This document shows, piece by piece, positions 1 through 64,000 of a stretch of DNA of 64,000 bases. How positions within the stretch are numbered: position 1 is the stretch's first letter; each line of letters begins with the position of its first letter. Under the pieces are notes generated by a model. The model made no database searches. It was not told where the DNA came from and saw only the letters and a program-made list of their open reading frames with translations. The DNA lies in contig NZ_JAINZO010000002.1 in assembly GCF_020179605.1 (NCBI RefSeq), positions 186,001 to 250,000 on the forward strand, given 5' to 3'. Source of the stretch: Geomonas agri (lineage in GTDB: Bacteria > Desulfobacterota > Desulfuromonadia > Geobacterales > Geobacteraceae). Position numbers and translations under genes: made by a program.

Positions 1-78
1 GGCGCGGGAACCGTGGTAACCCTGCGCTTTCCGCCCCCCCAACATGGGGAGACAGGAGCATCCGTTGCCCGTATATGA
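1..78 (+). CDS. C-terminal end of a sensor histidine kinase (partial)
   Basis: The first 26 codons of the window read GAGTVVTLRFPPPQ and on to a TGA at 76-78. A Gly-Thr followed by a hydrophobic strand and Pro (GTxVxLxFP) is the usual final strand of a histidine-kinase HATPase_c domain, so this is probably the end of a sensor kinase that begins upstream. It overlaps the next gene, suggesting co-transcription with it. The identification rests on a very short fragment. Confidence 0.5.
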   Translation, partial: GAGTVVTLRFPPPQHGETGASVARI

Positions 79-2278
79 CCAGGAACGAGCGGGAGGGCAT
101 CCCGGCCGCCCGCTGATCCAGAACCAGACGGTGCGCATAGTGGTGATCTACGCCATTTTCGGGCTGGCCTGGATCTACGGATCCGATCACATCATCGACC
201 TGCTCATCGATGACAAGGGGATGCTGCTGCAAATCGCTGTGGCCAAGGGGTTCGTCTTCATCCTCTGTACCGCCACCCTGCTGTACATCCTGATCAACCG
301 GCTGCTGGGGCAGTTGGCAGCCGCCGACCGCGGTCGCTTGGAAAACCTGGAGAACCTGAGCCAGAAGAACGCGCAGTTGCGCCTGTTCTTCGAATCCGCC
401 CCCGCATCGCTGGCCATGTTCGACCGCGACATGCGCTACATGGAGGTAAGCCGCCGCTGGCTTTCCATGTACGGCCTGGGGGAGCGCGACATCATTGGCC
501 TGTCCCACTACGAGGTCTTCCCCGAAATCCCCGAGTACTGGAAAGAGTGCCATCGCCGCGGCCTGGCCGGGGAGACCCTGCGCGAGGAGGCGGAAGAATT
601 CCGGCGCGCCGATGGGTCGCTGCAGTACGTCAGATGGGAGATCCGCCCCTGGTACCAGGCGGCGGGTGAGGTCGGCGGCATCGTTATCTTCACCGAGGAC
701 ATCACCGAGAGAAAGAGGTTCGAGACCGCCCTCGAGGCCAACGAGCGCTTCCTGCGCCTGCTGACGGATCACCTGCCGGGCTTGGTGGGCTACTGGAACG
801 GGGACCTGACCTGCGGCTTCGCCAACCGGCCCTACCGGGACTGGTTCGGCAAGAATAACGACGAGATCATCGGCTCCACCATGCGCGCCCTCCTGGGAGA
901 AGAGCTCTTCCTCCAGAACGAGCCGCACGTGCGCGCGGTGCTGGCGGGAGAGCCCCAGCACTTCCAAAGGACGCTGGTGAAGCGCGACGGCGAGACCGCC
1001 TACGTCTGGTCCCACTACATCCCCGACCTGGTCGAGGGCTCGGTGCACGGGTTTTACGTGCTGGTATCGGACGTCACCGAGCTGAAACGGGCCGAGACGG
1101 AGCGGCAGCGCCTGGAGCACCAGCTGCAGCAGGCCCAGAAAATGGAATCGGTGGGACGTCTCGCGGGAGGCATTGCGCACGACTTTAACAACCTGCTCAC
1201 CGTGATCATGGGACTGGCCCAACTGGGGATGCGAGAGCTGGGGGCGGGACACCCGACCCTGGTGCGGCTTGAGGGGATCCAGCATGCGGCAGAGAAATCG
1301 GCAGCGCTCACCAGCCAGTTGCTGGGTTTCGCCCGCAAGCAGACCATCGCCCCCAGGGCGCTGAACCTGAACGGCGCGGTGGAAGAGATGCTGAAGATGC
1401 TCAAGCGCTTGGTGGGAGAGGACATCGACCTCGCCTGGAACCCAGGCCGGGATCTCTGGAAAGTGTGCATGGACCCCTCGCAGTTGGACCAGATCCTGGC
1501 CAACCTCTGCGTCAACGCGCGCGATGCCATCACCGATATCGGAAAGATCACCATCGAAACCGGCAATGTCTCCTTCGACGCGGAGTACTGCAACGCGCAT
1601 TTCGACTTCGTCCCTGGCGAGTACGTCCTGCTGGCGGTGAGCGACGACGGCTGCGGCATGGACCGGGAGACCATGGCCCAGATCTTCGAGCCGTTCTTCT
1701 CGACCAAGGAGATAGGGCGCGGAACCGGGCTGGGGCTCGCCACCGTGTACGGCATCGTGAAGCAGAACAACGGCTTCATCAATACCTACAGTGAGCTGGG
1801 GGAAGGGACCACGTTCAAGATCTACCTGCCGCGGCACACCGAGGAGGGCGCACGGCCGTTGCCCGAAGCAGCCCCGGCACCCTGCCACGGCGGCAGCGAA
1901 ACCATCCTGCTGGTCGAGGACGAAGCCAGCATCCTGAACGTCGCCGTCTCGCTGTTGACCCTGCAGGGGTACCAGGTACTGCCGGCAGCGAAACCGGGAG
2001 ACGCGCTGGAACTGGCGCAGCAACACCGCGACCGGATCGACCTGGTCATCACCGACGTGGTGATGCCGGACATGAACGGCAGGGAGCTGGTGCGCAGGCT
2101 GCTTCCCTTCTGCCCCAAGGTCAAGTGCCTCTACATGTCAGGCTACACTGCCAACGTGATCGCGCACCACGGTGTGCTGGACCAGGGGGTGAACTTCATC
2201 TCGAAGCCCTTCACCATGAACGACCTGGCTGCCAAGGTGCGCGCCGTGCTCGACGCGAAAGGCGAGGCCGTCGACTAG
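44..2278 (+). CDS. Hybrid PAS sensor histidine kinase with C-terminal receiver domain
   Basis: This is a membrane-bound signal-transducing kinase of about 744 residues. Two hydrophobic segments (about 30-50 and 62-86) anchor it. Two PAS domains follow (about 108-225 and 230-350), each ending in a TEDITERK- or SDVTELK-type PAC motif. The phosphoacceptor is His379 in GGIAHDFNN. The ATPase domain carries the G1 and G2 boxes (DDGCGM, GRGTGLGLATVYG). A receiver domain (about 625-740) has its probable phospho-Asp at 671 in ITDVVMPDMNG. The ATG at 44 has no Shine-Dalgarno, whereas an in-frame TTG at 65 has AGGAG six bases upstream (54-58), so translation may really begin at 65. Either start overlaps the upstream kinase fragment. 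The signal sensed cannot be told from sequence. Confidence 0.9.
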   Translation: MGRQEHPLPVYDQERAGGHPGRPLIQNQTVRIVVIYAIFGLAWIYGSDHIIDLLIDDKGMLLQIAVAKGFVFILCTATLLYILINRLLGQLAAADRGRLENLENLSQKNAQLRLFFESAPASLAMFDRDMRYMEVSRRWLSMYGLGERDIIGLSHYEVFPEIPEYWKECHRRGLAGETLREEAEEFRRADGSLQYVRWEIRPWYQAAGEVGGIVIFTEDITERKRFETALEANERFLRLLTDHLPGLVGYWNGDLTCGFANRPYRDWFGKNNDEIIGSTMRALLGEELFLQNEPHVRAVLAGEPQHFQRTLVKRDGETAYVWSHYIPDLVEGSVHGFYVLVSDVTELKRAETERQRLEHQLQQAQKMESVGRLAGGIAHDFNNLLTVIMGLAQLGMRELGAGHPTLVRLEGIQHAAEKSAALTSQLLGFARKQTIAPRALNLNGAVEEMLKMLKRLVGEDIDLAWNPGRDLWKVCMDPSQLDQILANLCVNARDAITDIGKITIETGNVSFDAEYCNAHFDFVPGEYVLLAVSDDGCGMDRETMAQIFEPFFSTKEIGRGTGLGLATVYGIVKQNNGFINTYSELGEGTTFKIYLPRHTEEGARPLPEAAPAPCHGGSETILLVEDEASILNVAVSLLTLQGYQVLPAAKPGDALELAQQHRDRIDLVITDVVMPDMNGRELVRRLLPFCPKVKCLYMSGYTANVIAHHGVLDQGVNFISKPFTMNDLAAKVRAVLDAKGEAVD

Positions 2279-2282
2279 CCAC

Positions 2283-2298
2283 ATGACAAAAATGTCAT
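2283..2298. promoter_or_regulatory. Perfect inverted repeat, possible operator
   Basis: ATGACA-AAAA-TGTCAT is a perfect 6-bp inverted repeat in the 100-bp gap before the LtaS-like gene, just after the hybrid kinase stop codon. No T-run follows, so it does not look like a terminator. It could be a regulator-binding site for the downstream gene. No known regulator is assigned. Confidence 0.3.
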
Positions 2299-2379
2299 CT
2301 ACCTGCAATGCAACGGCAACGAGCAATATCCTAAGATACAGTGTTATTTTGCCATCAGAAAAGTAAAAGAGGTTCCCCT

Positions 2380-4281
2380 ATGCCGCAACGACGACTTGGG
2401 CTAGTTGCCTTCGTCTCCTGTACCTTCCTCGCAGTCAACACCGCCATCCGCATCATGCTGGCAGCCGCCACCCCGAAAGGGGCCGGCCTCAAACTCGCAC
2501 TGCTGCTCAAGGCCGCTGCCGCAGGGTTCTACTTCGACCTGGCGACGCTGGCCTACGCCATCCTGCCGTTGGCGCTGTACCTGATCCTGGTACCGCGCAA
2601 GGTGGCGACGCACCGCTGGCACATATGGCTGGTGCGCTTTTTCTTCGCCCTGTTCGTCGCCGCCCTCATCTTCGACATCTGCGCGGAGTTCATCTTCTAC
2701 GACGAGTTCGGCACCCGCTTCAACTTCATCGCCATCGACTACCTGGTCTACACCCACGAGGTGATTGGCAACATCCGCGAATCCTACCCGCTTTCCGCCA
2801 TCTTCTCCGGTATCGGCGCGGCCGCGGCGGCGATTTGCTGGGTGCTGAGAAAACCGCTGACCCGCGGGGCGGAGCTGACGTTCAACGGCGCCTACCACCG
2901 CACCGGTTTCCTGCTGCTGCTCCCCGTGGTCCTCTCGTACGGCGTGGTCAACATCTCGCAATCGACCATATCGAAGAACAACTACGTCAACGAGATCGCG
3001 GGCAACGGGGTCTACAACCTGTTTGCCGCCTTCATCAACAACGAGCTTTCCTTCACAAGGTTCTACCGCACCCTGCCGCAGAACCAGGTCAACACGCGGC
3101 TGAGGACCTTGGTTGCGGAGAGGAACAACAGCTTCGTCGATCCCAAATCGGAACGTTTCACCCGCGCCATCCGCGCCGAGGGGCCGGAAAAGCACCTCAA
3201 CGTGGTGGTAGTGACCGAGGAGAGCCTGTCGGCGGAGTACCTGGGCACCTTCGGCAACAACAAGGGACTCACCCCGAACCTGGACCGCCTTGCCTCCCAG
3301 TCGCTTCTGTTCACCAACCTCTACGCCAACGGCACCCGCACCATCCGCGGTCTGGAGGCCATCACCCTCTCCGTTCCGCCGCTGCCCGGCACCTCCATCG
3401 TGAAGCGTCCCAACAACGGTGGCTTCCGCTCCTGGGGCGAGATCATGAACGCCAAGGGGTACCAGTCCAAGTACATCTACGCCGGGCACGGCTACTTCGA
3501 CAACATGAACGCCTTCTTCTCGTCTAACGGTTATGCCATCGTGGACCGCACCGACTTTGCCAAGGACGAGGTCACTTTCGCCAACGTCTGGGGCGTGTGC
3601 GACGAAGACCTGTTCCGCAAGGTGATCAAGGAGGGAGACAAGTCGTTCGCGGCACACAAACCCTTCTTCTCCATGGTGATGACCACCTCTAACCACCGTC
3701 CCTTCACCTACCCCGCGGGCAGGATCGATATCCCGTCCAAGACGGGGCGCGACGGCGGGGTGAAATACGCCGACTACGCCATCGGCAGGCTGATCGCTGA
3801 GGCGAGCAGCAAGCCCTGGTTCAAGGACACCATCTTCGTCATCATCGCCGACCACTGCGCAGGCAGCGCCGGCAAGAGTGACATCCCGATCAAGAAGTAT
3901 GAGATCCCGCTGCTGGTCTACTCTCCGGCCCACATCAAGCCGGCGCGCGTGGACAAGCTGATGAGCCAGATCGACCTCGCCCCCACCGTGCTCGGCCTGA
4001 TGAACATGAGCTACCAGAGCGACTTCCTCGGGCGCGACGTCTTCAAGGAATCGGGGCAGCAGCCGCGCGCCTTCATCTCGACCTATCAGAAGCTCGGATA
4101 CCTTACCGAGAATGAGCTCCTGGTGCTGGGACCGCAGCAGTACGCAGCGCAGTACAAGGTGAACCGCAAGACCGGCGACGCCAAAAGCGAGCCGGTGACA
4201 GACACCATGCTGGCGGACATGCTGGCCTACTACCAGGGCGCGGACTACCTGTACCAAAACAGGTTGAACCGGATCCGCTAA
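2380..4281 (+). CDS. LtaS/MdoB-type membrane sulfatase-family phosphotransferase
   Basis: This 633-residue protein has an N-terminal membrane half with about five hydrophobic helices (first 210 residues) and a large extracytoplasmic alkaline phosphatase/sulfatase-fold domain (about 275-570). That architecture belongs to lipoteichoic-acid synthase and MdoB/OpgB phosphoglycerol transferases, which move phosphoglycerol or phosphoethanolamine groups onto envelope glycans. Metal and active-site candidates are the Glu in VVTEES, a Thr in NGTRTIRG (319 or 321) and Asp-His in IIADHC. The start at 2380 has an AGAGG-type site about eight bases upstream; an in-frame GTG at 2341 lacks one. A Gram-negative host suggests decoration of periplasmic glucan or lipid A rather than lipoteichoic acid. 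The substrate is unknown. Confidence 0.85.
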   Translation: MPQRRLGLVAFVSCTFLAVNTAIRIMLAAATPKGAGLKLALLLKAAAAGFYFDLATLAYAILPLALYLILVPRKVATHRWHIWLVRFFFALFVAALIFDICAEFIFYDEFGTRFNFIAIDYLVYTHEVIGNIRESYPLSAIFSGIGAAAAAICWVLRKPLTRGAELTFNGAYHRTGFLLLLPVVLSYGVVNISQSTISKNNYVNEIAGNGVYNLFAAFINNELSFTRFYRTLPQNQVNTRLRTLVAERNNSFVDPKSERFTRAIRAEGPEKHLNVVVVTEESLSAEYLGTFGNNKGLTPNLDRLASQSLLFTNLYANGTRTIRGLEAITLSVPPLPGTSIVKRPNNGGFRSWGEIMNAKGYQSKYIYAGHGYFDNMNAFFSSNGYAIVDRTDFAKDEVTFANVWGVCDEDLFRKVIKEGDKSFAAHKPFFSMVMTTSNHRPFTYPAGRIDIPSKTGRDGGVKYADYAIGRLIAEASSKPWFKDTIFVIIADHCAGSAGKSDIPIKKYEIPLLVYSPAHIKPARVDKLMSQIDLAPTVLGLMNMSYQSDFLGRDVFKESGQQPRAFISTYQKLGYLTENELLVLGPQQYAAQYKVNRKTGDAKSEPVTDTMLADMLAYYQGADYLYQNRLNRIR

Positions 4282-4321
4282 GGCGGGACGGCAACAGACG
4301 GCATAGAGCCGCTACAACGAC

Positions 4322-4358
4322 AAACGGGACGCAGCCACATCGGCCGCGTCCCGTTTTT
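4322..4358 (+). terminator. Rho-independent terminator after LtaS-like gene
   Basis: AAACGGGACGC and GCGTCCCGTTT form a perfect 11-bp stem around a 13-nt loop, followed by a short T-run. It lies 40 bp after the LtaS-like stop codon. Confidence 0.85.
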
Positions 4359-4412
4359 ATATGGGGGCGGGTGAGGGGAACACCACGAAGGGGAATCTCG
4401 CCTACGGCAACG

Positions 4413-4446
4413 CCCTCACCCCAACCCTCTCCCGGAGGGAGAGGGA
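4413..4446. repeat. Family A GC-rich intergenic palindrome
   Basis: This copy of the CCCTCACCCCAACCCTCTCC / GGAGGGAGAGGG palindrome lies between the LtaS-like terminator and the end of the reverse-strand dehydrogenase. The same motif with small changes recurs in many gaps of this window (14.5, 17.2, 20.8, 29.0, 34.9, 35.1, 36.2 and 43.1 kb). Confidence 0.7.
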
Positions 4447-4457
4447 GGAGACACAAG

Positions 4458-5207
4458 CTATTCTTCGTAGATCATCTTGCGGGTCATGCCGCCGTCCACC
4501 ACGAAGTTCTGGCCGGTGATGAAGCCGGCGCGGGGCGAGGCAAGATAGAGGACCATTTCGGCAATGTCCTCCGCGCGGCCAACGCGTCCCGCGGGGTGCT
4601 GCTGGTGGTCGACCGGCCGCAACTCGGCCTCGTCGCCGTTGTGGATCCATCCCGGGCTCACGCAGTTGACCCGGACCTCGGGGCCAAGGCTCATGGCGAG
4701 GGCATGGGTAAGCGCCACGACGCCACCCTTGCTGGCGGAATAGGCCTCGGTGTCGGGCTCGGATTGGAGCGCACGGGTGGAGGAGATGTTGACGATACTG
4801 CCGCGGCTTTCCTTCAGGTGCTGCACCGCGTACTTGCTGCAGAGGAAGACGCCGGTCAGGTTGGTGCCGATGACGCGGTTCCACTCGGAAAGTGCAAGCT
4901 CGTGTACCGGAGCCGCATGTGCCCGCGCCAGCGCCGCGTTGTTGACCAGCAGGTCCAGCCGCCCGAAGCAGGCCACTGCCCGGGCGACAAGGTCCTGCAC
5001 CGATGCCTCGTCAGCGACGTCCGCCTGCAGCGCCAGGACGGCCTCCGGCGCACCGAACCCCGCTGCCGTTTCGGCAACCGCCGCACCCTCTATGTCAGTC
5101 AGCACCACCGCGTACCCTTCCGTGAGCAGCCTCCGCGCGATTCCCCTGCCGATCCCGCGCGCCGCGCCAGTAACCAGCGCCACCAGCCTCTGTTCTCCTT
5201 GAGCCAT
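4458..5207 (-). CDS. Short-chain dehydrogenase/reductase (SDR) family oxidoreductase
   Basis: A 249-residue classical SDR. The nucleotide-binding TGAARGIG motif sits near residue 14, NNAA near 90, and the catalytic Ser (VNISSTRA) with Tyr-x-x-x-Lys (YSASK) near 138-155. A conserved PG follows the active site. Length and motifs fit an NAD(P)(H)-dependent cytoplasmic alcohol/ketone oxidoreductase such as the FabG-like and glucose-dehydrogenase-like groups. The gene stands alone, on the opposite strand to its neighbours, so context does not reveal its substrate. A GTTGC-G-GCAAC inverted repeat (5226-5236) lies just upstream of the start. Confidence 0.85.
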   Translation of the reverse strand: MAQGEQRLVALVTGAARGIGRGIARRLLTEGYAVVLTDIEGAAVAETAAGFGAPEAVLALQADVADEASVQDLVARAVACFGRLDLLVNNAALARAHAAPVHELALSEWNRVIGTNLTGVFLCSKYAVQHLKESRGSIVNISSTRALQSEPDTEAYSASKGGVVALTHALAMSLGPEVRVNCVSPGWIHNGDEAELRPVDHQQHPAGRVGRAEDIAEMVLYLASPRAGFITGQNFVVDGGMTRKMIYEE

Positions 5208-5384
5208 CTCGACCTCCGATCCAACGTTGCGGCAACAGGGTCAAAACTTACAACAGCATCAGGGTGATCGCAATAGAAACGGGTAGGTTGCAAAGAATCC
5301 TCGTCTCCCTTGTGTATATTTGAACCGACCTTTCCAGAAGCTTTGATAATGCTGATCGTTAAGCGCCGCGCGTGACCGAGCGTA

Positions 5385-5419
5385 CCCCCCTTTGCGAAGG
5401 GGGGACAGGGGGGATTTGC
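5385..5419 (+). repeat. Left inverted repeat (family B)
   Basis: This is the left 35-bp terminal repeat. It is the exact reverse complement of 5778-5812 and carries an internal 8-bp hairpin CCCCCCTT-TGCG-AAGGGGGG. Its final AGGGGGGA run lies about eight bases before the GTG start of the enclosed gene and could act as the ribosome-binding site. Confidence 0.9.
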
Positions 5420-5420
5420 C

Positions 5421-5819
5421 GTGGTTAGACCATACAACCATCAGTTGAAGGAGCCATCGCGCAAACTTCGCAAGCAGATGACTTATGCTGAGCAGCTGCT
5501 GTGGTCTCATCTGCGGGGCAAACAACTCCTTGGACTCCACTTCAACCGACAGAAACCGGTTGGTCCCTATGTCGTTGACTTCTATTGTGCTGCGGCACTG
5601 CTGGTGATTGAGGTGGATGGCAGCCAGCACTTGCAAAGGGAGCATAGTAAACGTGATGCGGCACGCGATCTGTTTCTGCTGCAACATGGACTGATGGTGC
5701 TAAGGTTCGACGATCGGCAGGTATTGTTGGAAACGACAGCGGTTCTGGAAGAGATTTTTGGAGTGTGCCAGCAAAGAGCAAATCCCCCCTGTCCCCCCTT
5801 CGCAAAGGGGGGAACGTGA
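5421..5819 (+). CDS. DUF559 domain endonuclease-like protein (Vsr-like fold)
   Basis: A 132-residue protein of the DUF559 family, related to Vsr/PD-(D/E)xK nucleases. The family N-terminus (Arg-x-Leu-Arg-x-x-Met-Thr-x-Ala-Glu) is at about 14-24. Putative catalytic residues are Asp53 (VVDFYC) and Glu64-Val-Asp66-Gly with His70 (IEVDGSQH). The GTG start at 5421 follows directly after the left inverted repeat. The last dozen residues (ANPPCPPFAKGGT) are encoded by the right inverted repeat and the stop lies just outside it, so the element and the reading frame are intimately joined. It shows no relation to the neighbouring SDR or lar genes. Its biochemical activity is inferred from fold membership only. 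Confidence 0.85.
   Translation: MVRPYNHQLKEPSRKLRKQMTYAEQLLWSHLRGKQLLGLHFNRQKPVGPYVVDFYCAAALLVIEVDGSQHLQREHSKRDAARDLFLLQHGLMVLRFDDRQVLLETTAVLEEIFGVCQQRANPPCPPFAKGGT
5778..5812 (-). repeat. Right inverted repeat (family B)
   Basis: This is the right 35-bp terminal repeat, a perfect reverse complement of 5385-5419. It is translated as the C-terminal tail of the DUF559 protein. The flanks (GCGTA before the left repeat, AACGTG after the right) do not give a clear target duplication. Confidence 0.9.
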
Positions 5820-5906
5820 TAGCGCCGTCTAATTCTGGCGGCAAAATCGTCGTGACTCCATGGTACCCAATCAATCATTCTCACCCGGAGGCTTTTCCTT
5901 TCTACT

Positions 5907-5920
5907 CCGCAACGTTGCGG
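5907..5920. promoter_or_regulatory. 14-bp perfect palindrome upstream of larB
   Basis: CCGCAACGTTGCGG is self-complementary and lies about 140 bp before larB. A TTGACA hexamer follows at 5925-5930, but I see no good -10 partner. A similar AACGTTGCGGCAAC sequence lies before the SDR gene at 5223-5236. It is a possible operator for an unknown regulator. Confidence 0.3.
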
Positions 5921-6058
5921 CACATTGACATAACAGCCGCATCCGTCTCTCAGAAATTTCCCGGCTCCTGCCAAAAAAAGCATTTTTTAGCAGCGAATAC
6001 GAGGTTTGTATGTTAGCCTTAATCGCATTTTCCAACCTCCGGAGGCAGCTTCTTATTC

Positions 6059-6814
6059 ATGCAAAACAAGGTAATTGAAAAAGTTCTCCAGGAAGTGAGT
6101 GAGGGGACGCTCGACGTCGCCCAGGCACTGGAGAAATTGAAGCACCTCCCCTTCGAGGACGTCGGCTGCGCCACGGTCGACCACCACCGCACCCTGCGCC
6201 AGGGTTTCCCGGAAGTCATCTTCGGGCAGGGCAAGAGCGTGGCCCAGATGCGTACCATCATCACCGCGCTCATGGAGAAGGGAGGCAACGTCCTGGCGAC
6301 GCGGGTGAACCGCGCCAAGGGGACAAAACTCCTGGAGTTTTTCCCGCAGGCCGTCTACCACGCCGACGCCCGCGCTCTCACCATCGAACAGCATCCGGTC
6401 GAATTGCGCGGCCGGGGCAAGGTGCTCGTGGTCTGCGCCGGCACCTCCGATATCCCGGTAGCGGCCGAGGCGGTGCTGACCGCGCAGATGATGGGCAACG
6501 AGGTGGAGAAGGTCTACGACGTGGGTGTGGCCGGCCTGCACCGCCTGCTGGCGCGGCGCGGAACGCTCGCGGAAGCGTCGGTGATCATCGTCGTGGCCGG
6601 AATGGAGGGGGCGCTCCCTTCCGTCGTGGGCGGGTTGGTGGACAAGCCGGTCATTGCGGTGCCGACCTCTGTGGGCTACGGCGCCTCCTTCGGCGGTGTG
6701 GCAGCCCTCTTGGGCATGCTCAATTCCTGCGCCGCCGGGGTAACGGTGGTCAACATAGACAACGGTTTCGGGGCGGCCTACGCGGCGAGCCTCATGAACA
6801 GGATTCACGGATGA
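6059..6814 (+). CDS. larB: Nickel pincer cofactor biosynthesis protein LarB
   Basis: A 251-residue protein of the LarB family. The C-terminal half resembles the PurE-type carboxylase fold (VVCAGTSDIPVAAEA at about 122-136, then GMEGALPSVVGG and PTSVGYGASFGG). In the characterised pathway LarB carboxylates the pyridinium ring of nicotinic acid adenine dinucleotide and releases AMP, the first step to the nickel-pincer nucleotide of lactate racemase. The ATG is preceded by GGAGG at a rather long spacing (13 nt). It overlaps larC by four bases (ATGA), so the two are translationally coupled. No larE or larA is present in this window. Confidence 0.9.
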   Translation: MQNKVIEKVLQEVSEGTLDVAQALEKLKHLPFEDVGCATVDHHRTLRQGFPEVIFGQGKSVAQMRTIITALMEKGGNVLATRVNRAKGTKLLEFFPQAVYHADARALTIEQHPVELRGRGKVLVVCAGTSDIPVAAEAVLTAQMMGNEVEKVYDVGVAGLHRLLARRGTLAEASVIIVVAGMEGALPSVVGGLVDKPVIAVPTSVGYGASFGGVAALLGMLNSCAAGVTVVNIDNGFGAAYAASLMNRIHG

Positions 6815-7968
6815 AGGTACTGTATTTCGATTGTTTCGCCGGGATCGCAGGTGACATGACCGTGGCCGCCCTGATCGAACTCGGGCTCCCGCTGGAGACG
6901 CTGCAACAGGAACTTTCCTCGCTGCCGCTGTGCGGCTACACGCTGGAGAGCCGCAAGGTCGACCGCCACGGCGTCGCCGGCACCTCCTTCAAGGTCACCC
7001 TCACCGAGGAGGACCAGCCGCACCGCCACTACTCCGGCATCTCGGCGATGATCGAGAAGTCGGACCTCAAACCGCGGGTCAAGGAACTCTCCCAGCGCAT
7101 CTTCCTGAAGCTGGCGCAGGCCGAGGCGACCGTGCACGGCGTGCCGCTGGAGCGGGTCCACTTCCACGAGGTGGGCGCCGTCGACTCCATCGTCGACATC
7201 GTCGGCACCGCCATCGGCCTCGACTACCTGGGCATCGAAAAGGTCTGCGCCTCGGGCCTTCCCTACGGCCACGGCTTCGTCAAAACGGCGCACGGCCTGC
7301 TTCCCGTTCCGGCGCCCGCCACCGCCAAACTGATGGAGGGGATCCCGCTCGGTCCCGACATCGGCCCGGGCGAACGGGTCACCCCGACCGGCGCGGCCAT
7401 CGTCGCGGCGCTTGCCGACAGCTTTGGCCCTACCCCGGTGATGACCGTCGCGGCAACCGGTTACGGCGCCGGCGAAAAGGACTTCCCGGAACTCCCCAAC
7501 CTGCTCCGGCTGGTGCTTGGAGAGAGCACCGAGGCAAAAGAAGCCCAGGAGGTGCTGGTCCTCGAGACTCACATCGACGACATGCCCGCCGAGATCTTCG
7601 GCTTCCTCATGGAACGGCTCATGGAGGCGGGGGCGCTCGACGTCTCCTTCTCGCCGCTGCAGATGAAGAAGAACCGCCCCGGCACCCGGCTCACCGTCAT
7701 CGCCAACCCGGGTGACCTGCAAAAGCTCTCCGACCTCATCCTGGCGGAATCGAGTGCCATCGGCCTGCGCTACTACCCGGCCGGGCGGATCACCCTCCCC
7801 CGCTGCTGCGAGACGCGGGTGACCTCGCTGGGCGAGGTTCGGGTCAAGGTGCTGGGCAACGGACGGGTGACGCCGGAGTACGACTCCTGCCGCGAGATCG
7901 CCCTGGCAAAGAGGATGCCGCTGGTCGAGGTGTACCGGACGGTGGCAAGGGAGTGCTGCCAGGGATGA
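6811..7968 (+). CDS. larC: Nickel insertion protein LarC
   Basis: A 385-residue single-chain LarC. The N-terminus (YFDCFAGIAGDMTVAALIELG) and the central HFHEVGAVDSIVDIVG segment (about 115-130) are family hallmarks. The His-rich stretch HRHYSG near residue 70 fits a metal-binding protein. LarC inserts nickel into the bis-thiocarboxylated pyridinium precursor in a CTP-dependent reaction. In Lactobacillus it is made from larC1/larC2 by frameshift; here it is one uninterrupted frame. It overlaps larB upstream and pgpA downstream by four bases each, so the genes form an operon. Confidence 0.92.
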   Translation: MKVLYFDCFAGIAGDMTVAALIELGLPLETLQQELSSLPLCGYTLESRKVDRHGVAGTSFKVTLTEEDQPHRHYSGISAMIEKSDLKPRVKELSQRIFLKLAQAEATVHGVPLERVHFHEVGAVDSIVDIVGTAIGLDYLGIEKVCASGLPYGHGFVKTAHGLLPVPAPATAKLMEGIPLGPDIGPGERVTPTGAAIVAALADSFGPTPVMTVAATGYGAGEKDFPELPNLLRLVLGESTEAKEAQEVLVLETHIDDMPAEIFGFLMERLMEAGALDVSFSPLQMKKNRPGTRLTVIANPGDLQKLSDLILAESSAIGLRYYPAGRITLPRCCETRVTSLGEVRVKVLGNGRVTPEYDSCREIALAKRMPLVEVYRTVARECCQG

Positions 7969-8414
7969 AAACATTCGTCATCATTGCCGCGACCTGGTTT
8001 GGCACCGGCTTTTCCCCCTTTGCCTCCGGAACGGTCGGAACTCTCGGCGCCATCCCGTTCTTCCTGCTCCTCTCGGAGATGCCGCTGTGGCTCTACCTCC
8101 TCACCACGGTCGCCTTCACGCTGTTCGCCTGCTGGAGCGCGGGTTTCGGCGAGGAGCTCTGGGGCGAGCACGACTCGGGCAAGATCGTCATCGACGAGGT
8201 GGCCGGCTACCTGGTGACCATGACCGCGGTCCCGGCGTCCTGGCAGGGGATCCTCGTTGGCTTCATCATGTTCCGGATCTTCGACATCCTGAAACCGCAG
8301 CCGGCACGCTGGTTCGACCGCTCGCTGAAAAACGGCTACGGCGTAGTGCTGGACGATATCGCCGCCGGCGTCTACGCCTGCGCCGCCACCCACCTGGCGC
8401 TGAGGTTTTTGTGA
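7965..8414 (+). CDS. pgpA: Phosphatidylglycerophosphatase A
   Basis: A 149-residue membrane protein that removes the phosphate of phosphatidylglycerophosphate to give phosphatidylglycerol. The family motif GTGFSPFASGTVGTL is at about 13-27, the acidic IVIDEVAGYLV motif near 75-85 and the FRIFDILKP motif near 105. Three to four hydrophobic helices are visible. The ATG at 7965 overlaps the larC stop as ATGA; an in-frame GTG at 7953 is less likely because it lacks a good ribosome site. The gene overlaps cinA downstream by four bases (GTGA). Its position in a lar/cinA operon says nothing obvious about function. Confidence 0.92.
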   Translation: MKTFVIIAATWFGTGFSPFASGTVGTLGAIPFFLLLSEMPLWLYLLTTVAFTLFACWSAGFGEELWGEHDSGKIVIDEVAGYLVTMTAVPASWQGILVGFIMFRIFDILKPQPARWFDRSLKNGYGVVLDDIAAGVYACAATHLALRFL

Positions 8415-9655
8415 GAGTCGCCATCCTTTCCATAGGGGACGAGCTGCTCACCGGCGAGGTGACCGACACCAACGCGAGCCACATCGCGGGGCGGATCTAC
8501 GACTGCGGCGGCCGCGTCTTTCGGCACCTCACGGTTCCGGACGACGAGGAGGCGATCGCACAGGCCCTTACCGAACTGGCAGCGGCCAGCGACGCGGTCA
8601 TCGTCACCGGTGGGCTCGGCCCCACCCCCGACGACTACACGGCGCAGGGTGCGGCACGGGCGGCGGGAGTCGAGCTGGAGTTGTCGCAGACGGCGCTCGA
8701 CCACCTGGCCGAGTTTGAAAAGAGGATCGCGAGGCCGCTGCACCCGTCCAACCGGCGCCAGGCGCTTTTCCCGGCAGGATCCCGGCTCATCCCCAACCCG
8801 CTGGGAACCGCCTGCGGCTTCGTGGTCACCATCGGCGCGGCGGATCTCTTCTTCCTCCCCGGAGTCCCGTACGAGATGGAGCGGATGCTGGCGGACACGG
8901 TGCTACCGGAGCTCGCCAAGCGGCTCCCGGCGCCGTGGCGGCGCATCACCCTGAAAGTGTTCGGCATCCCCGAGGCGGCGATCGCCGAGCGCCTGGGAGG
9001 CGCTTTCCCGGCGGACGCCCCCGTGCAGCTCGCTTACTGCGTCAAGTACCCCGAGATCCACGTGATCCTGCGTGCGGCAAACAAAGACGCTCAACTCCTC
9101 GAGGCAGCGGCCGCGGAGGTGAGAAACCGGCTGGCACAGTACCTCTTCGCCGAGGACGACGAGACCATGGACGACGTGCTGGCGCGCCTGTTCCGGGAAC
9201 GCGGCCTCACCCTGGCGCTGGCCGAGTCCTGCACCGGTGGCATGATCGCCGCGCGCATCACCGCCGTGGCCGGCAGCTCCGCCTACTTCCTGGAAGGGAA
9301 CGTTACCTACAGTAACGCCGCCAAGAGCAGGATGATCGCCGTCCCCCCCGAACTGATCGAGCGGCACGGGGCGGTCAGCGCCGAGGTCGCCCGCGCCATG
9401 GCCGAGGGTGCCCGCAAGGCCGCCGGAAGCGACCTGGCCCTGTCGGTCACCGGCATCGCCGGACCGGACGGGGGCACCCCGGAAAAGCCGGTGGGCACGG
9501 TGTACGTCGCGCTGGCCGACGCAGCCTCCTGCCGGGTCGAACGCTGCAATTTCCAGGGAGATCGGACCCGGGTCCGCTCCATCACCTGCTTTACTGCGCT
9601 CAACTGGTTGCGCGAATACCTCCTCACCCACAACGGAGCAGCGGTCCCCGACTGA
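8411..9655 (+). CDS. cinA: CinA family nicotinamide-nucleotide amidohydrolase
   Basis: A 414-residue two-domain CinA. The N-terminal molybdopterin-binding-like domain (about 1-170) begins VAILSIGDELLTGEVTDTN and contains VTGGLGPTPDD. The C-terminal domain (about 255-410) has the amidohydrolase motifs LAESCTGG and SVTGIAGPDGG. The family hydrolyses ADP-ribose and deamidates nicotinamide mononucleotide to recycle pyridine nucleotides. The GTG start at 8411 overlaps the pgpA stop; reading the frame further upstream would run it through pgpA in another frame. Co-location with larB, which consumes a pyridine-nucleotide precursor, is suggestive but not proof of a link. Confidence 0.92.
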   Translation: MRVAILSIGDELLTGEVTDTNASHIAGRIYDCGGRVFRHLTVPDDEEAIAQALTELAAASDAVIVTGGLGPTPDDYTAQGAARAAGVELELSQTALDHLAEFEKRIARPLHPSNRRQALFPAGSRLIPNPLGTACGFVVTIGAADLFFLPGVPYEMERMLADTVLPELAKRLPAPWRRITLKVFGIPEAAIAERLGGAFPADAPVQLAYCVKYPEIHVILRAANKDAQLLEAAAAEVRNRLAQYLFAEDDETMDDVLARLFRERGLTLALAESCTGGMIAARITAVAGSSAYFLEGNVTYSNAAKSRMIAVPPELIERHGAVSAEVARAMAEGARKAAGSDLALSVTGIAGPDGGTPEKPVGTVYVALADAASCRVERCNFQGDRTRVRSITCFTALNWLREYLLTHNGAAVPD

Positions 9656-9694
9656 CGGGGCCATTACTTAAATGCCGGTACAGGGAAAACGACC

Positions 9695-11665
9695 TTGCAC
9701 TTCGCGCCGCTGTTACTCATAGTCGCCTGCGAACTGCTGCTCCTTCTTATCGAGCAGTACACGCCGCTGCCCGGACTGCTGCACTTCGGCGTCTCGGTGT
9801 CGCTGGCGGCGGTGCTCTTGTGCTTCGTGGCGCTCTTCAAGCAGCGCGAGGCGAAGGTGGTGGACGGCCTGCGCCGCGAGATCGACGGCATGCAGCAGGA
9901 GGCCGCCAAGAGTGCCCGGCGCTACAAGAGCCTGCTGGAAGGGGCGGGTAACGCCATCTTCATCTTCAACGTGGAAACGGCGGTCCTCGAGGAGGAAAAC
10001 CGGCTGGGGCGGGAGTTGTTCGGCTTCACCAAGGACGAGCTATCCACCATGGTGGTGCGCGACCTGATCGCCCCCTGCGAGCACGAGCGGCTGCGCTCGT
10101 TCCTGTACCAGCTGGTGCGCAACGGCGAGGCCGACTGGGACGAGGTGCAGCTCAAGCGCAAGGACGGCTCTTCATTCCTGGGCGAAATCAACGCGCGGCT
10201 CATCGACCTCGGGGATGAGCAGGTGGCCCACTGCCTGCTGCGCGACATTACCGAGAAGCACCGCACCGAGCGGGAGATCTGGCAGAGAAACCGCGAGCTC
10301 TCCATCCTGAACAACATGCTGACCAGCATGAACCTCGGCAAAGACCTGAAGACGGTGCAGGAAGGGACCCTGCTCCAGCTGATGGAGCTGTTCCGCGCGG
10401 AAAGCGGCACCCTTCATCTCTCCACCCCCGATACTTCCTCCCCTACCCTGTGCGCCTCGAAACACGCCTCCCCCGAACTGGTACAGGTGCTGGGGACAAC
10501 CCTGAGCAACCCCGACGGCTTCCACGATGTATGCGTGGTCCCCCTGGGCGACGCCGGCGAAGGGTGGGGGAGCCTCACCTCCATCCCCGTCAACTCCCAG
10601 GAGCGCCTGCTCGGTGTAATTCACCTCATCCACCGCGAGTCCTACCGCTACACCCTCGAGGAATTGCGTTTCCTGGAGACGGTCGGCAAGCAGATGGGCA
10701 ACATCATCGAACAGATCAGGCTCTTCACCGAGCTCACCTGGAAGAGCGAGGAGTTGCTCCGCTCGCACCGTCTCCTGGAGAAGAGCAGTCACAGCCTCTC
10801 CGTTTCCGAAACCAGGCTGAAGCAGAACCTGGCCCTGGTGGAGCGTGCGCACGTGGAGCAGATCCGGCTGGACCGCATGAAGAACCAGTTCCTGGGCATG
10901 GTCTCCCACGAGTTCAACACCCCGCTTACCAGCATCATCTCCGGCGTGGACCACCTGCTGCAGCAGGGGTGGAGTTCTCAGGAGGACGCCTGCCGGGTCC
11001 TCGAGATGGTGCGCGACGGCGGGCTCAGGCTGAAAGCCCTGGTCGCCGACCTGCTGAAGCTGATCCGGCTGGAGTCACGCCGCGAAGGGCTGGAGACCTC
11101 TGCCATCCACCTGAGGATGCTCCTGGAAAATCTCCTGGACCAGCTCCAGCCCCTGTTCGAGGAGCGGGGCCAGGTGGTGACGCTGCGCGACCTGGACCAC
11201 CTCCCCTTCTTCCAGGGGGACTGCGGCTACCTCGAGCGGGTCTTCTACGAGCTCCTCTTGAACGCCATTCGCTTTAGCCCCGAGGGGGGCGAGATCGTGG
11301 TCCACGGCCGGGTGGTGCAGCAGGAGGACCTGCACCAGCGCGCGCACACGCTGATGCGTTTCAACCCCGAGTTCCTCAGGCGCTGCGGTGAGCGCTGCTA
11401 CCTGGAAGTGGAGGTGCGCGACTGCGGCATCGGCATCCCGCTGCAGGAACAGCAGGGCATCTTCGAGATCTTCTACGAAGTGGGCGAGATCAGGCACCAC
11501 TCCAGCGGTAGGCGACAGGGCAAGGGTGCCGGACTGGGGCTCGCCATCGTCAAGGGAATGGTCGAAGCCCATGGCGGCATGGTATGGGTGGAGAGCTGCG
11601 AGGGAAGCTCCTTCTTCCTGGTGTTGCCGCTCGAGCAGGAACTGATCCAACCCGCACTGTTCTAA
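9695..11665 (+). CDS. PAS/GAF sensor histidine kinase
   Basis: A 656-residue membrane sensor kinase. Two hydrophobic N-terminal segments (about 3-20 and 30-48) are followed by a short coiled coil, a PAS domain (about 82-200, ending LLRDITEKH), a GAF-like domain (about 215-345), a HisKA domain with His405 in MVSHEFNTPL and an HATPase_c domain (CGIGIP, GKGAGLGLAIVKG). The start is a TTG at 9695 with AGGGAA seven bases upstream; no in-frame ATG lies nearby. No partner response regulator is adjacent. The input signal is unknown. Confidence 0.88.
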   Translation: MHFAPLLLIVACELLLLLIEQYTPLPGLLHFGVSVSLAAVLLCFVALFKQREAKVVDGLRREIDGMQQEAAKSARRYKSLLEGAGNAIFIFNVETAVLEEENRLGRELFGFTKDELSTMVVRDLIAPCEHERLRSFLYQLVRNGEADWDEVQLKRKDGSSFLGEINARLIDLGDEQVAHCLLRDITEKHRTEREIWQRNRELSILNNMLTSMNLGKDLKTVQEGTLLQLMELFRAESGTLHLSTPDTSSPTLCASKHASPELVQVLGTTLSNPDGFHDVCVVPLGDAGEGWGSLTSIPVNSQERLLGVIHLIHRESYRYTLEELRFLETVGKQMGNIIEQIRLFTELTWKSEELLRSHRLLEKSSHSLSVSETRLKQNLALVERAHVEQIRLDRMKNQFLGMVSHEFNTPLTSIISGVDHLLQQGWSSQEDACRVLEMVRDGGLRLKALVADLLKLIRLESRREGLETSAIHLRMLLENLLDQLQPLFEERGQVVTLRDLDHLPFFQGDCGYLERVFYELLLNAIRFSPEGGEIVVHGRVVQQEDLHQRAHTLMRFNPEFLRRCGERCYLEVEVRDCGIGIPLQEQQGIFEIFYEVGEIRHHSSGRRQGKGAGLGLAIVKGMVEAHGGMVWVESCEGSSFFLVLPLEQELIQPALF

Positions 11666-11670
11666 AACCC

Positions 11671-11773
11671 GTTCAACGTTCGATGCTCATTCCGACCAGA
11701 GGACGTGGCGCGGGGGCAGTAGCGCCAGAGATTATTAAGCAGACAGCCCTTTTACGAACATTGAACGTTGAAC
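11671..11773. repeat. 11-bp inverted repeats in the recA upstream gap
   Basis: GTTCAACGTTC (11671-11681) and its exact complement GAACGTTGAAC (11763-11773) lie 81 bp apart between the sensor kinase and recA. TTGAAC is repeated again at 11775-11780. The arrangement could form a long hairpin or hold a regulator. It resembles simple-repeat intergenic filler and its function is unknown. Confidence 0.4.
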
Positions 11774-11802
11774 CTTGAACGGTTTTTGTGTTATGTGTGA
11801 TT

Positions 11803-11814
11803 GGTTCCGGAACC
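11803..11814. promoter_or_regulatory. Palindrome upstream of recA, possible SOS-type operator
   Basis: GGTTCCGGAACC is a perfect 12-bp palindrome 45 bp before the recA start. The described Geobacter LexA box begins GGTT and ends ACC over a longer span. This site keeps GGTT and a later ACC but lacks the conserved internal C and G, so LexA control is only a possibility. Confidence 0.3.
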
Positions 11815-11858
11815 AGACCCAAAAATAGCGCCTGACAAGGCTAAGGAGATATAAAACG

Positions 11859-12875
<1,017 letters not shown>

Positions 12876-12878
12876 ACC

Positions 12879-14039
12879 ATGCAACTTAACGAGATCCTCG
12901 GCATAGCCATGAAGGCGAAGGGGTCGGATATCCACCTGAAGGCGGGGCTCCCCCCCATCGTCAGGATCGACGGCTCCCTGCGCGCCATTCCCAACGCGGA
13001 ACGGCTCTCCAGCGAAGCGGTCAGGAACATGGCCTTCTCCATCATGAACGACCGCCAGAAACGGATCTTCGAGGAAAACTACGAGGTCGACCTCTCCTAC
13101 GGTGTCCCGGGTCTCGGGCGCTTCCGCGTCAACGCCTTCGCCCAGCGCGGGACGGTCGCCATGGTGCTGCGCACCATCCCGATCGCCATCCCGACCCTGG
13201 AGACGCTGAACCTGCCGCCGGTCCTCAAAAAACTGGCGCTGGAGCAGCGCGGCCTGATCCTGGTCACCGGCACCACCGGTTCCGGCAAGTCCACGACGCT
13301 GGCCTCCCTCATCGACTACATCAACGAACACAGGACCTGCAACATCATCACCATCGAGGACCCTGTCGAGTACCTGCACAAGGACAAGAAGAGCCTGATC
13401 AGCCAGCGCGAGGTGGGCTTCGACACGCTCACTTTCGGCAAGGCGCTCACCTCGGCGCTGCGCCAGGACCCGGACGTCATCCTGGTAGGCGAGATGCGCG
13501 ACTACGAGACCATCGAGACCGCCCTCACCGCCGCGGAGACCGGTCACCTGGTCCTTTCCACCCTGCACACCCTGGACGCCGCCGAAACCGTGAACAGGGT
13601 GATCTCCGTCTTCCCCCCGTTCCATCAGAGGCAGGTCAGAATGCAGCTGGCCGGCATCCTGAGAGGGGTCGTTTCGCAGCGTCTGGTGCCGCGCATCGAT
13701 GGCAAGGGGCGCGTTCCTGCGGTCGAAGTCATGATCGGCACCGCGCGCATCAGGGACTGCATCGACGACAAGGAAAAGACCAAGCAGATCCCGGAGGCCA
13801 TCGCCCAGGGGCACACCACCTACGGGATGCAGACCTTCGACCAGTCGCTCATGCAGCTTCTGGGCAGGAAGCTGATCACCTACGAAGAGGCCCTGCGCCA
13901 ATCCAGCAACCCCGACGACTTCGCACTCAAGGTTTCCGGCATCTCCTCAACATCGGATTCCAGCTGGGACAACTTCACCGAGGAACCGGAAGCGCCAGCC
14001 CAGGAAGGCGGGGCGGACCTGGTTATCGAGAAGTACTAG
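12879..14039 (+). CDS. PilT/PilU-type type IV pilus retraction ATPase
   Basis: A 386-residue GspE/PilT-family ATPase. Walker A is GTTGSGKST (about 131-140), the Asp box is ITIEDPVEYLH, Walker B is DPDVILVGEMRD and the His box is HLVLSTLHT. The N-terminal SDIHLKAG motif is typical of PilT. It powers retraction of type IV pili at the inner membrane. The C-terminal tail after the AIRA-like region is longer and more acidic than in short PilT proteins, closer to PilU-like paralogues. The gene is wedged between recA and recX without a gap, so it is probably transcribed with them. Confidence 0.9.
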   Translation: MQLNEILGIAMKAKGSDIHLKAGLPPIVRIDGSLRAIPNAERLSSEAVRNMAFSIMNDRQKRIFEENYEVDLSYGVPGLGRFRVNAFAQRGTVAMVLRTIPIAIPTLETLNLPPVLKKLALEQRGLILVTGTTGSGKSTTLASLIDYINEHRTCNIITIEDPVEYLHKDKKSLISQREVGFDTLTFGKALTSALRQDPDVILVGEMRDYETIETALTAAETGHLVLSTLHTLDAAETVNRVISVFPPFHQRQVRMQLAGILRGVVSQRLVPRIDGKGRVPAVEVMIGTARIRDCIDDKEKTKQIPEAIAQGHTTYGMQTFDQSLMQLLGRKLITYEEALRQSSNPDDFALKVSGISSTSDSSWDNFTEEPEAPAQEGGADLVIEKY

Positions 14040-14501
14040 GTGCAGCGCGGGACCGCCCTAGAGTGCAGTCTGCGGGTGCTCACCCTGCGCGACCACTCTG
14101 AAGGGGAACTGAGGAAGAAGCTTTCCGGCAAGGGATACGAGGAAAGCGACATCGAGGCGGCGGTCGGACGGATGAAGGAGCTTGGCTATCTCGACGACCT
14201 GCGCTTCGCCCGCAGCTTCGCTTCTTCAGCGCTCAGAAACGGTAAGGGAGTCGGACCGAGGCTGAAGCTGGAGCTGTCCCGGCGCGGCGTGGCCAGTTCG
14301 ATCGTGAGCCAGGTACTGGACGAGTTGGCCCAGGAGTACAGCGAGGCGGAGCTCCTGGCGCAGGTGATGGAGCGCCGCTACCCCGGCTTCGACGCTGCCA
14401 CGGCTTCCGACAAGGAGAAGCGGCGCATCGTCGGCTACCTGCAGAGGAAGGGGTTCTCGCTGGGCGCCATCTTCAGGGAGTTGAAGGCACACGAGGATTA
14501 G
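14040..14501 (+). CDS. recX: Regulatory protein RecX
   Basis: A 153-residue helical RecX, which binds RecA filaments and limits their extension. The repeated three-helix modules are visible (RDHSEGELRKKL, GYLDDLRFARSFA, RKGFSLGAIFREL). The GTG start at 14040 immediately follows the pilT stop and has no clear ribosome site, which suggests coupling to pilT translation. RecX usually follows recA directly; here pilT separates them. Confidence 0.88.
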   Translation: MQRGTALECSLRVLTLRDHSEGELRKKLSGKGYEESDIEAAVGRMKELGYLDDLRFARSFASSALRNGKGVGPRLKLELSRRGVASSIVSQVLDELAQEYSEAELLAQVMERRYPGFDAATASDKEKRRIVGYLQRKGFSLGAIFRELKAHED

Positions 14502-14510
14502 AAGGTCATA

Positions 14511-14537
14511 CCCTCGCCCTCCGGGAGAGGGAGCCCC
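14511..14537. repeat. Family A palindrome copy
   Basis: CCCTCGCCCTCCGGGAGAGGG lies in the gap between recX and alaS. It may double as a weak terminator, though the downstream tail is not T-rich. Confidence 0.6.
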
Positions 14538-14589
14538 CACAACGCACAACCGTTTTAGGTTTAGATATTCCATTTACTGAGGTTTTTTT

Positions 14590-17217
<2,628 letters not shown>

Positions 17218-17241
17218 CTGCTCGTAGAAACATACAGGATT

Positions 17242-17286
17242 CCCCACTCCCACCCTTCCCCTCCCGGGGGGAGGGTCAGGGAAGGG
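17242..17286. repeat. Family A palindrome copy
   Basis: CCCACCCTTCCCCTCCCGGG with its complementary GGGAGGG arm lies between alaS and the receiver-kinase gene. It matches the other family A copies in layout. Confidence 0.6.
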
Positions 17287-17336
17287 AAGAAGTTAGCCCC
17301 ACTTGCAACAGGCAGATATTTCAGCACAACCGGGAC

Positions 17337-18482
17337 ATGCCGATGCTCGAACTGACCGCCAATCACACCCAGGAACTCCTGCAGGACAGGGACAAGAAAA
17401 CCATCCTCATCGTCGACGATGAAGGGGTGATCCGCGACCTGTGCAAGCGGGTGCTCAACGACTACCACATCGTCGAGGCGGGGGACGGCCAGGAGGCGTA
17501 CGAGATCTTCCTGCGCGGCGGCGTCGACGTCATCCTCACCGACGTCATGATGCCCCGCATGGACGGCATCGAGCTGCTGAAAAAACTCAAAGAACGCGAG
17601 CCGACCATGGTGGTCATCATCATGACCGGCTTCGCCGACAAGGACCTGATCCTCAAGGCCCTGAAAGCCGACGCAGACGACTTCATCACCAAGCCGCTCA
17701 ACCTGCTGCAGTTGAAGAGCGCCATCAGCAAGGCGCTCGTCAAAAAAGCACTTAAGGACGAGATCGCCAACCTCAGGAACCTCGACCGCTTCAAGACCGT
17801 ATTCCTGTCGCTCATCTCCCACAAGTTCCGCACCCCCATCACCTCCATTTCACTGTTCCTGCAGAACCTCGCCTCCGGCATCATCGATCCGTCCGACGCG
17901 GGGACCAAGGAACACATCAAGCTGATCTACAACGAGGCGTGCTACCTGGGCAACCTGGTCACCGACCTGCTCACCTTCTCCTCGGTCATGGACAGCGGCG
18001 TCGGGCTGCACCTGGAGCCCTGCACCCTCAACCTGCTGCTGCCCAAGCTTCTGCAGGAAGCCCGGGAGGTCGCAGACCGTCCCGGCGTCACCGCCCACAT
18101 CACCCAGGACACCGTTCCGGCACTTATGCTGGACCGCGACAAGGTGAGCTTCGCCGTGCGCCAGGTGATCGACAACGCCATCAAATTCTCCAAGGAAACT
18201 GGTGTGGTCTGTGTCACGCTGCGCAACCTCGAGGACCAGTGCGAGATCACCGTGCAGGACAACGGCATCGGCATCCCGACCGAACAGCTCCCCAAGCTGT
18301 TCGAGAAGTTCTACCAGGTCGACGCGGAGCACACCGGTCAGGTGCGCGGTTTCGGACTCGGCCTGTTCTACGTGCGCGAGTTCATCCGGATGCACGGCGG
18401 CACCGTCAGCATCGATAGCGAGGAAAACGTCGGCACCCGCGTCGTCATCACACTCCCCAACAAAGCCAGCCAAAGCCCCTGA
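17337..18482 (+). CDS. Response regulator receiver fused to histidine kinase
   Basis: A 381-residue soluble protein with reversed hybrid order. A receiver domain (about 22-138; phospho-Asp69 in ILTDVMMPRMDG, Lys in FITKPL) precedes a short helical linker, a HisKA domain (His162 in LISHKFRTPITS) and an HATPase_c domain (NAIKF, DNGIGIP, GFGLGLFYV). No membrane segment is visible, so it receives a phosphoryl signal rather than an external ligand. The H-box reads SHKFRTP where SHELRTP is usual. It stands alone between alaS and argB; its partners are unknown. Confidence 0.88.
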   Translation: MPMLELTANHTQELLQDRDKKTILIVDDEGVIRDLCKRVLNDYHIVEAGDGQEAYEIFLRGGVDVILTDVMMPRMDGIELLKKLKEREPTMVVIIMTGFADKDLILKALKADADDFITKPLNLLQLKSAISKALVKKALKDEIANLRNLDRFKTVFLSLISHKFRTPITSISLFLQNLASGIIDPSDAGTKEHIKLIYNEACYLGNLVTDLLTFSSVMDSGVGLHLEPCTLNLLLPKLLQEAREVADRPGVTAHITQDTVPALMLDRDKVSFAVRQVIDNAIKFSKETGVVCVTLRNLEDQCEITVQDNGIGIPTEQLPKLFEKFYQVDAEHTGQVRGFGLGLFYVREFIRMHGGTVSIDSEENVGTRVVITLPNKASQSP

Positions 18483-18511
18483 TAACTCTGGGCTTCGCCC
18501 CTCTTTGAAGT

Positions 18512-18539
18512 TGATTATTTCCCCCTATCTGCTATATTA
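18512..18539 (+). promoter_or_regulatory. Sigma-70-type promoter for argB
   Basis: TTGATT (18512-18517) and TATATT (18534-18539) are separated by 16 bp, with a TGC extension just before the -10 element. Transcription would start about 30 bp before argB and could drive the arginine cluster. Confidence 0.6.
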
Positions 18540-18578
18540 CGTCTTTCTATGCCCTAATTAACGCTATAAGAGGCACTT

Positions 18579-19457
18579 ATGCAGCATCTCATAGAAAAAG
18601 CCAGCACTCTCATGGAGGCCCTTCCCTATATCAGACGCTTCTCGGGGAAGACCATCGTCATCAAGTACGGCGGGCACGCCATGGCAGAAGAGAAGCTGAG
18701 AAAGTCTTTTGCCCTCGACATCATCCTGCTCAAGTACATAGGCATCAATACCGTGGTAGTGCACGGTGGCGGTCCCCAGATCAACGAGACACTGAAGCGC
18801 TACGGCATAGTGTCAGAGTTTGTCAAAGGGATGCGCGTCACCGACGCGGAGACCATGGGCGTGGTCGAGATGGTGCTGACCGGCCAGGTGAACCGCGAGG
18901 TGGTCGGCTACATCAACCAGCATGGCGGCCGCGCCGCCGGTCTTTCCGGCAAGGACGGAAGTCTCTTGCTCTGCGAAAAGCTGCTCCAGGAAATCCGACG
19001 AGAGGACGGCGGGGTCGAGATGGTCGACATCGGCTTCGTGGGCGACGTCGTCGAAGTGAACCCCGCCATTCTGCAGGCATTGGAAAAGGGTGGCTTCATC
19101 CCGGTGATCGCGCCGGTAGGCGTGGGGCGTGACGGGCAGAGTTACAACATCAACGCGGACGTGGTAGCCGGCAAGGTCGCCGCCGCGCTGGGCGCCGAGA
19201 AGCTGATCCTGCTTACCGACGTCTCCGGTGTGAAGGACAAGCAAGGGGAGCTTCTTTCCAGCATCCCGCTCGCCGACGTCCCCGCGTTGATCGACAACGG
19301 CACCGTCACCGGCGGCATGATCCCGAAAGTGACCTGCTGCACCGACGCGCTCGCCGCAGGCGTGAAGAAAGCGCACATCGTGGACGGCCGGATCGAGCAC
19401 GCCATCCTTCTGGAGATCTTCACAAACGTCGGGATAGGGACAGAGATACAGGCGTAA
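18579..19457 (+). CDS. argB: Acetylglutamate kinase
   Basis: A 292-residue amino-acid kinase that phosphorylates N-acetylglutamate, the second step of arginine synthesis. The KYGGHAM phosphate-binding segment lies near 29-35, VVHGGGPQI near 63-71, GLSGKDG near 125 and VNPAILQ near 160. Length fits the arginine-inhibited hexameric class. argD follows 106 bp later. That gap contains complementary AGGGGCTGG / CCAAGCCCCT arms. Confidence 0.95.
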
Positions 19458-19563
19458 AGGCAGAGGCTAGGGGCTGGAGACTAGAGACTGGTAAAACCAG
19501 CGGTCTTCGCCTTTGCTAGCCCTTGGTCCCAAGCCCCTGGTCCCGTTTTTAAGGAGTTTAGTT

Positions 19564-20757
19564 ATGAATTCATCTGCCTGGATAGAAAAGGCTGACAAAT
19601 ACATCATGAAGACGTACGGCCGGTACCCGCTGGTGCCGGTGAAGGGCGAGGGGTGCTACCTCTGGGACGCGGACGGCAAGCGCTACCTCGACTTCCTGGC
19701 CGGGGTCGCTGTCAACAACCTGGGACACTGCCACCCGAAAGTTATCGCGGCGCTGGCCAAGCAGGCGGCGGAACTGATCCACTGCTCGAACTACTACCAC
19801 ATCCCGACCCAGATCGAGCTGGCTGAACTTCTGTGCAACCTCTCCTTCGCCAACAAGGCCTTCTTCTGCAACTCGGGCGCCGAGGCGAACGAGGCGGCCA
19901 TCAAGCTGGCCAGGAAGTACAGCCGCGAGAAGTTCGGGCTCGACCGCTACGAAATCATCACCGCCATCTCCTCGTTCCACGGCCGCACCATGGCCACGGT
20001 CTCGGCCACCGGCCAGGAGAAGGTGCAGAAATTCTTCGATCCGCTCCTGCATGGCTTCCGCCACATCCCCTTCAATGACGCCCAGGCACTCAGGGATGCC
20101 ATCGGACCAGGCACCTGCGCCGTAATGCTGGAACCGATCCAGGGCGAAGGTGGCGTGGTAGTTCCCGATGCTTCCTACTTCCAGGAAGTGCGCAAGATCT
20201 GCGACGAGAACAACCTGATCCTCATTTTCGACGAAGTCCAGGTGGGGATGGGGCGCACCGGCAAGATGTTCGCCCATGAGCACTTCGGCATCACCCCGGA
20301 CATCATGACACTCGCCAAGGCGCTGGCCGGCGGTGCGCCGATCGGCACCATGCTCGCCACCGACAAACTGGCAGAATCCTTCACCCCGGGCACCCACGGC
20401 TCCACCTTCGGCGGCAACCCGCTGGTGACCGCTGCGGCAGTGGCGACGGTACGCGCCATCCAGGAAGAAGGGATCCTGAACCACACCGAGGAGATCGGCG
20501 AGTACCTGATGGGCGAACTCGAGGCTTTGGGCAAGAAGTTCCCGAGCCTGATCACCGAGGTGCGCGGCATCGGCCTCATGATCGGGGTGGAGCTGGCCAT
20601 CCCCGGCGGCGACATCGTCAAGACCGCCCTCTCCCGCGGGCTGTTGCTGAACTGCGCCCAGGAGAAGGTGCTCCGTTTCGTCCCGCCCCTCATCGTCGGG
20701 AAGAAAGAGGTGGACGAGATGATCGCCACCTTGTCGGAGATTCTGGCCGAACTGTAA
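19564..20757 (+). CDS. argD: Acetylornithine aminotransferase
   Basis: A 397-residue class III PLP aminotransferase converting N-acetylglutamate semialdehyde to N-acetylornithine. Visible motifs are NSGAEANEAAIKLAR (about 103-117), FHGRTMATVSATGQ, the PLP-binding IFDEVQVGMGRTG and the Schiff-base Lys in LAKALAGGAPIG (about 250). AAGGAG upstream selects the ATG at 19564 over an in-frame codon at 19513. It sits between argB and argF. Confidence 0.95.
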   Translation: MNSSAWIEKADKYIMKTYGRYPLVPVKGEGCYLWDADGKRYLDFLAGVAVNNLGHCHPKVIAALAKQAAELIHCSNYYHIPTQIELAELLCNLSFANKAFFCNSGAEANEAAIKLARKYSREKFGLDRYEIITAISSFHGRTMATVSATGQEKVQKFFDPLLHGFRHIPFNDAQALRDAIGPGTCAVMLEPIQGEGGVVVPDASYFQEVRKICDENNLILIFDEVQVGMGRTGKMFAHEHFGITPDIMTLAKALAGGAPIGTMLATDKLAESFTPGTHGSTFGGNPLVTAAAVATVRAIQEEGILNHTEEIGEYLMGELEALGKKFPSLITEVRGIGLMIGVELAIPGGDIVKTALSRGLLLNCAQEKVLRFVPPLIVGKKEVDEMIATLSEILAEL

Positions 20758-20773
20758 GTGAGGCGCCGATCGA

Positions 20774-20884
20774 TCCCCTCGTCCTTCGGGAGAGGGGCTG
20801 GGGGTGAGGGTGTTGCCCCCGACTGTGATAGCACAAAAACAAGAAGCTCCCTCACCCCAACCCTCTCCCAGAGGGAGAGGGAGT
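20774..20884. repeat. Inverted pair of family A palindromes
   Basis: Two copies in opposite orientation (about 20774-20810 and 20849-20884) fill the argD-argF gap. One reads CCCCTCGTCCTTCGGGAGAG and the other CCCTCACCCCAACCCTCTCC. Together they could fold into a long hairpin in the arg transcript. Confidence 0.7.
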
Positions 20885-20950
20885 GAGTGGACATAGAGCT
20901 GTAACGCCGCCTGTCGGCCATCTAAAAAAAGAGAAGCGAGAACCAGCGAT

Positions 20951-21862
20951 ATGAAAAAAGACTTCCTGGCACTGAGCCAGTTCACCAAGGCCGAACTGGA
21001 CGCCATGTTTGCCCTGTGCAAGGACCTGAAAGCGAAGACCAAGAACCGCGAGGAGCACCACCTCCTCAAGGGCAAGTCGCTGGCCATGATCTTCGAGAAA
21101 TCCTCGACCCGCACCAGGATCTCATTCGAGGTCGGCATGTACCAGCTGGGGGGGCACCCGCTCTTCATCTCCAGCAAGGACTCCCAGATGGGCCGCGGCG
21201 AGCCGATCAAGGACACCGCCCGCGTCATGGCGCGCTACTGCGACGGCGTCATGATCCGCACCTTCGCCCAGGAGACCGTGGAAGAGTTCGCCAAGTACGC
21301 CTCCATCCCGGTCATCAACGGCCTCACCGACCTGCACCACCCCTGCCAGATCATGGCCGACGTGTTCACCGTGATCGAGCACAAGGGTAGCTACGACGGG
21401 CTCAAGTTCGCCTGGATCGGCGACGGCAACAACATGGCCAATTCCTGGATCGAGGCCGCCGCCATCTTCGGCTTCGACCTGACTCTCGCCTGCCCGGAAG
21501 GGTACGACCCCAACCCGCAGGTTATGGCATGGGCCAAGGCGAACGGCTCCTCCAAGATCGTGATCACCCGCGACCCGAAAGAAGCCGCCAAGGACGCCGA
21601 CGTCTTGAACACCGACGTCTGGGCCAGCATGGGACAGGAAGAGGAGCAGAAGATCCGCGAGAAGGCCTTCGCCGGCTATCAGCTGGACGAGCAGCTGCTC
21701 GCCCTGGCCAAGAAGGACGCCCTCGTGCTGCACTGCCTCCCGGCGCACCGCGGCGAGGAGATCAGCGACGGCGTCATCGAAGGCCCCAACTCGGTGGTCT
21801 GGGACGAAGCGGAGAACCGCCTGCACGTGCAGAAGGCCATCATGGCCACACTGATGAAATAA
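20951..21862 (+). CDS. argF: Ornithine carbamoyltransferase
   Basis: A 303-residue anabolic ornithine transcarbamylase making citrulline from carbamoyl phosphate and ornithine. The carbamoyl-phosphate motif STRTR is at 52-56, HHPCQIMAD near 133-141 and the ornithine-side HCLPAHRGEE near 263. Length is standard. GCGAGAACC precedes the ATG, so the ribosome site is only fair. argG follows after 57 bp. Confidence 0.95.
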   Translation: MKKDFLALSQFTKAELDAMFALCKDLKAKTKNREEHHLLKGKSLAMIFEKSSTRTRISFEVGMYQLGGHPLFISSKDSQMGRGEPIKDTARVMARYCDGVMIRTFAQETVEEFAKYASIPVINGLTDLHHPCQIMADVFTVIEHKGSYDGLKFAWIGDGNNMANSWIEAAAIFGFDLTLACPEGYDPNPQVMAWAKANGSSKIVITRDPKEAAKDADVLNTDVWASMGQEEEQKIREKAFAGYQLDEQLLALAKKDALVLHCLPAHRGEEISDGVIEGPNSVVWDEAENRLHVQKAIMATLMK

Positions 21863-21919
21863 TCCGACCGGCCGCCCCGTACGGGACGGTCAGAGCGATC
21901 AACGACCAAAGGAGAACCC

Positions 21920-23140
<1,221 letters not shown>

Positions 23141-23164
23141 TTGAGCTGGCAGTAAAGGAGGGTC

Positions 23165-23193
23165 ATAGGGGCACGAGGCTTTCGTGCCCCTAT
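23165..23193 (+). terminator. 12-bp perfect hairpin after argG
   Basis: ATAGGGGCACGA and TCGTGCCCCTAT pair perfectly around a GGCTT loop, 25 bp after the argG stop and 9 bp before the Nudix start codon. There is no T-run, so it may be an RNA-stability or attenuation element rather than a true terminator. It could mask initiation of the Nudix gene. Confidence 0.5.
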
Positions 23194-23201
23194 CCGCTTA
23201 T

Positions 23202-23633
23202 ATGGAGCAAAACGATTTCAAGGCCAGCCACATAGTCACCTCGGTGGTTGCGGTCATCATCGACAGCGATGGCCGGGTGCTCCTCACCAAGAGGAACATC
23301 CCTCCCTTCCAGGGGGAGTGGGTGATGCCGGGTGGCAAGATCGACCTCGGTGAACCGATCGTGGCGGCGCTCAAGCGCGAGGTCTGGGAAGAAGTGGGCC
23401 TCGAGGTGGAAGTGGGCGACCTCATCGACGTCTTCGAGCACGTGACGCCGGGTGAGGACAACTACCACTTCATCATCATCTACTACCGCTGCACGCCGCT
23501 TTACTGCGACGTGAACCATAACAAGGACGAAGTGGCCGAGGCCCGCTGGGTCGAGCCGGCCGAGTTGGCGACCTACAAGATACCGGCCGGCGCCCGCTTT
23601 ATCCTCAGTAAGATCTTTACGGGTGGTACCTGA
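23202..23633 (+). CDS. Nudix hydrolase
   Basis: A 143-residue Nudix protein. The Nudix box GGKIDLGEPIVAALKREVWE continues EVG, matching Gx5Ex7REUxEExGU (about 42-64). Such proteins hydrolyse nucleoside diphosphates linked to other moieties. The N-terminus (SVVAVIIDSDGRVLL) resembles the ADP-ribose/8-oxo-dGTP branch, but substrate cannot be set. The ATG at 23202 was chosen because an in-frame GTG at 23184 lies inside the hairpin. No clear ribosome site is visible. It is inserted in the arginine cluster. Confidence 0.88.
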   Translation: MEQNDFKASHIVTSVVAVIIDSDGRVLLTKRNIPPFQGEWVMPGGKIDLGEPIVAALKREVWEEVGLEVEVGDLIDVFEHVTPGEDNYHFIIIYYRCTPLYCDVNHNKDEVAEARWVEPAELATYKIPAGARFILSKIFTGGT

Positions 23634-23643
23634 AAAGCCTTTG

Positions 23644-23735
23644 TTAACGCAAAGACGCAAAGCCGCAAGGTAAAACCGGTGAGTTGCCTTTCAGTTTTTT
23701 CCTGGTGTCTTAGCGCCTCCGCGTCTTTGCGTTAA
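23644..23735. repeat. 15-bp perfect inverted repeat in Nudix/nitrilase-like gap
   Basis: TTAACGCAAAGACGC (23644-23658) and GCGTCTTTGCGTTAA (23721-23735) are exact complements, and the inner AAAGCCGCAAGG / CCTCCGCG flanks are partly complementary too. A string of ATTGTCAATT-like direct repeats follows (about 23760-23792). No coding function is apparent. Confidence 0.75.
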
Positions 23736-23804
23736 ATTAGCGATTTGCAGTCCGCTGTTCATTGTCAATTGTGCATTGTCCATCGTCAATTGGGGTCCCC
23801 GCCC

Positions 23805-24944
23805 ATGGTCAAGATCGTCGAGAAACATGTCCAGCTCGATTTCCCTCTGGGTCATCACCTGCACTGTCTCATCGCCCAGATCCCGAACCGGCTGCAGCGC
23901 CGCGACCACCTGTTCTCCCTGGTCAACCCGGAGGAGCAGTGGCACATGGTACGCAGCGTCATGGATCTGGTGGCCGACGGCGCGGGCAACCTGAAGCGGC
24001 TACATTTCCTGATGTTCCCGGAGACCTCGGTCCCGGTCTCCCACTTCGACGACCTGCTCGACGTGATTGCGGAGCGCTTCCGCCCCAACACGGTGACCAT
24101 GTTCGGCATGGAGCAGATCCGGCTGGAACAGTACCGGGCCCTTTTGACCCGCTTCCAGGATGACAACGCCGAAGCGCTGGAGGGTGTGGAACGCGACATC
24201 GATTCGGGCGACATCCTCGGCATGCCGGTCAACTGGTGCTGCATCGCCATCAAGGAAAGCAGCGGTCGCCTGCGGGTTTTCCTGGAGGCCAAGACGCACC
24301 CCTTCCGCGGCGAGGAGTTCCTGGACAAGGACCACGACCTGTACCGCGGTCGCCATTTCTACCTGTTCCGCGGTGAGCCGGCCTGCTTCAATTTCATGAC
24401 GATCATCTGCCTTGATTACCTCTACCGGGACCTCTACTCCTCCAACATCAAGCAGATCATCGATCACTCCAACCGGCTCTTCTTCACCATGAGGCAGTCG
24501 CTGGACGCCCTGTTCGTGATCCAGTGCAACCCAAAGCCCGAGCACCGCGCCTACCGCGACGTGGTGACCGGCTTCTACGGAGAGTACCTGGAGGACACCC
24601 CTGGGGTGCGCGAGACGGTGACTGTCTTCGGCAACTGCTCCGACGAGAGCGAGATCGAGGGGGTGCGCTGCGAGGGGTGCTACGGGGTTTCCTTCGTGGC
24701 CATCAGCGCACGCCACAAGATGTCGCCGGTCCAGGGACGGGAGTTCGCCAGCGACGACTTCGGCGGCGCGCCGGTGTGCCGCTTGAGGTTCGGCACCGGG
24801 ACCAGGCTTTTCTACTTCAACCTGCCGCTCTATCACGAACTCGACCCGAGAAGTTCGCGGGTGCCGTTGAAGGTGCACACGGTGCTGCGCTGGACCGATG
24901 ACGGCTGGATCAAGGCGAGCGGCGGTGAGGAGCAGGTTTTTTAA
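23805..24944 (+). CDS. Predicted nitrilase-superfamily (C-N hydrolase-like) protein
   Basis: A 379-residue protein I could not assign to a named family, but it carries an ordered Glu-Lys-Cys set resembling nitrilases. Glu73 lies in FLMFPET, Lys163 in [12 protein letters not shown] and Cys202 in [10 protein letters not shown], followed by [11 protein letters not shown]. In true nitrilases the Lys motif is KxHL/P...GE and the Cys motif is ICxD, as here. Spacing between Glu and Lys is longer than usual, with an insert at about 95-145. It may hydrolyse an amide or be a degenerate relative. It lies between the Nudix gene and argH; a link to arginine metabolism is inference. The ATG at 23805 has only a GGGG run upstream. 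Confidence 0.6.
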
Positions 24945-24990
24945 AGGAAGTGCAGTTCTAAAAATAATCGGCAGCAGGAGATCGAAAGAC

Positions 24991-26367
24991 ATGTCCAAAG
25001 ACAAACTGTGGGGTGGCCGTTTCACCCAGCCCACCGACAAGTTCGTAGAAGAGTTCACCGCCTCCATCAACTTCGACAAGCGCCTGTACCACCAGGACAT
25101 CCGCGGGTCCATCGCCCACGCCACCATGCTGGGCAAGCAGGGGATCATCCCGGTTAAGGACGTAGAGGAGATCGTGCACGGCCTCAGGGAAATCCTGGAC
25201 AAGATCGAGGCAGGCGAGTTCGACTTCTCGGTCTCCCTGGAAGACATCCACATGAACATCGAGGCGCGCCTCTCCGAGAAGATTGGCGACGCGGGCAAGA
25301 GGCTCCACACCGGCCGCTCCCGTAACGACCAGGTGGCGCTCGACATCCGGCTCTACCTCCGGGACGAACTGGTGGAGATCTCCGCCTACATCGACCTTTT
25401 GATCGACGCCCTCATCTACCAGGCGGAGCAGAACCTCGGCGTCATGATGCCGGGCTTCACCCACCTGCAGACCGCGCAGCCCATCCTCTTCTCGCACCAC
25501 ATGATGGCCTACCACGAGATGCTCAAGCGCGACAAGGGGCGCATGGAAGACTGCCTGAAGCGCACCAACGTGCTGCCGCTGGGCGCCGGCGCGCTGGCCG
25601 GGACCACCTTCCCCATCGACCGCGAGTACGTGGCGGAACTGCTCGACTTCCCCGAGGTGACCAGGAACTCGCTCGACTCGGTTTCCGACCGTGACTTCGC
25701 CATCGAGTTCTGCGCGGCATCCTCCATCCTGATGATGCACCTGTCCCGCTTCGCCGAGGAACTGATCCTCTGGTCCACCAGCGAGTTCAAGTTCGTCGAC
25801 CTCTCCGACTCCTTCTGCACCGGCTCCTCCATCATGCCGCAGAAGAAGAACCCGGACGTCCCGGAGCTGGTCCGCGGCAAGACCGGCCGCGTCTACGGCA
25901 ACCTGATGGCGCTCCTCACCCTGATGAAGTCGCTCCCCCTGGCCTACAACAAGGACATGCAGGAGGACAAGGAGCCGCTGTTCGACACCATCGACACCGT
26001 CAAAGGGTCGCTCAAGATCTTCGCGGACATGGTGCGCGAGATGAAGGTGAACGAGGCGCGCATGAAGACCGCAGCCGCTGCCGGCTTCTCCACCGCGACC
26101 GACGTGGCCGACTACCTGGTGAGAAAGGGGATCCCGTTCCGCGACGCCCACGAAATCGTCGGCAAGGCAGTGCGCTACTGCATCGAGAACGAGATGGACA
26201 TCCCGGAACTGTCCCTGGCGGAGTGGCAGATCTTCTCGCCGCGCATCGAGGATGACATCTTCGGCTCCATCACCCTGGAGGCTTCGGTCAACGCACGCCG
26301 CGCGACCGGCGGCACCGCGCTCGAGTGTGTCAAGGCCGAGATCGCCCGCGCCAAGGAAGGGCGGTAA
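24991..26367 (+). CDS. argH: Argininosuccinate lyase
   Basis: A 458-residue fumarase/aspartase-superfamily enzyme that splits argininosuccinate to arginine and fumarate. KLWGGRF opens the protein. The HTGRSRNDQ motif is near 105-113, [10 protein letters not shown] near 154 and the signature [12 protein letters not shown] near 279-290. AGGAG ten bases upstream supports the ATG at 24991. The following lipoprotein gene overlaps the stop by one base (TAATG). Confidence 0.96.
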
Positions 26368-27137
26368 TGACGGCCGTTCGCGGATTCCTGCCGGCCCTGT
26401 TCCTGGCCGCCGCGCTTACCCTCAGCTCCGGCTGCGCCAAGAAAGGGCAGCTGATCCCGCCCGAGGCGCTGGTCCCGGCGCCGATCGGCTCGCTGGCCGT
26501 GGCACAAAAGGGGGCTGAATTCCAGGTGAGCTGGAGCGGACCGGGCAGGCTGGAAAAGGGTGGCAAGCTGGAGGATCTTTCCGGCTTCCTGCTCTACCGG
26601 CGCAACGTGCTCCCTCCGGCGCAGGACTGCGAAGAATGCCCCAGTGCCTACAAGCAGCTGACGCTGGTCGACCTCGACCTCCCCAAAGCGGTGCGCCAGG
26701 TGGGCGGCCTCTGGATCTACGACGACTTCGATCTGAGAAAGGGGCAGGCCTACCAGTACAAGGTGCGCTCATTCACCAAGAGCGGCGCGCAGAGCAAGGA
26801 CTCCAACAAGGTGCGGCGCACGGCGGTCACCCCTCCCCTCCCGCCGGTACTGGAGGCAGCGGGCTCGCCCAACGAGGTGACCTTGAATTTCGTGGGGCTC
26901 CCCCCGGAGCAGGGCGTGGCGGCCGGATACAACCTGTACCGGAGCAAAAAGGGTGAGCCTTTGCCGCTCGCCCCGCTCAACAAGGCGCCGCTGACCGGCA
27001 ACACCTACCAGGACAAGGACGTCATCCTCGGGATCACCTACAACTACGCCGTGACCAGCGTCGCCACCGTCGACGGCCAGACCGTCGAGAGCGCCCCGTC
27101 CAACGTCACCGAAACGGGGCTGGTGCTTCCGGACTAG
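26367..27137 (+). CDS. Lipoprotein with fibronectin type III-like repeats
   Basis: A 256-residue exported protein. The N-terminal signal ends in a lipobox LTLSSGC with Cys at about 23, so it is a predicted lipoprotein. Two FN3-like beta modules follow (about 35-150 and 155-250): the first has GFLLYRRN and AYQYKVRSFTKSG, the second has AGYNLYRSKKGE and TYNYAVTSVATVDG. Its start overlaps the argH stop, so it is co-transcribed with arginine genes despite no evident metabolic role. A scaffold or cell-surface binding role is inference. Confidence 0.8.
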   Translation: MTAVRGFLPALFLAAALTLSSGCAKKGQLIPPEALVPAPIGSLAVAQKGAEFQVSWSGPGRLEKGGKLEDLSGFLLYRRNVLPPAQDCEECPSAYKQLTLVDLDLPKAVRQVGGLWIYDDFDLRKGQAYQYKVRSFTKSGAQSKDSNKVRRTAVTPPLPPVLEAAGSPNEVTLNFVGLPPEQGVAAGYNLYRSKKGEPLPLAPLNKAPLTGNTYQDKDVILGITYNYAVTSVATVDGQTVESAPSNVTETGLVLPD

Positions 27138-27227
27138 GTGCCGTTGCCTTTTCAGCCCTTTCATGATAATAACCGGGAACATCTTTTAACATCACGACGC
27201 CCCGCCAGGGGCGCATTTGGAGCAGGT

Positions 27228-27515
27228 ATGAAGATCACGAGAAGTGAGGTGGAGCACGTAGCCAGGCTGGCGCGGTTGGAACTTTCCGACAGCGAGCTGG
27301 ACACCTTCACCGGACAGATGGACGGCATCCTCGCCTACGTGGAGAAACTGAACGCACTGGATACCGAGGGGATTGTACCGACCTCGCACGCGGTGCCGAT
27401 GGAGAACGCCTTCCGCCCCGACCAGCCCGCCGATTCCATCGGCGTGGAAGCGGCCCTCGCCAACGCGCCGCTGCGCGCGGAAAGCTTTTTCAGGGTGCCC
27501 AAGGTCATAGAATAG
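27228..27515 (+). CDS. gatC: Asp/Glu-tRNA(Asn/Gln) amidotransferase subunit C
   Basis: A 95-residue GatC, the small belt subunit that holds GatA and GatB together. The family signature VEHVARLARLELSDSEL is at 8-24 and the C-terminal SFFRVPKVIE is typical. GGAG lies five bases before the ATG. It is followed 12 bp later by gatA, so gatC-gatA-gatB are in order. Confidence 0.95.
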   Translation: MKITRSEVEHVARLARLELSDSELDTFTGQMDGILAYVEKLNALDTEGIVPTSHAVPMENAFRPDQPADSIGVEAALANAPLRAESFFRVPKVIE

Positions 27516-27527
27516 GAGTGTTTTGCA

Positions 27528-28985
27528 ATGGAAATTTTCGACCTTACCATACACGAGCTGCACGAGAAGCTTAAGGCGAAGGAGGTCTCCTCCGTCGAGG
27601 CGACCCGCGCCATGCTGGAGCGCATCGAGGCGGTGGACGGCCAGGTGAACGCCTACATCACCGTCACCCCCGAGCAGGCGCTGGTCGAGGCGGAAGCCGC
27701 CGACAAGCGCATCGCCGCCGGCGACATCGCGCCCCTCACCGGCATCCCCGTCGGCCTGAAGGACATCTTCATCACCAAGGGCATCCGTACCACCTGCGGC
27801 TCCCGCATCCTGGAAAACTTCGTCCCCCCCTACGACGGCACCGCGGTCGCCAAGCTCAAGGAGCAGGGCGCGGTCATCGTGGGCAAGCTGAACCAAGACG
27901 AGTTTGCCATGGGTAGCTCCAACGAGTCCTCCTACTTCGGCCCGGTGAAGAACCCCTGGAACCTCGAGTGCACCCCGGGCGGATCTTCCGGCGGTTCGGC
28001 CGCCGCCATCGCTGCGCGCACCGCGACCGCGACCTTGGGCACCGACACTGGCGGCTCCATCCGCCAGCCCGCGTCGCACTGCTCCTGCGTCGGTCTCAAG
28101 CCGACCTACGGCAGGGTTTCCCGCTACGGCGTGATCGCCTACGCCTCGTCGCTGGACCAGGTCGGCCCGCTCACCCGTGACGTCACCGATGCAGCACTCC
28201 TCCTGGGTGCCGTGGCCGGGTACGACCCGAAAGACTCCACCTCGGTCAACACCCCCGTCCCCGACTACGTTGCCGGCCTTGCCACGGGCGTCAAGGGGCT
28301 GAAGATCGGTCTCCCCAAGCAGTACTTCATCGAGGGGCTCGACCCGGACGTGAAGCGGGCCATGGACGAGGCGATCGCCCTGTACAAGAGCCTGGGCGCC
28401 GAACTGCGCGAGGTGAGCCTGCCGCACACCGAGTACGCCGTGGCCACCTACTACCTGATCGCCACCGCCGAAGCCTCCTCCAACCTGGCCCGCTACGACG
28501 GCGTCCGTTTCGGCCACCGCGCCGAGGATGTCCGGGGCCTGAAGGAGATGTTCGCCAAGACCCGCGCCGAAGGCTTTGGGTCCGAGGTGAAGAGAAGGAT
28601 CATGCTGGGCACCTACGCCCTCTCCTCCGGCTACTACGACGCCTACTACGTCAAGGCCCAGAAGGTCAGGACCCTGATCATGCAGGACTTCCTGAATGCC
28701 TTCAACGAAGTGGACGTGCTGCTGACCCCGATCGCGCCGACGCCCCCCTTCAAGATCGGCGAGAAGCTAGCCGACCCGCTGCAGATGTACCTATCCGACA
28801 TCTTCACCATTCCGGTGAACCTGGCCGGCACCTGCGGCATCAGCATCCCGGCCGGGTTCAGCGCGGGGGGGCTCCCGATCGGGCTGCAGCTGATCGGCAA
28901 GCCCTTCGGCGAAGCGACCGTCCTCTCCACCGCCTACGCGTTCGAGAGGGAGACCCAGTGGCATCTGAAGAAGGCGCCGCTGTAA
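27528..28985 (+). CDS. gatA: Asp/Glu-tRNA(Asn/Gln) amidotransferase subunit A
   Basis: A 485-residue amidase-signature protein that releases ammonia from glutamine for transamidation of Glu-tRNA-Gln or Asp-tRNA-Asn. The Ser-cisSer-Lys triad is visible: Lys78 in VGLKDIF, the cis-Ser in GGSSGGSAA (about 153) and the nucleophile Ser177 in [11 protein letters not shown]. Length is standard. AGGAGTG precedes the ATG. Presence of GatCAB implies indirect Gln-tRNA (and possibly Asn-tRNA) formation. Confidence 0.96.
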
Positions 28986-28990
28986 CCTTT

Positions 28991-29116
28991 GCCCCCTCCC
29001 CTGCCCTCCCCCTCCGGGGGAGGGAGCAGCAACTCCCACCTTGGGAGTAGAGTCAACTCCCACCGTTTGGGCGAGGGTCGACTCCTCCCCCTGGAGGGGG
29101 GAGGCCGGGAGGGGGG
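28991..29116. repeat. Inverted pair of family A palindromes between gatA and gatB
   Basis: Copies at about 28991-29026 and 29083-29116 lie in opposite orientation, with a small hairpin ACTCCCA-CCT-TGGGAGT between them. The gap therefore can form an extended stem between two subunits of one enzyme. Confidence 0.65.
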
Positions 29117-29151
29117 AAGCATCACCGAGAAAAAACTCGTCGGAGCTATCT

Positions 29152-30591
29152 ATGAAATATCAGGTTGTCATCGGGCTTGAGGTGCACACCCAGCTCACCA
29201 CCAACACCAAGATCTTCTGCGGCTGCTCGACCCGCTTCGGCGCGGAGCCGAACTCCCAGACCTGCCCGGTCTGCCTCGGCTTCCCCGGTGCACTGCCGGT
29301 CCTCAACAAGCAGGTGGTGGAAAACGCCATTCTCGCGGGCCTCGCCACCAACTGCTCCATCACCCAGAGAAACGTGTTCGCCCGCAAGAACTACTTCTAC
29401 CCGGACCTCCCCAAGGGGTACCAGATCAGCCAATTCGACCTTCCCATCTGCCAGCACGGCCACCTGGACATCGAGGTTGACGGCGAAACCAAGCGGATCG
29501 GCATCACCCGCATCCACATGGAGGAGGACGCCGGCAAACTGGTGCACGCCGACATCCCCGGGGTGGACGATTCCTGCGTCGACCTGAACCGCGCCTGCAC
29601 GCCGCTTCTCGAGATCGTCTCCGAGCCGGACATGCGTTCGCCGGACGAGGCCATTGCCTACCTGAAGAAGCTGCACCAGATCGTCATGTACCTCGGCATC
29701 TGCGACGGCAACCTCGAGGAGGGGAGCTTCCGCTGCGACGCCAACGTCTCACTGATGCCGGTCGGCTCGACCGTCTTCGGCACCCGCGCTGAACTGAAGA
29801 ACATCAACTCCTTCAAGTTCATCAAGCAGGCCATCGAGTACGAGATCGAGCGCCAGGCGGAGATCCTCGACGACGGCGGCAAGGTGATCCAGGAAACCCG
29901 TCTCTTCGACCCGAACACCGGCACCACCCGCTCCATGCGCGGCAAGGAAGAGGCCCACGACTACCGCTACTTCCCGGACCCGGACCTCGTTCCGGTGCTG
30001 ATCCCGGACCAGTGGATCGAGGACGTGCGCGCCACCCTGCCGGAACTGCCGGAGGCTAAGCGCGCCCGCTACGTCGCAGAGCTGGGCCTGCCCGAGTACG
30101 ACGCCGAGGTACTGGTGTCCAGCCGCGAGTTGGCTGCCTACTACGAGGAGACCGTCGCCCTGTTCCCGCAGGCGAAGACGGTGTCCAACTGGGTCATGGG
30201 CGAAGTCTCCCGTGCGCTCAACGAAGACAACAACCGCTCCATCACCGACTGCGCTGTGACGCCGGCACTCTTGGCCGACCTGTTGAAGCTGATGGAGAAA
30301 GGGACCATCTCCGGCAAGATCGCCAAGACCGTCTTCGACGAGATGTACAAGACCGGCAAGGCACCGGAGAAGATCGTCGAGGAGAAGGGGCTGGTGCAGG
30401 TTTCCGACACCGGCGCCATCGAAGCGATGGTGGACGAAGTGCTCAAGAACAACCCGGCCCAGGTCGAACAGTACCGTGGCGGCAAGGAAACCGTCTTCGG
30501 CTTCTTCGTCGGTCAGGTGATGCGCGCTTCCAAGGGCAAGGCCAACCCCGCCGTGGTCAACGAGCTGCTGCTGAAAAAGCTTAACGGCTAA
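29152..30591 (+). CDS. gatB: Asp/Glu-tRNA(Asn/Gln) amidotransferase subunit B
   Basis: A 479-residue GatB, which binds and phosphorylates the mischarged tRNA. The N-terminus [13 protein letters not shown] and the zinc-type Cys set (FCGCST, TCPVCLG) are present, as are [13 protein letters not shown], the kinase segment and [13 protein letters not shown]-terminal YqeY-like tail binds tRNA. The ATG at 29152 starts exactly at the conserved N-terminus, although the frame is open further upstream through the repeat region. Confidence 0.96.
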
Positions 30592-30603
30592 AGACAAAGG
30601 CGT

Positions 30604-30681
30604 TTAACAGGGATGAAGGGGATAAAAAGGGATAGAACAAACGATTTGCTTTATCCCCTTCATCCCTTTTATCCCTGTTAA
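30604..30681. repeat. Long imperfect inverted repeat between gatB and mtnA
   Basis: TTAACAGGGATGAAGGGGAT (start 30604) pairs with ATCCCCTTCATCCC and TATCCCTGTTAA near 30652-30681. The arms are about 30 nt each with one short insertion. It could end gatCAB transcripts or be a remnant of a small non-coding mobile repeat. Confidence 0.7.
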
Positions 30682-30718
30682 TTGCTTTTGGTTTCAACGT
30701 AAAGGAACGAGGTACCAC

Positions 30719-31759
30719 ATGTCCTTCAGAACCATAGAGTGGCGCGACAACAAGGTGATCATGATAGACCAGACCCGGCTCCCCGCCGAGGAAGTCTACA
30801 ACGAATACACGGACTTCCAGGGGGTCGCCGAGGCGATCCGCGGCATGGTGGTCCGGGGCGCTCCCGCCATCGGCATCGCCGCCGCCATGGGGGTCGCGCT
30901 GGGCGCTCGCGAGATCATCGCGGACAGCTTCGACACCTTCTACCGTCAGCTCGAGAACGTCTGCGACGTGCTCGGCCGCACCCGCCCCACCGCGGTCAAC
31001 CTGTTCTGGGGACTGGAGCGCATGAAGCGCGTCGCGCTGCAGCACAAGGAACTCGACCTCCACTCCATCCGTGAAATCCTCAAAGCCGAGGCGATCAGCG
31101 TCGAGGCCGAAGACCTCGCCATCTGCAAGGAAATCGGCCGCCACGGCGCCGCCTTGGTCAAAGAGGGGGCCTCCATCCTGACCCACTGCAATGCGGGGGG
31201 CCTCGCCACCGCCGGCTACGGCACCGCGCTGGGCGTCATCCGTGGCGCGCACGAGGCGGGCAAAAACATCCGGGTCTTCGCCGACGAAACCCGCCCCTGG
31301 CTCCAGGGCGCACGCCTCACCGCCTGGGAGCTGATGAAGGACTCGATCCCGGTCACCCTCATCTCCGACAACATGGCCGGCTGGCTCATGAAGAGTGGGC
31401 AGATCGACTTCTGCGTGGTCGGCGCCGACCGCATCGCCGCCAACGGTGACACAGCCAACAAGATCGGCACCTACTCAGTCGCCGTCCTGGCCAAGGAGAA
31501 CCGGATCCCGTTCTACGTGGCCGCACCGATCTCGACCCTGGACCTGAAGCTCGCCAACGGCGACCAGATCCCCATCGAGGAGCGCAACTCCGAAGAGGTC
31601 ACCAAGGTGCAGGGCGTCAGCATCGCACCGGAAGGGGTCAAGGTGAGAAACCCCGCCTTCGACGTCACCCCCGCCCGCTACATCACCGGCATCATTACCG
31701 AAAAAGGGGTGGTGCGCGGTGACTACGAGAGGGAGCTTAAGGCACTGGTCGGGCTATGA
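30719..31759 (+). CDS. mtnA: S-methyl-5-thioribose-1-phosphate isomerase
   Basis: A 346-residue eIF2B-like aldose-ketose isomerase of methionine salvage, converting methylthioribose-1-phosphate to methylthioribulose-1-phosphate. [14 protein letters not shown] is at about 43-56, the catalytic Cys157 in THCNAGG and Asp237 in [23 protein letters not shown] precedes the ATG. glnE overlaps its last four bases (ATGA). Other salvage genes are not in the window, and a ribose-1,5-bisphosphate isomerase role cannot be excluded. Confidence 0.9.
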
Positions 31760-34700
31760 GCCGCCTCGCCGACCTGGCCGCGCTGCTGCTCTCCGCGCTC
31801 TCCGAGCCGGACAAGGGCGACCTGTCCCACCAGCTGGAACAGGTCGGTTTCAGCTACGGCGCGCGCACGGTCGAAAACCTGAGACTTCTCTCTGAGGTGC
31901 TGCCCGGCGAGCGCTTGGTCGAACTGGCGCTCGCCGCACTCTCCACGCCGCTGCCGGACATGGCGCTCAACGGCTTTGAACGCATCAGCACCGTGGTCCC
32001 CCGCGAAGCCCTGCTGGAGATCTGCTCCCGCCGCGCCCTCAACACCCAGTTGATGAACATCTGCGGCTCCTCCCCCTTCCTAACCAACATCATCTGCCGC
32101 GACCCATCCTACCTGCAGCGCCTTTTCGTCGAGCGCGAAATCATGCTGCGCCGCAGTGAAGAAGAAATGCTGCAGGCCCTGCGCGATCGCATCCCGCAGG
32201 GAACCAGCTACGCCGACCTCTTCTCCCACCTGCGCCGCTTCAAGTACGCCGAGATGCTGCGCATCGCCGCACGCGACCTCAACGGGCTCGCCCCCCTGGA
32301 AGAAGTCACCGGTGAACTCTCCTCGCTCGCCGCTGCCACCCTGCAAATTGCCTACGAGGCAGCCTTCGCCCAGCTGGTGCAGGAGCACGGCACGCCAATG
32401 GAGCAGACCCCGAACGGCCCGGTCACTGCCGAATTCACCATCATCGGCATGGGCAAGTTCGGCGGCAGGGAGCTCAACTTCTCCTCCGACATCGACCTGA
32501 TCTACTTCTACTCTTCCGACAAGGGGGAAAGTATCGGCATCCCGGACGGACGCGGCGGGTTCAAAAGCAAGCTCTCCCTGCACGCTTTCTTCGTGAAGCT
32601 GGCCGAGATGGTGAGCCGTGCCATCTCCCAGGTCACCGAGGACGGCTTCGTGTTCCGCGTCGACATGGGGCTCAGGCCCGACGGCAAGGCCGGGGACCTC
32701 GCCAGCTCCATGCGCTCCGCCGAGGTCTACTACGAGGCCTGGGGCCAGTCCTGGGAACGCGCCGCCATGATGAAAGCGCGCCCGGTTGCCGGCTCCATCG
32801 AACTGGGCGAAAGGATCCTTGCCGCACTGACTCCATTCATCTACCGCCGTTACCTCGATTACAACCTGATCGAAGACATGATGGCGATGAAGAAGAAGAT
32901 CGATGCCTCTCTTGCCCGCAACCAGGAGGGAGAGGTCAATATCAAGCTCGGGCGCGGCGGCATCCGGGAGATCGAATTCTTCATCCAGGCGCTGCAGCTG
33001 GTCTACGCCGGCAAGAACCCGCAGCTGCGCGAGCGCAACTCGTTGAAGGCCCTGCAGACGCTCTACCAGGCGCACCTCATCAAGGAAGGCGACTGCACCG
33101 CCCTCTCCGACGCCTACCGCTTCTTGCGCACCGTCGAACACCGGATCCAGGTAGTGCAGGAGCGCCAGACCCATGCCCTGCCGCGCAAGGACGAGGAACT
33201 GCACGCGCTGGCCCGGCGCTGCGGCTATCTCAGGAAAGACGGTCTGCAGCGCTTCCGCGAAACGCTCGAGGGGCACCGCCGCGCCGTCTCCGCCATCTAC
33301 GGCGATCTATTCCTGTCCCGTGACGAGAAGATCAAGGAGGAGGTGCTCCCCGAGGTGCACTTCTTCTTCGACCACAACGCCGATCCCGACCTCATCAAGG
33401 ACATGCTCGAGGAGCGCCATTTCGAACACCCCGATGCTGCCTACGAGAACCTCTTGGTTCTGCGCGACGGCCCAGCCAAGGTGAACCTTACCGAACAGGG
33501 ACGGCGCACCCTGGAGAAGATCGCCCCGCTGTTCTTGCAGGAGGTCTTCCACAGCCCCGACCCCGACCTGGCGCTGGCCAACCTGGAGCGCTTCCTCTCC
33601 TCGCAGCGGACCCGTTCCTCGATCTACGCCCTTTTGGCCGAGAACCGCGACATCCTGAAGCTCCTCACCTCCATGTTCGGCATGTCCGAGTTCCTCTCCA
33701 AGATCTTCATCGGGCACCCGGAGCTGTTGGACAGCATGACCACGCACGGCTATGCCTACCTCCAGAAGGAACGGGCGACCATGGCCAAGGAGCTGGACGA
33801 TTTCATCACCCAGGCCGACTGCTTCGAAGAAGAGCTGGACGCCATGCGCAGCTACCGCCACGAGGAGTTCCTGCGCATCGGTATGAACGACATCTACGGC
33901 AAGATGAAGCAGCCCGAGGTGGCGCAGCAGTTGACCGACCTGGCCGACGTCACCCTCGCCGCTGCCTGCTGCATAGCGACGGGCGAATTGGCCCGGTTCG
34001 GCCGTCCCATGGTGGTCGACGAGGACGGCAGCAGGCACCAGGCGGCCTTCGCCATCGTCGCCATGGGCAAACTGGGGGGCTTCGAGCTCAACTACCATTC
34101 CGACCTGGACGTCATCTACATCTACGACGGCCAGGGGTTCACCGACGGCGAGAAGAGCATCACCAACCGCGAGTACTTCGCCAAACTCGGGCAGAAGATC
34201 ATCCTGGTGCTGACCACCCAGACCCGTGAGGGGTACGCCTACAAGATCGACACCCGGCTGCGCCCCTCCGGCAACGCCGGCCCGCTTGTCACCTCCATCG
34301 AGGCCTTCGAGACCTACCACGCCACGGAAGCACAGATCTGGGAGCGCCAGGCGCTCACCAAGGCGCGGGTCACCTATGGCGATCCACGACTGAAGGAGAA
34401 GGTGGAAAAGATCATCGAGGGGACCGTGTACGGCGCCAGCGCCGACGACTCCGTGCGCAAGGAGATCCACCGGCTCAGGATGCGCATGGAGAACGAGCTG
34501 GCCAAGGAATCGACCGGCAGCTACAACATCAAGACCGGCCGCGGCGGCATGGTCGACGTCGAGTTCATCATCCAGTTCCTGCAACTGAAGTACGGCTGCG
34601 AGCACCGCGAGATCCGCAGTTGCAACACCCTGGCAGCGATGGACGCCATGCGCATACAGGGGATCATCACCGAACCCGATTTCCAGTCACTCGCCGAAGG

Positions 34701-34974
34701 GTACCGTTTCCTGCGCCGCCTGGAGAACCGTCTGCGCATCATCCACGACTACTCGATGAACGACCTGGGCGGGCCGCTCAAATACCTGAACAAGCTGGCC
34801 AGGAGGCTCGGCTACGACCCTATGCTGAAGAACCCGGGACAGGCGCTGATGGCTGATTACGAGCGGGTCACCGAGGCGGTGCGTGAGGTGTACGGCAGGA
34901 TTCTTGGGGGCGAAGCGGCAAGCGAACAGGCGGCCACAGATGCACAGTCCCCTCCCCCGGAGGGGGAGGGTTAG
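31756..34974 (+). CDS. glnE: Glutamine synthetase adenylyltransferase/adenylyl-removing enzyme
   Basis: A 1072-residue bifunctional protein that adenylylates and deadenylylates glutamine synthetase in response to PII and glutamine. Two nucleotidyltransferase domains are visible: [20 protein letters not shown] (about 231) and [20 protein letters not shown] (about 768), each with the GSxxxxDxD metal motif. The intervening and C-terminal helical domains are standard. The final residues ([11 protein letters not shown]) and the stop codon are contributed by an intergenic family A palindrome, an odd terminal extension. It is translationally coupled to mtnA. Confidence 0.94.
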
Positions 34975-35121
34975 GGAGGGGGAAATCCCCGCGCGGAAAA
35001 GACTTGGGCGACGCCGGGTAGCGGCTTCGCTCAAAAATCCCCCTTCCCAACCTCCCCCCTCCGGGGGGAGGAGCATCCTGGCCGTCCCCTCGCCCTCTGG
35101 GAGAGGGGCAGGGGAGAGGGC
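34945..35121. repeat. Cluster of three family A palindromes after glnE
   Basis: Copies occupy about 34945-34983, 35039-35073 and 35084-35121. The first overlaps the 3' end of glnE and encodes its stop. The first and second are in opposite orientation and could pair. This is the densest cluster of the family in the window. Confidence 0.7.
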
Positions 35122-35131
35122 TACATGGACA

Positions 35132-35154
35132 GATCCCCTCCGGGGGTCTTTTTT
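35132..35154 (+). terminator. Putative terminator before ybgC
   Basis: GATCCCC-TCC-GGGGG-TC forms a short GC-rich stem followed by six T residues, 15 bp before the thioesterase start. It could end glnE transcription, which would leave ybgC needing its own promoter. Confidence 0.5.
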
Positions 35155-35168
35155 ATTGAGGAGGCTAC

Positions 35169-35579
35169 ATGGAAGTACGGATTTACTACGAAGACACCGA
35201 TGCGGGCGGGGTGGTGTACCACTCCAACTACATAAGCTACATGGAAAGGGCCAGGACGGAATTTCTCAGGACGCACGGCCTGTCGGTGCGCGAGATGCAC
35301 GACATGGGGATCATCTTCCCGGTGGTGGCCATCGAGGCCAACTTCCGGGCGCCGGCCCGGTTGGACGACCTCCTGGTGGTGCGCACCCAGATCGCGACGC
35401 TGAAGAACAGCTCATTCATGGTGGCGCAGCAGGTGGTCAGGAAGGAAGACGACAAGTTACTGGTGGAGGCGAAGGTGACACTGGCCTGCGTCAGCCCGGA
35501 GATGAAGGCACGACGCCTGCCCAACGAGATCAGGGAGTTGTTCACGAGGTTGTTGGAGGAGAGCCAGCAGGAAGGTTGA
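35169..35579 (+). CDS. YbgC/FadM-type acyl-CoA thioesterase
   Basis: A 136-residue hot-dog fold thioesterase. The signature YYEDTDAGGVVYHSNYISYM spans about 6-25 and includes the catalytic Asp (DTDAGG) and a Tyr/His pair; RARTEFLR follows. Family members hydrolyse short or acyl-ACP/CoA thioesters and often travel with tol-pal genes, but no tol genes are seen here. GAGGAGG upstream supports the ATG. It ends just before a family B/C repeat. Confidence 0.9.
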   Translation: MEVRIYYEDTDAGGVVYHSNYISYMERARTEFLRTHGLSVREMHDMGIIFPVVAIEANFRAPARLDDLLVVRTQIATLKNSSFMVAQQVVRKEDDKLLVEAKVTLACVSPEMKARRLPNEIRELFTRLLEESQQEG

Positions 35580-35592
35580 GATCTGCACCTTT

Positions 35593-35659
35593 CCCCCCTT
35601 TCGCAAAGGGGGAAGGTCGAAGATCTAAGGGGACAGGCACCTGGCGGAGCCAGTCCCCT
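35593..35659. repeat. Adjacent family B and family C hairpins
   Basis: CCCCCCTTTCGCAAAGGGGG (35593-35612) is a family B hairpin like the ends of the DUF559 element. AGGGGACAGGCACC and CAGTCCCCT (35628-35659) form a family C hairpin. They lie between two convergent genes and may act as a transcription end. A near-identical C copy occurs at 63188-63217. Confidence 0.75.
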
Positions 35660-35664
35660 AGGGG

Positions 35665-36171
35665 TCAGTTGGCGTCCGAGGTGGGTGGGGTCTTCTTGTC
35701 CCGGCGCTCCTCGAGCAGCATGTCGACGGCGAGGATGAAGACACCGACGCAGATGGCGGAGTCGGCGATGTTGAAAGCGGGCCAGTGGTGCCCTTTCCAA
35801 TGCACGTCGAGGAAGTCGATGACCTCGCCCAGGCGCACCCGGTCGATCATGTTGCCCAACGCACCGGAGAAGATCAGCGACAACGAGGCGACGTTCCAAG
35901 TCTGGTTGTCCCGCATTTTGCCAACCGCCACCAGGATTACGATGACCGCGATGCTGGAAACCAGCAGAAAGAAAGGAAGCCGGTAGCTCGAAGAGGCCAA
36001 GATCCCGAAGGCGGCTCCCTTGTTGCGCAGATAGGTGATGTTGAAGAACCCCTCGATGACGGGATAGGAGCTGTGCAGGGTCATGCTCTTGTCGATGTAG
36101 ACCTTGCTCCACTGGTCCAGGACCAGCACCAGCGCCGAGACCGCTGCGAGGATGATGTATTTCGGTTTCAT
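35665..36171 (-). CDS. lspA: Lipoprotein signal peptidase (signal peptidase II)
   Basis: A 168-residue inner-membrane aspartyl protease that cleaves prolipoproteins. Four hydrophobic helices are visible. The catalytic Asp pair lies in GNMIDRVRLG and FNIADSAIC, and the VLVLDQWSKVY and LRNKGAAFGI motifs are present. The ATG at 36171 is preceded by AAAGGA; the frame is open upstream but only through repeats. It follows ileS on the same strand, the common ileS-lspA pairing. Confidence 0.95.
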   Translation of the reverse strand: MKPKYIILAAVSALVLVLDQWSKVYIDKSMTLHSSYPVIEGFFNITYLRNKGAAFGILASSSYRLPFFLLVSSIAVIVILVAVGKMRDNQTWNVASLSLIFSGALGNMIDRVRLGEVIDFLDVHWKGHHWPAFNIADSAICVGVFILAVDMLLEERRDKKTPPTSDAN

Positions 36172-36198
36172 AGGGTCCTTTAGAAGATGGTCCCGAGG

Positions 36199-36292
36199 TC
36201 CCCTCTCCCTCCGGGAGAGGGCCAGGGTGAGGGTATCGCCGATGGCACCGCCCTCACCCGCCCTGCGGGCACCCTCTCCCATAGGGAGAGGG
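36199..36292. repeat. Inverted pair of family A palindromes between ileS and lspA
   Basis: Copies at about 36199-36233 and 36251-36292 lie in opposite orientation (CCCCTCTCCCTCCGGGAGAG, then CCCTCACCCGCC and CCCTCTCCC...GGGAGAGGG). They separate ileS from lspA within what is usually one operon. Confidence 0.7.
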
Positions 36293-36316
36293 TAATCCAA
36301 TCAAAGATTTAGCTAC

Positions 36317-39094
36317 CTATTTCACAGCGGCCAGGCATTTCGGGCAGATGCCCGGATGGCCGGCGTCTTCGCCCAGCTTCTCGCTGTAGCACCAGCAGCG
36401 CTCGCACTTCTCACCCGGAGCCGCGCTGACACCCACCTCGAGTCCTTCCACCCCTTCCGCAACGTAGACCTCGCCGGAAACTGCGCCGGCAAGCTCCGCC
36501 TTGGAAACGATAAAGATCTCGGCGAGCTGATCCGCGTAATCCTTCAGAAGCACCTCGGTCTCGCCGGAGGCCTTGATGGCGACGGCGGCGTCGAGGGAGT
36601 GCCCGATCACTTTCTTCACGCGGGCAAGTTCGAGCGCCTTGGAGACCTCGGAGCGGATCTTGATGATCTTCTCCCAGCGCACTGCCAGCGCCTCATCCTT
36701 GACCTCGGGGGTGAGCGCCGGGAAGAGCGCCACGTGCACGCTCGACTCGCGGGTGCCGGGCATCTCGGCCCAGACTTCCTCGGCGGTGAAGGAGAGCACC
36801 GGCGCCACCATGCGCACCAGGGCGTCAAGTACCTTGTACATGACGGTCTGGCCGCTTCTCCTGGCCAGCGAATCCTTCTTCGAGGTGTAGACGCGGTCCT
36901 TGAGAATATCGAGGTAGAAGGCGCTCATCTCGACGGTGCAGAAGCCGTTCACCGCGTGGTACAGGATGTGGAACTCGCTGTCGGTGTAGGAGGCGAGCAC
37001 CTTCTCCTTCAGAAGCTCGAGCTGGTGCATGGCCCAACGGTCCAGCTCCGGCATCTGCTCGAACGGGACGCAGTCGGTGTCCGGGTTGAAGTCGTGGATG
37101 TTGCCCAGGATGTAGCGGCAGGTGTTCCTGATGCGGCGGTAGCTCTCGGAGAGCCGGGTCAGGATCTCCTGGGAGATGCGCAGGTCGTCGCGGTAGTCCT
37201 GCGCGGCGACCCAGAGGCGGAGCACGTCGGCGCCGAACTTCTTGATGACGTCTTCCGGCGCCACCACGTTGCCCACGGACTTGCTCATCTTGCGGCCGGC
37301 GCCGTCCATGACGAAGCCGTGGGTGAGCACGTTCTTGTAGGGGGCGCGGCCGCGGGTGCCGACGCTGGCCAAGAGCGACGAGTGGAACCAGCCGCGGTGC
37401 TGGTCGCTTCCTTCCAGGTACATGTCGGCCGGAGAACCCAGGTTGTCGCGCAGTTCGAGGACGGCGGCGTGCGAGGTGCCGGAGTCGAACCAGACGTCGA
37501 GGATGTCCCCTTCCTTCTCGAACTCGTTCTTGCCGCAGGAGGGGCAGGTGGTCCCTTCCGGCAGGAACTTGGCGGCATCCCAGTCGTACCAGATGTCGGA
37601 GGTGTGCTCGGCGAAGAGGTCGGCCACCTGGTGCATGATCTTGCCGTCAGCCATGACGTGGCCGCAGCTCTTGCAGTAGAAGGCCGCGATGGGCACGCCC
37701 CAGGAGCGCTGGCGGGACACGCACCAGTCCGGACGGTTCTCGATCATGCCGTAGATGCGCTCGCGGCCCCACTTCGGGATCCAGTTGACGTTGTTGATCT
37801 CACTGAGTGCCTTGCCGCGCAGGTCGTTCTTCTCCATGGAGATGAACCACTGCTCGGTGGCGCGGAAGATGACCGGCTTCTTGCAGCGCCAGCAATGCGG
37901 GTAGGAGTGGGAAATCTCCTTGGAGCCCAAAAGCGCGCCGACCTCGGTCAGCTTCTCGATTACGTTCTTGTTGGCGTCGAAGACGAACTGGCCGCCGAAG
38001 AACTCGATGTTTTCGTAGAAGCGGCCGCGGTTGTCGACCGGGTTGTAGATATCGAGTCCCGAGGCGAGGCCCAGCTCGTAGTCTTCCTGGCCGTGGCCGG
38101 GCGCGGTGTGGACGCAGCCGGTGCCGGCTTCCAGGGTGACGTGCTCGCCCAGGAGGATGATGGAATCCTGATCGTAGAACGGGTGGCGGGCCAACTTCTT
38201 CTCCAGGATCTTGGACGGGAACTTGGTCAGCACGGTCCCCTCGGCGCCGATCTCCTTCAGGAAGCTCTCCTTGAGGCCGTCGGCCACGATGACCACGTCG
38301 CCGCTGTTCAGCGCGAGCGCCACGTAGTCGAGCTCCGGGTGCAGCGCGATGGCGAGGTTCGCCGGGAGGGTCCAGGGGGTGGTGGTCCAGATGACCATGG
38401 ACGGCTTCTTGCCGGCCAGCTCAGGCACCGCGCCGCCCAGGTCCTCTTTGAGCGGGAACTTTACGAACACGGACGGGGACTTGTGGTCCGCGTACTCGAC
38501 CTCGGCCTCGGCCAGCGCCGTGCCGCAGGAGGAGCACCAGTGTACCGGCTTCTTCCCCTTGTAGAGGCCGCCGTTCTCGGCGAAGGTGGCCAGTTCGCGG
38601 GCGGTGGCGCCCTCGTAGCTCGCATTCATGGTCAGGTACGGTTCGTTCCAGTCGCCGAAAATGCCCAGGCGCTCGAACTCGGCGCGCTGGATGGCGACGA
38701 ACTTGGCGGCGTACTCGCGGCAGAGTTTGCGCATCTCCAGCTTGGAGATCTCGTGCTTCTTGGAGCCGAGGTTCTTCTCCACCTGCAGTTCGATGGGGAG
38801 GCCGTGGCAGTCCCAACCCGGCACGTAGGGGGCGGCGAAGCCTTCCATGCGTTTGCTCTTCAGCACGATGTCCTTGAGGATCTTGTTCAGCGCGTGGCCG
38901 ATATGGATATGACCGTTGGCGTAGGGAGGGCCGTCGTGCAGCACGTAGCGCGGCTTGCCTTTGCCGGCCTCCTCGATCTTGCTGTGTATGTCAACCTCAG
39001 CCCACTGCTTGAGCATTTCGGGCTCGCGCTGGGGAAGATTCCCCTTCATCGGGAAGTTGGTTATCGGGAGATTAAGAGTATCTTTGTAATCCAT
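36317..39094 (-). CDS. ileS: Isoleucine--tRNA ligase
   Basis: A 925-residue class I synthetase. The HIGH motif is at 64-67 (HIHIGH), the KMSKS loop (RKMSKSVGN) near 600, and the editing CP1 domain lies between them with [11 protein letters not shown]. The C-terminal zinc site has CERCWCYS and GICPKC. It charges tRNA-Ile and edits Val-tRNA-Ile. Length and the zinc tail fit the bacterial type. lspA follows downstream across a repeat pair. Confidence 0.97.
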
Positions 39095-39141
39095 GTAAAC
39101 GGCCTCCGCACTGTCTATTTAAGCCATGAGAGAAACGACTT

Positions 39142-39170
39142 AAGCTACAAGCAATGGGGAGGAATGTCAA
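39142..39170 (-). promoter_or_regulatory. Putative promoter for ileS
   Basis: On the reverse strand a perfect TTGACA (39165-39170) is followed after 17 bp by TAGCTT (39142-39147). It lies about 50 bp before the ileS start. The -10 element is a weak match. Confidence 0.45.
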
Positions 39171-39244
39171 GCGCAAACAAGGATTTCCGCACCTTACGCC
39201 ATTGTTGCCCCCCCAGCCAGCGTGTAGGTTTTTTCGAAGGGGAG

Positions 39245-39274
39245 GTGACAAATCCAACGGCAATGGTGTATAAA
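39245..39274 (+). promoter_or_regulatory. Putative promoter for the first kup gene
   Basis: GTGACA (39245-39250) and TATAAA (39269-39274) are separated by 18 bp, about 70 bp before the first kup gene. It is divergent from ileS. Confidence 0.5.
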
Positions 39275-39344
39275 TCCCTGCACCGTTCAATGCGTCTAAT
39301 CAGTTACGTCCTGTGACAGTCTTTTCTTGTCCCGTTGGAGTTTT

Positions 39345-41165
39345 ATGAGTCAAAAAACCGAGCTTTCTTACTGGGGCGGTATTGTCAAGGCACTGGGCCT
39401 CGTGTTCGGGGACATTGGCACGAGCCCCATCTATACCCTGACCGTCGTATTCGCGATGACCAAGCCCACCGTGTCCAACGTGTACGGCATCCTCTGCCTG
39501 GTCTTTTGGACCATGACCATTCTGGTCACGGCGGAGTACGCATGGCTCGCCATGAGCCTCGGCAAGAAGGGTCAGGGGGGCGAGATCGTGCTCCGGGAGA
39601 TTATCATCAAGCTCTTCCGGCAGGGGCGCGTGCTCGCGTTCGCGGGATTTCTCTCCTTCCTGGGGGTGTCGCTCCTTTTGGGCGACGGCGTCATTACCCC
39701 CGCCATCTCGATCCTCTCGGCGGTCGAGGGCCTGCTGTTCATCCCCGGGCTCGAGGCGACACGGCAGGGGGTGCTGGTCGGCATCGCCGCACTCATCGCC
39801 ATCACCCTCTTCTTCGTCCAGTCGCGCGGCACCGACAAGATCACCGGCATCTTCGGCCCCATCATGATCCTGTACTTCGGCTCTCTCTTCGTCTCGGGCC
39901 TGGTTTCCGTTTCGGGTACCCCGGAGATCGTGGGTGCCATCAACCCCGTGCACGCCATCAACTTCTTCCGCGAAAACGGCATCGCCGGCTACTTTGTCCT
40001 CTCCGAAGTGATCCTGTGCTCGACCGGCGGCGAGGCCCTCTACGCCGACATGGGACACCTGGGCAAGAAGCCGATCATCCGCGCCTGGTACTTCGTTTTC
40101 GCCGCGCTCTACATGAACTACCTGGGGCAGGGAGCGCACCTGCTGCAAAATCCCGACAGTAAGAACATACTGTTCTCCATGATCCAGGGCCAGTCGTCGC
40201 TGCTGTACATCCCGTTCCTGGTCCTCACCATCTTCGCCACCATCATCGCGTCGCAGTCCATCATCAGCGGGGTTTTCTCCATCGTGTACCAGGGGATCAC
40301 CACGCGCCTCATGCCACTGTTCAAGGTCGACTACACCTCGACCCACATGCAATCGCAGATCTACATCGGCGCGGTGAACTGGACCCTCATGTGCGCAGTC
40401 ATCTTCGTCATGTTCTTCTTCCAGAAGTCCGGCAACCTCGCCGCGGCCTACGGCATGGCGGTCACCGGCTCCATGACCATCACCGCCATCATGATGATCA
40501 TGGTATTCTCAAAAACTACGAAGAAGTGGAAGGTCCCAATTGTAGCGGCCATCGCCGTCATCGACGTGATCTACTTCACTTCGACCTTCCCCAAGTTCGT
40601 ACACGGCGCCTACTGGTCCATCATCCTGGCCTCCATCCCCTTCATCACCATCCAGGTCTGGACCCACGGCCAGCGCCACCTCTACCGCGCCCTGCGCCCG
40701 CTCGACCTGGACATTTTCCTGCTCTCCTACGAGCAGATCTACGCCAAGGCCAAGAACATCCCGGGCAGCGCTCTCTTTTTCATCAAGGCGCTCGACGTGA
40801 TCCCCCCCTACATCGTGCACTGCATGATCCGCTCGAACATCATCTACGAGAGGAACGTGCTCATCTCCATCGTGCGCACTGATGAGCCCTTCGGCAACAT
40901 CGCCCGCCACAAGAAGGACGTTGGGACCGGGCTTGAGTTCTTCCAGATCAGCGCCGGCTACATGGAGGTGCTGGACATCGAGAAGCAGTTGAAGGAACAC
41001 GGCATTCAGGAGAAGGTCATCTTCTACGGCGTCGAGGACATCGAGACCAAGAACCCCGTCTGGAGACTCTTCGACCTGATCAAGAAGGTCACCCCTAACT
41101 TCGTACAGTTCAACAAGCTTCCCGCCGCCAAACTGCAAGGGGTGGTGACGCGGGTGGAAATGTAG
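39345..41165 (+). CDS. kup: KUP-family low-affinity potassium transporter (copy 1)
   Basis: A 606-residue potassium/proton symporter of the inner membrane. The N-terminus GLVFGDIGTSPIYTL, GDGVITPAISILSAVEG and the GGEALYADMGHLG motif are Kup hallmarks. About twelve hydrophobic helices precede a cytoplasmic C-terminal domain of about 150 residues. The ATG at 39345 has GGAG four bases upstream; a TTG at 39327 is less likely. A second kup gene of nearly the same length follows 88 bp later. Confidence 0.95.
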   Translation: MSQKTELSYWGGIVKALGLVFGDIGTSPIYTLTVVFAMTKPTVSNVYGILCLVFWTMTILVTAEYAWLAMSLGKKGQGGEIVLREIIIKLFRQGRVLAFAGFLSFLGVSLLLGDGVITPAISILSAVEGLLFIPGLEATRQGVLVGIAALIAITLFFVQSRGTDKITGIFGPIMILYFGSLFVSGLVSVSGTPEIVGAINPVHAINFFRENGIAGYFVLSEVILCSTGGEALYADMGHLGKKPIIRAWYFVFAALYMNYLGQGAHLLQNPDSKNILFSMIQGQSSLLYIPFLVLTIFATIIASQSIISGVFSIVYQGITTRLMPLFKVDYTSTHMQSQIYIGAVNWTLMCAVIFVMFFFQKSGNLAAAYGMAVTGSMTITAIMMIMVFSKTTKKWKVPIVAAIAVIDVIYFTSTFPKFVHGAYWSIILASIPFITIQVWTHGQRHLYRALRPLDLDIFLLSYEQIYAKAKNIPGSALFFIKALDVIPPYIVHCMIRSNIIYERNVLISIVRTDEPFGNIARHKKDVGTGLEFFQISAGYMEVLDIEKQLKEHGIQEKVIFYGVEDIETKNPVWRLFDLIKKVTPNFVQFNKLPAAKLQGVVTRVEM

Positions 41166-41192
41166 ATACACCGGAACTTTGCGCGGTTTTTC

Positions 41193-41221
41193 TTGTCACC
41201 GGTGCAGAGCGGTGCTATAAG
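41193..41221 (+). promoter_or_regulatory. Sigma-70-type promoter for the second kup gene
   Basis: TTGTCA (41193-41198) and TATAAG (41216-41221) are spaced exactly 17 bp. The transcript would start about 25 bp before the second kup ATG, so copy 2 can be expressed independently of copy 1. Confidence 0.65.
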
Positions 41222-41253
41222 TTGCGCGCTGTTACCAACCGGAGGCGTGCTCC

Positions 41254-43071
41254 ATGCAGAAACACGAACAATCATACTGGGGCGGTGTAGTGAAATCGAT
41301 GGGCCTGGTTTTCGGCGACATCGGCACGAGCCCCATATATACCCTTTCCGTCATCTTTGCCCTCACCAAGCCCACCCCCGATAACATCTACGGCATCCTG
41401 TCGCTGATCGTGTGGACCCTGTTCGTCCTGGTTACCGTAGAGTACGCCTGGCTCGCCATGAGCCTCGGGCGAAAGGGTGAGGGTGGCACCATCGTCTTGA
41501 AGGAGATCCTGGTCCGCATGCTCAAGGGGGGGCGCGCCCTGGGGTTCATCGGTCTCCTTTCCTTCGTCGGGGTCTCGCTCTTATTGGGCGACGGCGTCAT
41601 CACGCCGGCAATTTCCATTCTCTCCGCGGTCGAGGGTCTGGAACTAATCCCCGCCACGGCCAACCTGTCTGAGGGGGGCGTGATTCTCATCGCCGCCACC
41701 ATCGCCGTGATCCTCTTCATTTTCCAGTCCAAGGGAACGGACAAGGTGGCGGGCGCCTTCGGCCCCCTGATGGTGCTCTGGTTCTCCGCCCTCACCGTCT
41801 CCGGGGTGATCGCCATCTCTGCGCACCCGGAGGTGATCAAGTCGCTGTCACCCTGGTACGCCATCAAGTTCTTCCTCGACAACGGCATGTCGGGGTTCTT
41901 CGTCCTCTCCGAGGTGATCCTGTGCGCCACGGGGGGCGAGGCGCTCTACGCCGACATGGGGCACCTGGGACGAAAGCCCATCGTTCGGGCCTGGTACTTC
42001 GTGTTCGTAGCGCTGGTGATCAACTACCTGGGCCAGGGTGCCTACCTGCTGGAGCACCAGCACGACAAGAACACCCTGTTCGCCATGATCCACGGCCAGT
42101 CCCAGGTCCTGTACATACCCTTCCTGCTGCTCACCATCCTGGCTACCGTGATCGCCTCCCAGGCCCTGATCAGTGGCGTGTTCTCCATCATCTACCAGGG
42201 GATCACCACCAGGATCATGCCGCTCATGAAGGTGGACTACACCTCCAGTCACCTGAAATCGCAGATCTACATCGGCTCGGTGAACTGGACCCTGATGGTG
42301 CTGGTTCTCTTCATCATGTTGCTCTTCAAGAAGTCGGAGAATCTGGCCGCGGCCTACGGCCTCGCCGTTACCGGCAGCATGGCCATCACCGGCATCATGA
42401 TGACCATGATCTTCGCCAACACGACCAAGAAGTGGAAGGTCCCCATTGCGATCGCCGTCACCCTGGTCGACTTCGTGTTCCTGATCGCCAACCTGAACAA
42501 GCTGCCGCATGGCGGCTACTGGTCGCTGATCCTCGCCTCCATCCCGTTCCTGACCATTCTGCTCTGGACCAAGGGGCAGCGCGCACTGTACCGGGCGCTC
42601 AAGCCGCTGGACGTGGAGACCTTCCTCATGTCCTACGAGCAGATCTTCGCCAAGCAGCGCACCATCCCCGGGACCGGCCTGTTCTTCACCCGCGAGTGGG
42701 CCGTGGTCCCCCCGTACGTGGTGCACTGCATCATCCGCAGCAACATCATCTACGAGCGCAACGTCTTCATCTCCATCATCAGGACCGACGAGCCGTTTGG
42801 GGTCTCCTACAAGCTGACCGAGAACAGGGGCAGCGGGCTGGACTCCTTCGAAATCTTCGCCGGCTACATGGAGGTGATCGACATCGAGACGCTCCTGAAG
42901 AAGAACAACATCCACGAGAAGGTCATCTTCTACGGCGTCGAGGACATCACCACCAACAACCCGATCTGGAAGGTATTCAACGCCATCAAGAAGCTGAGCC
43001 CGAACTTCGTCCAGTTCAACCAGCTCCCCGCCAGCAAGCTGCAGGGGGTTTTGACCCGGGTCGAGATGTAA
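41254..43071 (+). CDS. kup: KUP-family low-affinity potassium transporter (copy 2)
   Basis: A 605-residue paralogue of the preceding gene with the same GLVFGDIGTSPIYTL, GDGVITPAISILSAVEG and GGEALYADMGHLGRKP motifs and the same helix pattern. Differences concentrate in the loops (for example ELIPATANLSEGG against LFIPGLEATRQG) and in the C-terminal domain. CCGGAGG nine bases upstream gives a firm start. The tandem arrangement points to local duplication followed by divergence, possibly with different affinity or regulation. Confidence 0.95.
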   Translation: MQKHEQSYWGGVVKSMGLVFGDIGTSPIYTLSVIFALTKPTPDNIYGILSLIVWTLFVLVTVEYAWLAMSLGRKGEGGTIVLKEILVRMLKGGRALGFIGLLSFVGVSLLLGDGVITPAISILSAVEGLELIPATANLSEGGVILIAATIAVILFIFQSKGTDKVAGAFGPLMVLWFSALTVSGVIAISAHPEVIKSLSPWYAIKFFLDNGMSGFFVLSEVILCATGGEALYADMGHLGRKPIVRAWYFVFVALVINYLGQGAYLLEHQHDKNTLFAMIHGQSQVLYIPFLLLTILATVIASQALISGVFSIIYQGITTRIMPLMKVDYTSSHLKSQIYIGSVNWTLMVLVLFIMLLFKKSENLAAAYGLAVTGSMAITGIMMTMIFANTTKKWKVPIAIAVTLVDFVFLIANLNKLPHGGYWSLILASIPFLTILLWTKGQRALYRALKPLDVETFLMSYEQIFAKQRTIPGTGLFFTREWAVVPPYVVHCIIRSNIIYERNVFISIIRTDEPFGVSYKLTENRGSGLDSFEIFAGYMEVIDIETLLKKNNIHEKVIFYGVEDITTNNPIWKVFNAIKKLSPNFVQFNQLPASKLQGVLTRVEM

Positions 43072-43090
43072 CCGACGGGAGTGCCGAAGC

Positions 43091-43118
43091 GTCCCCGCCC
43101 CCGGAGGGGGAGGGGTTG
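43091..43118. repeat. Family A palindrome copy
   Basis: GTCCCCGCCCCCGGAGGGGG lies just after the second kup gene and before the bidirectional terminator. Confidence 0.6.
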
Positions 43119-43157
43119 CGCCCACCCGCTTTTCTTGGTGACAACGCACCACAGGCT

Positions 43158-43202
43158 AATAAAAAAGGGCCGCCCCCTCGATGGGAGCGGCCCTTTTTTA
43201 TT
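43158..43202. terminator. Bidirectional terminator between kup and convergent gene
   Basis: AATAAAAAAGGGCCGC and GCGGCCCTTTTTTATT form a perfect 16-bp stem with A- and T-runs at both ends. It lies between convergent genes and can terminate both. Confidence 0.9.
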
Positions 43203-43231
43203 GGTGGCGCGATGTGTGGAAAGCGGGGCGA

Positions 43232-43573
43232 CTAGACGGTATCCAACAGGTGGCCCCATTCATCCTTCATCTGGATCCGGTGCAGGGCGTTCAGGCCGTT
43301 CACCTCGTAGAAGATCTGGTCCGCCTCCTCCTGGGAGAGGCCGACCTTGGGACGCACCCCCATCCAGTGGCTGAAGTTGCCGGAGGGGGATTCCAGCGGG
43401 CGCGGCAGCGGCGGCCCCGGCTTGTACTTCTTCTCCACGAAGATCGCCGCCTCGTACTGGCGGCCGTGCTTCACCAGGCAGATTTCCAGCAAAGAGCCCG
43501 TGTTCTGCAGCACGCGCTCGATGATAACTTCCTGCACTTCCATATCGTTCGGCATCTCCGTGTATTCGCTCAT
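43232..43573 (-). CDS. Hypothetical protein (113 aa)
   Basis: I do not recognise this small soluble protein. It begins MSEYTEMPNDMEVQ, has a predicted beta-rich core (VIIERVLQNTGSLLEICLV, then YEAAIFVEKKYKPG) and a helical C-terminus (LSQEEADQIFYEVNGLNALHR). No Cys cluster, signal or membrane segment is seen. GGAGAG upstream supports the ATG at 43573. It lies about 100 bp downstream of the phosphatase-family gene on the same strand and may be co-transcribed with it. Confidence 0.75.
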   Translation of the reverse strand: MSEYTEMPNDMEVQEVIIERVLQNTGSLLEICLVKHGRQYEAAIFVEKKYKPGPPLPRPLESPSGNFSHWMGVRPKVGLSQEEADQIFYEVNGLNALHRIQMKDEWGHLLDTV

Positions 43574-43672
43574 AGCTTCTCTCCGTTTCCCCGCTGCGGG
43601 GCATGTGTTTAATCCTTCCCTCTCTTCGGCCGGGACGGCCATGAACTTTAGGTCTTTTGGAAACTTTCGGTG

Positions 43673-44452
43673 CTACTTCACTGACGTCCCATCCTGCTCC
43701 GGGCAAGCCAGGCGCAGCTTTACGATGAGCGGCAGGTGGTCCGAGGCGACCTGGGTCAGCTTGGTGCGCGGGATCGTTTCGCTTTCCACCGCGAGGTCCG
43801 GCGAGATGAAGATGTGGTCGAAGCGGACGATGGGCATTTGGCTCGGAAAGGTGAACTGGGTATGGCCGAATTTGAGTCGCTCCTGCTCGTCCTGCAGCGC
43901 GTTCCTCAGGCGCTTGTGGATGCTCCAGCTGGGGAGGGCGTTGAAGTCGCCGCAGAGCACCATCGGGGGACGGCAGTCGGGATGGGCCAGCCACTCGGCA
44001 CCGGTCAGAACCTTCGCCTGGTAGTTGCGCTCCTGGGGGGTAAGCCCGAGGTGAGTGTTCACCACCTGCAGTTTCTGCCCGTACAGGTCGATCTCCACCC
44101 ACATCACCCCGCGCGGCACCATGGTCCGGTAGCGGTTCTCCGGGTGCAGCCCCCCTGCCCGGACCAGCCGCATCGGAAAGCGGCTGAAGACCACGTTGCC
44201 CCAGCGTTCCCTCTCCAACTGGTAGTGCACGTCCCTTCTCATCACCAGGGCCAGTTCGTGGGCGAGGTCCTGGCAGGCGCCCCCGATCTCGGGCCGAAAG
44301 CGCGCACCGGGAAGCTCCTGGAGCGCCACGATATCGGGCTGATAGGTTTCGATCACCTCCGCGATGCGCGCGGCCGAGGTGTGCCGGTCATTGCCGGTCA
44401 GCCGGTGCACGTTGTAGGTCATGACGGTGAAGGTGCCATCGTTTGCAGACAT
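43673..44452 (-). CDS. Endonuclease/exonuclease/phosphatase family protein
   Basis: A 259-residue EEP-fold (DNase I/exonuclease III-like) metal hydrolase. Motifs in order are MTYNVHR (Asn), ALQELPG (metal Glu), VVNTHLGL (His), LCGDFNALPS (Asp and Asn) and the final SDHLPL (Asp-His). Family members cut DNA, phosphodiesters or phosphoinositides and lipids; the lack of clear DNA-repair loops leaves the substrate open. No signal peptide is seen from the chosen ATG at 44452, though a longer frame would begin with a hydrophobic stretch. Confidence 0.85.
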   Translation of the reverse strand: MSANDGTFTVMTYNVHRLTGNDRHTSAARIAEVIETYQPDIVALQELPGARFRPEIGGACQDLAHELALVMRRDVHYQLERERWGNVVFSRFPMRLVRAGGLHPENRYRTMVPRGVMWVEIDLYGQKLQVVNTHLGLTPQERNYQAKVLTGAEWLAHPDCRPPMVLCGDFNALPSWSIHKRLRNALQDEQERLKFGHTQFTFPSQMPIVRFDHIFISPDLAVESETIPRTKLTQVASDHLPLIVKLRLACPEQDGTSVK

Positions 44453-44556
44453 ACCAGCCGCCCTTTCTTGTACCGTAGAACCCTGAGTAAAAACAACGAC
44501 AGGAATTATACCGGGTTTTATCAGCACTGTCGGATGGGAGTTGGATGGCAGCGGGA

Positions 44557-44586
44557 CAAAAAAGGGGCGAATGATTATTCGCCCCT
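44557..44586 (-). terminator. Terminator after large chemoreceptor gene
   Basis: Read on the reverse strand, AGGGGCGAAT and ATTCGCCCCT form a 10-bp stem with a 4-nt loop followed by six T residues. It lies 38 bp past the chemoreceptor stop. Confidence 0.85.
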
Positions 44587-44624
44587 ACGGTTGGAAACGG
44601 GATTGTGGTTCGGCGGTGGGATCC

Positions 44625-47096
44625 TTACTCCTTGGAGGACGAGACGTCGAAGCGGTCAATCTCGTTTTGCAGCACGGCGATCTGGTCGGCTAGGGCCGAG
44701 GTACTCTCGCCGAGGACCTTGACCGCACCGAGGTTGCTCTCGGTTGCCGACTTGATGCTCTCCACCGCCGGCAGCACCTGGTCGGCGCCCCTGCTCTGCT
44801 CGTCGCACGCCCTCTGGATGCGGCGGATCATCTCGGTGATGTTCTCGGTGGAGTTAGCGATGAAATTGCCCACGTTGCTCTGCTCGCGGGTGGAACTCTT
44901 CACCTGCTCGGTGAGCATCTTCATCTTTTCCACCGCGTTCAGGACAAGACTGCTCCCCTCCCCCTGCTCGCGGGTGGAGATCGCAATCTGGCGCACCATG
45001 GTGGTCACCTTGTCGGTGGTCTCGCGGATCATCAGGCTACCGCGCGCCTGCTCGGCCGTGGCCCGGGCGATGCCGTTGACCTGCTCGGTCGCCATCTGCA
45101 CGCCGGCGACGATTTTCTCCAGCGCCTCGCCCGATTTCCTCGACAGTTCCTCCCCCTGGGCGATGTTCTGCTCCGCCTGCCGGATGGCGCCGACAGCCCG
45201 GTCGGTCTCCTCGAGAACCCCGTTGATGACCTCGGAAATCTTCCTGGTGGATGCGCTAGTGCGCTCGGCAAGCTGCTTTATCTCGCCGGCCACGACCGCG
45301 AAGCCCTTGCCGTGCTCGCCGGCCTGCGCCGCGATGATGGCGGCGTTGAGCGCCAGCAGGTTGGTCTGCTCGGCCACGTCGTCGATGACCGAAAGGATGG
45401 TGCCGATGTCGCCGGCACGCTGAGAAAGGGTAGCAATAACCTCCGAAGTGATGCGCGAGGAAGCCTTGATGGCGCTGATACCGAGGATGGTCGACTCGAC
45501 CGCGCTCTTGCCCACCTCGGCATCCTGCTTGACCACCTCGGAAATCTGCACCGTACTCAGTGCGTTCTTCTCCACGTCCTTGATCGAGCTGTCCATCTGC
45601 ACAATGGAGGATGAGTTGATGCTGGCTTCTTCGAGAAGCAGGTCCGCGTTTCTCCCCACCTGCTTGATGGAGGCGGCCATCTCGATGATGGCGGAGCCGA
45701 CCTCGTCCACCTGCTGGGCCAGTGCCTCGGCGTTCAGCGCGACTTCCTCGACGCTGGCAGCCATCTCGAGCACCGACGAGGAGCTCTCGGACGCCGACTG
45801 CGACAGCCCCTCCACCGCCTGTGCCACCCCCTTAATTGAGGCGGTGATCTGGGCCATGGCGCTGGACGCCTCGTTGACCGAGGTGGACTGCTGTTCGGCG
45901 GCCAACACCACCGTGCCGGAAACCTGCATCAGGTTCTCGGAAACGGCGCCCAGCTCGTTGCTGGAGTGGCTTACCTGGCGCACCATAAGGGCGAGCTTGT
46001 CGGTCATGGCGTTGAACTCCGTCGCCATGGCTCCGATTTCGTCCTGGGTTTCCACTTCGAGCCGGCGATTGAGACCCCAGGTCGAGGTGACCGAGACGAT
46101 GTGCTCCTTGAGGGTGTTGAAGAGATCGAGGCTCGGTTTGAGCGACAGGTACAGGATGGTAATGGCGGCAAGGAGGATGGCGATGAAGATCGCCATCTGC
46201 GCCGCCACCCCTTTCCACATGGTCATGAACAGCGGGCTGATTTCCTTATGGGAGAAGATGACGCCGACGGTCCCCCCCGAGGCGTCCTTGACCGGGCTGA
46301 TACCGACCAGGTACTTGCCGCCGCTGAGGGAAACGATGGCGATGCGGGGCTCCTTGAGCCCTTCGACCATATCGGGGCCGACCTTGGCGGCCAGCCCAAG
46401 AGCGACCGCCTTCTGGGTCGGGTAGAGGATCCGGAACGAATGCACCGCCTCGCTCTTCACCTCGGTGGACTTACTCTTCAGGAACTCCTCGGTGAGAAAG
46501 AGGGAGACGTCGTTGCCGGTGATCTGCTTCATCTGCTGGAAGACGTGGTCGATCTCCTCGGCCACCTCCATGTACCCCAGGGCGTTACCCCGGTAGCTGA
46601 CCGGTTTCACGCAGCGCAAGGAGAAGAAGTTCTTCCCCATCTCCAGCCCCCAGCTCATCTGCTTGGTGGCCTGCGCTTTCAGGAACGTTTCCCGCTTCAG
46701 GATATCCCCATCCTGCTCCGGCTTGTGCGCCCGCAGCAGCACCTTGCCGTCGGGCTGGATGAAGTACATGTGGGTTATATTGTTGTTCTGCTTGATCTCG
46801 CTGAAGATGGGCTTGGCGGCGGCAAGCAGCGCATCCTTGTTGCCGGCGGCAAACGGCGCCAGCAGCACGTCGAGCTTATCCAGGCCGGCGTGAGCGCGGG
46901 CCAACCCCTCGGCGTCCCCTTTCAGGATCGCCTCGAACAGGCGGCCGCTGTTGGCAGCTTCGTCCTTCAGCCCTTCGCGCATCTGGTGCATCTGGTACTG
47001 GTAGGCGAACAGCCCCAGGATGGTGATACTGGCGACACACAAAGCGACAACGGAAACGACAACTCTCTTCTTGATGGACCACATGGCAAACATCAT
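44625..47096 (-). CDS. Methyl-accepting chemotaxis protein with periplasmic Cache-like sensor
   Basis: An 823-residue chemoreceptor. TM1 (about 5-27) and TM2 (about 295-315) enclose a 265-residue periplasmic domain with [20 protein letters not shown], typical of dCache_3-type sensors. A HAMP region and a long cytoplasmic coiled coil follow. The signalling tip reads [20 protein letters not shown] and then [18 protein letters not shown], which departs from the usual EAARAGE and ADEVR. GGGAG before the ATG at 47096 selects it over an upstream ATG at 47114. No che genes are adjacent. The ligand is unknown. Confidence 0.9.
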
Positions 47097-47367
47097 TCGA
47101 CTCCCGATCAGCATCGCATTACAATAAAAAAATGGAGGTTACGTTTATAACTCATTCTTCTTGAAGAAAAAAGGGGGAAACCGTTACCGTTTTGTGATTT
47201 GAAACCCAATATTTGAACTTCAGCCGGCATGGAATTTTCGGGGAAAGCAACTCAGTTAAATTTTTTGTAACAATGGATTGACTCGATACAGCCGGCTATT
47301 ATGATTTTCGAACCGGTCAAAGTAACTAGTAGGAACTACGGGCAGTATGGCCGTCCAGGAGTGCACC

Positions 47368-48612
47368 ATGAACACGAAGAAAATCACCTTTACCAATGCC
47401 AACGGTACTAGGCTGGCGGCAAGGCTGGAGCTTCCCGACGACGAGCGCCCGGTCGCCTACGCCATCTTCGCCCACTGCTTCACCTGCTCCAAGAACATCA
47501 AGGCCGCGGTCAACATCACGCGGGCCATGAGCAGCCGGCGCATCGCCGTGCTTCGCTTCGACTTCACCGGACTCGGCGAGAGCGAAGGGGACTTCGCCGA
47601 GACCACCTTCTCTTCGCAGGTGAGCGACCTGGTGGCAGCGGCGGAGTTCCTGGAGCGCGAGTACGAGGCGCCGCGGCTTTTGGTGGGGCATTCACTGGGG
47701 GGCTCGGCGGTGCTCGTTGCCGCCGGTGCGATACCTTCGGCGACGGCGGTGGCCACCATCGCGGCTCCCTACAACCCGTCCCACCTGCGCCGCCTGCTGG
47801 GAGAGTCAGCCGAAGAGGCAGAGCGCCAGGGGGAAGCGACCGTCAACCTCGGCGGCAGCGACTTCACCATCCGGAAAAGCCTGCTCGACGACCTGGCGGC
47901 ACAGCGACCGACCGAGACACTGGCCCATCTGCAGGGGGCGCTCCTGGTGCTGCATTCTCCCGCAGACACCATTGTGAAGATCGACAACGCGACCCAGATC
48001 TTCCAGGCGGCCCACCACCCTAAGAGCTTCGTCTCGCTGGGGAGCGCCGACCACCTGCTTTCCGAGGCGGCGGACTCGCGCTATGCCGGCGAGGTGATCG
48101 CCTCCTGGGCCATGCGCTATCTCGACGGCGTCGGGGCCGAGCCCGTGGCACAGCGGCAGTTTCTGGCCGCCGACAACAGGGTCACCGCCCGCACCGGGGC
48201 CGAAGGCTTCCGCACCGAGATCTTCGCCAACGGCTTCAACCTTACAGCGGACGAGCCGATCAGCTACGGCGGCAGCAACGAGGGACCCTCGCCGTACGAG
48301 TTCCTGATGGCGGGCCTCGCGGCCTGCACCACCATGACGGTGCAGATGTACGCCCGGCGCAAGGGGTGGCCGCTGGTCGAGGCGCTGGTGCGGCTGTCCC
48401 ATCACAAGATCCACGCCGAGGACTGCCAGGATTGCGATTCCCAGGACCGTCGCCTGGACCAGTTCGTGCGGGAACTGGAACTGATCGGCGCACTGGACCA
48501 GGAACAGAGGCAGAAGCTTTTGGAGATTGCCGAGAAGTGCCCGGTGCATCGCACTCTCACCAGCGAGATCCGGGTGGAAACGAGGCTGAAGGAAAGCATG
48601 GTCGAGGTATAG
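47368..48612 (+). CDS. Alpha/beta hydrolase fused to OsmC domain
   Basis: A 414-residue fusion. The N-terminal alpha/beta hydrolase (about 1-255) has HCFTCSKN, the nucleophile motif VGHSLGG and SADHLLSE with a candidate catalytic Asp/His. The C-terminal OsmC-like domain (about 275-405) has SYGGSNEGPSPYEFLMAGLAACTTM with its redox Cys and a second Cys in AEKCPVHRTL, the pair that reduces organic hydroperoxides. The combination suggests hydrolysis of an ester or thioester together with peroxide detoxification. CAGGAG six bases before the ATG at 47368 sets the start. Confidence 0.9.
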   Translation: MNTKKITFTNANGTRLAARLELPDDERPVAYAIFAHCFTCSKNIKAAVNITRAMSSRRIAVLRFDFTGLGESEGDFAETTFSSQVSDLVAAAEFLEREYEAPRLLVGHSLGGSAVLVAAGAIPSATAVATIAAPYNPSHLRRLLGESAEEAERQGEATVNLGGSDFTIRKSLLDDLAAQRPTETLAHLQGALLVLHSPADTIVKIDNATQIFQAAHHPKSFVSLGSADHLLSEAADSRYAGEVIASWAMRYLDGVGAEPVAQRQFLAADNRVTARTGAEGFRTEIFANGFNLTADEPISYGGSNEGPSPYEFLMAGLAACTTMTVQMYARRKGWPLVEALVRLSHHKIHAEDCQDCDSQDRRLDQFVRELELIGALDQEQRQKLLEIAEKCPVHRTLTSEIRVETRLKESMVEV

Positions 48613-48648
48613 AAAGGGAGACGACCTGCCACCGGCAGGGAATTTCCC

Positions 48649-48675
48649 TCAAGAGTTGGCTCCGCTTGCCGAAAA
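48649..48675 (+). promoter_or_regulatory. Sigma-28 (FliA)-type promoter for the YjfB-like gene
   Basis: TCAAGAGT (48649-48656), an 11-bp spacer and GCCGAAAA (48668-48675) match the flagellar sigma-28 layout (TAAAGTTT-N11-GCCGATAA) with 7 of 8 bases in the -10. It lies 43 bp before a gene predicted to be motility related. Confidence 0.65.
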
Positions 48676-48718
48676 GAGGTGTAACGCCCGAGCTACGTGG
48701 GCGGCAGGAGGACACGTT

Positions 48719-48895
48719 ATGGATGTAACCACCATAGCAACAATGCAGGTAGCAGGCGCCGCTGCCCTCGCCCAGCAGACGGCTTCCATGGCACTGATGA
48801 AGAACGCGGCCGCGGCCCAGATGCAGATGGCCAACATCCTGGCCCAGCAAGCCACGGCGGTGAACCCACCAGAGGGATTCTCCGTGTACGCCTGA
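48719..48895 (+). CDS. YjfB-like putative motility protein
   Basis: A 58-residue protein, MDVTTIATMQVAGAAALAQQ followed by further Ala/Gln/Met-rich helix. Its size, the N-terminal MD-hydrophobic pattern and the repeated MxxA heptads fit the small YjfB family, which is expressed with flagellar genes in Bacillus and others. AGGAGGA seven bases upstream is a strong ribosome site. A sigma-28-like promoter immediately upstream supports a flagellar or chemotaxis role. The biochemical function is unknown. Confidence 0.75.
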   Translation: MDVTTIATMQVAGAAALAQQTASMALMKNAAAAQMQMANILAQQATAVNPPEGFSVYA

Positions 48896-48918
48896 ATCAA
48901 CCAACCATCGTCAACCGC

Positions 48919-48945
48919 AAAGGGCCGGGGAAATCCCCGGCCCTT
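48919..48945. terminator. Terminator between YjfB-like gene and Feo operon
   Basis: AAGGGCCGGGGA and TCCCCGGCCCTT pair over 12 bp with a two-base loop, between convergent genes. The following TGTCGTTT tail on the plus strand is only moderately T-rich. Confidence 0.75.
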
Positions 48946-48959
48946 GTCGTTTCGGCATA

Positions 48960-49085
48960 CTACTTCTTGCAGCAACTCCCCCCTTCGCAGCCGCAGCATC
49001 CCTTCTTCTTCCACAGCGTAGCGTACAGGATGTAGCAGGCTCCGGCCACGATAGCGCCGGCAATGACCACATCGGCGACTCCCAT
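48960..49085 (-). CDS. FeoB-associated Cys-rich membrane protein
   Basis: A 41-residue protein with one hydrophobic helix (DVVIAGAIVAGACYILYATLW) and a C-terminal tail KKKGCCGCEGGSCCKK with five Cys. This matches the small FeoB-associated Cys-rich family (FeoC-like position). It starts two bases after the feoB stop on the same strand, so it is co-transcribed. A role in iron binding or FeoB stability is inferred from context. It is too short for most gene finders. Confidence 0.85.
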   Translation of the reverse strand: MGVADVVIAGAIVAGACYILYATLWKKKGCCGCEGGSCCKK

Positions 49086-49087
49086 TG

Positions 49088-51301
49088 TCAACCTCCCAAG
49101 CCCAGGTGACGTCCCCCCTGGTAGATGATGAGCGCTGCGGTCCACGCCAGTGCCGTCTGGTAGATCAGGCCCACGCCAGCCCATTTCCAGGTGCCGAACT
49201 CCTGCCGCATGGCCGCGATGGCGACAATGCACGGCATGTAGAGCAGGACGAAGGCCATGAAGGCATAAGCGCTAAGCGGGGTGAAAGCTCCCTGGATGGC
49301 GAGCTTCAGGCCGCCCTGGTCCTGCTCCTTCTCTTCGGCCTGGGGCAGGTAGAGCAGAGTTTTCACCGCAGTGACGCAGGCCGCGCCGAAGGAGGTGCCC
49401 ACTTCCTTCAGGTCTTCCCGCACTGTCGGGACTTCCTTCTTCTCGTCCTTCTTGGGCGCGTAGATCTCGCCCATGGTCCCGACCACGATCTCCTTGGCGA
49501 TGACGCCGGTGATCAGCGAGGAGGCGGCCTCCCAGTTGCCGAAACCCACCGGCTGGAACACCGGCGCGATGGCGGCGCCGGCCTGCCCCAGGTAGGAATC
49601 GCGCTTGTGCTCGACGCCCCAGGGGAGGTTCAACAGGAACCAGACCAGCACCGAGACGGCGAAGATGTAGGTACCGGCCTTGAACAGGAAGTGTTTCCCC
49701 TTCTCCCAGGTGTGCACGCAGAGGCTGTGCAGGCTCGGCATGCGGTAAGGGGGGAGCTCCATGATGAACATGGGCGCCTCGCCGCGGAACAGTGTCCTCT
49801 TGAAGACGAGCCCCATGCCTACGGCGAGCAGGATCCCCATCACGTACAGCGACCAGATCACGGTGCTCGAGTTCTTCGGGAAGAAGATGCCCACGAAGAG
49901 CACATATACCGGCAGGCGCGCGCCGCAGGACATGAGCGGTACCAGCAACGCGGTGAGCACCTTGTCCTTGGGGTTCTCCAGCGTGCGCGTCGCGTAGATG
50001 CCGGGGACGTTGCAGCCGAAACCGAGCAGCATCGGGATGAAGGACTTGCCGTGCAGGCCGATGGCGTGCATGGTGCGGTCCATTACGAAGGCCGCGCGGG
50101 CCATGTAGCCGCTCCCCTCCAGGAAGGTGATGAAAAACATCATGGCAAAGATGACCGGCACGAAGACCAGCACCGATCCCACCCCGGCGATCACCCCGTC
50201 GTTCACCAGCGACACGGTCCAGTCCGGCGCCCCGAGCGGGGTCAGGATGGCGGAGGCCCAGCGTTTGAAGGGACCGTCGGTCATGGCGCCGATCCACTTG
50301 CCGAAGGGGGCGGAGAGGTCGAAGGTGAGCTTGAACAAGAGCCACATGGCCGCCATGAAGATCGGGATGCCCAGGAAGCGGTTCAGCACGACCTTGTCGA
50401 TCTTCTCCGTCAGCTCGGTCTGGCGCAGTTCGGGCTTGTGCAGCACTTCCCGGGTCAGGCCGGAGGCGAGCGAGTAGCGAGCGTCGGCCATGATGGACTC
50501 GACGTCCTCGCCGTGGACCCGCCTCAGGTGGTGCAGTGCCTGGTCCAGGAAGCCGAGGTTGTCCAGGTTCAGCTCCTTCATCACGTGGCAGTCCTGTTCC
50601 ATCAGCTTCAGGAGCAGCCAGCGTTGCGGGTAGCGCTGCAACAGCGCGGGATAGCTGGTACTGAAGGCCTTGGCCAGGTAGTCGGAGGCGACCTCGATGT
50701 CTTCGCCGTAGTTGAGCTTTTTGGGAGCCCGCGGCTCCGGCGTGTCCGCCACGTGCAGCACCGTCGCCAGCAATTCGTCCAGGCCGGTTTTTTTGGTAGC
50801 CGAGGTGGGCACCACCGCGATACCCAGCATCTGCTCGATCGCCTTGTCATCGATCCGGTACCCTTTCTCCTGGGCCTCGTCGTAGATGTTGAGCGCCATC
50901 ACCACCGGGATGCCCAGTTCCATGATCTGGACGGTGAGGTAGAGGTTGCGCTCCAGGTTGGTGGCGTCGACCACGTTGATGATCAGGTCCGGGCGCTGGT
51001 GCACCAGGTAATCGCGCGCCACGATCTCCTCCTGCGAATAGGGGGAGAGCGAGTAGGTGCCGGGGAGGTCCACCAGCCGGATCTTCCTGCCGCCGAACTC
51101 GAAGAGCGCTTCCTTCTTTTCCACCGTGACCCCGGCCCAGTTGCCCACGTGGAGCCTGGTGCCGGCGATGGCGTTGATCAGGGTCGATTTGCCCGAGTTC
51201 GGGTTGCCGGCCACCGCCACCGTGATGATGCGCGCCTGGGCGCCCTGGCCGGAGACCTCGCCGTCGAATTCCTCGTCCCGGTATTTCAGCTGCGTGCTCA
51301 T
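49088..51301 (-). CDS. feoB: Ferrous iron transport protein B
   Basis: A 737-residue membrane GTPase importing Fe(II). The N-terminal G domain has G1 GNPNSGKST (about 34-42), G3 DLPGTYSLSPYS and G4 ALNIYD. The membrane part contains the two Gate motifs (GFGCNVPGIYATRTLE and GEIYAP-region) and about ten helices. FeoA genes lie upstream, overlapping by four bases, and the Cys-rich partner lies directly downstream. Length is standard. Fur control is suggested by the site upstream of the operon's first gene. Confidence 0.96.
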   Translation of the reverse strand: MSTQLKYRDEEFDGEVSGQGAQARIITVAVAGNPNSGKSTLINAIAGTRLHVGNWAGVTVEKKEALFEFGGRKIRLVDLPGTYSLSPYSQEEIVARDYLVHQRPDLIINVVDATNLERNLYLTVQIMELGIPVVMALNIYDEAQEKGYRIDDKAIEQMLGIAVVPTSATKKTGLDELLATVLHVADTPEPRAPKKLNYGEDIEVASDYLAKAFSTSYPALLQRYPQRWLLLKLMEQDCHVMKELNLDNLGFLDQALHHLRRVHGEDVESIMADARYSLASGLTREVLHKPELRQTELTEKIDKVVLNRFLGIPIFMAAMWLLFKLTFDLSAPFGKWIGAMTDGPFKRWASAILTPLGAPDWTVSLVNDGVIAGVGSVLVFVPVIFAMMFFITFLEGSGYMARAAFVMDRTMHAIGLHGKSFIPMLLGFGCNVPGIYATRTLENPKDKVLTALLVPLMSCGARLPVYVLFVGIFFPKNSSTVIWSLYVMGILLAVGMGLVFKRTLFRGEAPMFIMELPPYRMPSLHSLCVHTWEKGKHFLFKAGTYIFAVSVLVWFLLNLPWGVEHKRDSYLGQAGAAIAPVFQPVGFGNWEAASSLITGVIAKEIVVGTMGEIYAPKKDEKKEVPTVREDLKEVGTSFGAACVTAVKTLLYLPQAEEKEQDQGGLKLAIQGAFTPLSAYAFMAFVLLYMPCIVAIAAMRQEFGTWKWAGVGLIYQTALAWTAALIIYQGGRHLGLGG

Positions 51302-51525
51302 CCTGCCACCTCCACCGCGATACCTTCGGCTTCCTTCTTTCTGAGCGACAGGTTGTAGCTCTTGATACTCACCTCGATGGGATCGCCCAGGGGAGCCACC
51401 TTGAGCACCTTGACGTCCTCCCCTACCAGCACGCCCATGTCCATGAGCCGCCTTTTCAGCGGACCGATCGATCCGATCGACGTGATCTTCCCCTTCTGCC
51501 CCGGTTTCAGCTTTGCCAGATTCAT
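51298..51525 (-). CDS. feoA: FeoA family protein (distal copy)
   Basis: A 75-residue SH3-like FeoA, a cytoplasmic activator of FeoB. Core motifs include LKPGQKGKITSIG, LKRRLMDMGVLVGEDVKVL and VSIKSYNLSLRKKEAEGI. It overlaps feoB by four bases. AGGAG eight bases before the ATG at 51525 sets the start over the GTG one codon earlier. A second FeoA-type gene lies just upstream, so two FeoA proteins serve one FeoB. Confidence 0.93.
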   Translation of the reverse strand: MNLAKLKPGQKGKITSIGSIGPLKRRLMDMGVLVGEDVKVLKVAPLGDPIEVSIKSYNLSLRKKEAEGIAVEVAG

Positions 51526-51529
51526 CACA

Positions 51530-51784
51530 CTATCTCCTCACCATGATTTTCATCGCCATGCGGCGGGCCAGGGCGATCCTCGCCTCGTCCACCCTGAGCA
51601 GGATGGTGCTGCCGCCGTTGGTCAGCATCTCGACGTGTTTGCCGACGCGAAGCCCCATCTCCTCGACCCGGACCATGCTCTTTTCCTGTTCGGTGCTGCC
51701 GGTGCAGCCCGCCTCCCCCCTGCCGAACGCGATCTCGACGATCTCGCCGTTTTCTCCCGCGCTTAAAAGTCCCAGAGGTATCAT
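51530..51784 (-). CDS. feoA: FeoA family protein (proximal copy)
   Basis: An 84-residue FeoA-domain protein. It begins MIPLGLLSAGENGEIVEI, has a short Cys-containing insertion (EAGCTGSTEQEKSM) and ends in the FeoA-like EEMGLRVGKHVEML and [29 protein letters not shown] precedes the ATG. It ends four bases before the next feoA start. The Cys-bearing insertion is unlike the distal copy, so the two probably differ in function. Confidence 0.88.
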   Translation of the reverse strand: MIPLGLLSAGENGEIVEIAFGRGEAGCTGSTEQEKSMVRVEEMGLRVGKHVEMLTNGGSTILLRVDEARIALARRMAMKIMVRR

Positions 51785-51850
51785 CTGTGCTCCTTTTCCT
51801 GTTTCCGTCCCATGCCGCGCCTTCGGCGCCGCCCTTCTTGTTCCGCGTCT

Positions 51851-53284
51851 CTAGAAGCTGATCTTCGCGCGCAGGGCGAGCGCCAGCACGTTGTCGTTGC
51901 CGCTCAGGCCGGCGGGGTCGACTAGGTACTGCGCCACCGGCGAGATCTCGATCTGGTCGCTCACCTTGTACTTGTAATAGACCTCGGCCACCTTTTCCTG
52001 GGCATCGGCCACGGTCCCGGCCGCCTTCACCTGGCCGTAGGCGAAGCCAACGACGTCATCCTTGCGATCGGCGATGAGTCCCTGGTACTGACCGCCCGCA
52101 CTCCAGGCGCACGTTGCCGCGTAGACGCCCTTGTCGCGCTGCCCGTAGCGGGCGAACAGGGTCAGCTTGTCGGTGACCTGCTGGTCGAAGCTGACGCCCA
52201 GGCTGTAGGCGTTTTTGGCGACCAGCTTGCCGGCCCCGTCAGCAGGTGCGCCATCGTAGGCACCGTAGATCCGGTAGTTACCCTCCAGCTCGCCCGCCTT
52301 GTGTTTGTAGTCCAACTCGGCGATGGCGACGCCGTGATTGAAGATATCGGCGCTGTCCGAGCTTCCCGCGCTGTCGGCGTCGCCGCTGCCGTAGCCGATA
52401 CCGAAGACAAGCGGCTCCGCCAGCTTGGCCTGGATCCGCGCCCCCGGACCGTTGGCCGGGAAGGGAAGCACCACGGAATGGACAAAGGCGCCGGAGAGGA
52501 ACTGGCTGTTTTCGTCGCCCGCGACGGCGTTGCTGTCGAAGTAGTTGGAGAGATCGACCTTGCCGGCGGTAAAGAGCAGGCGGTCGTTCAGTGCGGAGTG
52601 CTCAACCCACGCCTCGCGAAAGCGGACCCGGTCCCCGGTGGAGCCGGCCACGCCGTTCAGCCCGGAAAAGGAGGGCACCTTGGCGTCGACACCGTCGCCG
52701 CCGGTCGCCTCCACGTCGATGACTGCAATGGTGTTGTCACCCACCTTGAAGTTGAAGACCAGATCGGCACGTCCGACCACGTCCGTCGAGTCCTTGGGCT
52801 TGTTGCCGCTCGTCCCCTGCAGGACGCCCACCATCCCGCCCGAGAGGGAGATGTTCTTGGTGAGGGCGGTGAACCTGGTACCGAGATCCTCGTGGCGCGA
52901 CTGGAAGGTCCTCGTCCCCACCAGGAGCATCTCGGCCCGCAGTTCCTCCTTGAGGTCGCTCAAGAGCACCAGGTCCTCCTTGGCCACCGCCTGGTTACCT
53001 TCCTTGACCACCTTCTCCGCCATCTTCTCGGTAAGAAGATGCACCGCGAGCGCCACGTCCATGCGGGAGCAGTGCGCCTTTCCTTCCTGGAACTCCTTCG
53101 AGAAGAGCCCCTCCACCTGGTACTTGTTGCCCAGGCGCATGATCTCCTGACAGGCCTTGACCTTGCATTCGACCTGCTCCGGCACCACCAGTTCGGGATG
53201 CAGCGCGAACGCCGCCCCCGAGGTAAGGAAAAGGTTCCCCAACAGGAACATGCCGGCCACGGTCATCTTCTTCGCTTTGAACAT
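51851..53284 (-). CDS. Outer-membrane porin in iron operon (OprB-like)
   Basis: A 477-residue exported protein. A signal peptide (about 1-27, ending GAAFA) precedes a helical region with two Cys (ECKVKACQEI) and then a long beta-barrel region of alternating hydrophobic strands ending in the outer-membrane-type C-terminal Phe (RAKISF). The layout resembles OprB/FmdC-type porins. It heads the feoA-feoA-feoB transcript with a Fur-box-like site 121 bp upstream, so passage of iron through the outer membrane is a reasonable inference. Substrate selectivity cannot be read from sequence. Confidence 0.8.
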   Translation of the reverse strand: MFKAKKMTVAGMFLLGNLFLTSGAAFALHPELVVPEQVECKVKACQEIMRLGNKYQVEGLFSKEFQEGKAHCSRMDVALAVHLLTEKMAEKVVKEGNQAVAKEDLVLLSDLKEELRAEMLLVGTRTFQSRHEDLGTRFTALTKNISLSGGMVGVLQGTSGNKPKDSTDVVGRADLVFNFKVGDNTIAVIDVEATGGDGVDAKVPSFSGLNGVAGSTGDRVRFREAWVEHSALNDRLLFTAGKVDLSNYFDSNAVAGDENSQFLSGAFVHSVVLPFPANGPGARIQAKLAEPLVFGIGYGSGDADSAGSSDSADIFNHGVAIAELDYKHKAGELEGNYRIYGAYDGAPADGAGKLVAKNAYSLGVSFDQQVTDKLTLFARYGQRDKGVYAATCAWSAGGQYQGLIADRKDDVVGFAYGQVKAAGTVADAQEKVAEVYYKYKVSDQIEISPVAQYLVDPAGLSGNDNVLALALRAKISF

Positions 53285-53404
53285 AGAATCTCCTCTTTCT
53301 CTCTTCTGCCAGTACGCCAGCTGCTGTCACCAGTTTCGGTAACTTGCTGTTTCAGCACATGGGTCTTTCTGTACCTGTATCCTCTTGTCGTCATCTATCA
53401 AAAC

Positions 53405-53419
53405 TGAAAACCAATTTCA
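53405..53419. promoter_or_regulatory. Fur-box-like operator
   Basis: TGAAAACCAATTTCA has the 7-1-7 layout of the Geobacter/E. coli Fur site (TGAAAAT-G-ATTTTCA), with each half matching six of seven bases. It lies between fur and the porin-feo operon on the reverse strand and would allow iron-dependent repression of iron uptake. Confidence 0.65.
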
Positions 53420-53519
53420 CCCAATGGAGAAAAAAAAGACTACTCCCTTGAGCGCCGCCGAGTGTGCCTGACACTGTTGCGCCGCGAACTTTGTCTGTGA
53501 AATGGGGTGTTGTGAAAAG

Positions 53520-53969
53520 TCAGCCTTGTTGTGCCACGCAACTGTTGCAGACGCCGCGCAACTCGATCTTCAGCGATTGAATGTTGAATCCCATACTGCC
53601 GGCTACTTCAGCCTGGTGCTGTTCGACACTGCTGTTATCGAACTCCGTGACGGCGCCGCAGTCGGTGCACACCAGGTAATCGCGGCGCGTTCCCAGCCGC
53701 GCGACTTCATAGCGGGTCAATCCGTCGCCCAGGTTGATTTCCCGTGCTACTCCGGCGGCGGTAAAGAGTCGCAGCGCGCGGTAGACGGTGGCGTGACCGA
53801 TAGTGGGATGCTTGCTCCGCAGGAGCAGGTACAGCTCGTCGATATGGGTGGAGCGGTCAAGGTCGAGAAACGCATCCAGGATCAGGTTGCGTTGCATCGT
53901 CCCCTTGAGCCCTTGCTTGGAGAGGAAAAGGTGAAACTGCTCTTTCACCTTCTGCTTTGTTTGGTTCAC
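53520..53969 (-). CDS. fur: Ferric uptake regulator family protein
   Basis: A 149-residue Fur/Zur/PerR-family winged-helix repressor. The N-terminal helix-turn-helix region has GTMQRNLILDAFL and HATVYRALRLF (about 55-65). The metal-binding half has YLVCTDCGAVTEFD and the structural-zinc second pair CNSC near the end. The GTG at 53969 has AGAGG five bases upstream and gives the usual Fur length; a longer reading frame exists but would add 40 unrelated residues. Position beside feo genes makes Fur more likely than PerR or Zur. Confidence 0.88.
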   Translation of the reverse strand: MNQTKQKVKEQFHLFLSKQGLKGTMQRNLILDAFLDLDRSTHIDELYLLLRSKHPTIGHATVYRALRLFTAAGVAREINLGDGLTRYEVARLGTRRDYLVCTDCGAVTEFDNSSVEQHQAEVAGSMGFNIQSLKIELRGVCNSCVAQQG

Positions 53970-54242
53970 ACATGCCTCTGTGGTACCGGAGGGAACCCTC
54001 CTGATTTTACATACAATGACATTCACTTTCAGACAATCAGCACAGCAATACACTGACAGGAACGCGTGGGATCGAGAGTGTTCCCCCAACGACGCTCCCC
54101 CGGCTAAACACTCGATTGACCGGGGATTGAAGCGGTTGACTGGATCAACGATGCGGTTGGTTTTGAAAGTTGTTTTCGTTTATAGAGAAGCAAGCGCGCA
54201 TTGTCAATATTTTTATTTTTAGAATTTACCGAACCAGTGCTT

Positions 54243-54692
54243 TCACAGCAGGACGACCTTGGCATCGTAGCCTGAGCAAAGCCGTTCCAGGCTGCCTCCA
54301 GCGGAGGCGTGCGCTATGACAATGCTGTCGGCAAGGTCGATCATCATCTTGTTGCGCTGATAGCACTTCGACTCGCAGGGATGGCTCACGCTCTTGGCGT
54401 AGCGCGAGATCACCAGCAGGCGTCCCGCCGCCAGGTGTCGCTCCCATGCCGGGTCCAGCCTGCCGAGCCCCTGGGCCAGGGCGATGATGATAGGCTGGTT
54501 TCCCTGCAACAGTCGGCACAGCACCTCTTTCTCGATGGGCGAGTGATACCCCGAGATCACGCAGGTGCCGGCCAGGCGCTGCGCGTCGGCCCAGCGGTAC
54601 GCTTTTTCCGCCGCCTCCTGGGGAAACTTGCGGGAACACAGGAACGCCACCTTGCGCAGCTCAAGCAATGCCTCGTTGCCGATCGAATGCAT
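54243..54692 (-). CDS. Minimal DprA/SLOG-like Rossmann-fold protein
   Basis: A 149-residue protein resembling only the Rossmann core of DNA-processing protein A. It has VAFLCSRKFP, CVISGYHSPIEKEVL, GNQPIIIALAQGL, GRLLVISRYAKSV and IVIAHASAGGSLE, which parallel the DprA order (GxR, SGxAxGID-like, xPVIAV, LxSExP, VVVEAxxxSG). It lacks the SAM-like N-terminal and winged-helix C-terminal domains of full DprA. Whether it binds single-stranded DNA or a nucleotide is unknown. AAGGGGG six bases upstream selects the ATG at 54692. Confidence 0.65.
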   Translation of the reverse strand: MHSIGNEALLELRKVAFLCSRKFPQEAAEKAYRWADAQRLAGTCVISGYHSPIEKEVLCRLLQGNQPIIIALAQGLGRLDPAWERHLAAGRLLVISRYAKSVSHPCESKCYQRNKMMIDLADSIVIAHASAGGSLERLCSGYDAKVVLL

Positions 54693-54833
54693 GCGCCACC
54701 CCCTTGGCATGATGGAAAAGTATATCCGGCCACCTCCATCCGGCCACACGCATGGTCCACCTCTGCGTCCTTTAAAATATTTAACCGTTTCAACTACCCG
54801 TAACATCCCCCTTTTTTCTCCACACGCCCCCCC

Positions 54834-54861
54834 TTGACATGGCAAGAACGATGATTATCTT
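54834..54861 (+). promoter_or_regulatory. Promoter for the hsp20 cluster
   Basis: TTGACA (54834-54839) and TATCTT (54856-54861) are separated by 16 bp, about 40 bp before the first hsp20 gene. CCCTTGACAT also resembles a heat-shock sigma -35, but no CCCCAT-type -10 follows. No CIRCE element is seen. Confidence 0.5.
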
Positions 54862-54899
54862 ACGCTCAGAAATTGACTCACCAAAAGGAGGTAATCCAC

Positions 54900-55346
54900 A
54901 TGGCAAGTTGGGATGTTTTCAGAGAACTGGACAATCTGAGAAGGGAGATCGACGAAGCTTTCCGCGGCGCCGGGATGAACCGCCCCTTTGGGCCGACGTT
55001 CCTCTCGCCGGTGACCAGCCGTCGGTTCCCGATGGTTAACTTCAGCGAGGATGAGGGCAACGTCTACGTCGAAGCCCTGGTGCCGGGGGTCGATCCCAAG
55101 GATGTTGAGCTCTCCGTACTGAGAAACACCCTCACCATCAGCGGCGAGCGCAAACCCTTTGCCGAAATAAAGGGGATCGTGCACCGTACCGAACTCGGCT
55201 CTGGCAAGTTTAGCCGCACCCTAGAGCTTCCGGTAGACATCGACGCCAACAAGATCACCGCGCAGTGCAAGGACGGCATCATGACCATAACCATGGCCAA
55301 GGCGGAACACGCCAAACCGAAAAAGATCGAGATCAAGCTTTCATAA
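54900..55346 (+). CDS. Small heat shock protein Hsp20 (1 of 3)
   Basis: A 148-residue alpha-crystallin chaperone that holds unfolded proteins. The N-terminal helix MASWDVFRELDNLRREIDEA precedes the crystallin domain (about 45-140), with VYVEALVPGVDPKDVELSVL, TLTISGERK and DGIMTITMAKAE. The tail ends IEIKLS with an IxI-type motif. AAAAGGAGG gives a firm start. Two further hsp20 genes follow at 31 and 27 bp. Confidence 0.95.
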   Translation: MASWDVFRELDNLRREIDEAFRGAGMNRPFGPTFLSPVTSRRFPMVNFSEDEGNVYVEALVPGVDPKDVELSVLRNTLTISGERKPFAEIKGIVHRTELGSGKFSRTLELPVDIDANKITAQCKDGIMTITMAKAEHAKPKKIEIKLS

Positions 55347-55377
55347 GCTAGAACATTGAAGAAAGGAGGTCGTCGCT

Positions 55378-55776
55378 ATGGCACCCAACAGCTTGACCGA
55401 AAGAAACGACGAAATGAACGTCCAGGCCCGTGAAGAGACGAGGTCGAACGAAAGATTCATACGCCCGGCAGTGAACATCATCGAAACCGAGGAAGGCCTG
55501 TTCGTGACTGCCGACCTCCCGGGCGCAACCAAGGAAAGCATCGACGTCAACGTGGAAAAGGGAGTCCTCACCATTAGCGCTCCCGCGGCCCACTCCGTCC
55601 CCGGCAACGCGGTGTACCGGGAATTTGAACTGGGCAGCTACTTCCGGCAGTTCACGATTCCCGAAAGCCTCGACCACAGCAAAGCCAAGGCGGACTTTGC
55701 CAACGGCATCCTCACCCTGCGCATACCGAAGGCTGAGATCGCCAAGCCGCGTCGCATCGAGGTGCAGGTGAGCTGA
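55378..55776 (+). CDS. Small heat shock protein Hsp20 (2 of 3)
   Basis: A 132-residue alpha-crystallin protein with a short, acidic N-terminus (ERNDEMNVQAREETRSNE) in place of the usual amphipathic helix. The crystallin core shows LFVTADLPGATKESIDVNVE, VLTISAPA and NGILTLRIPKAEIAKPRRIE. AAAGGAGGTCG precedes the ATG. The divergent N-terminus suggests it forms mixed oligomers with a neighbour, which is inference. Confidence 0.95.
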   Translation: MAPNSLTERNDEMNVQAREETRSNERFIRPAVNIIETEEGLFVTADLPGATKESIDVNVEKGVLTISAPAAHSVPGNAVYREFELGSYFRQFTIPESLDHSKAKADFANGILTLRIPKAEIAKPRRIEVQVS

Positions 55777-55803
55777 GGACTTTACACAGGAGGTGAATGA
55801 GGG

Positions 55804-56286
55804 ATGGCAAGCCTGGTACCTGAAAAGTGGCGTGAAGCCCTTGAGCATGTACAGGATAAGATAGGCACCATGCTGAACAACCTGGTGCCGGCCAGGAAGA
55901 ATGAACAACCGCTGGAGTCCCTTAGCGCCGACACGATCCCCGCTTTCATGCAGCGTGGCGGTCCGCTGGTCGACATGCACGAAACAGCCGAAGAACTGGT
56001 GGTACGTGCCGAAGTGCCGGGTATGAAAAAGGAAGATTTCAGCGTGGAACTGGTTGACCGGCGTCTCACCATCAGGGGAGAGAAGAAAGTGGTGCGCGAA
56101 GGGAAAGGTGGCTCGGGGGGATTCCTCTCCGAGTGTCGCTACGGCAGCTTCTCCCGTAGCCTGCTGCTCCCCTACCCGGTCGAGGAAGATAAGATCAAGG
56201 CAGACCTCACCCACGGGGTCCTCACCATCCGGCTCCCCAAGCCGGGACAGCAACGCGGCACAGGGCACCGCATCCCTATTTCCTGA
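55804..56286 (+). CDS. Small heat shock protein Hsp20 (3 of 3)
   Basis: A 160-residue alpha-crystallin protein. A long N-terminal region (about 1-60, EKWREALEHVQDKIGTMLNN) is followed by the core LVVRAEVPGMKKEDFSVELV, RLTIRGEKK and HGVLTIRLPKPG. The C-terminus HRIPIS supplies the IxI motif. CACAGGAGGTG upstream is a strong ribosome site. A clear terminator follows, ending the three-gene unit. Confidence 0.95.
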   Translation: MASLVPEKWREALEHVQDKIGTMLNNLVPARKNEQPLESLSADTIPAFMQRGGPLVDMHETAEELVVRAEVPGMKKEDFSVELVDRRLTIRGEKKVVREGKGGSGGFLSECRYGSFSRSLLLPYPVEEDKIKADLTHGVLTIRLPKPGQQRGTGHRIPIS

Positions 56287-56302
56287 ACAGCCCCCCCAAA
56301 GA

Positions 56303-56341
56303 CAAAGGCCAGTCCGCAAACGGACTGGCCTTTGTTTCTGT
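56303..56341 (+). terminator. Terminator after hsp20 cluster
   Basis: CAAAGGCCAGTCCG and CGGACTGGCCTTTG form a perfect 14-bp stem with a CAAA loop, followed by TTTCTGTTT. It lies between the convergent hsp20 and chemoreceptor genes and could serve both. Confidence 0.85.
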
Positions 56342-56351
56342 TTCCTGCCGA

Positions 56352-57980
56352 TTAAATCCGGAAGCGCTGCACCAAGGAGATAAGCTCCTCAGCCCGTCGT
56401 GTCAATCCCGAAGCCGCCGTTACCGATTCCTCGGCACTGCGGGAGGTTTCGTTGACCACTTGGGTGATCTGCTGGATGTTGCTGCTGATCTCACCGGTGG
56501 TAGCCGTCTGCTCTTCGGCAGCCGTGGCGATCTGGCTTACCTGCGTGCTGACCGCGTCGACCTGCGCCAGGATCAGTTGCAACGCCCCTTCCAGTTGCGC
56601 CGCGGCCTCGGCCTCCTGCTCGGCTCCGCGCACACCGTTTTCCATGAGCACGATAGCCGACTTGGTCTCTCCCTGGATGGCCCTGATCATGTCCCCGATC
56701 TCCTTGGTGGCGCGCGTGGTCCTCTCCGCCAGGGCGCGGACCTCATCGGCAACGACGGCGAATCCCCGTCCCTGCTCGCCGGCACGCGCAGCCTCGATGG
56801 CAGCGTTCAAGGCCAGAAGGTTGGTCTGATCGGCGATATCCTCGATGGTGGCGACGATGGCGCCGATCTGGTCCGACCGCTCCGCGAGAGATTCAATGTT
56901 TTTGGAGTTGGCACGAGCATCCAGCCCCCGCTGCCGGATCCCGTCCACGGTGCGCTGCACTACCTGGAATCCTTCCTGCGTCGTCACCGCTGCCTCTTTC
57001 GCGCTACCGGCTGCGAGTTGGCAGTTGCGGGCGATGTCGGCCGAAGTTGCCGCCATCTGCTCGCTGGCCACGGACACGGTAGCCGCTTGGGCAGCGACCT
57101 CCTCAGTGCCGACCGAAATCTGCTGCGCCCCTGCCGTGATGACACCGGCGGCGTCCGAAAGGCCCCGCGCCGTTTCGGTAAGGCGTCCGATCATCTCTTT
57201 GAGGCTGTGGGTCATGGCGGCAAAGGCGCCGCTTAGGTGGCCGATCTCGTCCCGTGACGTTTCCTCCACTTCGACGTTCAAGTCTCCCTTTGCTATCTGG
57301 TCGGCTTTTCCGGCCAAGGCTCGCAACGGTGTACTCATAAGGTGAGCTATGACACAAGCCATCGCTATGCCTAGAACCAGGCAGAGAACCAGGGCAGCCA
57401 TGACCCGCGTCCGGGAACTGGCGCTGCTGGAGTCCATCGCCGAAGTTTTCGACATGGTCTGTTTTACCTGCACGGCCATCAGCTCGTCCAGCGCCTTAAG
57501 AGCCGCGTTGAAATGGGTACTGGATGCCGCACGCACCAGCTCACCAGCCTCGGTATCCTTGTTCACCAGTGCCAGCTCGCTGATCTTCGGGTCCTCGGCC
57601 TGGTAGAGTTTGAGCTCGTCAGTGAACGCGGTAAAAAGCCTTCTCTCTTCATCGCTGTCCATGAGCCTGCGATAGTTTTCCAGCTCTGTCTGCAGTTTTG
57701 CCTGCATCTCGCTATTGCGCTTGATGTACTTCTCCACGTCCTTTTGCTCCGTCGAGACAATCTGGAGCAGCTCTCCCCGCCGGTAGCTCCCGAAGTAATC
57801 CTGGATCTTCGAGATGGAAAGCAGGCTGGGGAGCTGGCGCTGAGCCAGATCGTTGGCGGTGCCGCTGATGGCGCCCAGGCGGACGATGGTCAGGCCGCCC
57901 AGCAGGGCGGTGAGAACCAGAAGGAGCAGGAAAGATATGACAAGCTTTGTCCTGATGGAAGCATCGTTGAACCACTGCAT
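56352..57980 (-). CDS. Methyl-accepting chemotaxis protein with four-helix-bundle sensor
   Basis: A 542-residue chemoreceptor. TM1 (about 12-34) and TM2 (about 190-212) flank a 4HB_MCP-type periplasmic domain. A HAMP domain ([20 protein letters not shown]) and the canonical signalling tip follow ([38 protein letters not shown]). GAGGTC precedes the ATG. A sigma-28-like promoter lies 63 bp upstream, so expression is tied to flagellar assembly. Confidence 0.93.
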
Positions 57981-58042
57981 ATGACCTCACATTTGGCTCA
58001 GCTAGGCTGCACTGGCCTCCGGGTGCTGGCTACATGCCGCAT

Positions 58043-58069
58043 TTATCGGGGGAAATCGAATCGGCTTGA
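58043..58069 (-). promoter_or_regulatory. Sigma-28 (FliA)-type promoter for chemoreceptor
   Basis: On the reverse strand TCAAGCCG, an 11-bp spacer and CCCGATAA match the FliA layout, the -10 in seven of eight bases. It has the same spacing as the site before the YjfB-like gene at 48649-48675. Confidence 0.7.
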
Positions 58070-58071
58070 GG

Positions 58072-58113
58072 GAAAAACGAAGAAGCCGCCCCCAGATTGG
58101 TTTTAGGGGCGGC
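58072..58113 (-). terminator. Terminator after YhdH-type gene
   Basis: On the reverse strand GCCGCCCC, a 13-nt loop and GGGGCGGC form an 8-bp GC stem followed by TTCTTCGTTTTT. It ends the reductase transcript about 97 bp past its stop and just before the chemoreceptor promoter. Confidence 0.6.
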
Positions 58114-58209
58114 CGGTCTTTTGGAACCATTGGACTGTTCAATTGTGGGCTCTGCGGCCGCACGGGACCGCACGTACATCAAGGAGAACTCTGCCGACAC
58201 GCGGCTACA

Positions 58210-59208
58210 TCACAACCGTACTAGCACCCGCCCCGTGACCTTTCCTTGCAGGATGCGCTCAATCTTCTCTTCCAGCCCCTCGAGTGACACCTCGGTCGCC
58301 ATCTGATCCAGCAATGCCGGGCGCCAGGGACCCGCCAGCCGCTGCCATACTTCCAGCCGCATCTCGCTCGGGCAGCGCGAGGAGTCGATGCCGACCAGGG
58401 TAACGGCGCGCAGGATGAAAGGATGCACGTTGACCGGGAGTTCCGCCGAGCCCACCAGGCCGCAGCAGGTGACGGTCCCGCCGTAGCGGGTCGATTTGAG
58501 CACCGCGGCAAGCGTCTCGCCACCGACTACGTCTACTGCACCGGCCCAGCGCTCCTTCATCAGGGCCCGCTCCCCTCCCGCGGTCACCTCTTCCCGCGAA
58601 ATGACCTCCGCCGCACCCATTTCCGTCAAGAAGGGGGCGTCCCCCGTCTTGCCGGTGGCGGCCACCACGCGGTAGCCCGCCTTGGCCAAGATGCTGACCG
58701 CCAGGGTACCGACACCACCGGTTGCGCCGGTGACCAGGATGTCGCCGCTTTCCGGCCTCACCCCCGCCCGCTCCAGTTTTAACACCGACAGGCCTGCCGT
58801 GAACCCGGCCGTTCCCAGGATCATGCTCTCCCGCAGGGTGAGTCCGGCTGGAAGGGGCACCGCCCATTGCGACGGGACTTGGATGTACTCGCCCCACCCT
58901 CCGTCGGTTTCCATACCGAGGTCATGCCCCGTTACCACCACCTGGTCACCCGGCTTGAACCTGCCGTCGCTGCAGGAGACGACCTCCCCCGCGGCATCGA
59001 TCCCCGGGGTGTGCGGGAACCGCCTGGTCACGCCGGGATGCCCGGTGGCGGAAAGGGCATCCTTGTAGTTGAGCGAGGAATAGTGCACCCGCACTAACAG
59101 CTCGCCCGCATCCAGTTCGTTTATGTCACGCTCTTTAACGCTCCTGGTGAAGGTTTGGTCCGCCCTCTTCTCCACCACCAGTGCTTTGAACCTCGTCTTT
59201 GTTCCCAT
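58210..59208 (-). CDS. YhdH/AcuI-type medium-chain quinone/acrylyl-CoA reductase
   Basis: A 332-residue zinc-independent medium-chain dehydrogenase. The N-terminal catalytic fold has VHYSSLNYKDALSATGHPGV and TPGIDAAGEVV; the cofactor fold has ILVTGATGGVGTLAVSIL (about 152) with VVAATGKT. The YhdH branch reduces acrylyl-CoA to propionyl-CoA with NADPH; quinone reductase is an alternative. GGAG six bases before the ATG at 59208 sets the start. No clear operon partner is present. Confidence 0.88.
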   Translation of the reverse strand: MGTKTRFKALVVEKRADQTFTRSVKERDINELDAGELLVRVHYSSLNYKDALSATGHPGVTRRFPHTPGIDAAGEVVSCSDGRFKPGDQVVVTGHDLGMETDGGWGEYIQVPSQWAVPLPAGLTLRESMILGTAGFTAGLSVLKLERAGVRPESGDILVTGATGGVGTLAVSILAKAGYRVVAATGKTGDAPFLTEMGAAEVISREEVTAGGERALMKERWAGAVDVVGGETLAAVLKSTRYGGTVTCCGLVGSAELPVNVHPFILRAVTLVGIDSSRCPSEMRLEVWQRLAGPWRPALLDQMATEVSLEGLEEKIERILQGKVTGRVLVRL

Positions 59209-59387
59209 GTAGTTCTCCGTGGAATATCTCTGTGTGATGATCCGACACAAGGATGATAACGGCTGGCAAAGAGAGGTCAAGCACAGCAGGATACTTGTGA
59301 ACCGCGGCGGTTGCCATCACCCCGGCAGCAGCTACAATGTATGTCTGCGTTAAAGATTAATTTTTTCACATATTGCAGGAGGCGGCC

Positions 59388-59834
59388 ATGGAAAAAACGG
59401 AGATGATCGACCGGCTGAACGACCTGATCCAGTTAGACGTCGATGCGGTCGAGGCCTACGAGCAGGCCATCAAGCACATCGGGTACAAGGACATCGCCAA
59501 GAGGTTTCGGGAGTACCAGGACGACCACCGTAACCACATCACCAACCTCACGGCATTGGTACAGCAGATGGATGGCACACCGCTCAAGCCGACCCCGGAC
59601 CTGAAGGGCTACCTGATCGAAGGATTCACCGCCCTCATGAGCCTGACCGGCGCCAGACAGGCCCTGGAGGCGATGAAAAGCAACGAAAAGCTGACCAATC
59701 GAAAGTACCAGGAAACCGTCGATCAGCCTTTTCCCGACGACGTGATGGAGGTCCTGCGCACCAACCTGTCGCAGGAGCTCTGGCACCTGTCCTACATAGA
59801 CGAGATCCTCACCATCCCGCGCCGCGAACTCTGA
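59388..59834 (+). CDS. Ferritin-like four-helix protein (DUF2383-type)
   Basis: A 148-residue all-helical protein. LNDLIQLDVDAVEAYEQAIK and KRFREYQDDHRNHITNLTAL, then LSQELWHLSYIDEIL, supply Glu, Asp and His residues positioned as in ferritin-like di-metal bundles. The family (PA2169/DUF2383-like) has no proven reaction. AGGAGG five bases before the ATG at 59388 rules out the TTG at 59373. It is transcribed away from the YhdH gene. Confidence 0.8.
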   Translation: MEKTEMIDRLNDLIQLDVDAVEAYEQAIKHIGYKDIAKRFREYQDDHRNHITNLTALVQQMDGTPLKPTPDLKGYLIEGFTALMSLTGARQALEAMKSNEKLTNRKYQETVDQPFPDDVMEVLRTNLSQELWHLSYIDEILTIPRREL

Positions 59835-59859
59835 TGCCCGCTCCGCGCCCCCGTACGAC

Positions 59860-59894
59860 AAAGGGCCGGCAACCTCGCATGGTTCCGGCCCTTT
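59860..59894. terminator. Bidirectional terminator
   Basis: AAAGGGCCGG and CCGGCCCTTT enclose a further AACC/GGTT pairing and a short loop, between the convergent ferritin-like and diguanylate cyclase genes. Confidence 0.75.
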
Positions 59895-59924
59895 CCCTAC
59901 TGTTGAGTAATCTTTATCCCACCT

Positions 59925-61208
59925 TCAGCTGACTGCCTGGGGGTACACCTGCCGAGCTCTCCTGTCCGTCTGCCGATTTGAAGCGACCACGTTGTTGCGG
60001 CCTTTAAGCTTGGCCCGGTACAGCGCCTGGTCGGCGGCCTCCACCAACTGCTGCCTGTCCGCGTCCAGGTCGGGAATCATGGCTGCAACGCCTGCGCTGA
60101 CAGTGACCACCGCCGCCACCGGCGAATGGCTGTGCGGGATTTGGAGCGCCTCCACCGCCTTGCGACAGGCCTTGGCAATGGTCGCCGCATCAGCGAGCCC
60201 GATGCCGGAAAGGAGCAGGACGAACTCCTCTCCGCCGTAGCGTGCCGCGGTATCCCCCGGTCGCCTGGCGAAGCGCCCCAGTTCCTGGGCTACCACCTTC
60301 AGGCAGTTGTCGCCGGCCTGGTGTCCGTAGTTGTCATTGAAGTTCTTGAAGAAATCGATGTCGAGGAAGATGAGTGCGATGTGCCTCTCCGAGCGGACTG
60401 CACGCTGCCACTCCTGGTCGAGCATGACCTCGAAATGGCGACGATTGCCGAGGCCGGTGAGCGGGTCGGAGATGGAGAGCCTGCGCAACTCGAGGGTGGC
60501 GTTCTGGAGCTGCCTATTTTCGTGCTCGAGGAGGTTGGCGTTCAGGAAGTCACGTCGCAGGTAGTTTTCCATCAGTGAGTTGGAGAACGCCCCGATGATG
60601 ATGGTAGCGATGATGCTGAAGCTGTTCTGGATCAGGATGGTGAGGTCGGTATGGTTGATGTAAATGGCCACGACCTCGTATGCCACCGTGGTTATCACCG
60701 CCCAGTAGACCGCGTAACGCAGTCTTAGGCTCACAAAGGTAAAAGCGCCCATAATGAGCAGCAAGAGGCCGGAGTAGTAGTAGTTCTTGGTGGGGGTCGG
60801 GTCGTAGTAGACCATGGAGACGATGCCCAGGCTCCCGACCAGCATCACTAGCGACACCACCGGCTGCATGAAGCGCCTGAGCTGTGCACAGTAGGTGAAA
60901 GCAAGGCCCGCGATGACCGTGGGGCAGACCACCGCGTAGCGGATGAACCACATGTGGGCCCGGTCCGCGGGGAGGAGCAGGCCGTCCACGAGCCCGAAAA
61001 CCGCGTAGAGGATGAGCCCGGTCAGCAGCGCTACCCGGACGTGTTTCAGCGTCTTTTCCCGGTAGTACTCGTTGAAGGCGGACTCCAGCGGTTGCGGAAA
61101 CTGGACCGACTTCAGCCCCCCCTCCCCCAAGGCCTCCCTGGCCTTTTGCACCATCTCAATCTCAGGGCCGGGGGTGGCCACATTCACATTTATGTCCATG
61201 TTGTGCAT
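59925..61208 (-). CDS. Membrane diguanylate cyclase (GGDEF)
   Basis: A 427-residue protein with six hydrophobic helices (about 58-215), a short coiled coil and a GGDEF domain (about 250-410). The active site reads RYGGEEF, and RPGD lies five residues before it, so the product-inhibition I-site (RxxD) is intact. The substrate-binding DIDFFKNFND segment is present. It should make c-di-GMP from GTP at the membrane. The membrane sensor resembles no named family I can identify. A candidate operator lies at its promoter. Confidence 0.9.
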   Translation of the reverse strand: MHNMDINVNVATPGPEIEMVQKAREALGEGGLKSVQFPQPLESAFNEYYREKTLKHVRVALLTGLILYAVFGLVDGLLLPADRAHMWFIRYAVVCPTVIAGLAFTYCAQLRRFMQPVVSLVMLVGSLGIVSMVYYDPTPTKNYYYSGLLLLIMGAFTFVSLRLRYAVYWAVITTVAYEVVAIYINHTDLTILIQNSFSIIATIIIGAFSNSLMENYLRRDFLNANLLEHENRQLQNATLELRRLSISDPLTGLGNRRHFEVMLDQEWQRAVRSERHIALIFLDIDFFKNFNDNYGHQAGDNCLKVVAQELGRFARRPGDTAARYGGEEFVLLLSGIGLADAATIAKACRKAVEALQIPHSHSPVAAVVTVSAGVAAMIPDLDADRQQLVEAADQALYRAKLKGRNNVVASNRQTDRRARQVYPQAVS

Positions 61209-61275
61209 ATCTCACTCATAGGCGCCATAGCGCATGCAACCCGGAGTTATTCAACTGACATAAAGCACGGTAGAC

Positions 61276-61284
61276 ATTATACCA
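61276..61284 (-). promoter_or_regulatory. Extended -10 promoter for diguanylate cyclase
   Basis: On the reverse strand TGGTATAAT is a perfect extended -10 element about 68 bp before the start codon. The palindrome CATTCATGAATG lies two bases further upstream, where a bound regulator would block or assist RNA polymerase. No good -35 is present, as expected for this promoter class. Confidence 0.55.
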
Positions 61285-61323
61285 GCATTCATGAATGTAC
61301 AACTAAATACCAGCTCTAATCCG

Positions 61324-61337
61324 GTGAGTTAACTCAC
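61324..61337. promoter_or_regulatory. 14-bp perfect palindrome, possible operator
   Basis: GTGAGTTAACTCAC is self-complementary over 14 bp. It lies about 45 bp upstream of the diguanylate cyclase -10 element. The regulator is unknown. Confidence 0.35.
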
Positions 61338-61521
61338 AAAAAATGCACAAACATATGTAAATGTGAATTCGGGAGTTATAGCAGGCACGGTGCCCCTTGC
61401 CCTGAGGGGCATCACCCATTCCACCCTTCACATATGCAACACTCTCGTTCCGGACCATAAATCAGCTTGCCGTCGCGACGTCCCCATCCTAGCCGCGGGG
61501 TCATGTACACAAAGGAGTTTG

Positions 61522-61550
61522 GGGGACTGGCACTATCGGAACCAGTCCCC
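61522..61550. repeat. Family C hairpin after YifB gene
   Basis: GGGGACTGG and CCAGTCCCC flank an 11-nt loop, three bases from the YifB stop codon. The central sequence differs from the copies at 35.6 and 63.2 kb. Confidence 0.65.
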
Positions 61551-61552
61551 TT

Positions 61553-63079
61553 TTAGGTCTTTCGGTCCAGGCTGCGGTACTGGATCGCTTCGGAGATGTG
61601 GTGCTCTTGGATAGACTCGCTTCCCTCAAGGTCCGCGATGGTCCGGGACACCTTAAGGATGCGGGTGTAGCTCCTGGCACTGAGTCCGAGGCGGTCGGTC
61701 ACCACCTCGAGCATCCGGTTCCCCGCCGCGTCGGGCTCGCAGAACTTGCGGATCATCCGGGCGGTCATCTGGGAGTTGCTCCTCACCTTAGTCCCCTTGA
61801 AACGCTCCTTCTGCACCTCCCGCGATTGCGCCACGCGCGCGGCTATGGCCGCGGAGCTCTCGCTCTCACCCCGGTCGGCTAGGTCGCGGTACTTCACCGC
61901 CGGGACTTCGATGTGGATGTCGATGCGGTCCAAAAGCGGTCCCGAAACGCGGGAACGATAGCGGTGGATCATGAGCGGAGTGCACGAGCACTGGTGTACC
62001 GGATCGGACAAGTACCCGCAAGGGCACGGATTCATTGCTGTAACGAGCATTATTCGGCTCGGATACGTGACCGAGGAGAGCGCCCGGGAGATGGTGACCC
62101 GGCCATCCTCCATGGGCTGGCGCAGCACTTCCAGGACGTGCTGCTTGAACTCGGGAAGCTCGTCCAGGAACAGGACGCCGTTGTGGGACAGCGAGACCTC
62201 ACCGGGCTTCGGGGTGTTGCTACCGCCGATGAGGCCGACGTCGGATATGGTGTGATGCGGGGAACGGAAAGGGCGGGTGGAGATGAGCGCATGGTCCCGC
62301 TCCAGTAGCCCCATCACGCTGTAGACCTTGGTGGTTTCGATGGCCTCCTCAAAGAGCATCGGGGGGAGGATGGAGGGGATGCGCCGGGCCAGCATGGTCT
62401 TGCCGGATCCGGGCGGACCAATCATCAGGATATTGTGACTTCCCGCTGCGGCAACCTCGAGGGCACGCTTTGCGTGCTCCTGTCCTTTCACCTCGGAGAA
62501 GTCGTCGCCGGCCTCGCACCCCTGGCTGAAGAGGGCCTCGATGTCGGCGCAGTACGGGGCGATGGCAAGGTTGCCGTTCAGGAATTCAACCACCTGGGAG
62601 AGTTCGGTGACGCCGATTACCTCCACCCCCTCGACCACACCTCCCTCGCAAACGTTCTCCGCCGGGATGATGATGCCGGCCAGCCCCGCCTCGCGTGCGG
62701 CGACCGCGACCGAGAGGCAGCCGCGCACGGGCTTGACACCGCCGTCCAGCGACAGCTCTCCCAAGAGGATGTAACGCTTGAGCAGTTCTTCTTTGATAAC
62801 GCCGGTGGCGGCGAGGATACCGATGGAGATGGGAAGGTCGAAGGAGGCCCCCTCTTTCTTGACATCGGCGGGGGCGAGGTTGACGGTGATCTTGCGATTG
62901 GGGAAATCGTAGCCGGAGTTTTTGAGCGCCGCCTTGACCCGGTCCTTGCTCTCCTTGACGGCGCCGTCGGGGAGCCCTACCGTGGCCAGTTGGGGAAGTC
63001 CCTGGGTGATGTCGACTTCCACGTCGACGAGGATGGCGTCGATGCCTAAGAGCGCGCTGGCGAGAACCTTGGCAAGCAT
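61553..63079 (-). CDS. YifB/ComM family Mg-chelatase-like AAA ATPase
   Basis: A 508-residue protein. The N-terminal Lon-protease-like domain has VDITQGLPQLATVGLPDGAV and the ATPase has Walker A MIGPPGSGKTMLARRIPS (about 213-230), Walker B VLFLDELPEF, a sensor-1 TAMNPCPCG and a C-terminal Mg_chelatase_C domain (about 410-505). ComM homologues are hexameric helicases that aid branch migration in transformation. The ATG at 63079 has GGGGG upstream; a TTG at 63091 is possible. Its relation to the DprA-like protein at 54.2 kb is unknown. Confidence 0.92.
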   Translation of the reverse strand: MLAKVLASALLGIDAILVDVEVDITQGLPQLATVGLPDGAVKESKDRVKAALKNSGYDFPNRKITVNLAPADVKKEGASFDLPISIGILAATGVIKEELLKRYILLGELSLDGGVKPVRGCLSVAVAAREAGLAGIIIPAENVCEGGVVEGVEVIGVTELSQVVEFLNGNLAIAPYCADIEALFSQGCEAGDDFSEVKGQEHAKRALEVAAAGSHNILMIGPPGSGKTMLARRIPSILPPMLFEEAIETTKVYSVMGLLERDHALISTRPFRSPHHTISDVGLIGGSNTPKPGEVSLSHNGVLFLDELPEFKQHVLEVLRQPMEDGRVTISRALSSVTYPSRIMLVTAMNPCPCGYLSDPVHQCSCTPLMIHRYRSRVSGPLLDRIDIHIEVPAVKYRDLADRGESESSAAIAARVAQSREVQKERFKGTKVRSNSQMTARMIRKFCEPDAAGNRMLEVVTDRLGLSARSYTRILKVSRTIADLEGSESIQEHHISEAIQYRSLDRKT

Positions 63080-63170
63080 GAGAACCCCCAACTAACGGTG
63101 AAGGGTAAGTTCCTGCGGTGGCTGCGGTGGTGCTCTGCTTCTGGTTTAGCGGCCCTCTTGCCTTCGCTCA

Positions 63171-63217
63171 CCCGAAAGGGGGGAAAAGGGGACAGGCACC
63201 TGACGGCGCCAGTCCCC
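63171..63217. repeat. Degenerate family B and intact family C repeat
   Basis: CCCGAAAGGGGGG (63171-63183) resembles a decayed family B hairpin and is followed within five bases by a family C hairpin (GGGGACAGGCACCTGACGGC...CAGTCCCC, 63188-63217). The C copy differs from that at 35629-35658 at only two of 30 positions. Confidence 0.7.
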
Positions 63218-63242
63218 TTACTGGGAAGGAGAAGGAGGGTTA

Positions 63243-64000
<758 letters not shown>

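What the first reader, a model, noticed from the sequence alone, without database searches (positions are those of the whole stretch)
5385..5812. DUF559 nuclease gene packaged between perfect 35-bp inverted repeats
The sequence shows a single-gene unit whose ends are exact 35-bp inverted repeats. The left repeat carries the purine run before the GTG start and the right repeat encodes the protein's last residues. Each repeat is itself a hairpin. Other copies of the hairpin occur without the gene (35593-35612; a decayed one at 63171-63183). This parallels REP elements spread by RAYT transposases, but with a Vsr-like nuclease. That the protein moves or copies the repeat is inference.
Basis: partly seen in the sequence, partly recalled or inferred. 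Interest (0 to 1): 0.8.

Follow-up and report, generated by a model that had tools for sequence, protein, structure and literature searches.

The report
Nuclease gene flanked by triplex-forming repeats
A small nuclease gene sits between inverted copies of a widespread bacterial hairpin repeat whose origin has been unexplained, and the same pairing recurs in many bacterial phyla, so the nuclease is a good candidate for what maintains or spreads those repeats.

Summary
A DUF559 gene (5421-5819) lies between inverted repeats: 35 bp exact, 38/39 over 39 bp.

It is not a local oddity. 47 of 71 DUF559 loci in the order, and 46 of 78 across many phyla, have flanking inverted repeats. In 431 kb of hairpin-rich genus DNA, the four places with such a pair all enclose DUF559.

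The repeats match a described orphan family: intrastrand-triplex motifs, PIT or BoxC (PMC4666352), reported without link to mobile elements and with unclear origin. E. coli copy no. 9 lies beside ycjD, a DUF559 gene.

New here: repeat sequence follows the nuclease rather than the host (24 of 26 paralog comparisons; Mantel r 0.40, permutation maximum 0.16). Repeat number follows strong DUF559 matches in 247 genomes (median 16 versus 0), within families too, and not Y1 transposases. Relatives have gene-free orthologous sites, some with a lone hairpin.

Best reading: a REP/RAYT-like partnership built on a Vsr/homing-type nuclease. That the nuclease cuts or moves the repeat is inferred. No clean target duplication was seen, and the E. 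coli repeats look old.

The parts
5381..5419 (+). left repeat: hairpin (5385-5404) plus G-rich tail toward the gene; its tail supplies a purine run before the GTG
5421..5819 (+). DUF559 (PF04480) nuclease gene, 132 aa, GTG start, TGA at 5817-5819; PD-(D/E)XK/Vsr-like
   Evidence: fold and invariant residues
5778..5816 (-). right repeat, inverted copy of the left one; overlaps the 3' end of the gene and encodes its last residues
35593..35612 (+). solo hairpin of the same type without the gene
34950..34981 (+). solo hairpin+tail of the type that flanks another DUF559 gene of the genome (L001)
28993..29024 (-). solo hairpin+tail, same wider family
29087..29114 (+). solo hairpin+tail, same wider family
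4414..4445 (-). solo hairpin+tail, TM-type
20776..20881 (.). two hairpin+tail units, TM-type
35087..35119 (+). solo hairpin+tail, TM-type
36201..36292 (.). hairpin+tail and a second hairpin, TM-type

Best explanation
The unit is repeat-DUF559-inverted repeat, about 435 bp. The repeat is an intrastrand-triplex-type motif (hairpin plus G-rich third strand). SHOWN: DUF559 genes of many phyla are flanked by such repeats; repeat sequence tracks the nuclease; repeat number tracks presence of the nuclease; the unit is present or absent at orthologous sites. INFERRED: the nuclease recognises its cognate repeat, probably when the hairpin/triplex extrudes on single-stranded DNA at replication forks, and nicks or cuts there or at similar target DNA. 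Break repair using another copy as template then writes in a repeat, or a repeat pair with the gene between. Solo repeats would be the frequent product and the gene-bearing unit the rare one, as in REP/RAYT, but through a Vsr/homing-type nuclease and host repair rather than an HUH transposase.
For: Flanking inverted repeats at 47/71 and 46/78 DUF559 loci (at least two loci are in both sets) versus 1/142 displaced controls. In 431 kb the pairs found enclose DUF559 only, 4 of 4 such genes. Hairpin+tail pattern within 250 bp of 100 of 151 loci, Markov background 0 per 64 kb in 20 shuffles. Mantel r=0.40 on 4,147 pairs at non-orthologous sites, maximum of 5,000 permutations 0.16; 24 of 26 paralog comparisons follow protein rather than genome; r=0.405 with the two duplicates removed. 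Pattern hits: 53 genomes with a strong DUF559 match median 16, the other 194 median 0, p=1.8e-14; reversed-pattern control p=0.36; within-family permutation p=0.0002; holds among genomes without Y1 transposase, p=3.8e-4. Gene-free orthologous sites at five element loci, some with a lone hairpin. E. coli: median 21 versus 5 repeat places in records with and without the ycjD-side repeat. Fold nearest NGO0050 and homing endonuclease I-Bth0305I. A DUF559 protein (VsrA) is required for the SOS response of a Caulobacter methylase mutant (PMC12907096, passages); segments with a transposase and DUF559 are recombination hotspots in Legionella (PMC12308824, passages).
Against: No nuclease activity on the repeat has been shown. 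No clean target-site duplication. 21 of the 194 genomes without a strong DUF559 match have 20 or more hits, and 17 of the 53 with one have fewer than 5; overlapping hits are counted apart, so counts are inflated. 24 of 71 and 32 of 78 DUF559 loci lack an inverted pair at the threshold. In E. coli the two repeat loci compared (three strains each) keep the repeat or a shortened form, and no empty site was seen. 15 of 92 IR+ loci have outward tails. At 13 of 20 gene-free orthologous sites examined there is no hairpin. VsrA is read by its authors as a mismatch-repair nuclease.
Confidence: 0.6

Rival explanations
1. DUF559 is a caretaker: it processes or repairs the triplex/hairpin repeats, which arise by other means, and its gene stays near them, but it does not spread them.
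For: Vsr-like fold; the repeats are linked to instability (PMC4666352); ycjD is single copy in E. coli.
Against: Does not explain why the gene itself is enclosed by an inverted pair, or the gene-bearing units in different places.
Confidence: 0.17
2. DUF559 genes are cargo of repeats moved in trans by another enzyme, such as a Y1 (IS200/RAYT) transposase.
For: REPs are thought to be moved that way (recalled); Y1 genes are common (178 of 247 genomes); in Legionella a DUF559 gene shares repeated segments with a transposase (PMC12308824, passages).
Against: Y1 presence has no clear effect on hairpin number among DUF559- genomes (p=0.14) or DUF559+ genomes (p=0.21), though overall p=0.015; the DUF559 effect holds without Y1. 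Only DUF559 is enclosed in the 431 kb scanned. Other transposase families were not tested.
Confidence: 0.1
3. The repeats are terminators or structural hot spots, and the association is passive.
For: They are hairpins, intergenic in E. coli (PMC4666352); the site of the window unit carries other insertions in relatives.
Against: Other genes are not enclosed in 431 kb; repeat sequence follows the protein; earlier work reported no terminator activity (PMC4666352, discussion).
Confidence: 0.06
4. DUF559 is a methylase-coupled mismatch-repair (VSP) nuclease as proposed for Caulobacter VsrA, unrelated to the repeats.
For: VsrA genetics (PMC12907096, passages); a Deinococcus DUF559 gene is listed among genes with changed expression when a cytosine methylase is absent (PMC6712171, passage); Vsr fold similarity.
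Against: Does not predict the flanking repeats, the covariation or the co-occurrence. Whether the Caulobacter gene has repeats was not tested here.
Confidence: 0.07

Closest known systems
Intrastrand triplex motifs (TM, TMECO; earlier PIT; BoxC), PMC4666352
   Same: Same hairpin+third-strand layout; consensus CCCTCNCCC N3-6 GGGNGAGGG N3 GGGNGAGGG; intergenic, multi-copy, inverted pairs; copy no. 9 of MG1655 is the repeat beside ycjD
   Different: The paper names no partner gene ('nuclease' and 'ycjD' occur 0 times in its main text) and leaves origin open; the window's own repeat is a C6/G6/G6 variant, not the exact consensus
REP/BIME sequences with RAYT (Y1/HUH) transposases
   Same: Palindromes in inverted pairs flank a low-copy chromosomal nuclease gene; many solo copies elsewhere (system description partly recalled)
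   Different: The enzyme is PD-(D/E)XK/Vsr-like DUF559, not HUH; no GTAG or CGTC tag; triplex-type tail instead
EDxHD (Vsr-like) homing endonucleases, e.g. I-Bth0305I (3r3p)
   Same: Nearest fold outside DUF559; one paper already places a DUF559 gene in the EDxHD family (PMC9403480, passage); small nuclease gene present/absent at orthologous sites
   Different: No intron or intein seen here; flanked by inverted repeats that also exist alone in many copies
NGO0050 (3hrl), DUF559 of Neisseria gonorrhoeae
   Same: Same family and fold; the gonococcal DUF559 locus looked at here also has hairpin+tail repeats on both sides by eye (IR score 32, under the threshold)
   Different: Titled only a putative endonuclease-like protein in the PDB; whether the locus seen here encodes NGO0050 itself was not checked
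Caulobacter VsrA (CCNA_02930)
   Same: DUF559 protein; SOS induction in the methylase mutant depends on it
   Different: Interpreted as mismatch repair tied to a cytosine methylase

Membership tests
REP/RAYT system | enzyme is a Y1/HUH transposase | tested here: not met
   the protein is PF04480; Vsr/homing fold
REP/RAYT system | GTAG (or CGTC) tag next to the palindrome | tested here: not met
   not in the window's repeat; arms printed for other loci show C/G arms and a G tail, read by eye
REP/RAYT system | palindromes flank a low-copy chromosomal gene and exist in many solo copies | tested here: met
REP/RAYT system | single-strand, strand-specific transposition | not testable with these tools
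   no experiment
Triplex motif (TM/PIT/BoxC) repeats | C-arm, G-arm, third G-strand with short loops | tested here: inconclusive
   met by the E. coli ycjD repeat (listed TMECO no. 9) and by the P6 pattern at 100 of 151 loci; the window's own repeat has C6/G6/G6 blocks but a longer first loop
Insertion sequence | known transposase and target-site duplication | tested here: not met
   no transposase domain in the protein; no clean duplication in the empty-site comparisons, where the joints are diverged
EDxHD/Vsr-like homing endonuclease | PD-(D/E)XK/Vsr fold with conserved acidic and His residues | tested here: met
   E24, D53, E64, D66, H70 invariant in 40 sequences; 3r3p at TM-score 0.58-0.62 by query length, E about 0.002; which residues make up the EDxHD motif is recalled
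EDxHD/Vsr-like homing endonuclease | homing into a cognate gene-free allele | tested here: inconclusive
   gene-free sites exist; transfer not observed

The most novel reading that the evidence does not exclude
A third kind of bacterial small mobile repeat, distinct from MITE/IS and REP/RAYT: triplex-forming hairpins spread by a dedicated Vsr/homing-type DUF559 nuclease through break-and-copy repair, with each nuclease lineage specific for its own hairpin, accounting for BoxC/PIT/TM repeats from E. coli to cyanobacteria.
Probability: 0.45. Interest if true: 0.92.

Novelty: new variant of a known kind. Interest (0 to 1): 0.8.

Why it matters
These repeats have been catalogued for decades (BoxC from the 1990s is recalled; PIT and TM work of 2000 and 2015 is cited in or is PMC4666352), in more than 260 genomes by that paper, with no mover, no partner gene and unclear origin. 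A cognate nuclease turns that into directly testable biochemistry in E. coli K-12, gives a large 'unknown function' family a job, and suggests that the REP/RAYT strategy arose independently with an unrelated enzyme.

Tried and rejected
Rfam: no match in the window at gathering threshold. PADLOC: a DpdF match over residues 51-104 (E=6.5e-9) and a poor mREase_II match; a defence role was not pursued. Y1 transposase as the mover: not supported as sole cause. Passive capture of genes by inverted repeats: not seen in the 431 kb sample. The first sliding-window controls (0 of 416, 3 hits in 2,403 windows, all at DUF559 loci) used 150-base steps and were insensitive; (15-base steps) replaces them. 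E. coli strain comparison for clean insertions: two loci only, no empty site. A test that the tail copies the G-arm was weak (0.68 versus 0.62 for shuffled tails; my stem finder was poor). PDB profile hits to enterotoxin B chains (E 0.016 and worse) are taken as chance; mitochondrial-ribosome RAP-like chains rank 4, 6 and 7.

Literature: ten searches. The term DUF559 is in 14 held papers. I saw the passages with the term in 13 of them; two of these are DUF5590/DUF5593. PMC7461981 I saw in the listing only. None of the passages links DUF559 to flanking hairpin repeats; closest are the EDxHD homing placement (PMC9403480) and the Legionella transposase/DUF559 repeats (PMC12308824). A phage protein with a DUF559 relative (PMC10969951) shows that my phage search, made with one protein, is not exhaustive. 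The library lacks most subscription papers, so absence in print is not proved.

Rows dropped or doubtful: of the matches, eight weak or fragmentary ones were not fetched as loci (72 were used). L061 and L108 had too little flank. L123 was an N-run artefact (47 of 79 becomes 46 of 78; it is still in the 94). L129 and L145 duplicate L042 and L018, so the 92 loci are 90 distinct ones. L011, L013, L019, L068 and L071 were on the wrong strand at first or flipped; L068 (a broken copy) is probably mis-oriented there, so one of the 24 wins is weak. 'DUF559-' means no match at E 1e-20; 38 of these 194 have a weaker match. In one search one 132-kb record was dropped; ycjD status there is inferred from coverage of the ycjD-side repeat.

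Full report
Observation. The window's DUF559 gene (5421-5819, GTG; PF04480 E=6.5e-34) lies between repeats 5381-5419 and 5778-5816, inverse copies at 38 of 39 positions and exact over 35. Each is a hairpin followed, on the gene side, by a G-rich tail. The right copy lies inside the 3' end of the gene and the stop codon follows it. The host genome has three DUF559 matches.

Breadth. From 58 genomes of the order I took 72 DUF559 loci; 47 of 71 testable ones have a flanking inverted repeat of score 36 or more within 450 bases. In 80 named loci from many phyla (the best 80 of 574), 47 of 79 pass, of which one is an N-run artefact, leaving 46 of 78; displaced positions in the same loci give 1 of 142. 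Two loci are in both sets. The layout recurs while the sequence varies: C-arm, loop, G-arm, two or three bases, G-tail. Of 92 positive loci (90 distinct) the tail points inward in 63, outward in 15, unclear in 14; median unit length is 469 bp; the stop codon lies inside the right repeat in 34, before it in 26, after it in 32. Six further loci that I picked from the 42 plasmid-collection hits (N. gonorrhoeae in a chromosome-sized record, Synechocystis, Picosynechococcus, Pseudanabaena, S. meliloti pSymB, Deinococcus) show hairpins on both sides by eye; three of six pass the score.

Specificity. Scanning 431 kb of this genus (window, G006, G015, G009) in 15-base steps (28,186 positions), inverted pairs that good occur at four places: the window, one in G006, two in G015. 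All four hold the DUF559 genes known there; no other gene is enclosed.

Repeat follows nuclease. For 92 loci, hairpin similarity correlates with protein identity (Mantel r=0.40; maximum of 5,000 permutations 0.16) after removing 39 pairs at orthologous sites; without the two duplicates r=0.405, maximum of 2,000 permutations 0.148. In genomes with several DUF559 genes, the hairpin is closer to that of the nearest protein in another genome, at a non-orthologous site, than to that of any paralog in 24 of 26 cases (the L068 case is doubtful). L002 and L066 are the losses.

Repeat number follows nuclease. In 247 genomes of the phylum, a hairpin+tail pattern has median 16 hits in the 53 genomes with a strong DUF559 match (E 1e-20 or better) and 0 in the other 194 (p=1.8e-14); the pattern read backwards shows no difference (p=0.36). 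Overlapping hits are counted apart. Permuting labels within 21 mixed families (100 genomes) gives p=0.0002. Against: 21 of the 194 have 20 or more hits and 17 of the 53 have fewer than five. Y1 transposase presence (178 of 247) does not explain it: overall p=0.015, but no clear effect among DUF559- (p=0.14) or DUF559+ (p=0.21) genomes, while DUF559 matters with Y1 (p=2.5e-11) and without (p=3.8e-4).

Presence and absence. I examined 20 orthologous sites in relatives, those where both flanks could be read. At the window's site, 8 relatives lack the gene; two carry a hairpin there, one of them (G005) with a similar tail. At the L069 site, G006 (flanks 94-98% identical) has a lone hairpin where G015 has the unit. 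At the L044 site seven relatives have gaps of 7-321 bp, too short for the unit, with hairpins in four (one just outside the gap); at the L057 site three relatives and at the L048 site one relative lack gene and hairpin. So 7 of 20 gene-free sites have some hairpin. Several other hairpins in the collinear G006/G015 stretches are present in only one of the two, or replaced by another type (by eye). Joints are too diverged to read a target duplication.

E. coli. ycjD is a DUF559 gene between fabI and sapF, matched in 3,365 of 5,426 genomes; in two strains inspected that lack the contiguous locus, an efflux operon follows fabI. Its stop codon lies in a hairpin, and a second hairpin 3' of it is TMECO no. 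9 of PMC4666352. Upstream, a hairpin of another type is present, so the K-12 locus is one-sided and scores only 18. This repeat has 95,682 places in 5,376 genomes at E up to 10, 95,609 on chromosomes. In 59 sampled records, those carrying the ycjD-side repeat have median 21 places (37 records), the others 5 (22 records), p=2.9e-9, but clades are not independent and 8 of the 22 have 15-26. At two other repeat loci, three strains each, the repeat is kept, in two strains with internal deletions, so in E. coli the system looks old.

Protein. AlphaFold model pLDDT 85. PDB: 3hrl (NGO0050, E=5.4e-8), then 3r3p (homing endonuclease I-Bth0305I, E about 0.002), with Vsr (1cw0, E=0.08) among weaker matches. 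E24, D53, E64, D66, H70 are invariant in 40 sequences. In vivo effect for the family: VsrA of Caulobacter contains DUF559 and is required for the SOS response of a methylase mutant (PMC12907096; passages).

Literature. PMC4666352 (sections 12 and 15, first part of section 20, and passages) describes the repeats as intrastrand triplex motifs, in more than 260 genomes, intergenic in E. coli, associated with instability, not found associated with transposons, phages or plasmids, origin unclear; 'nuclease', 'ycjD' and 'geobacter' occur 0 times in its main text. PMC3733652 (passages) deals with GTAG/CGTC REPs. PMC9403480 (passage) places a DUF559 gene in the EDxHD homing family; PMC12308824 (passages) reports transposase/DUF559 segments as recombination hotspots. 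None of the ten searches listed in Tried and rejected turned up the link between DUF559 and these repeats.

Interpretation. The association rests on several lines: flanking pairs, specificity, covariation and co-occurrence. Recognition of the cognate repeat is the simplest reading of the covariation, but cutting and spreading are inferred. It works like REP/RAYT; it is not a member of it, because the enzyme and tag differ.

Noticed in passing
window 5208-6058; relatives L075, L081-L083: The orthologous SDR-larB gap in relatives reads as a BrnT/BrnA toxin-antitoxin pair or remnants of one (names recalled from reading the sequence, no search made), so the spot takes different insertions in different species.
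   Followed up: no
L216, L217: In two cyanobacterial plasmids the DUF559 gene lies beside DUF1156 (a DNA-modification-type family, recalled), hinting at a defence or modification context for some members.
   Followed up: no
L069 (G015): The second DUF559 copy in G015 is broken into two frames between near-perfect repeats, while another copy (L048) is intact.
   Followed up: partly
G001, G012: Matches of 130-180 bases joining a repeat to a part of the gene (for example G001:C12:1105811-1105988) look like remnants of former gene-bearing units.
   Followed up: no
E. coli fabI-sapF region, L179 and L180: In two strains without the contiguous fabI-ycjD-sapF locus, a TetR plus RND efflux operon follows fabI.
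   Followed up: partly
G009, L184 and L186: The L069 region is split in G009 between two distant places in opposite orientation, as if an inversion broke near the hairpins.
   Followed up: no
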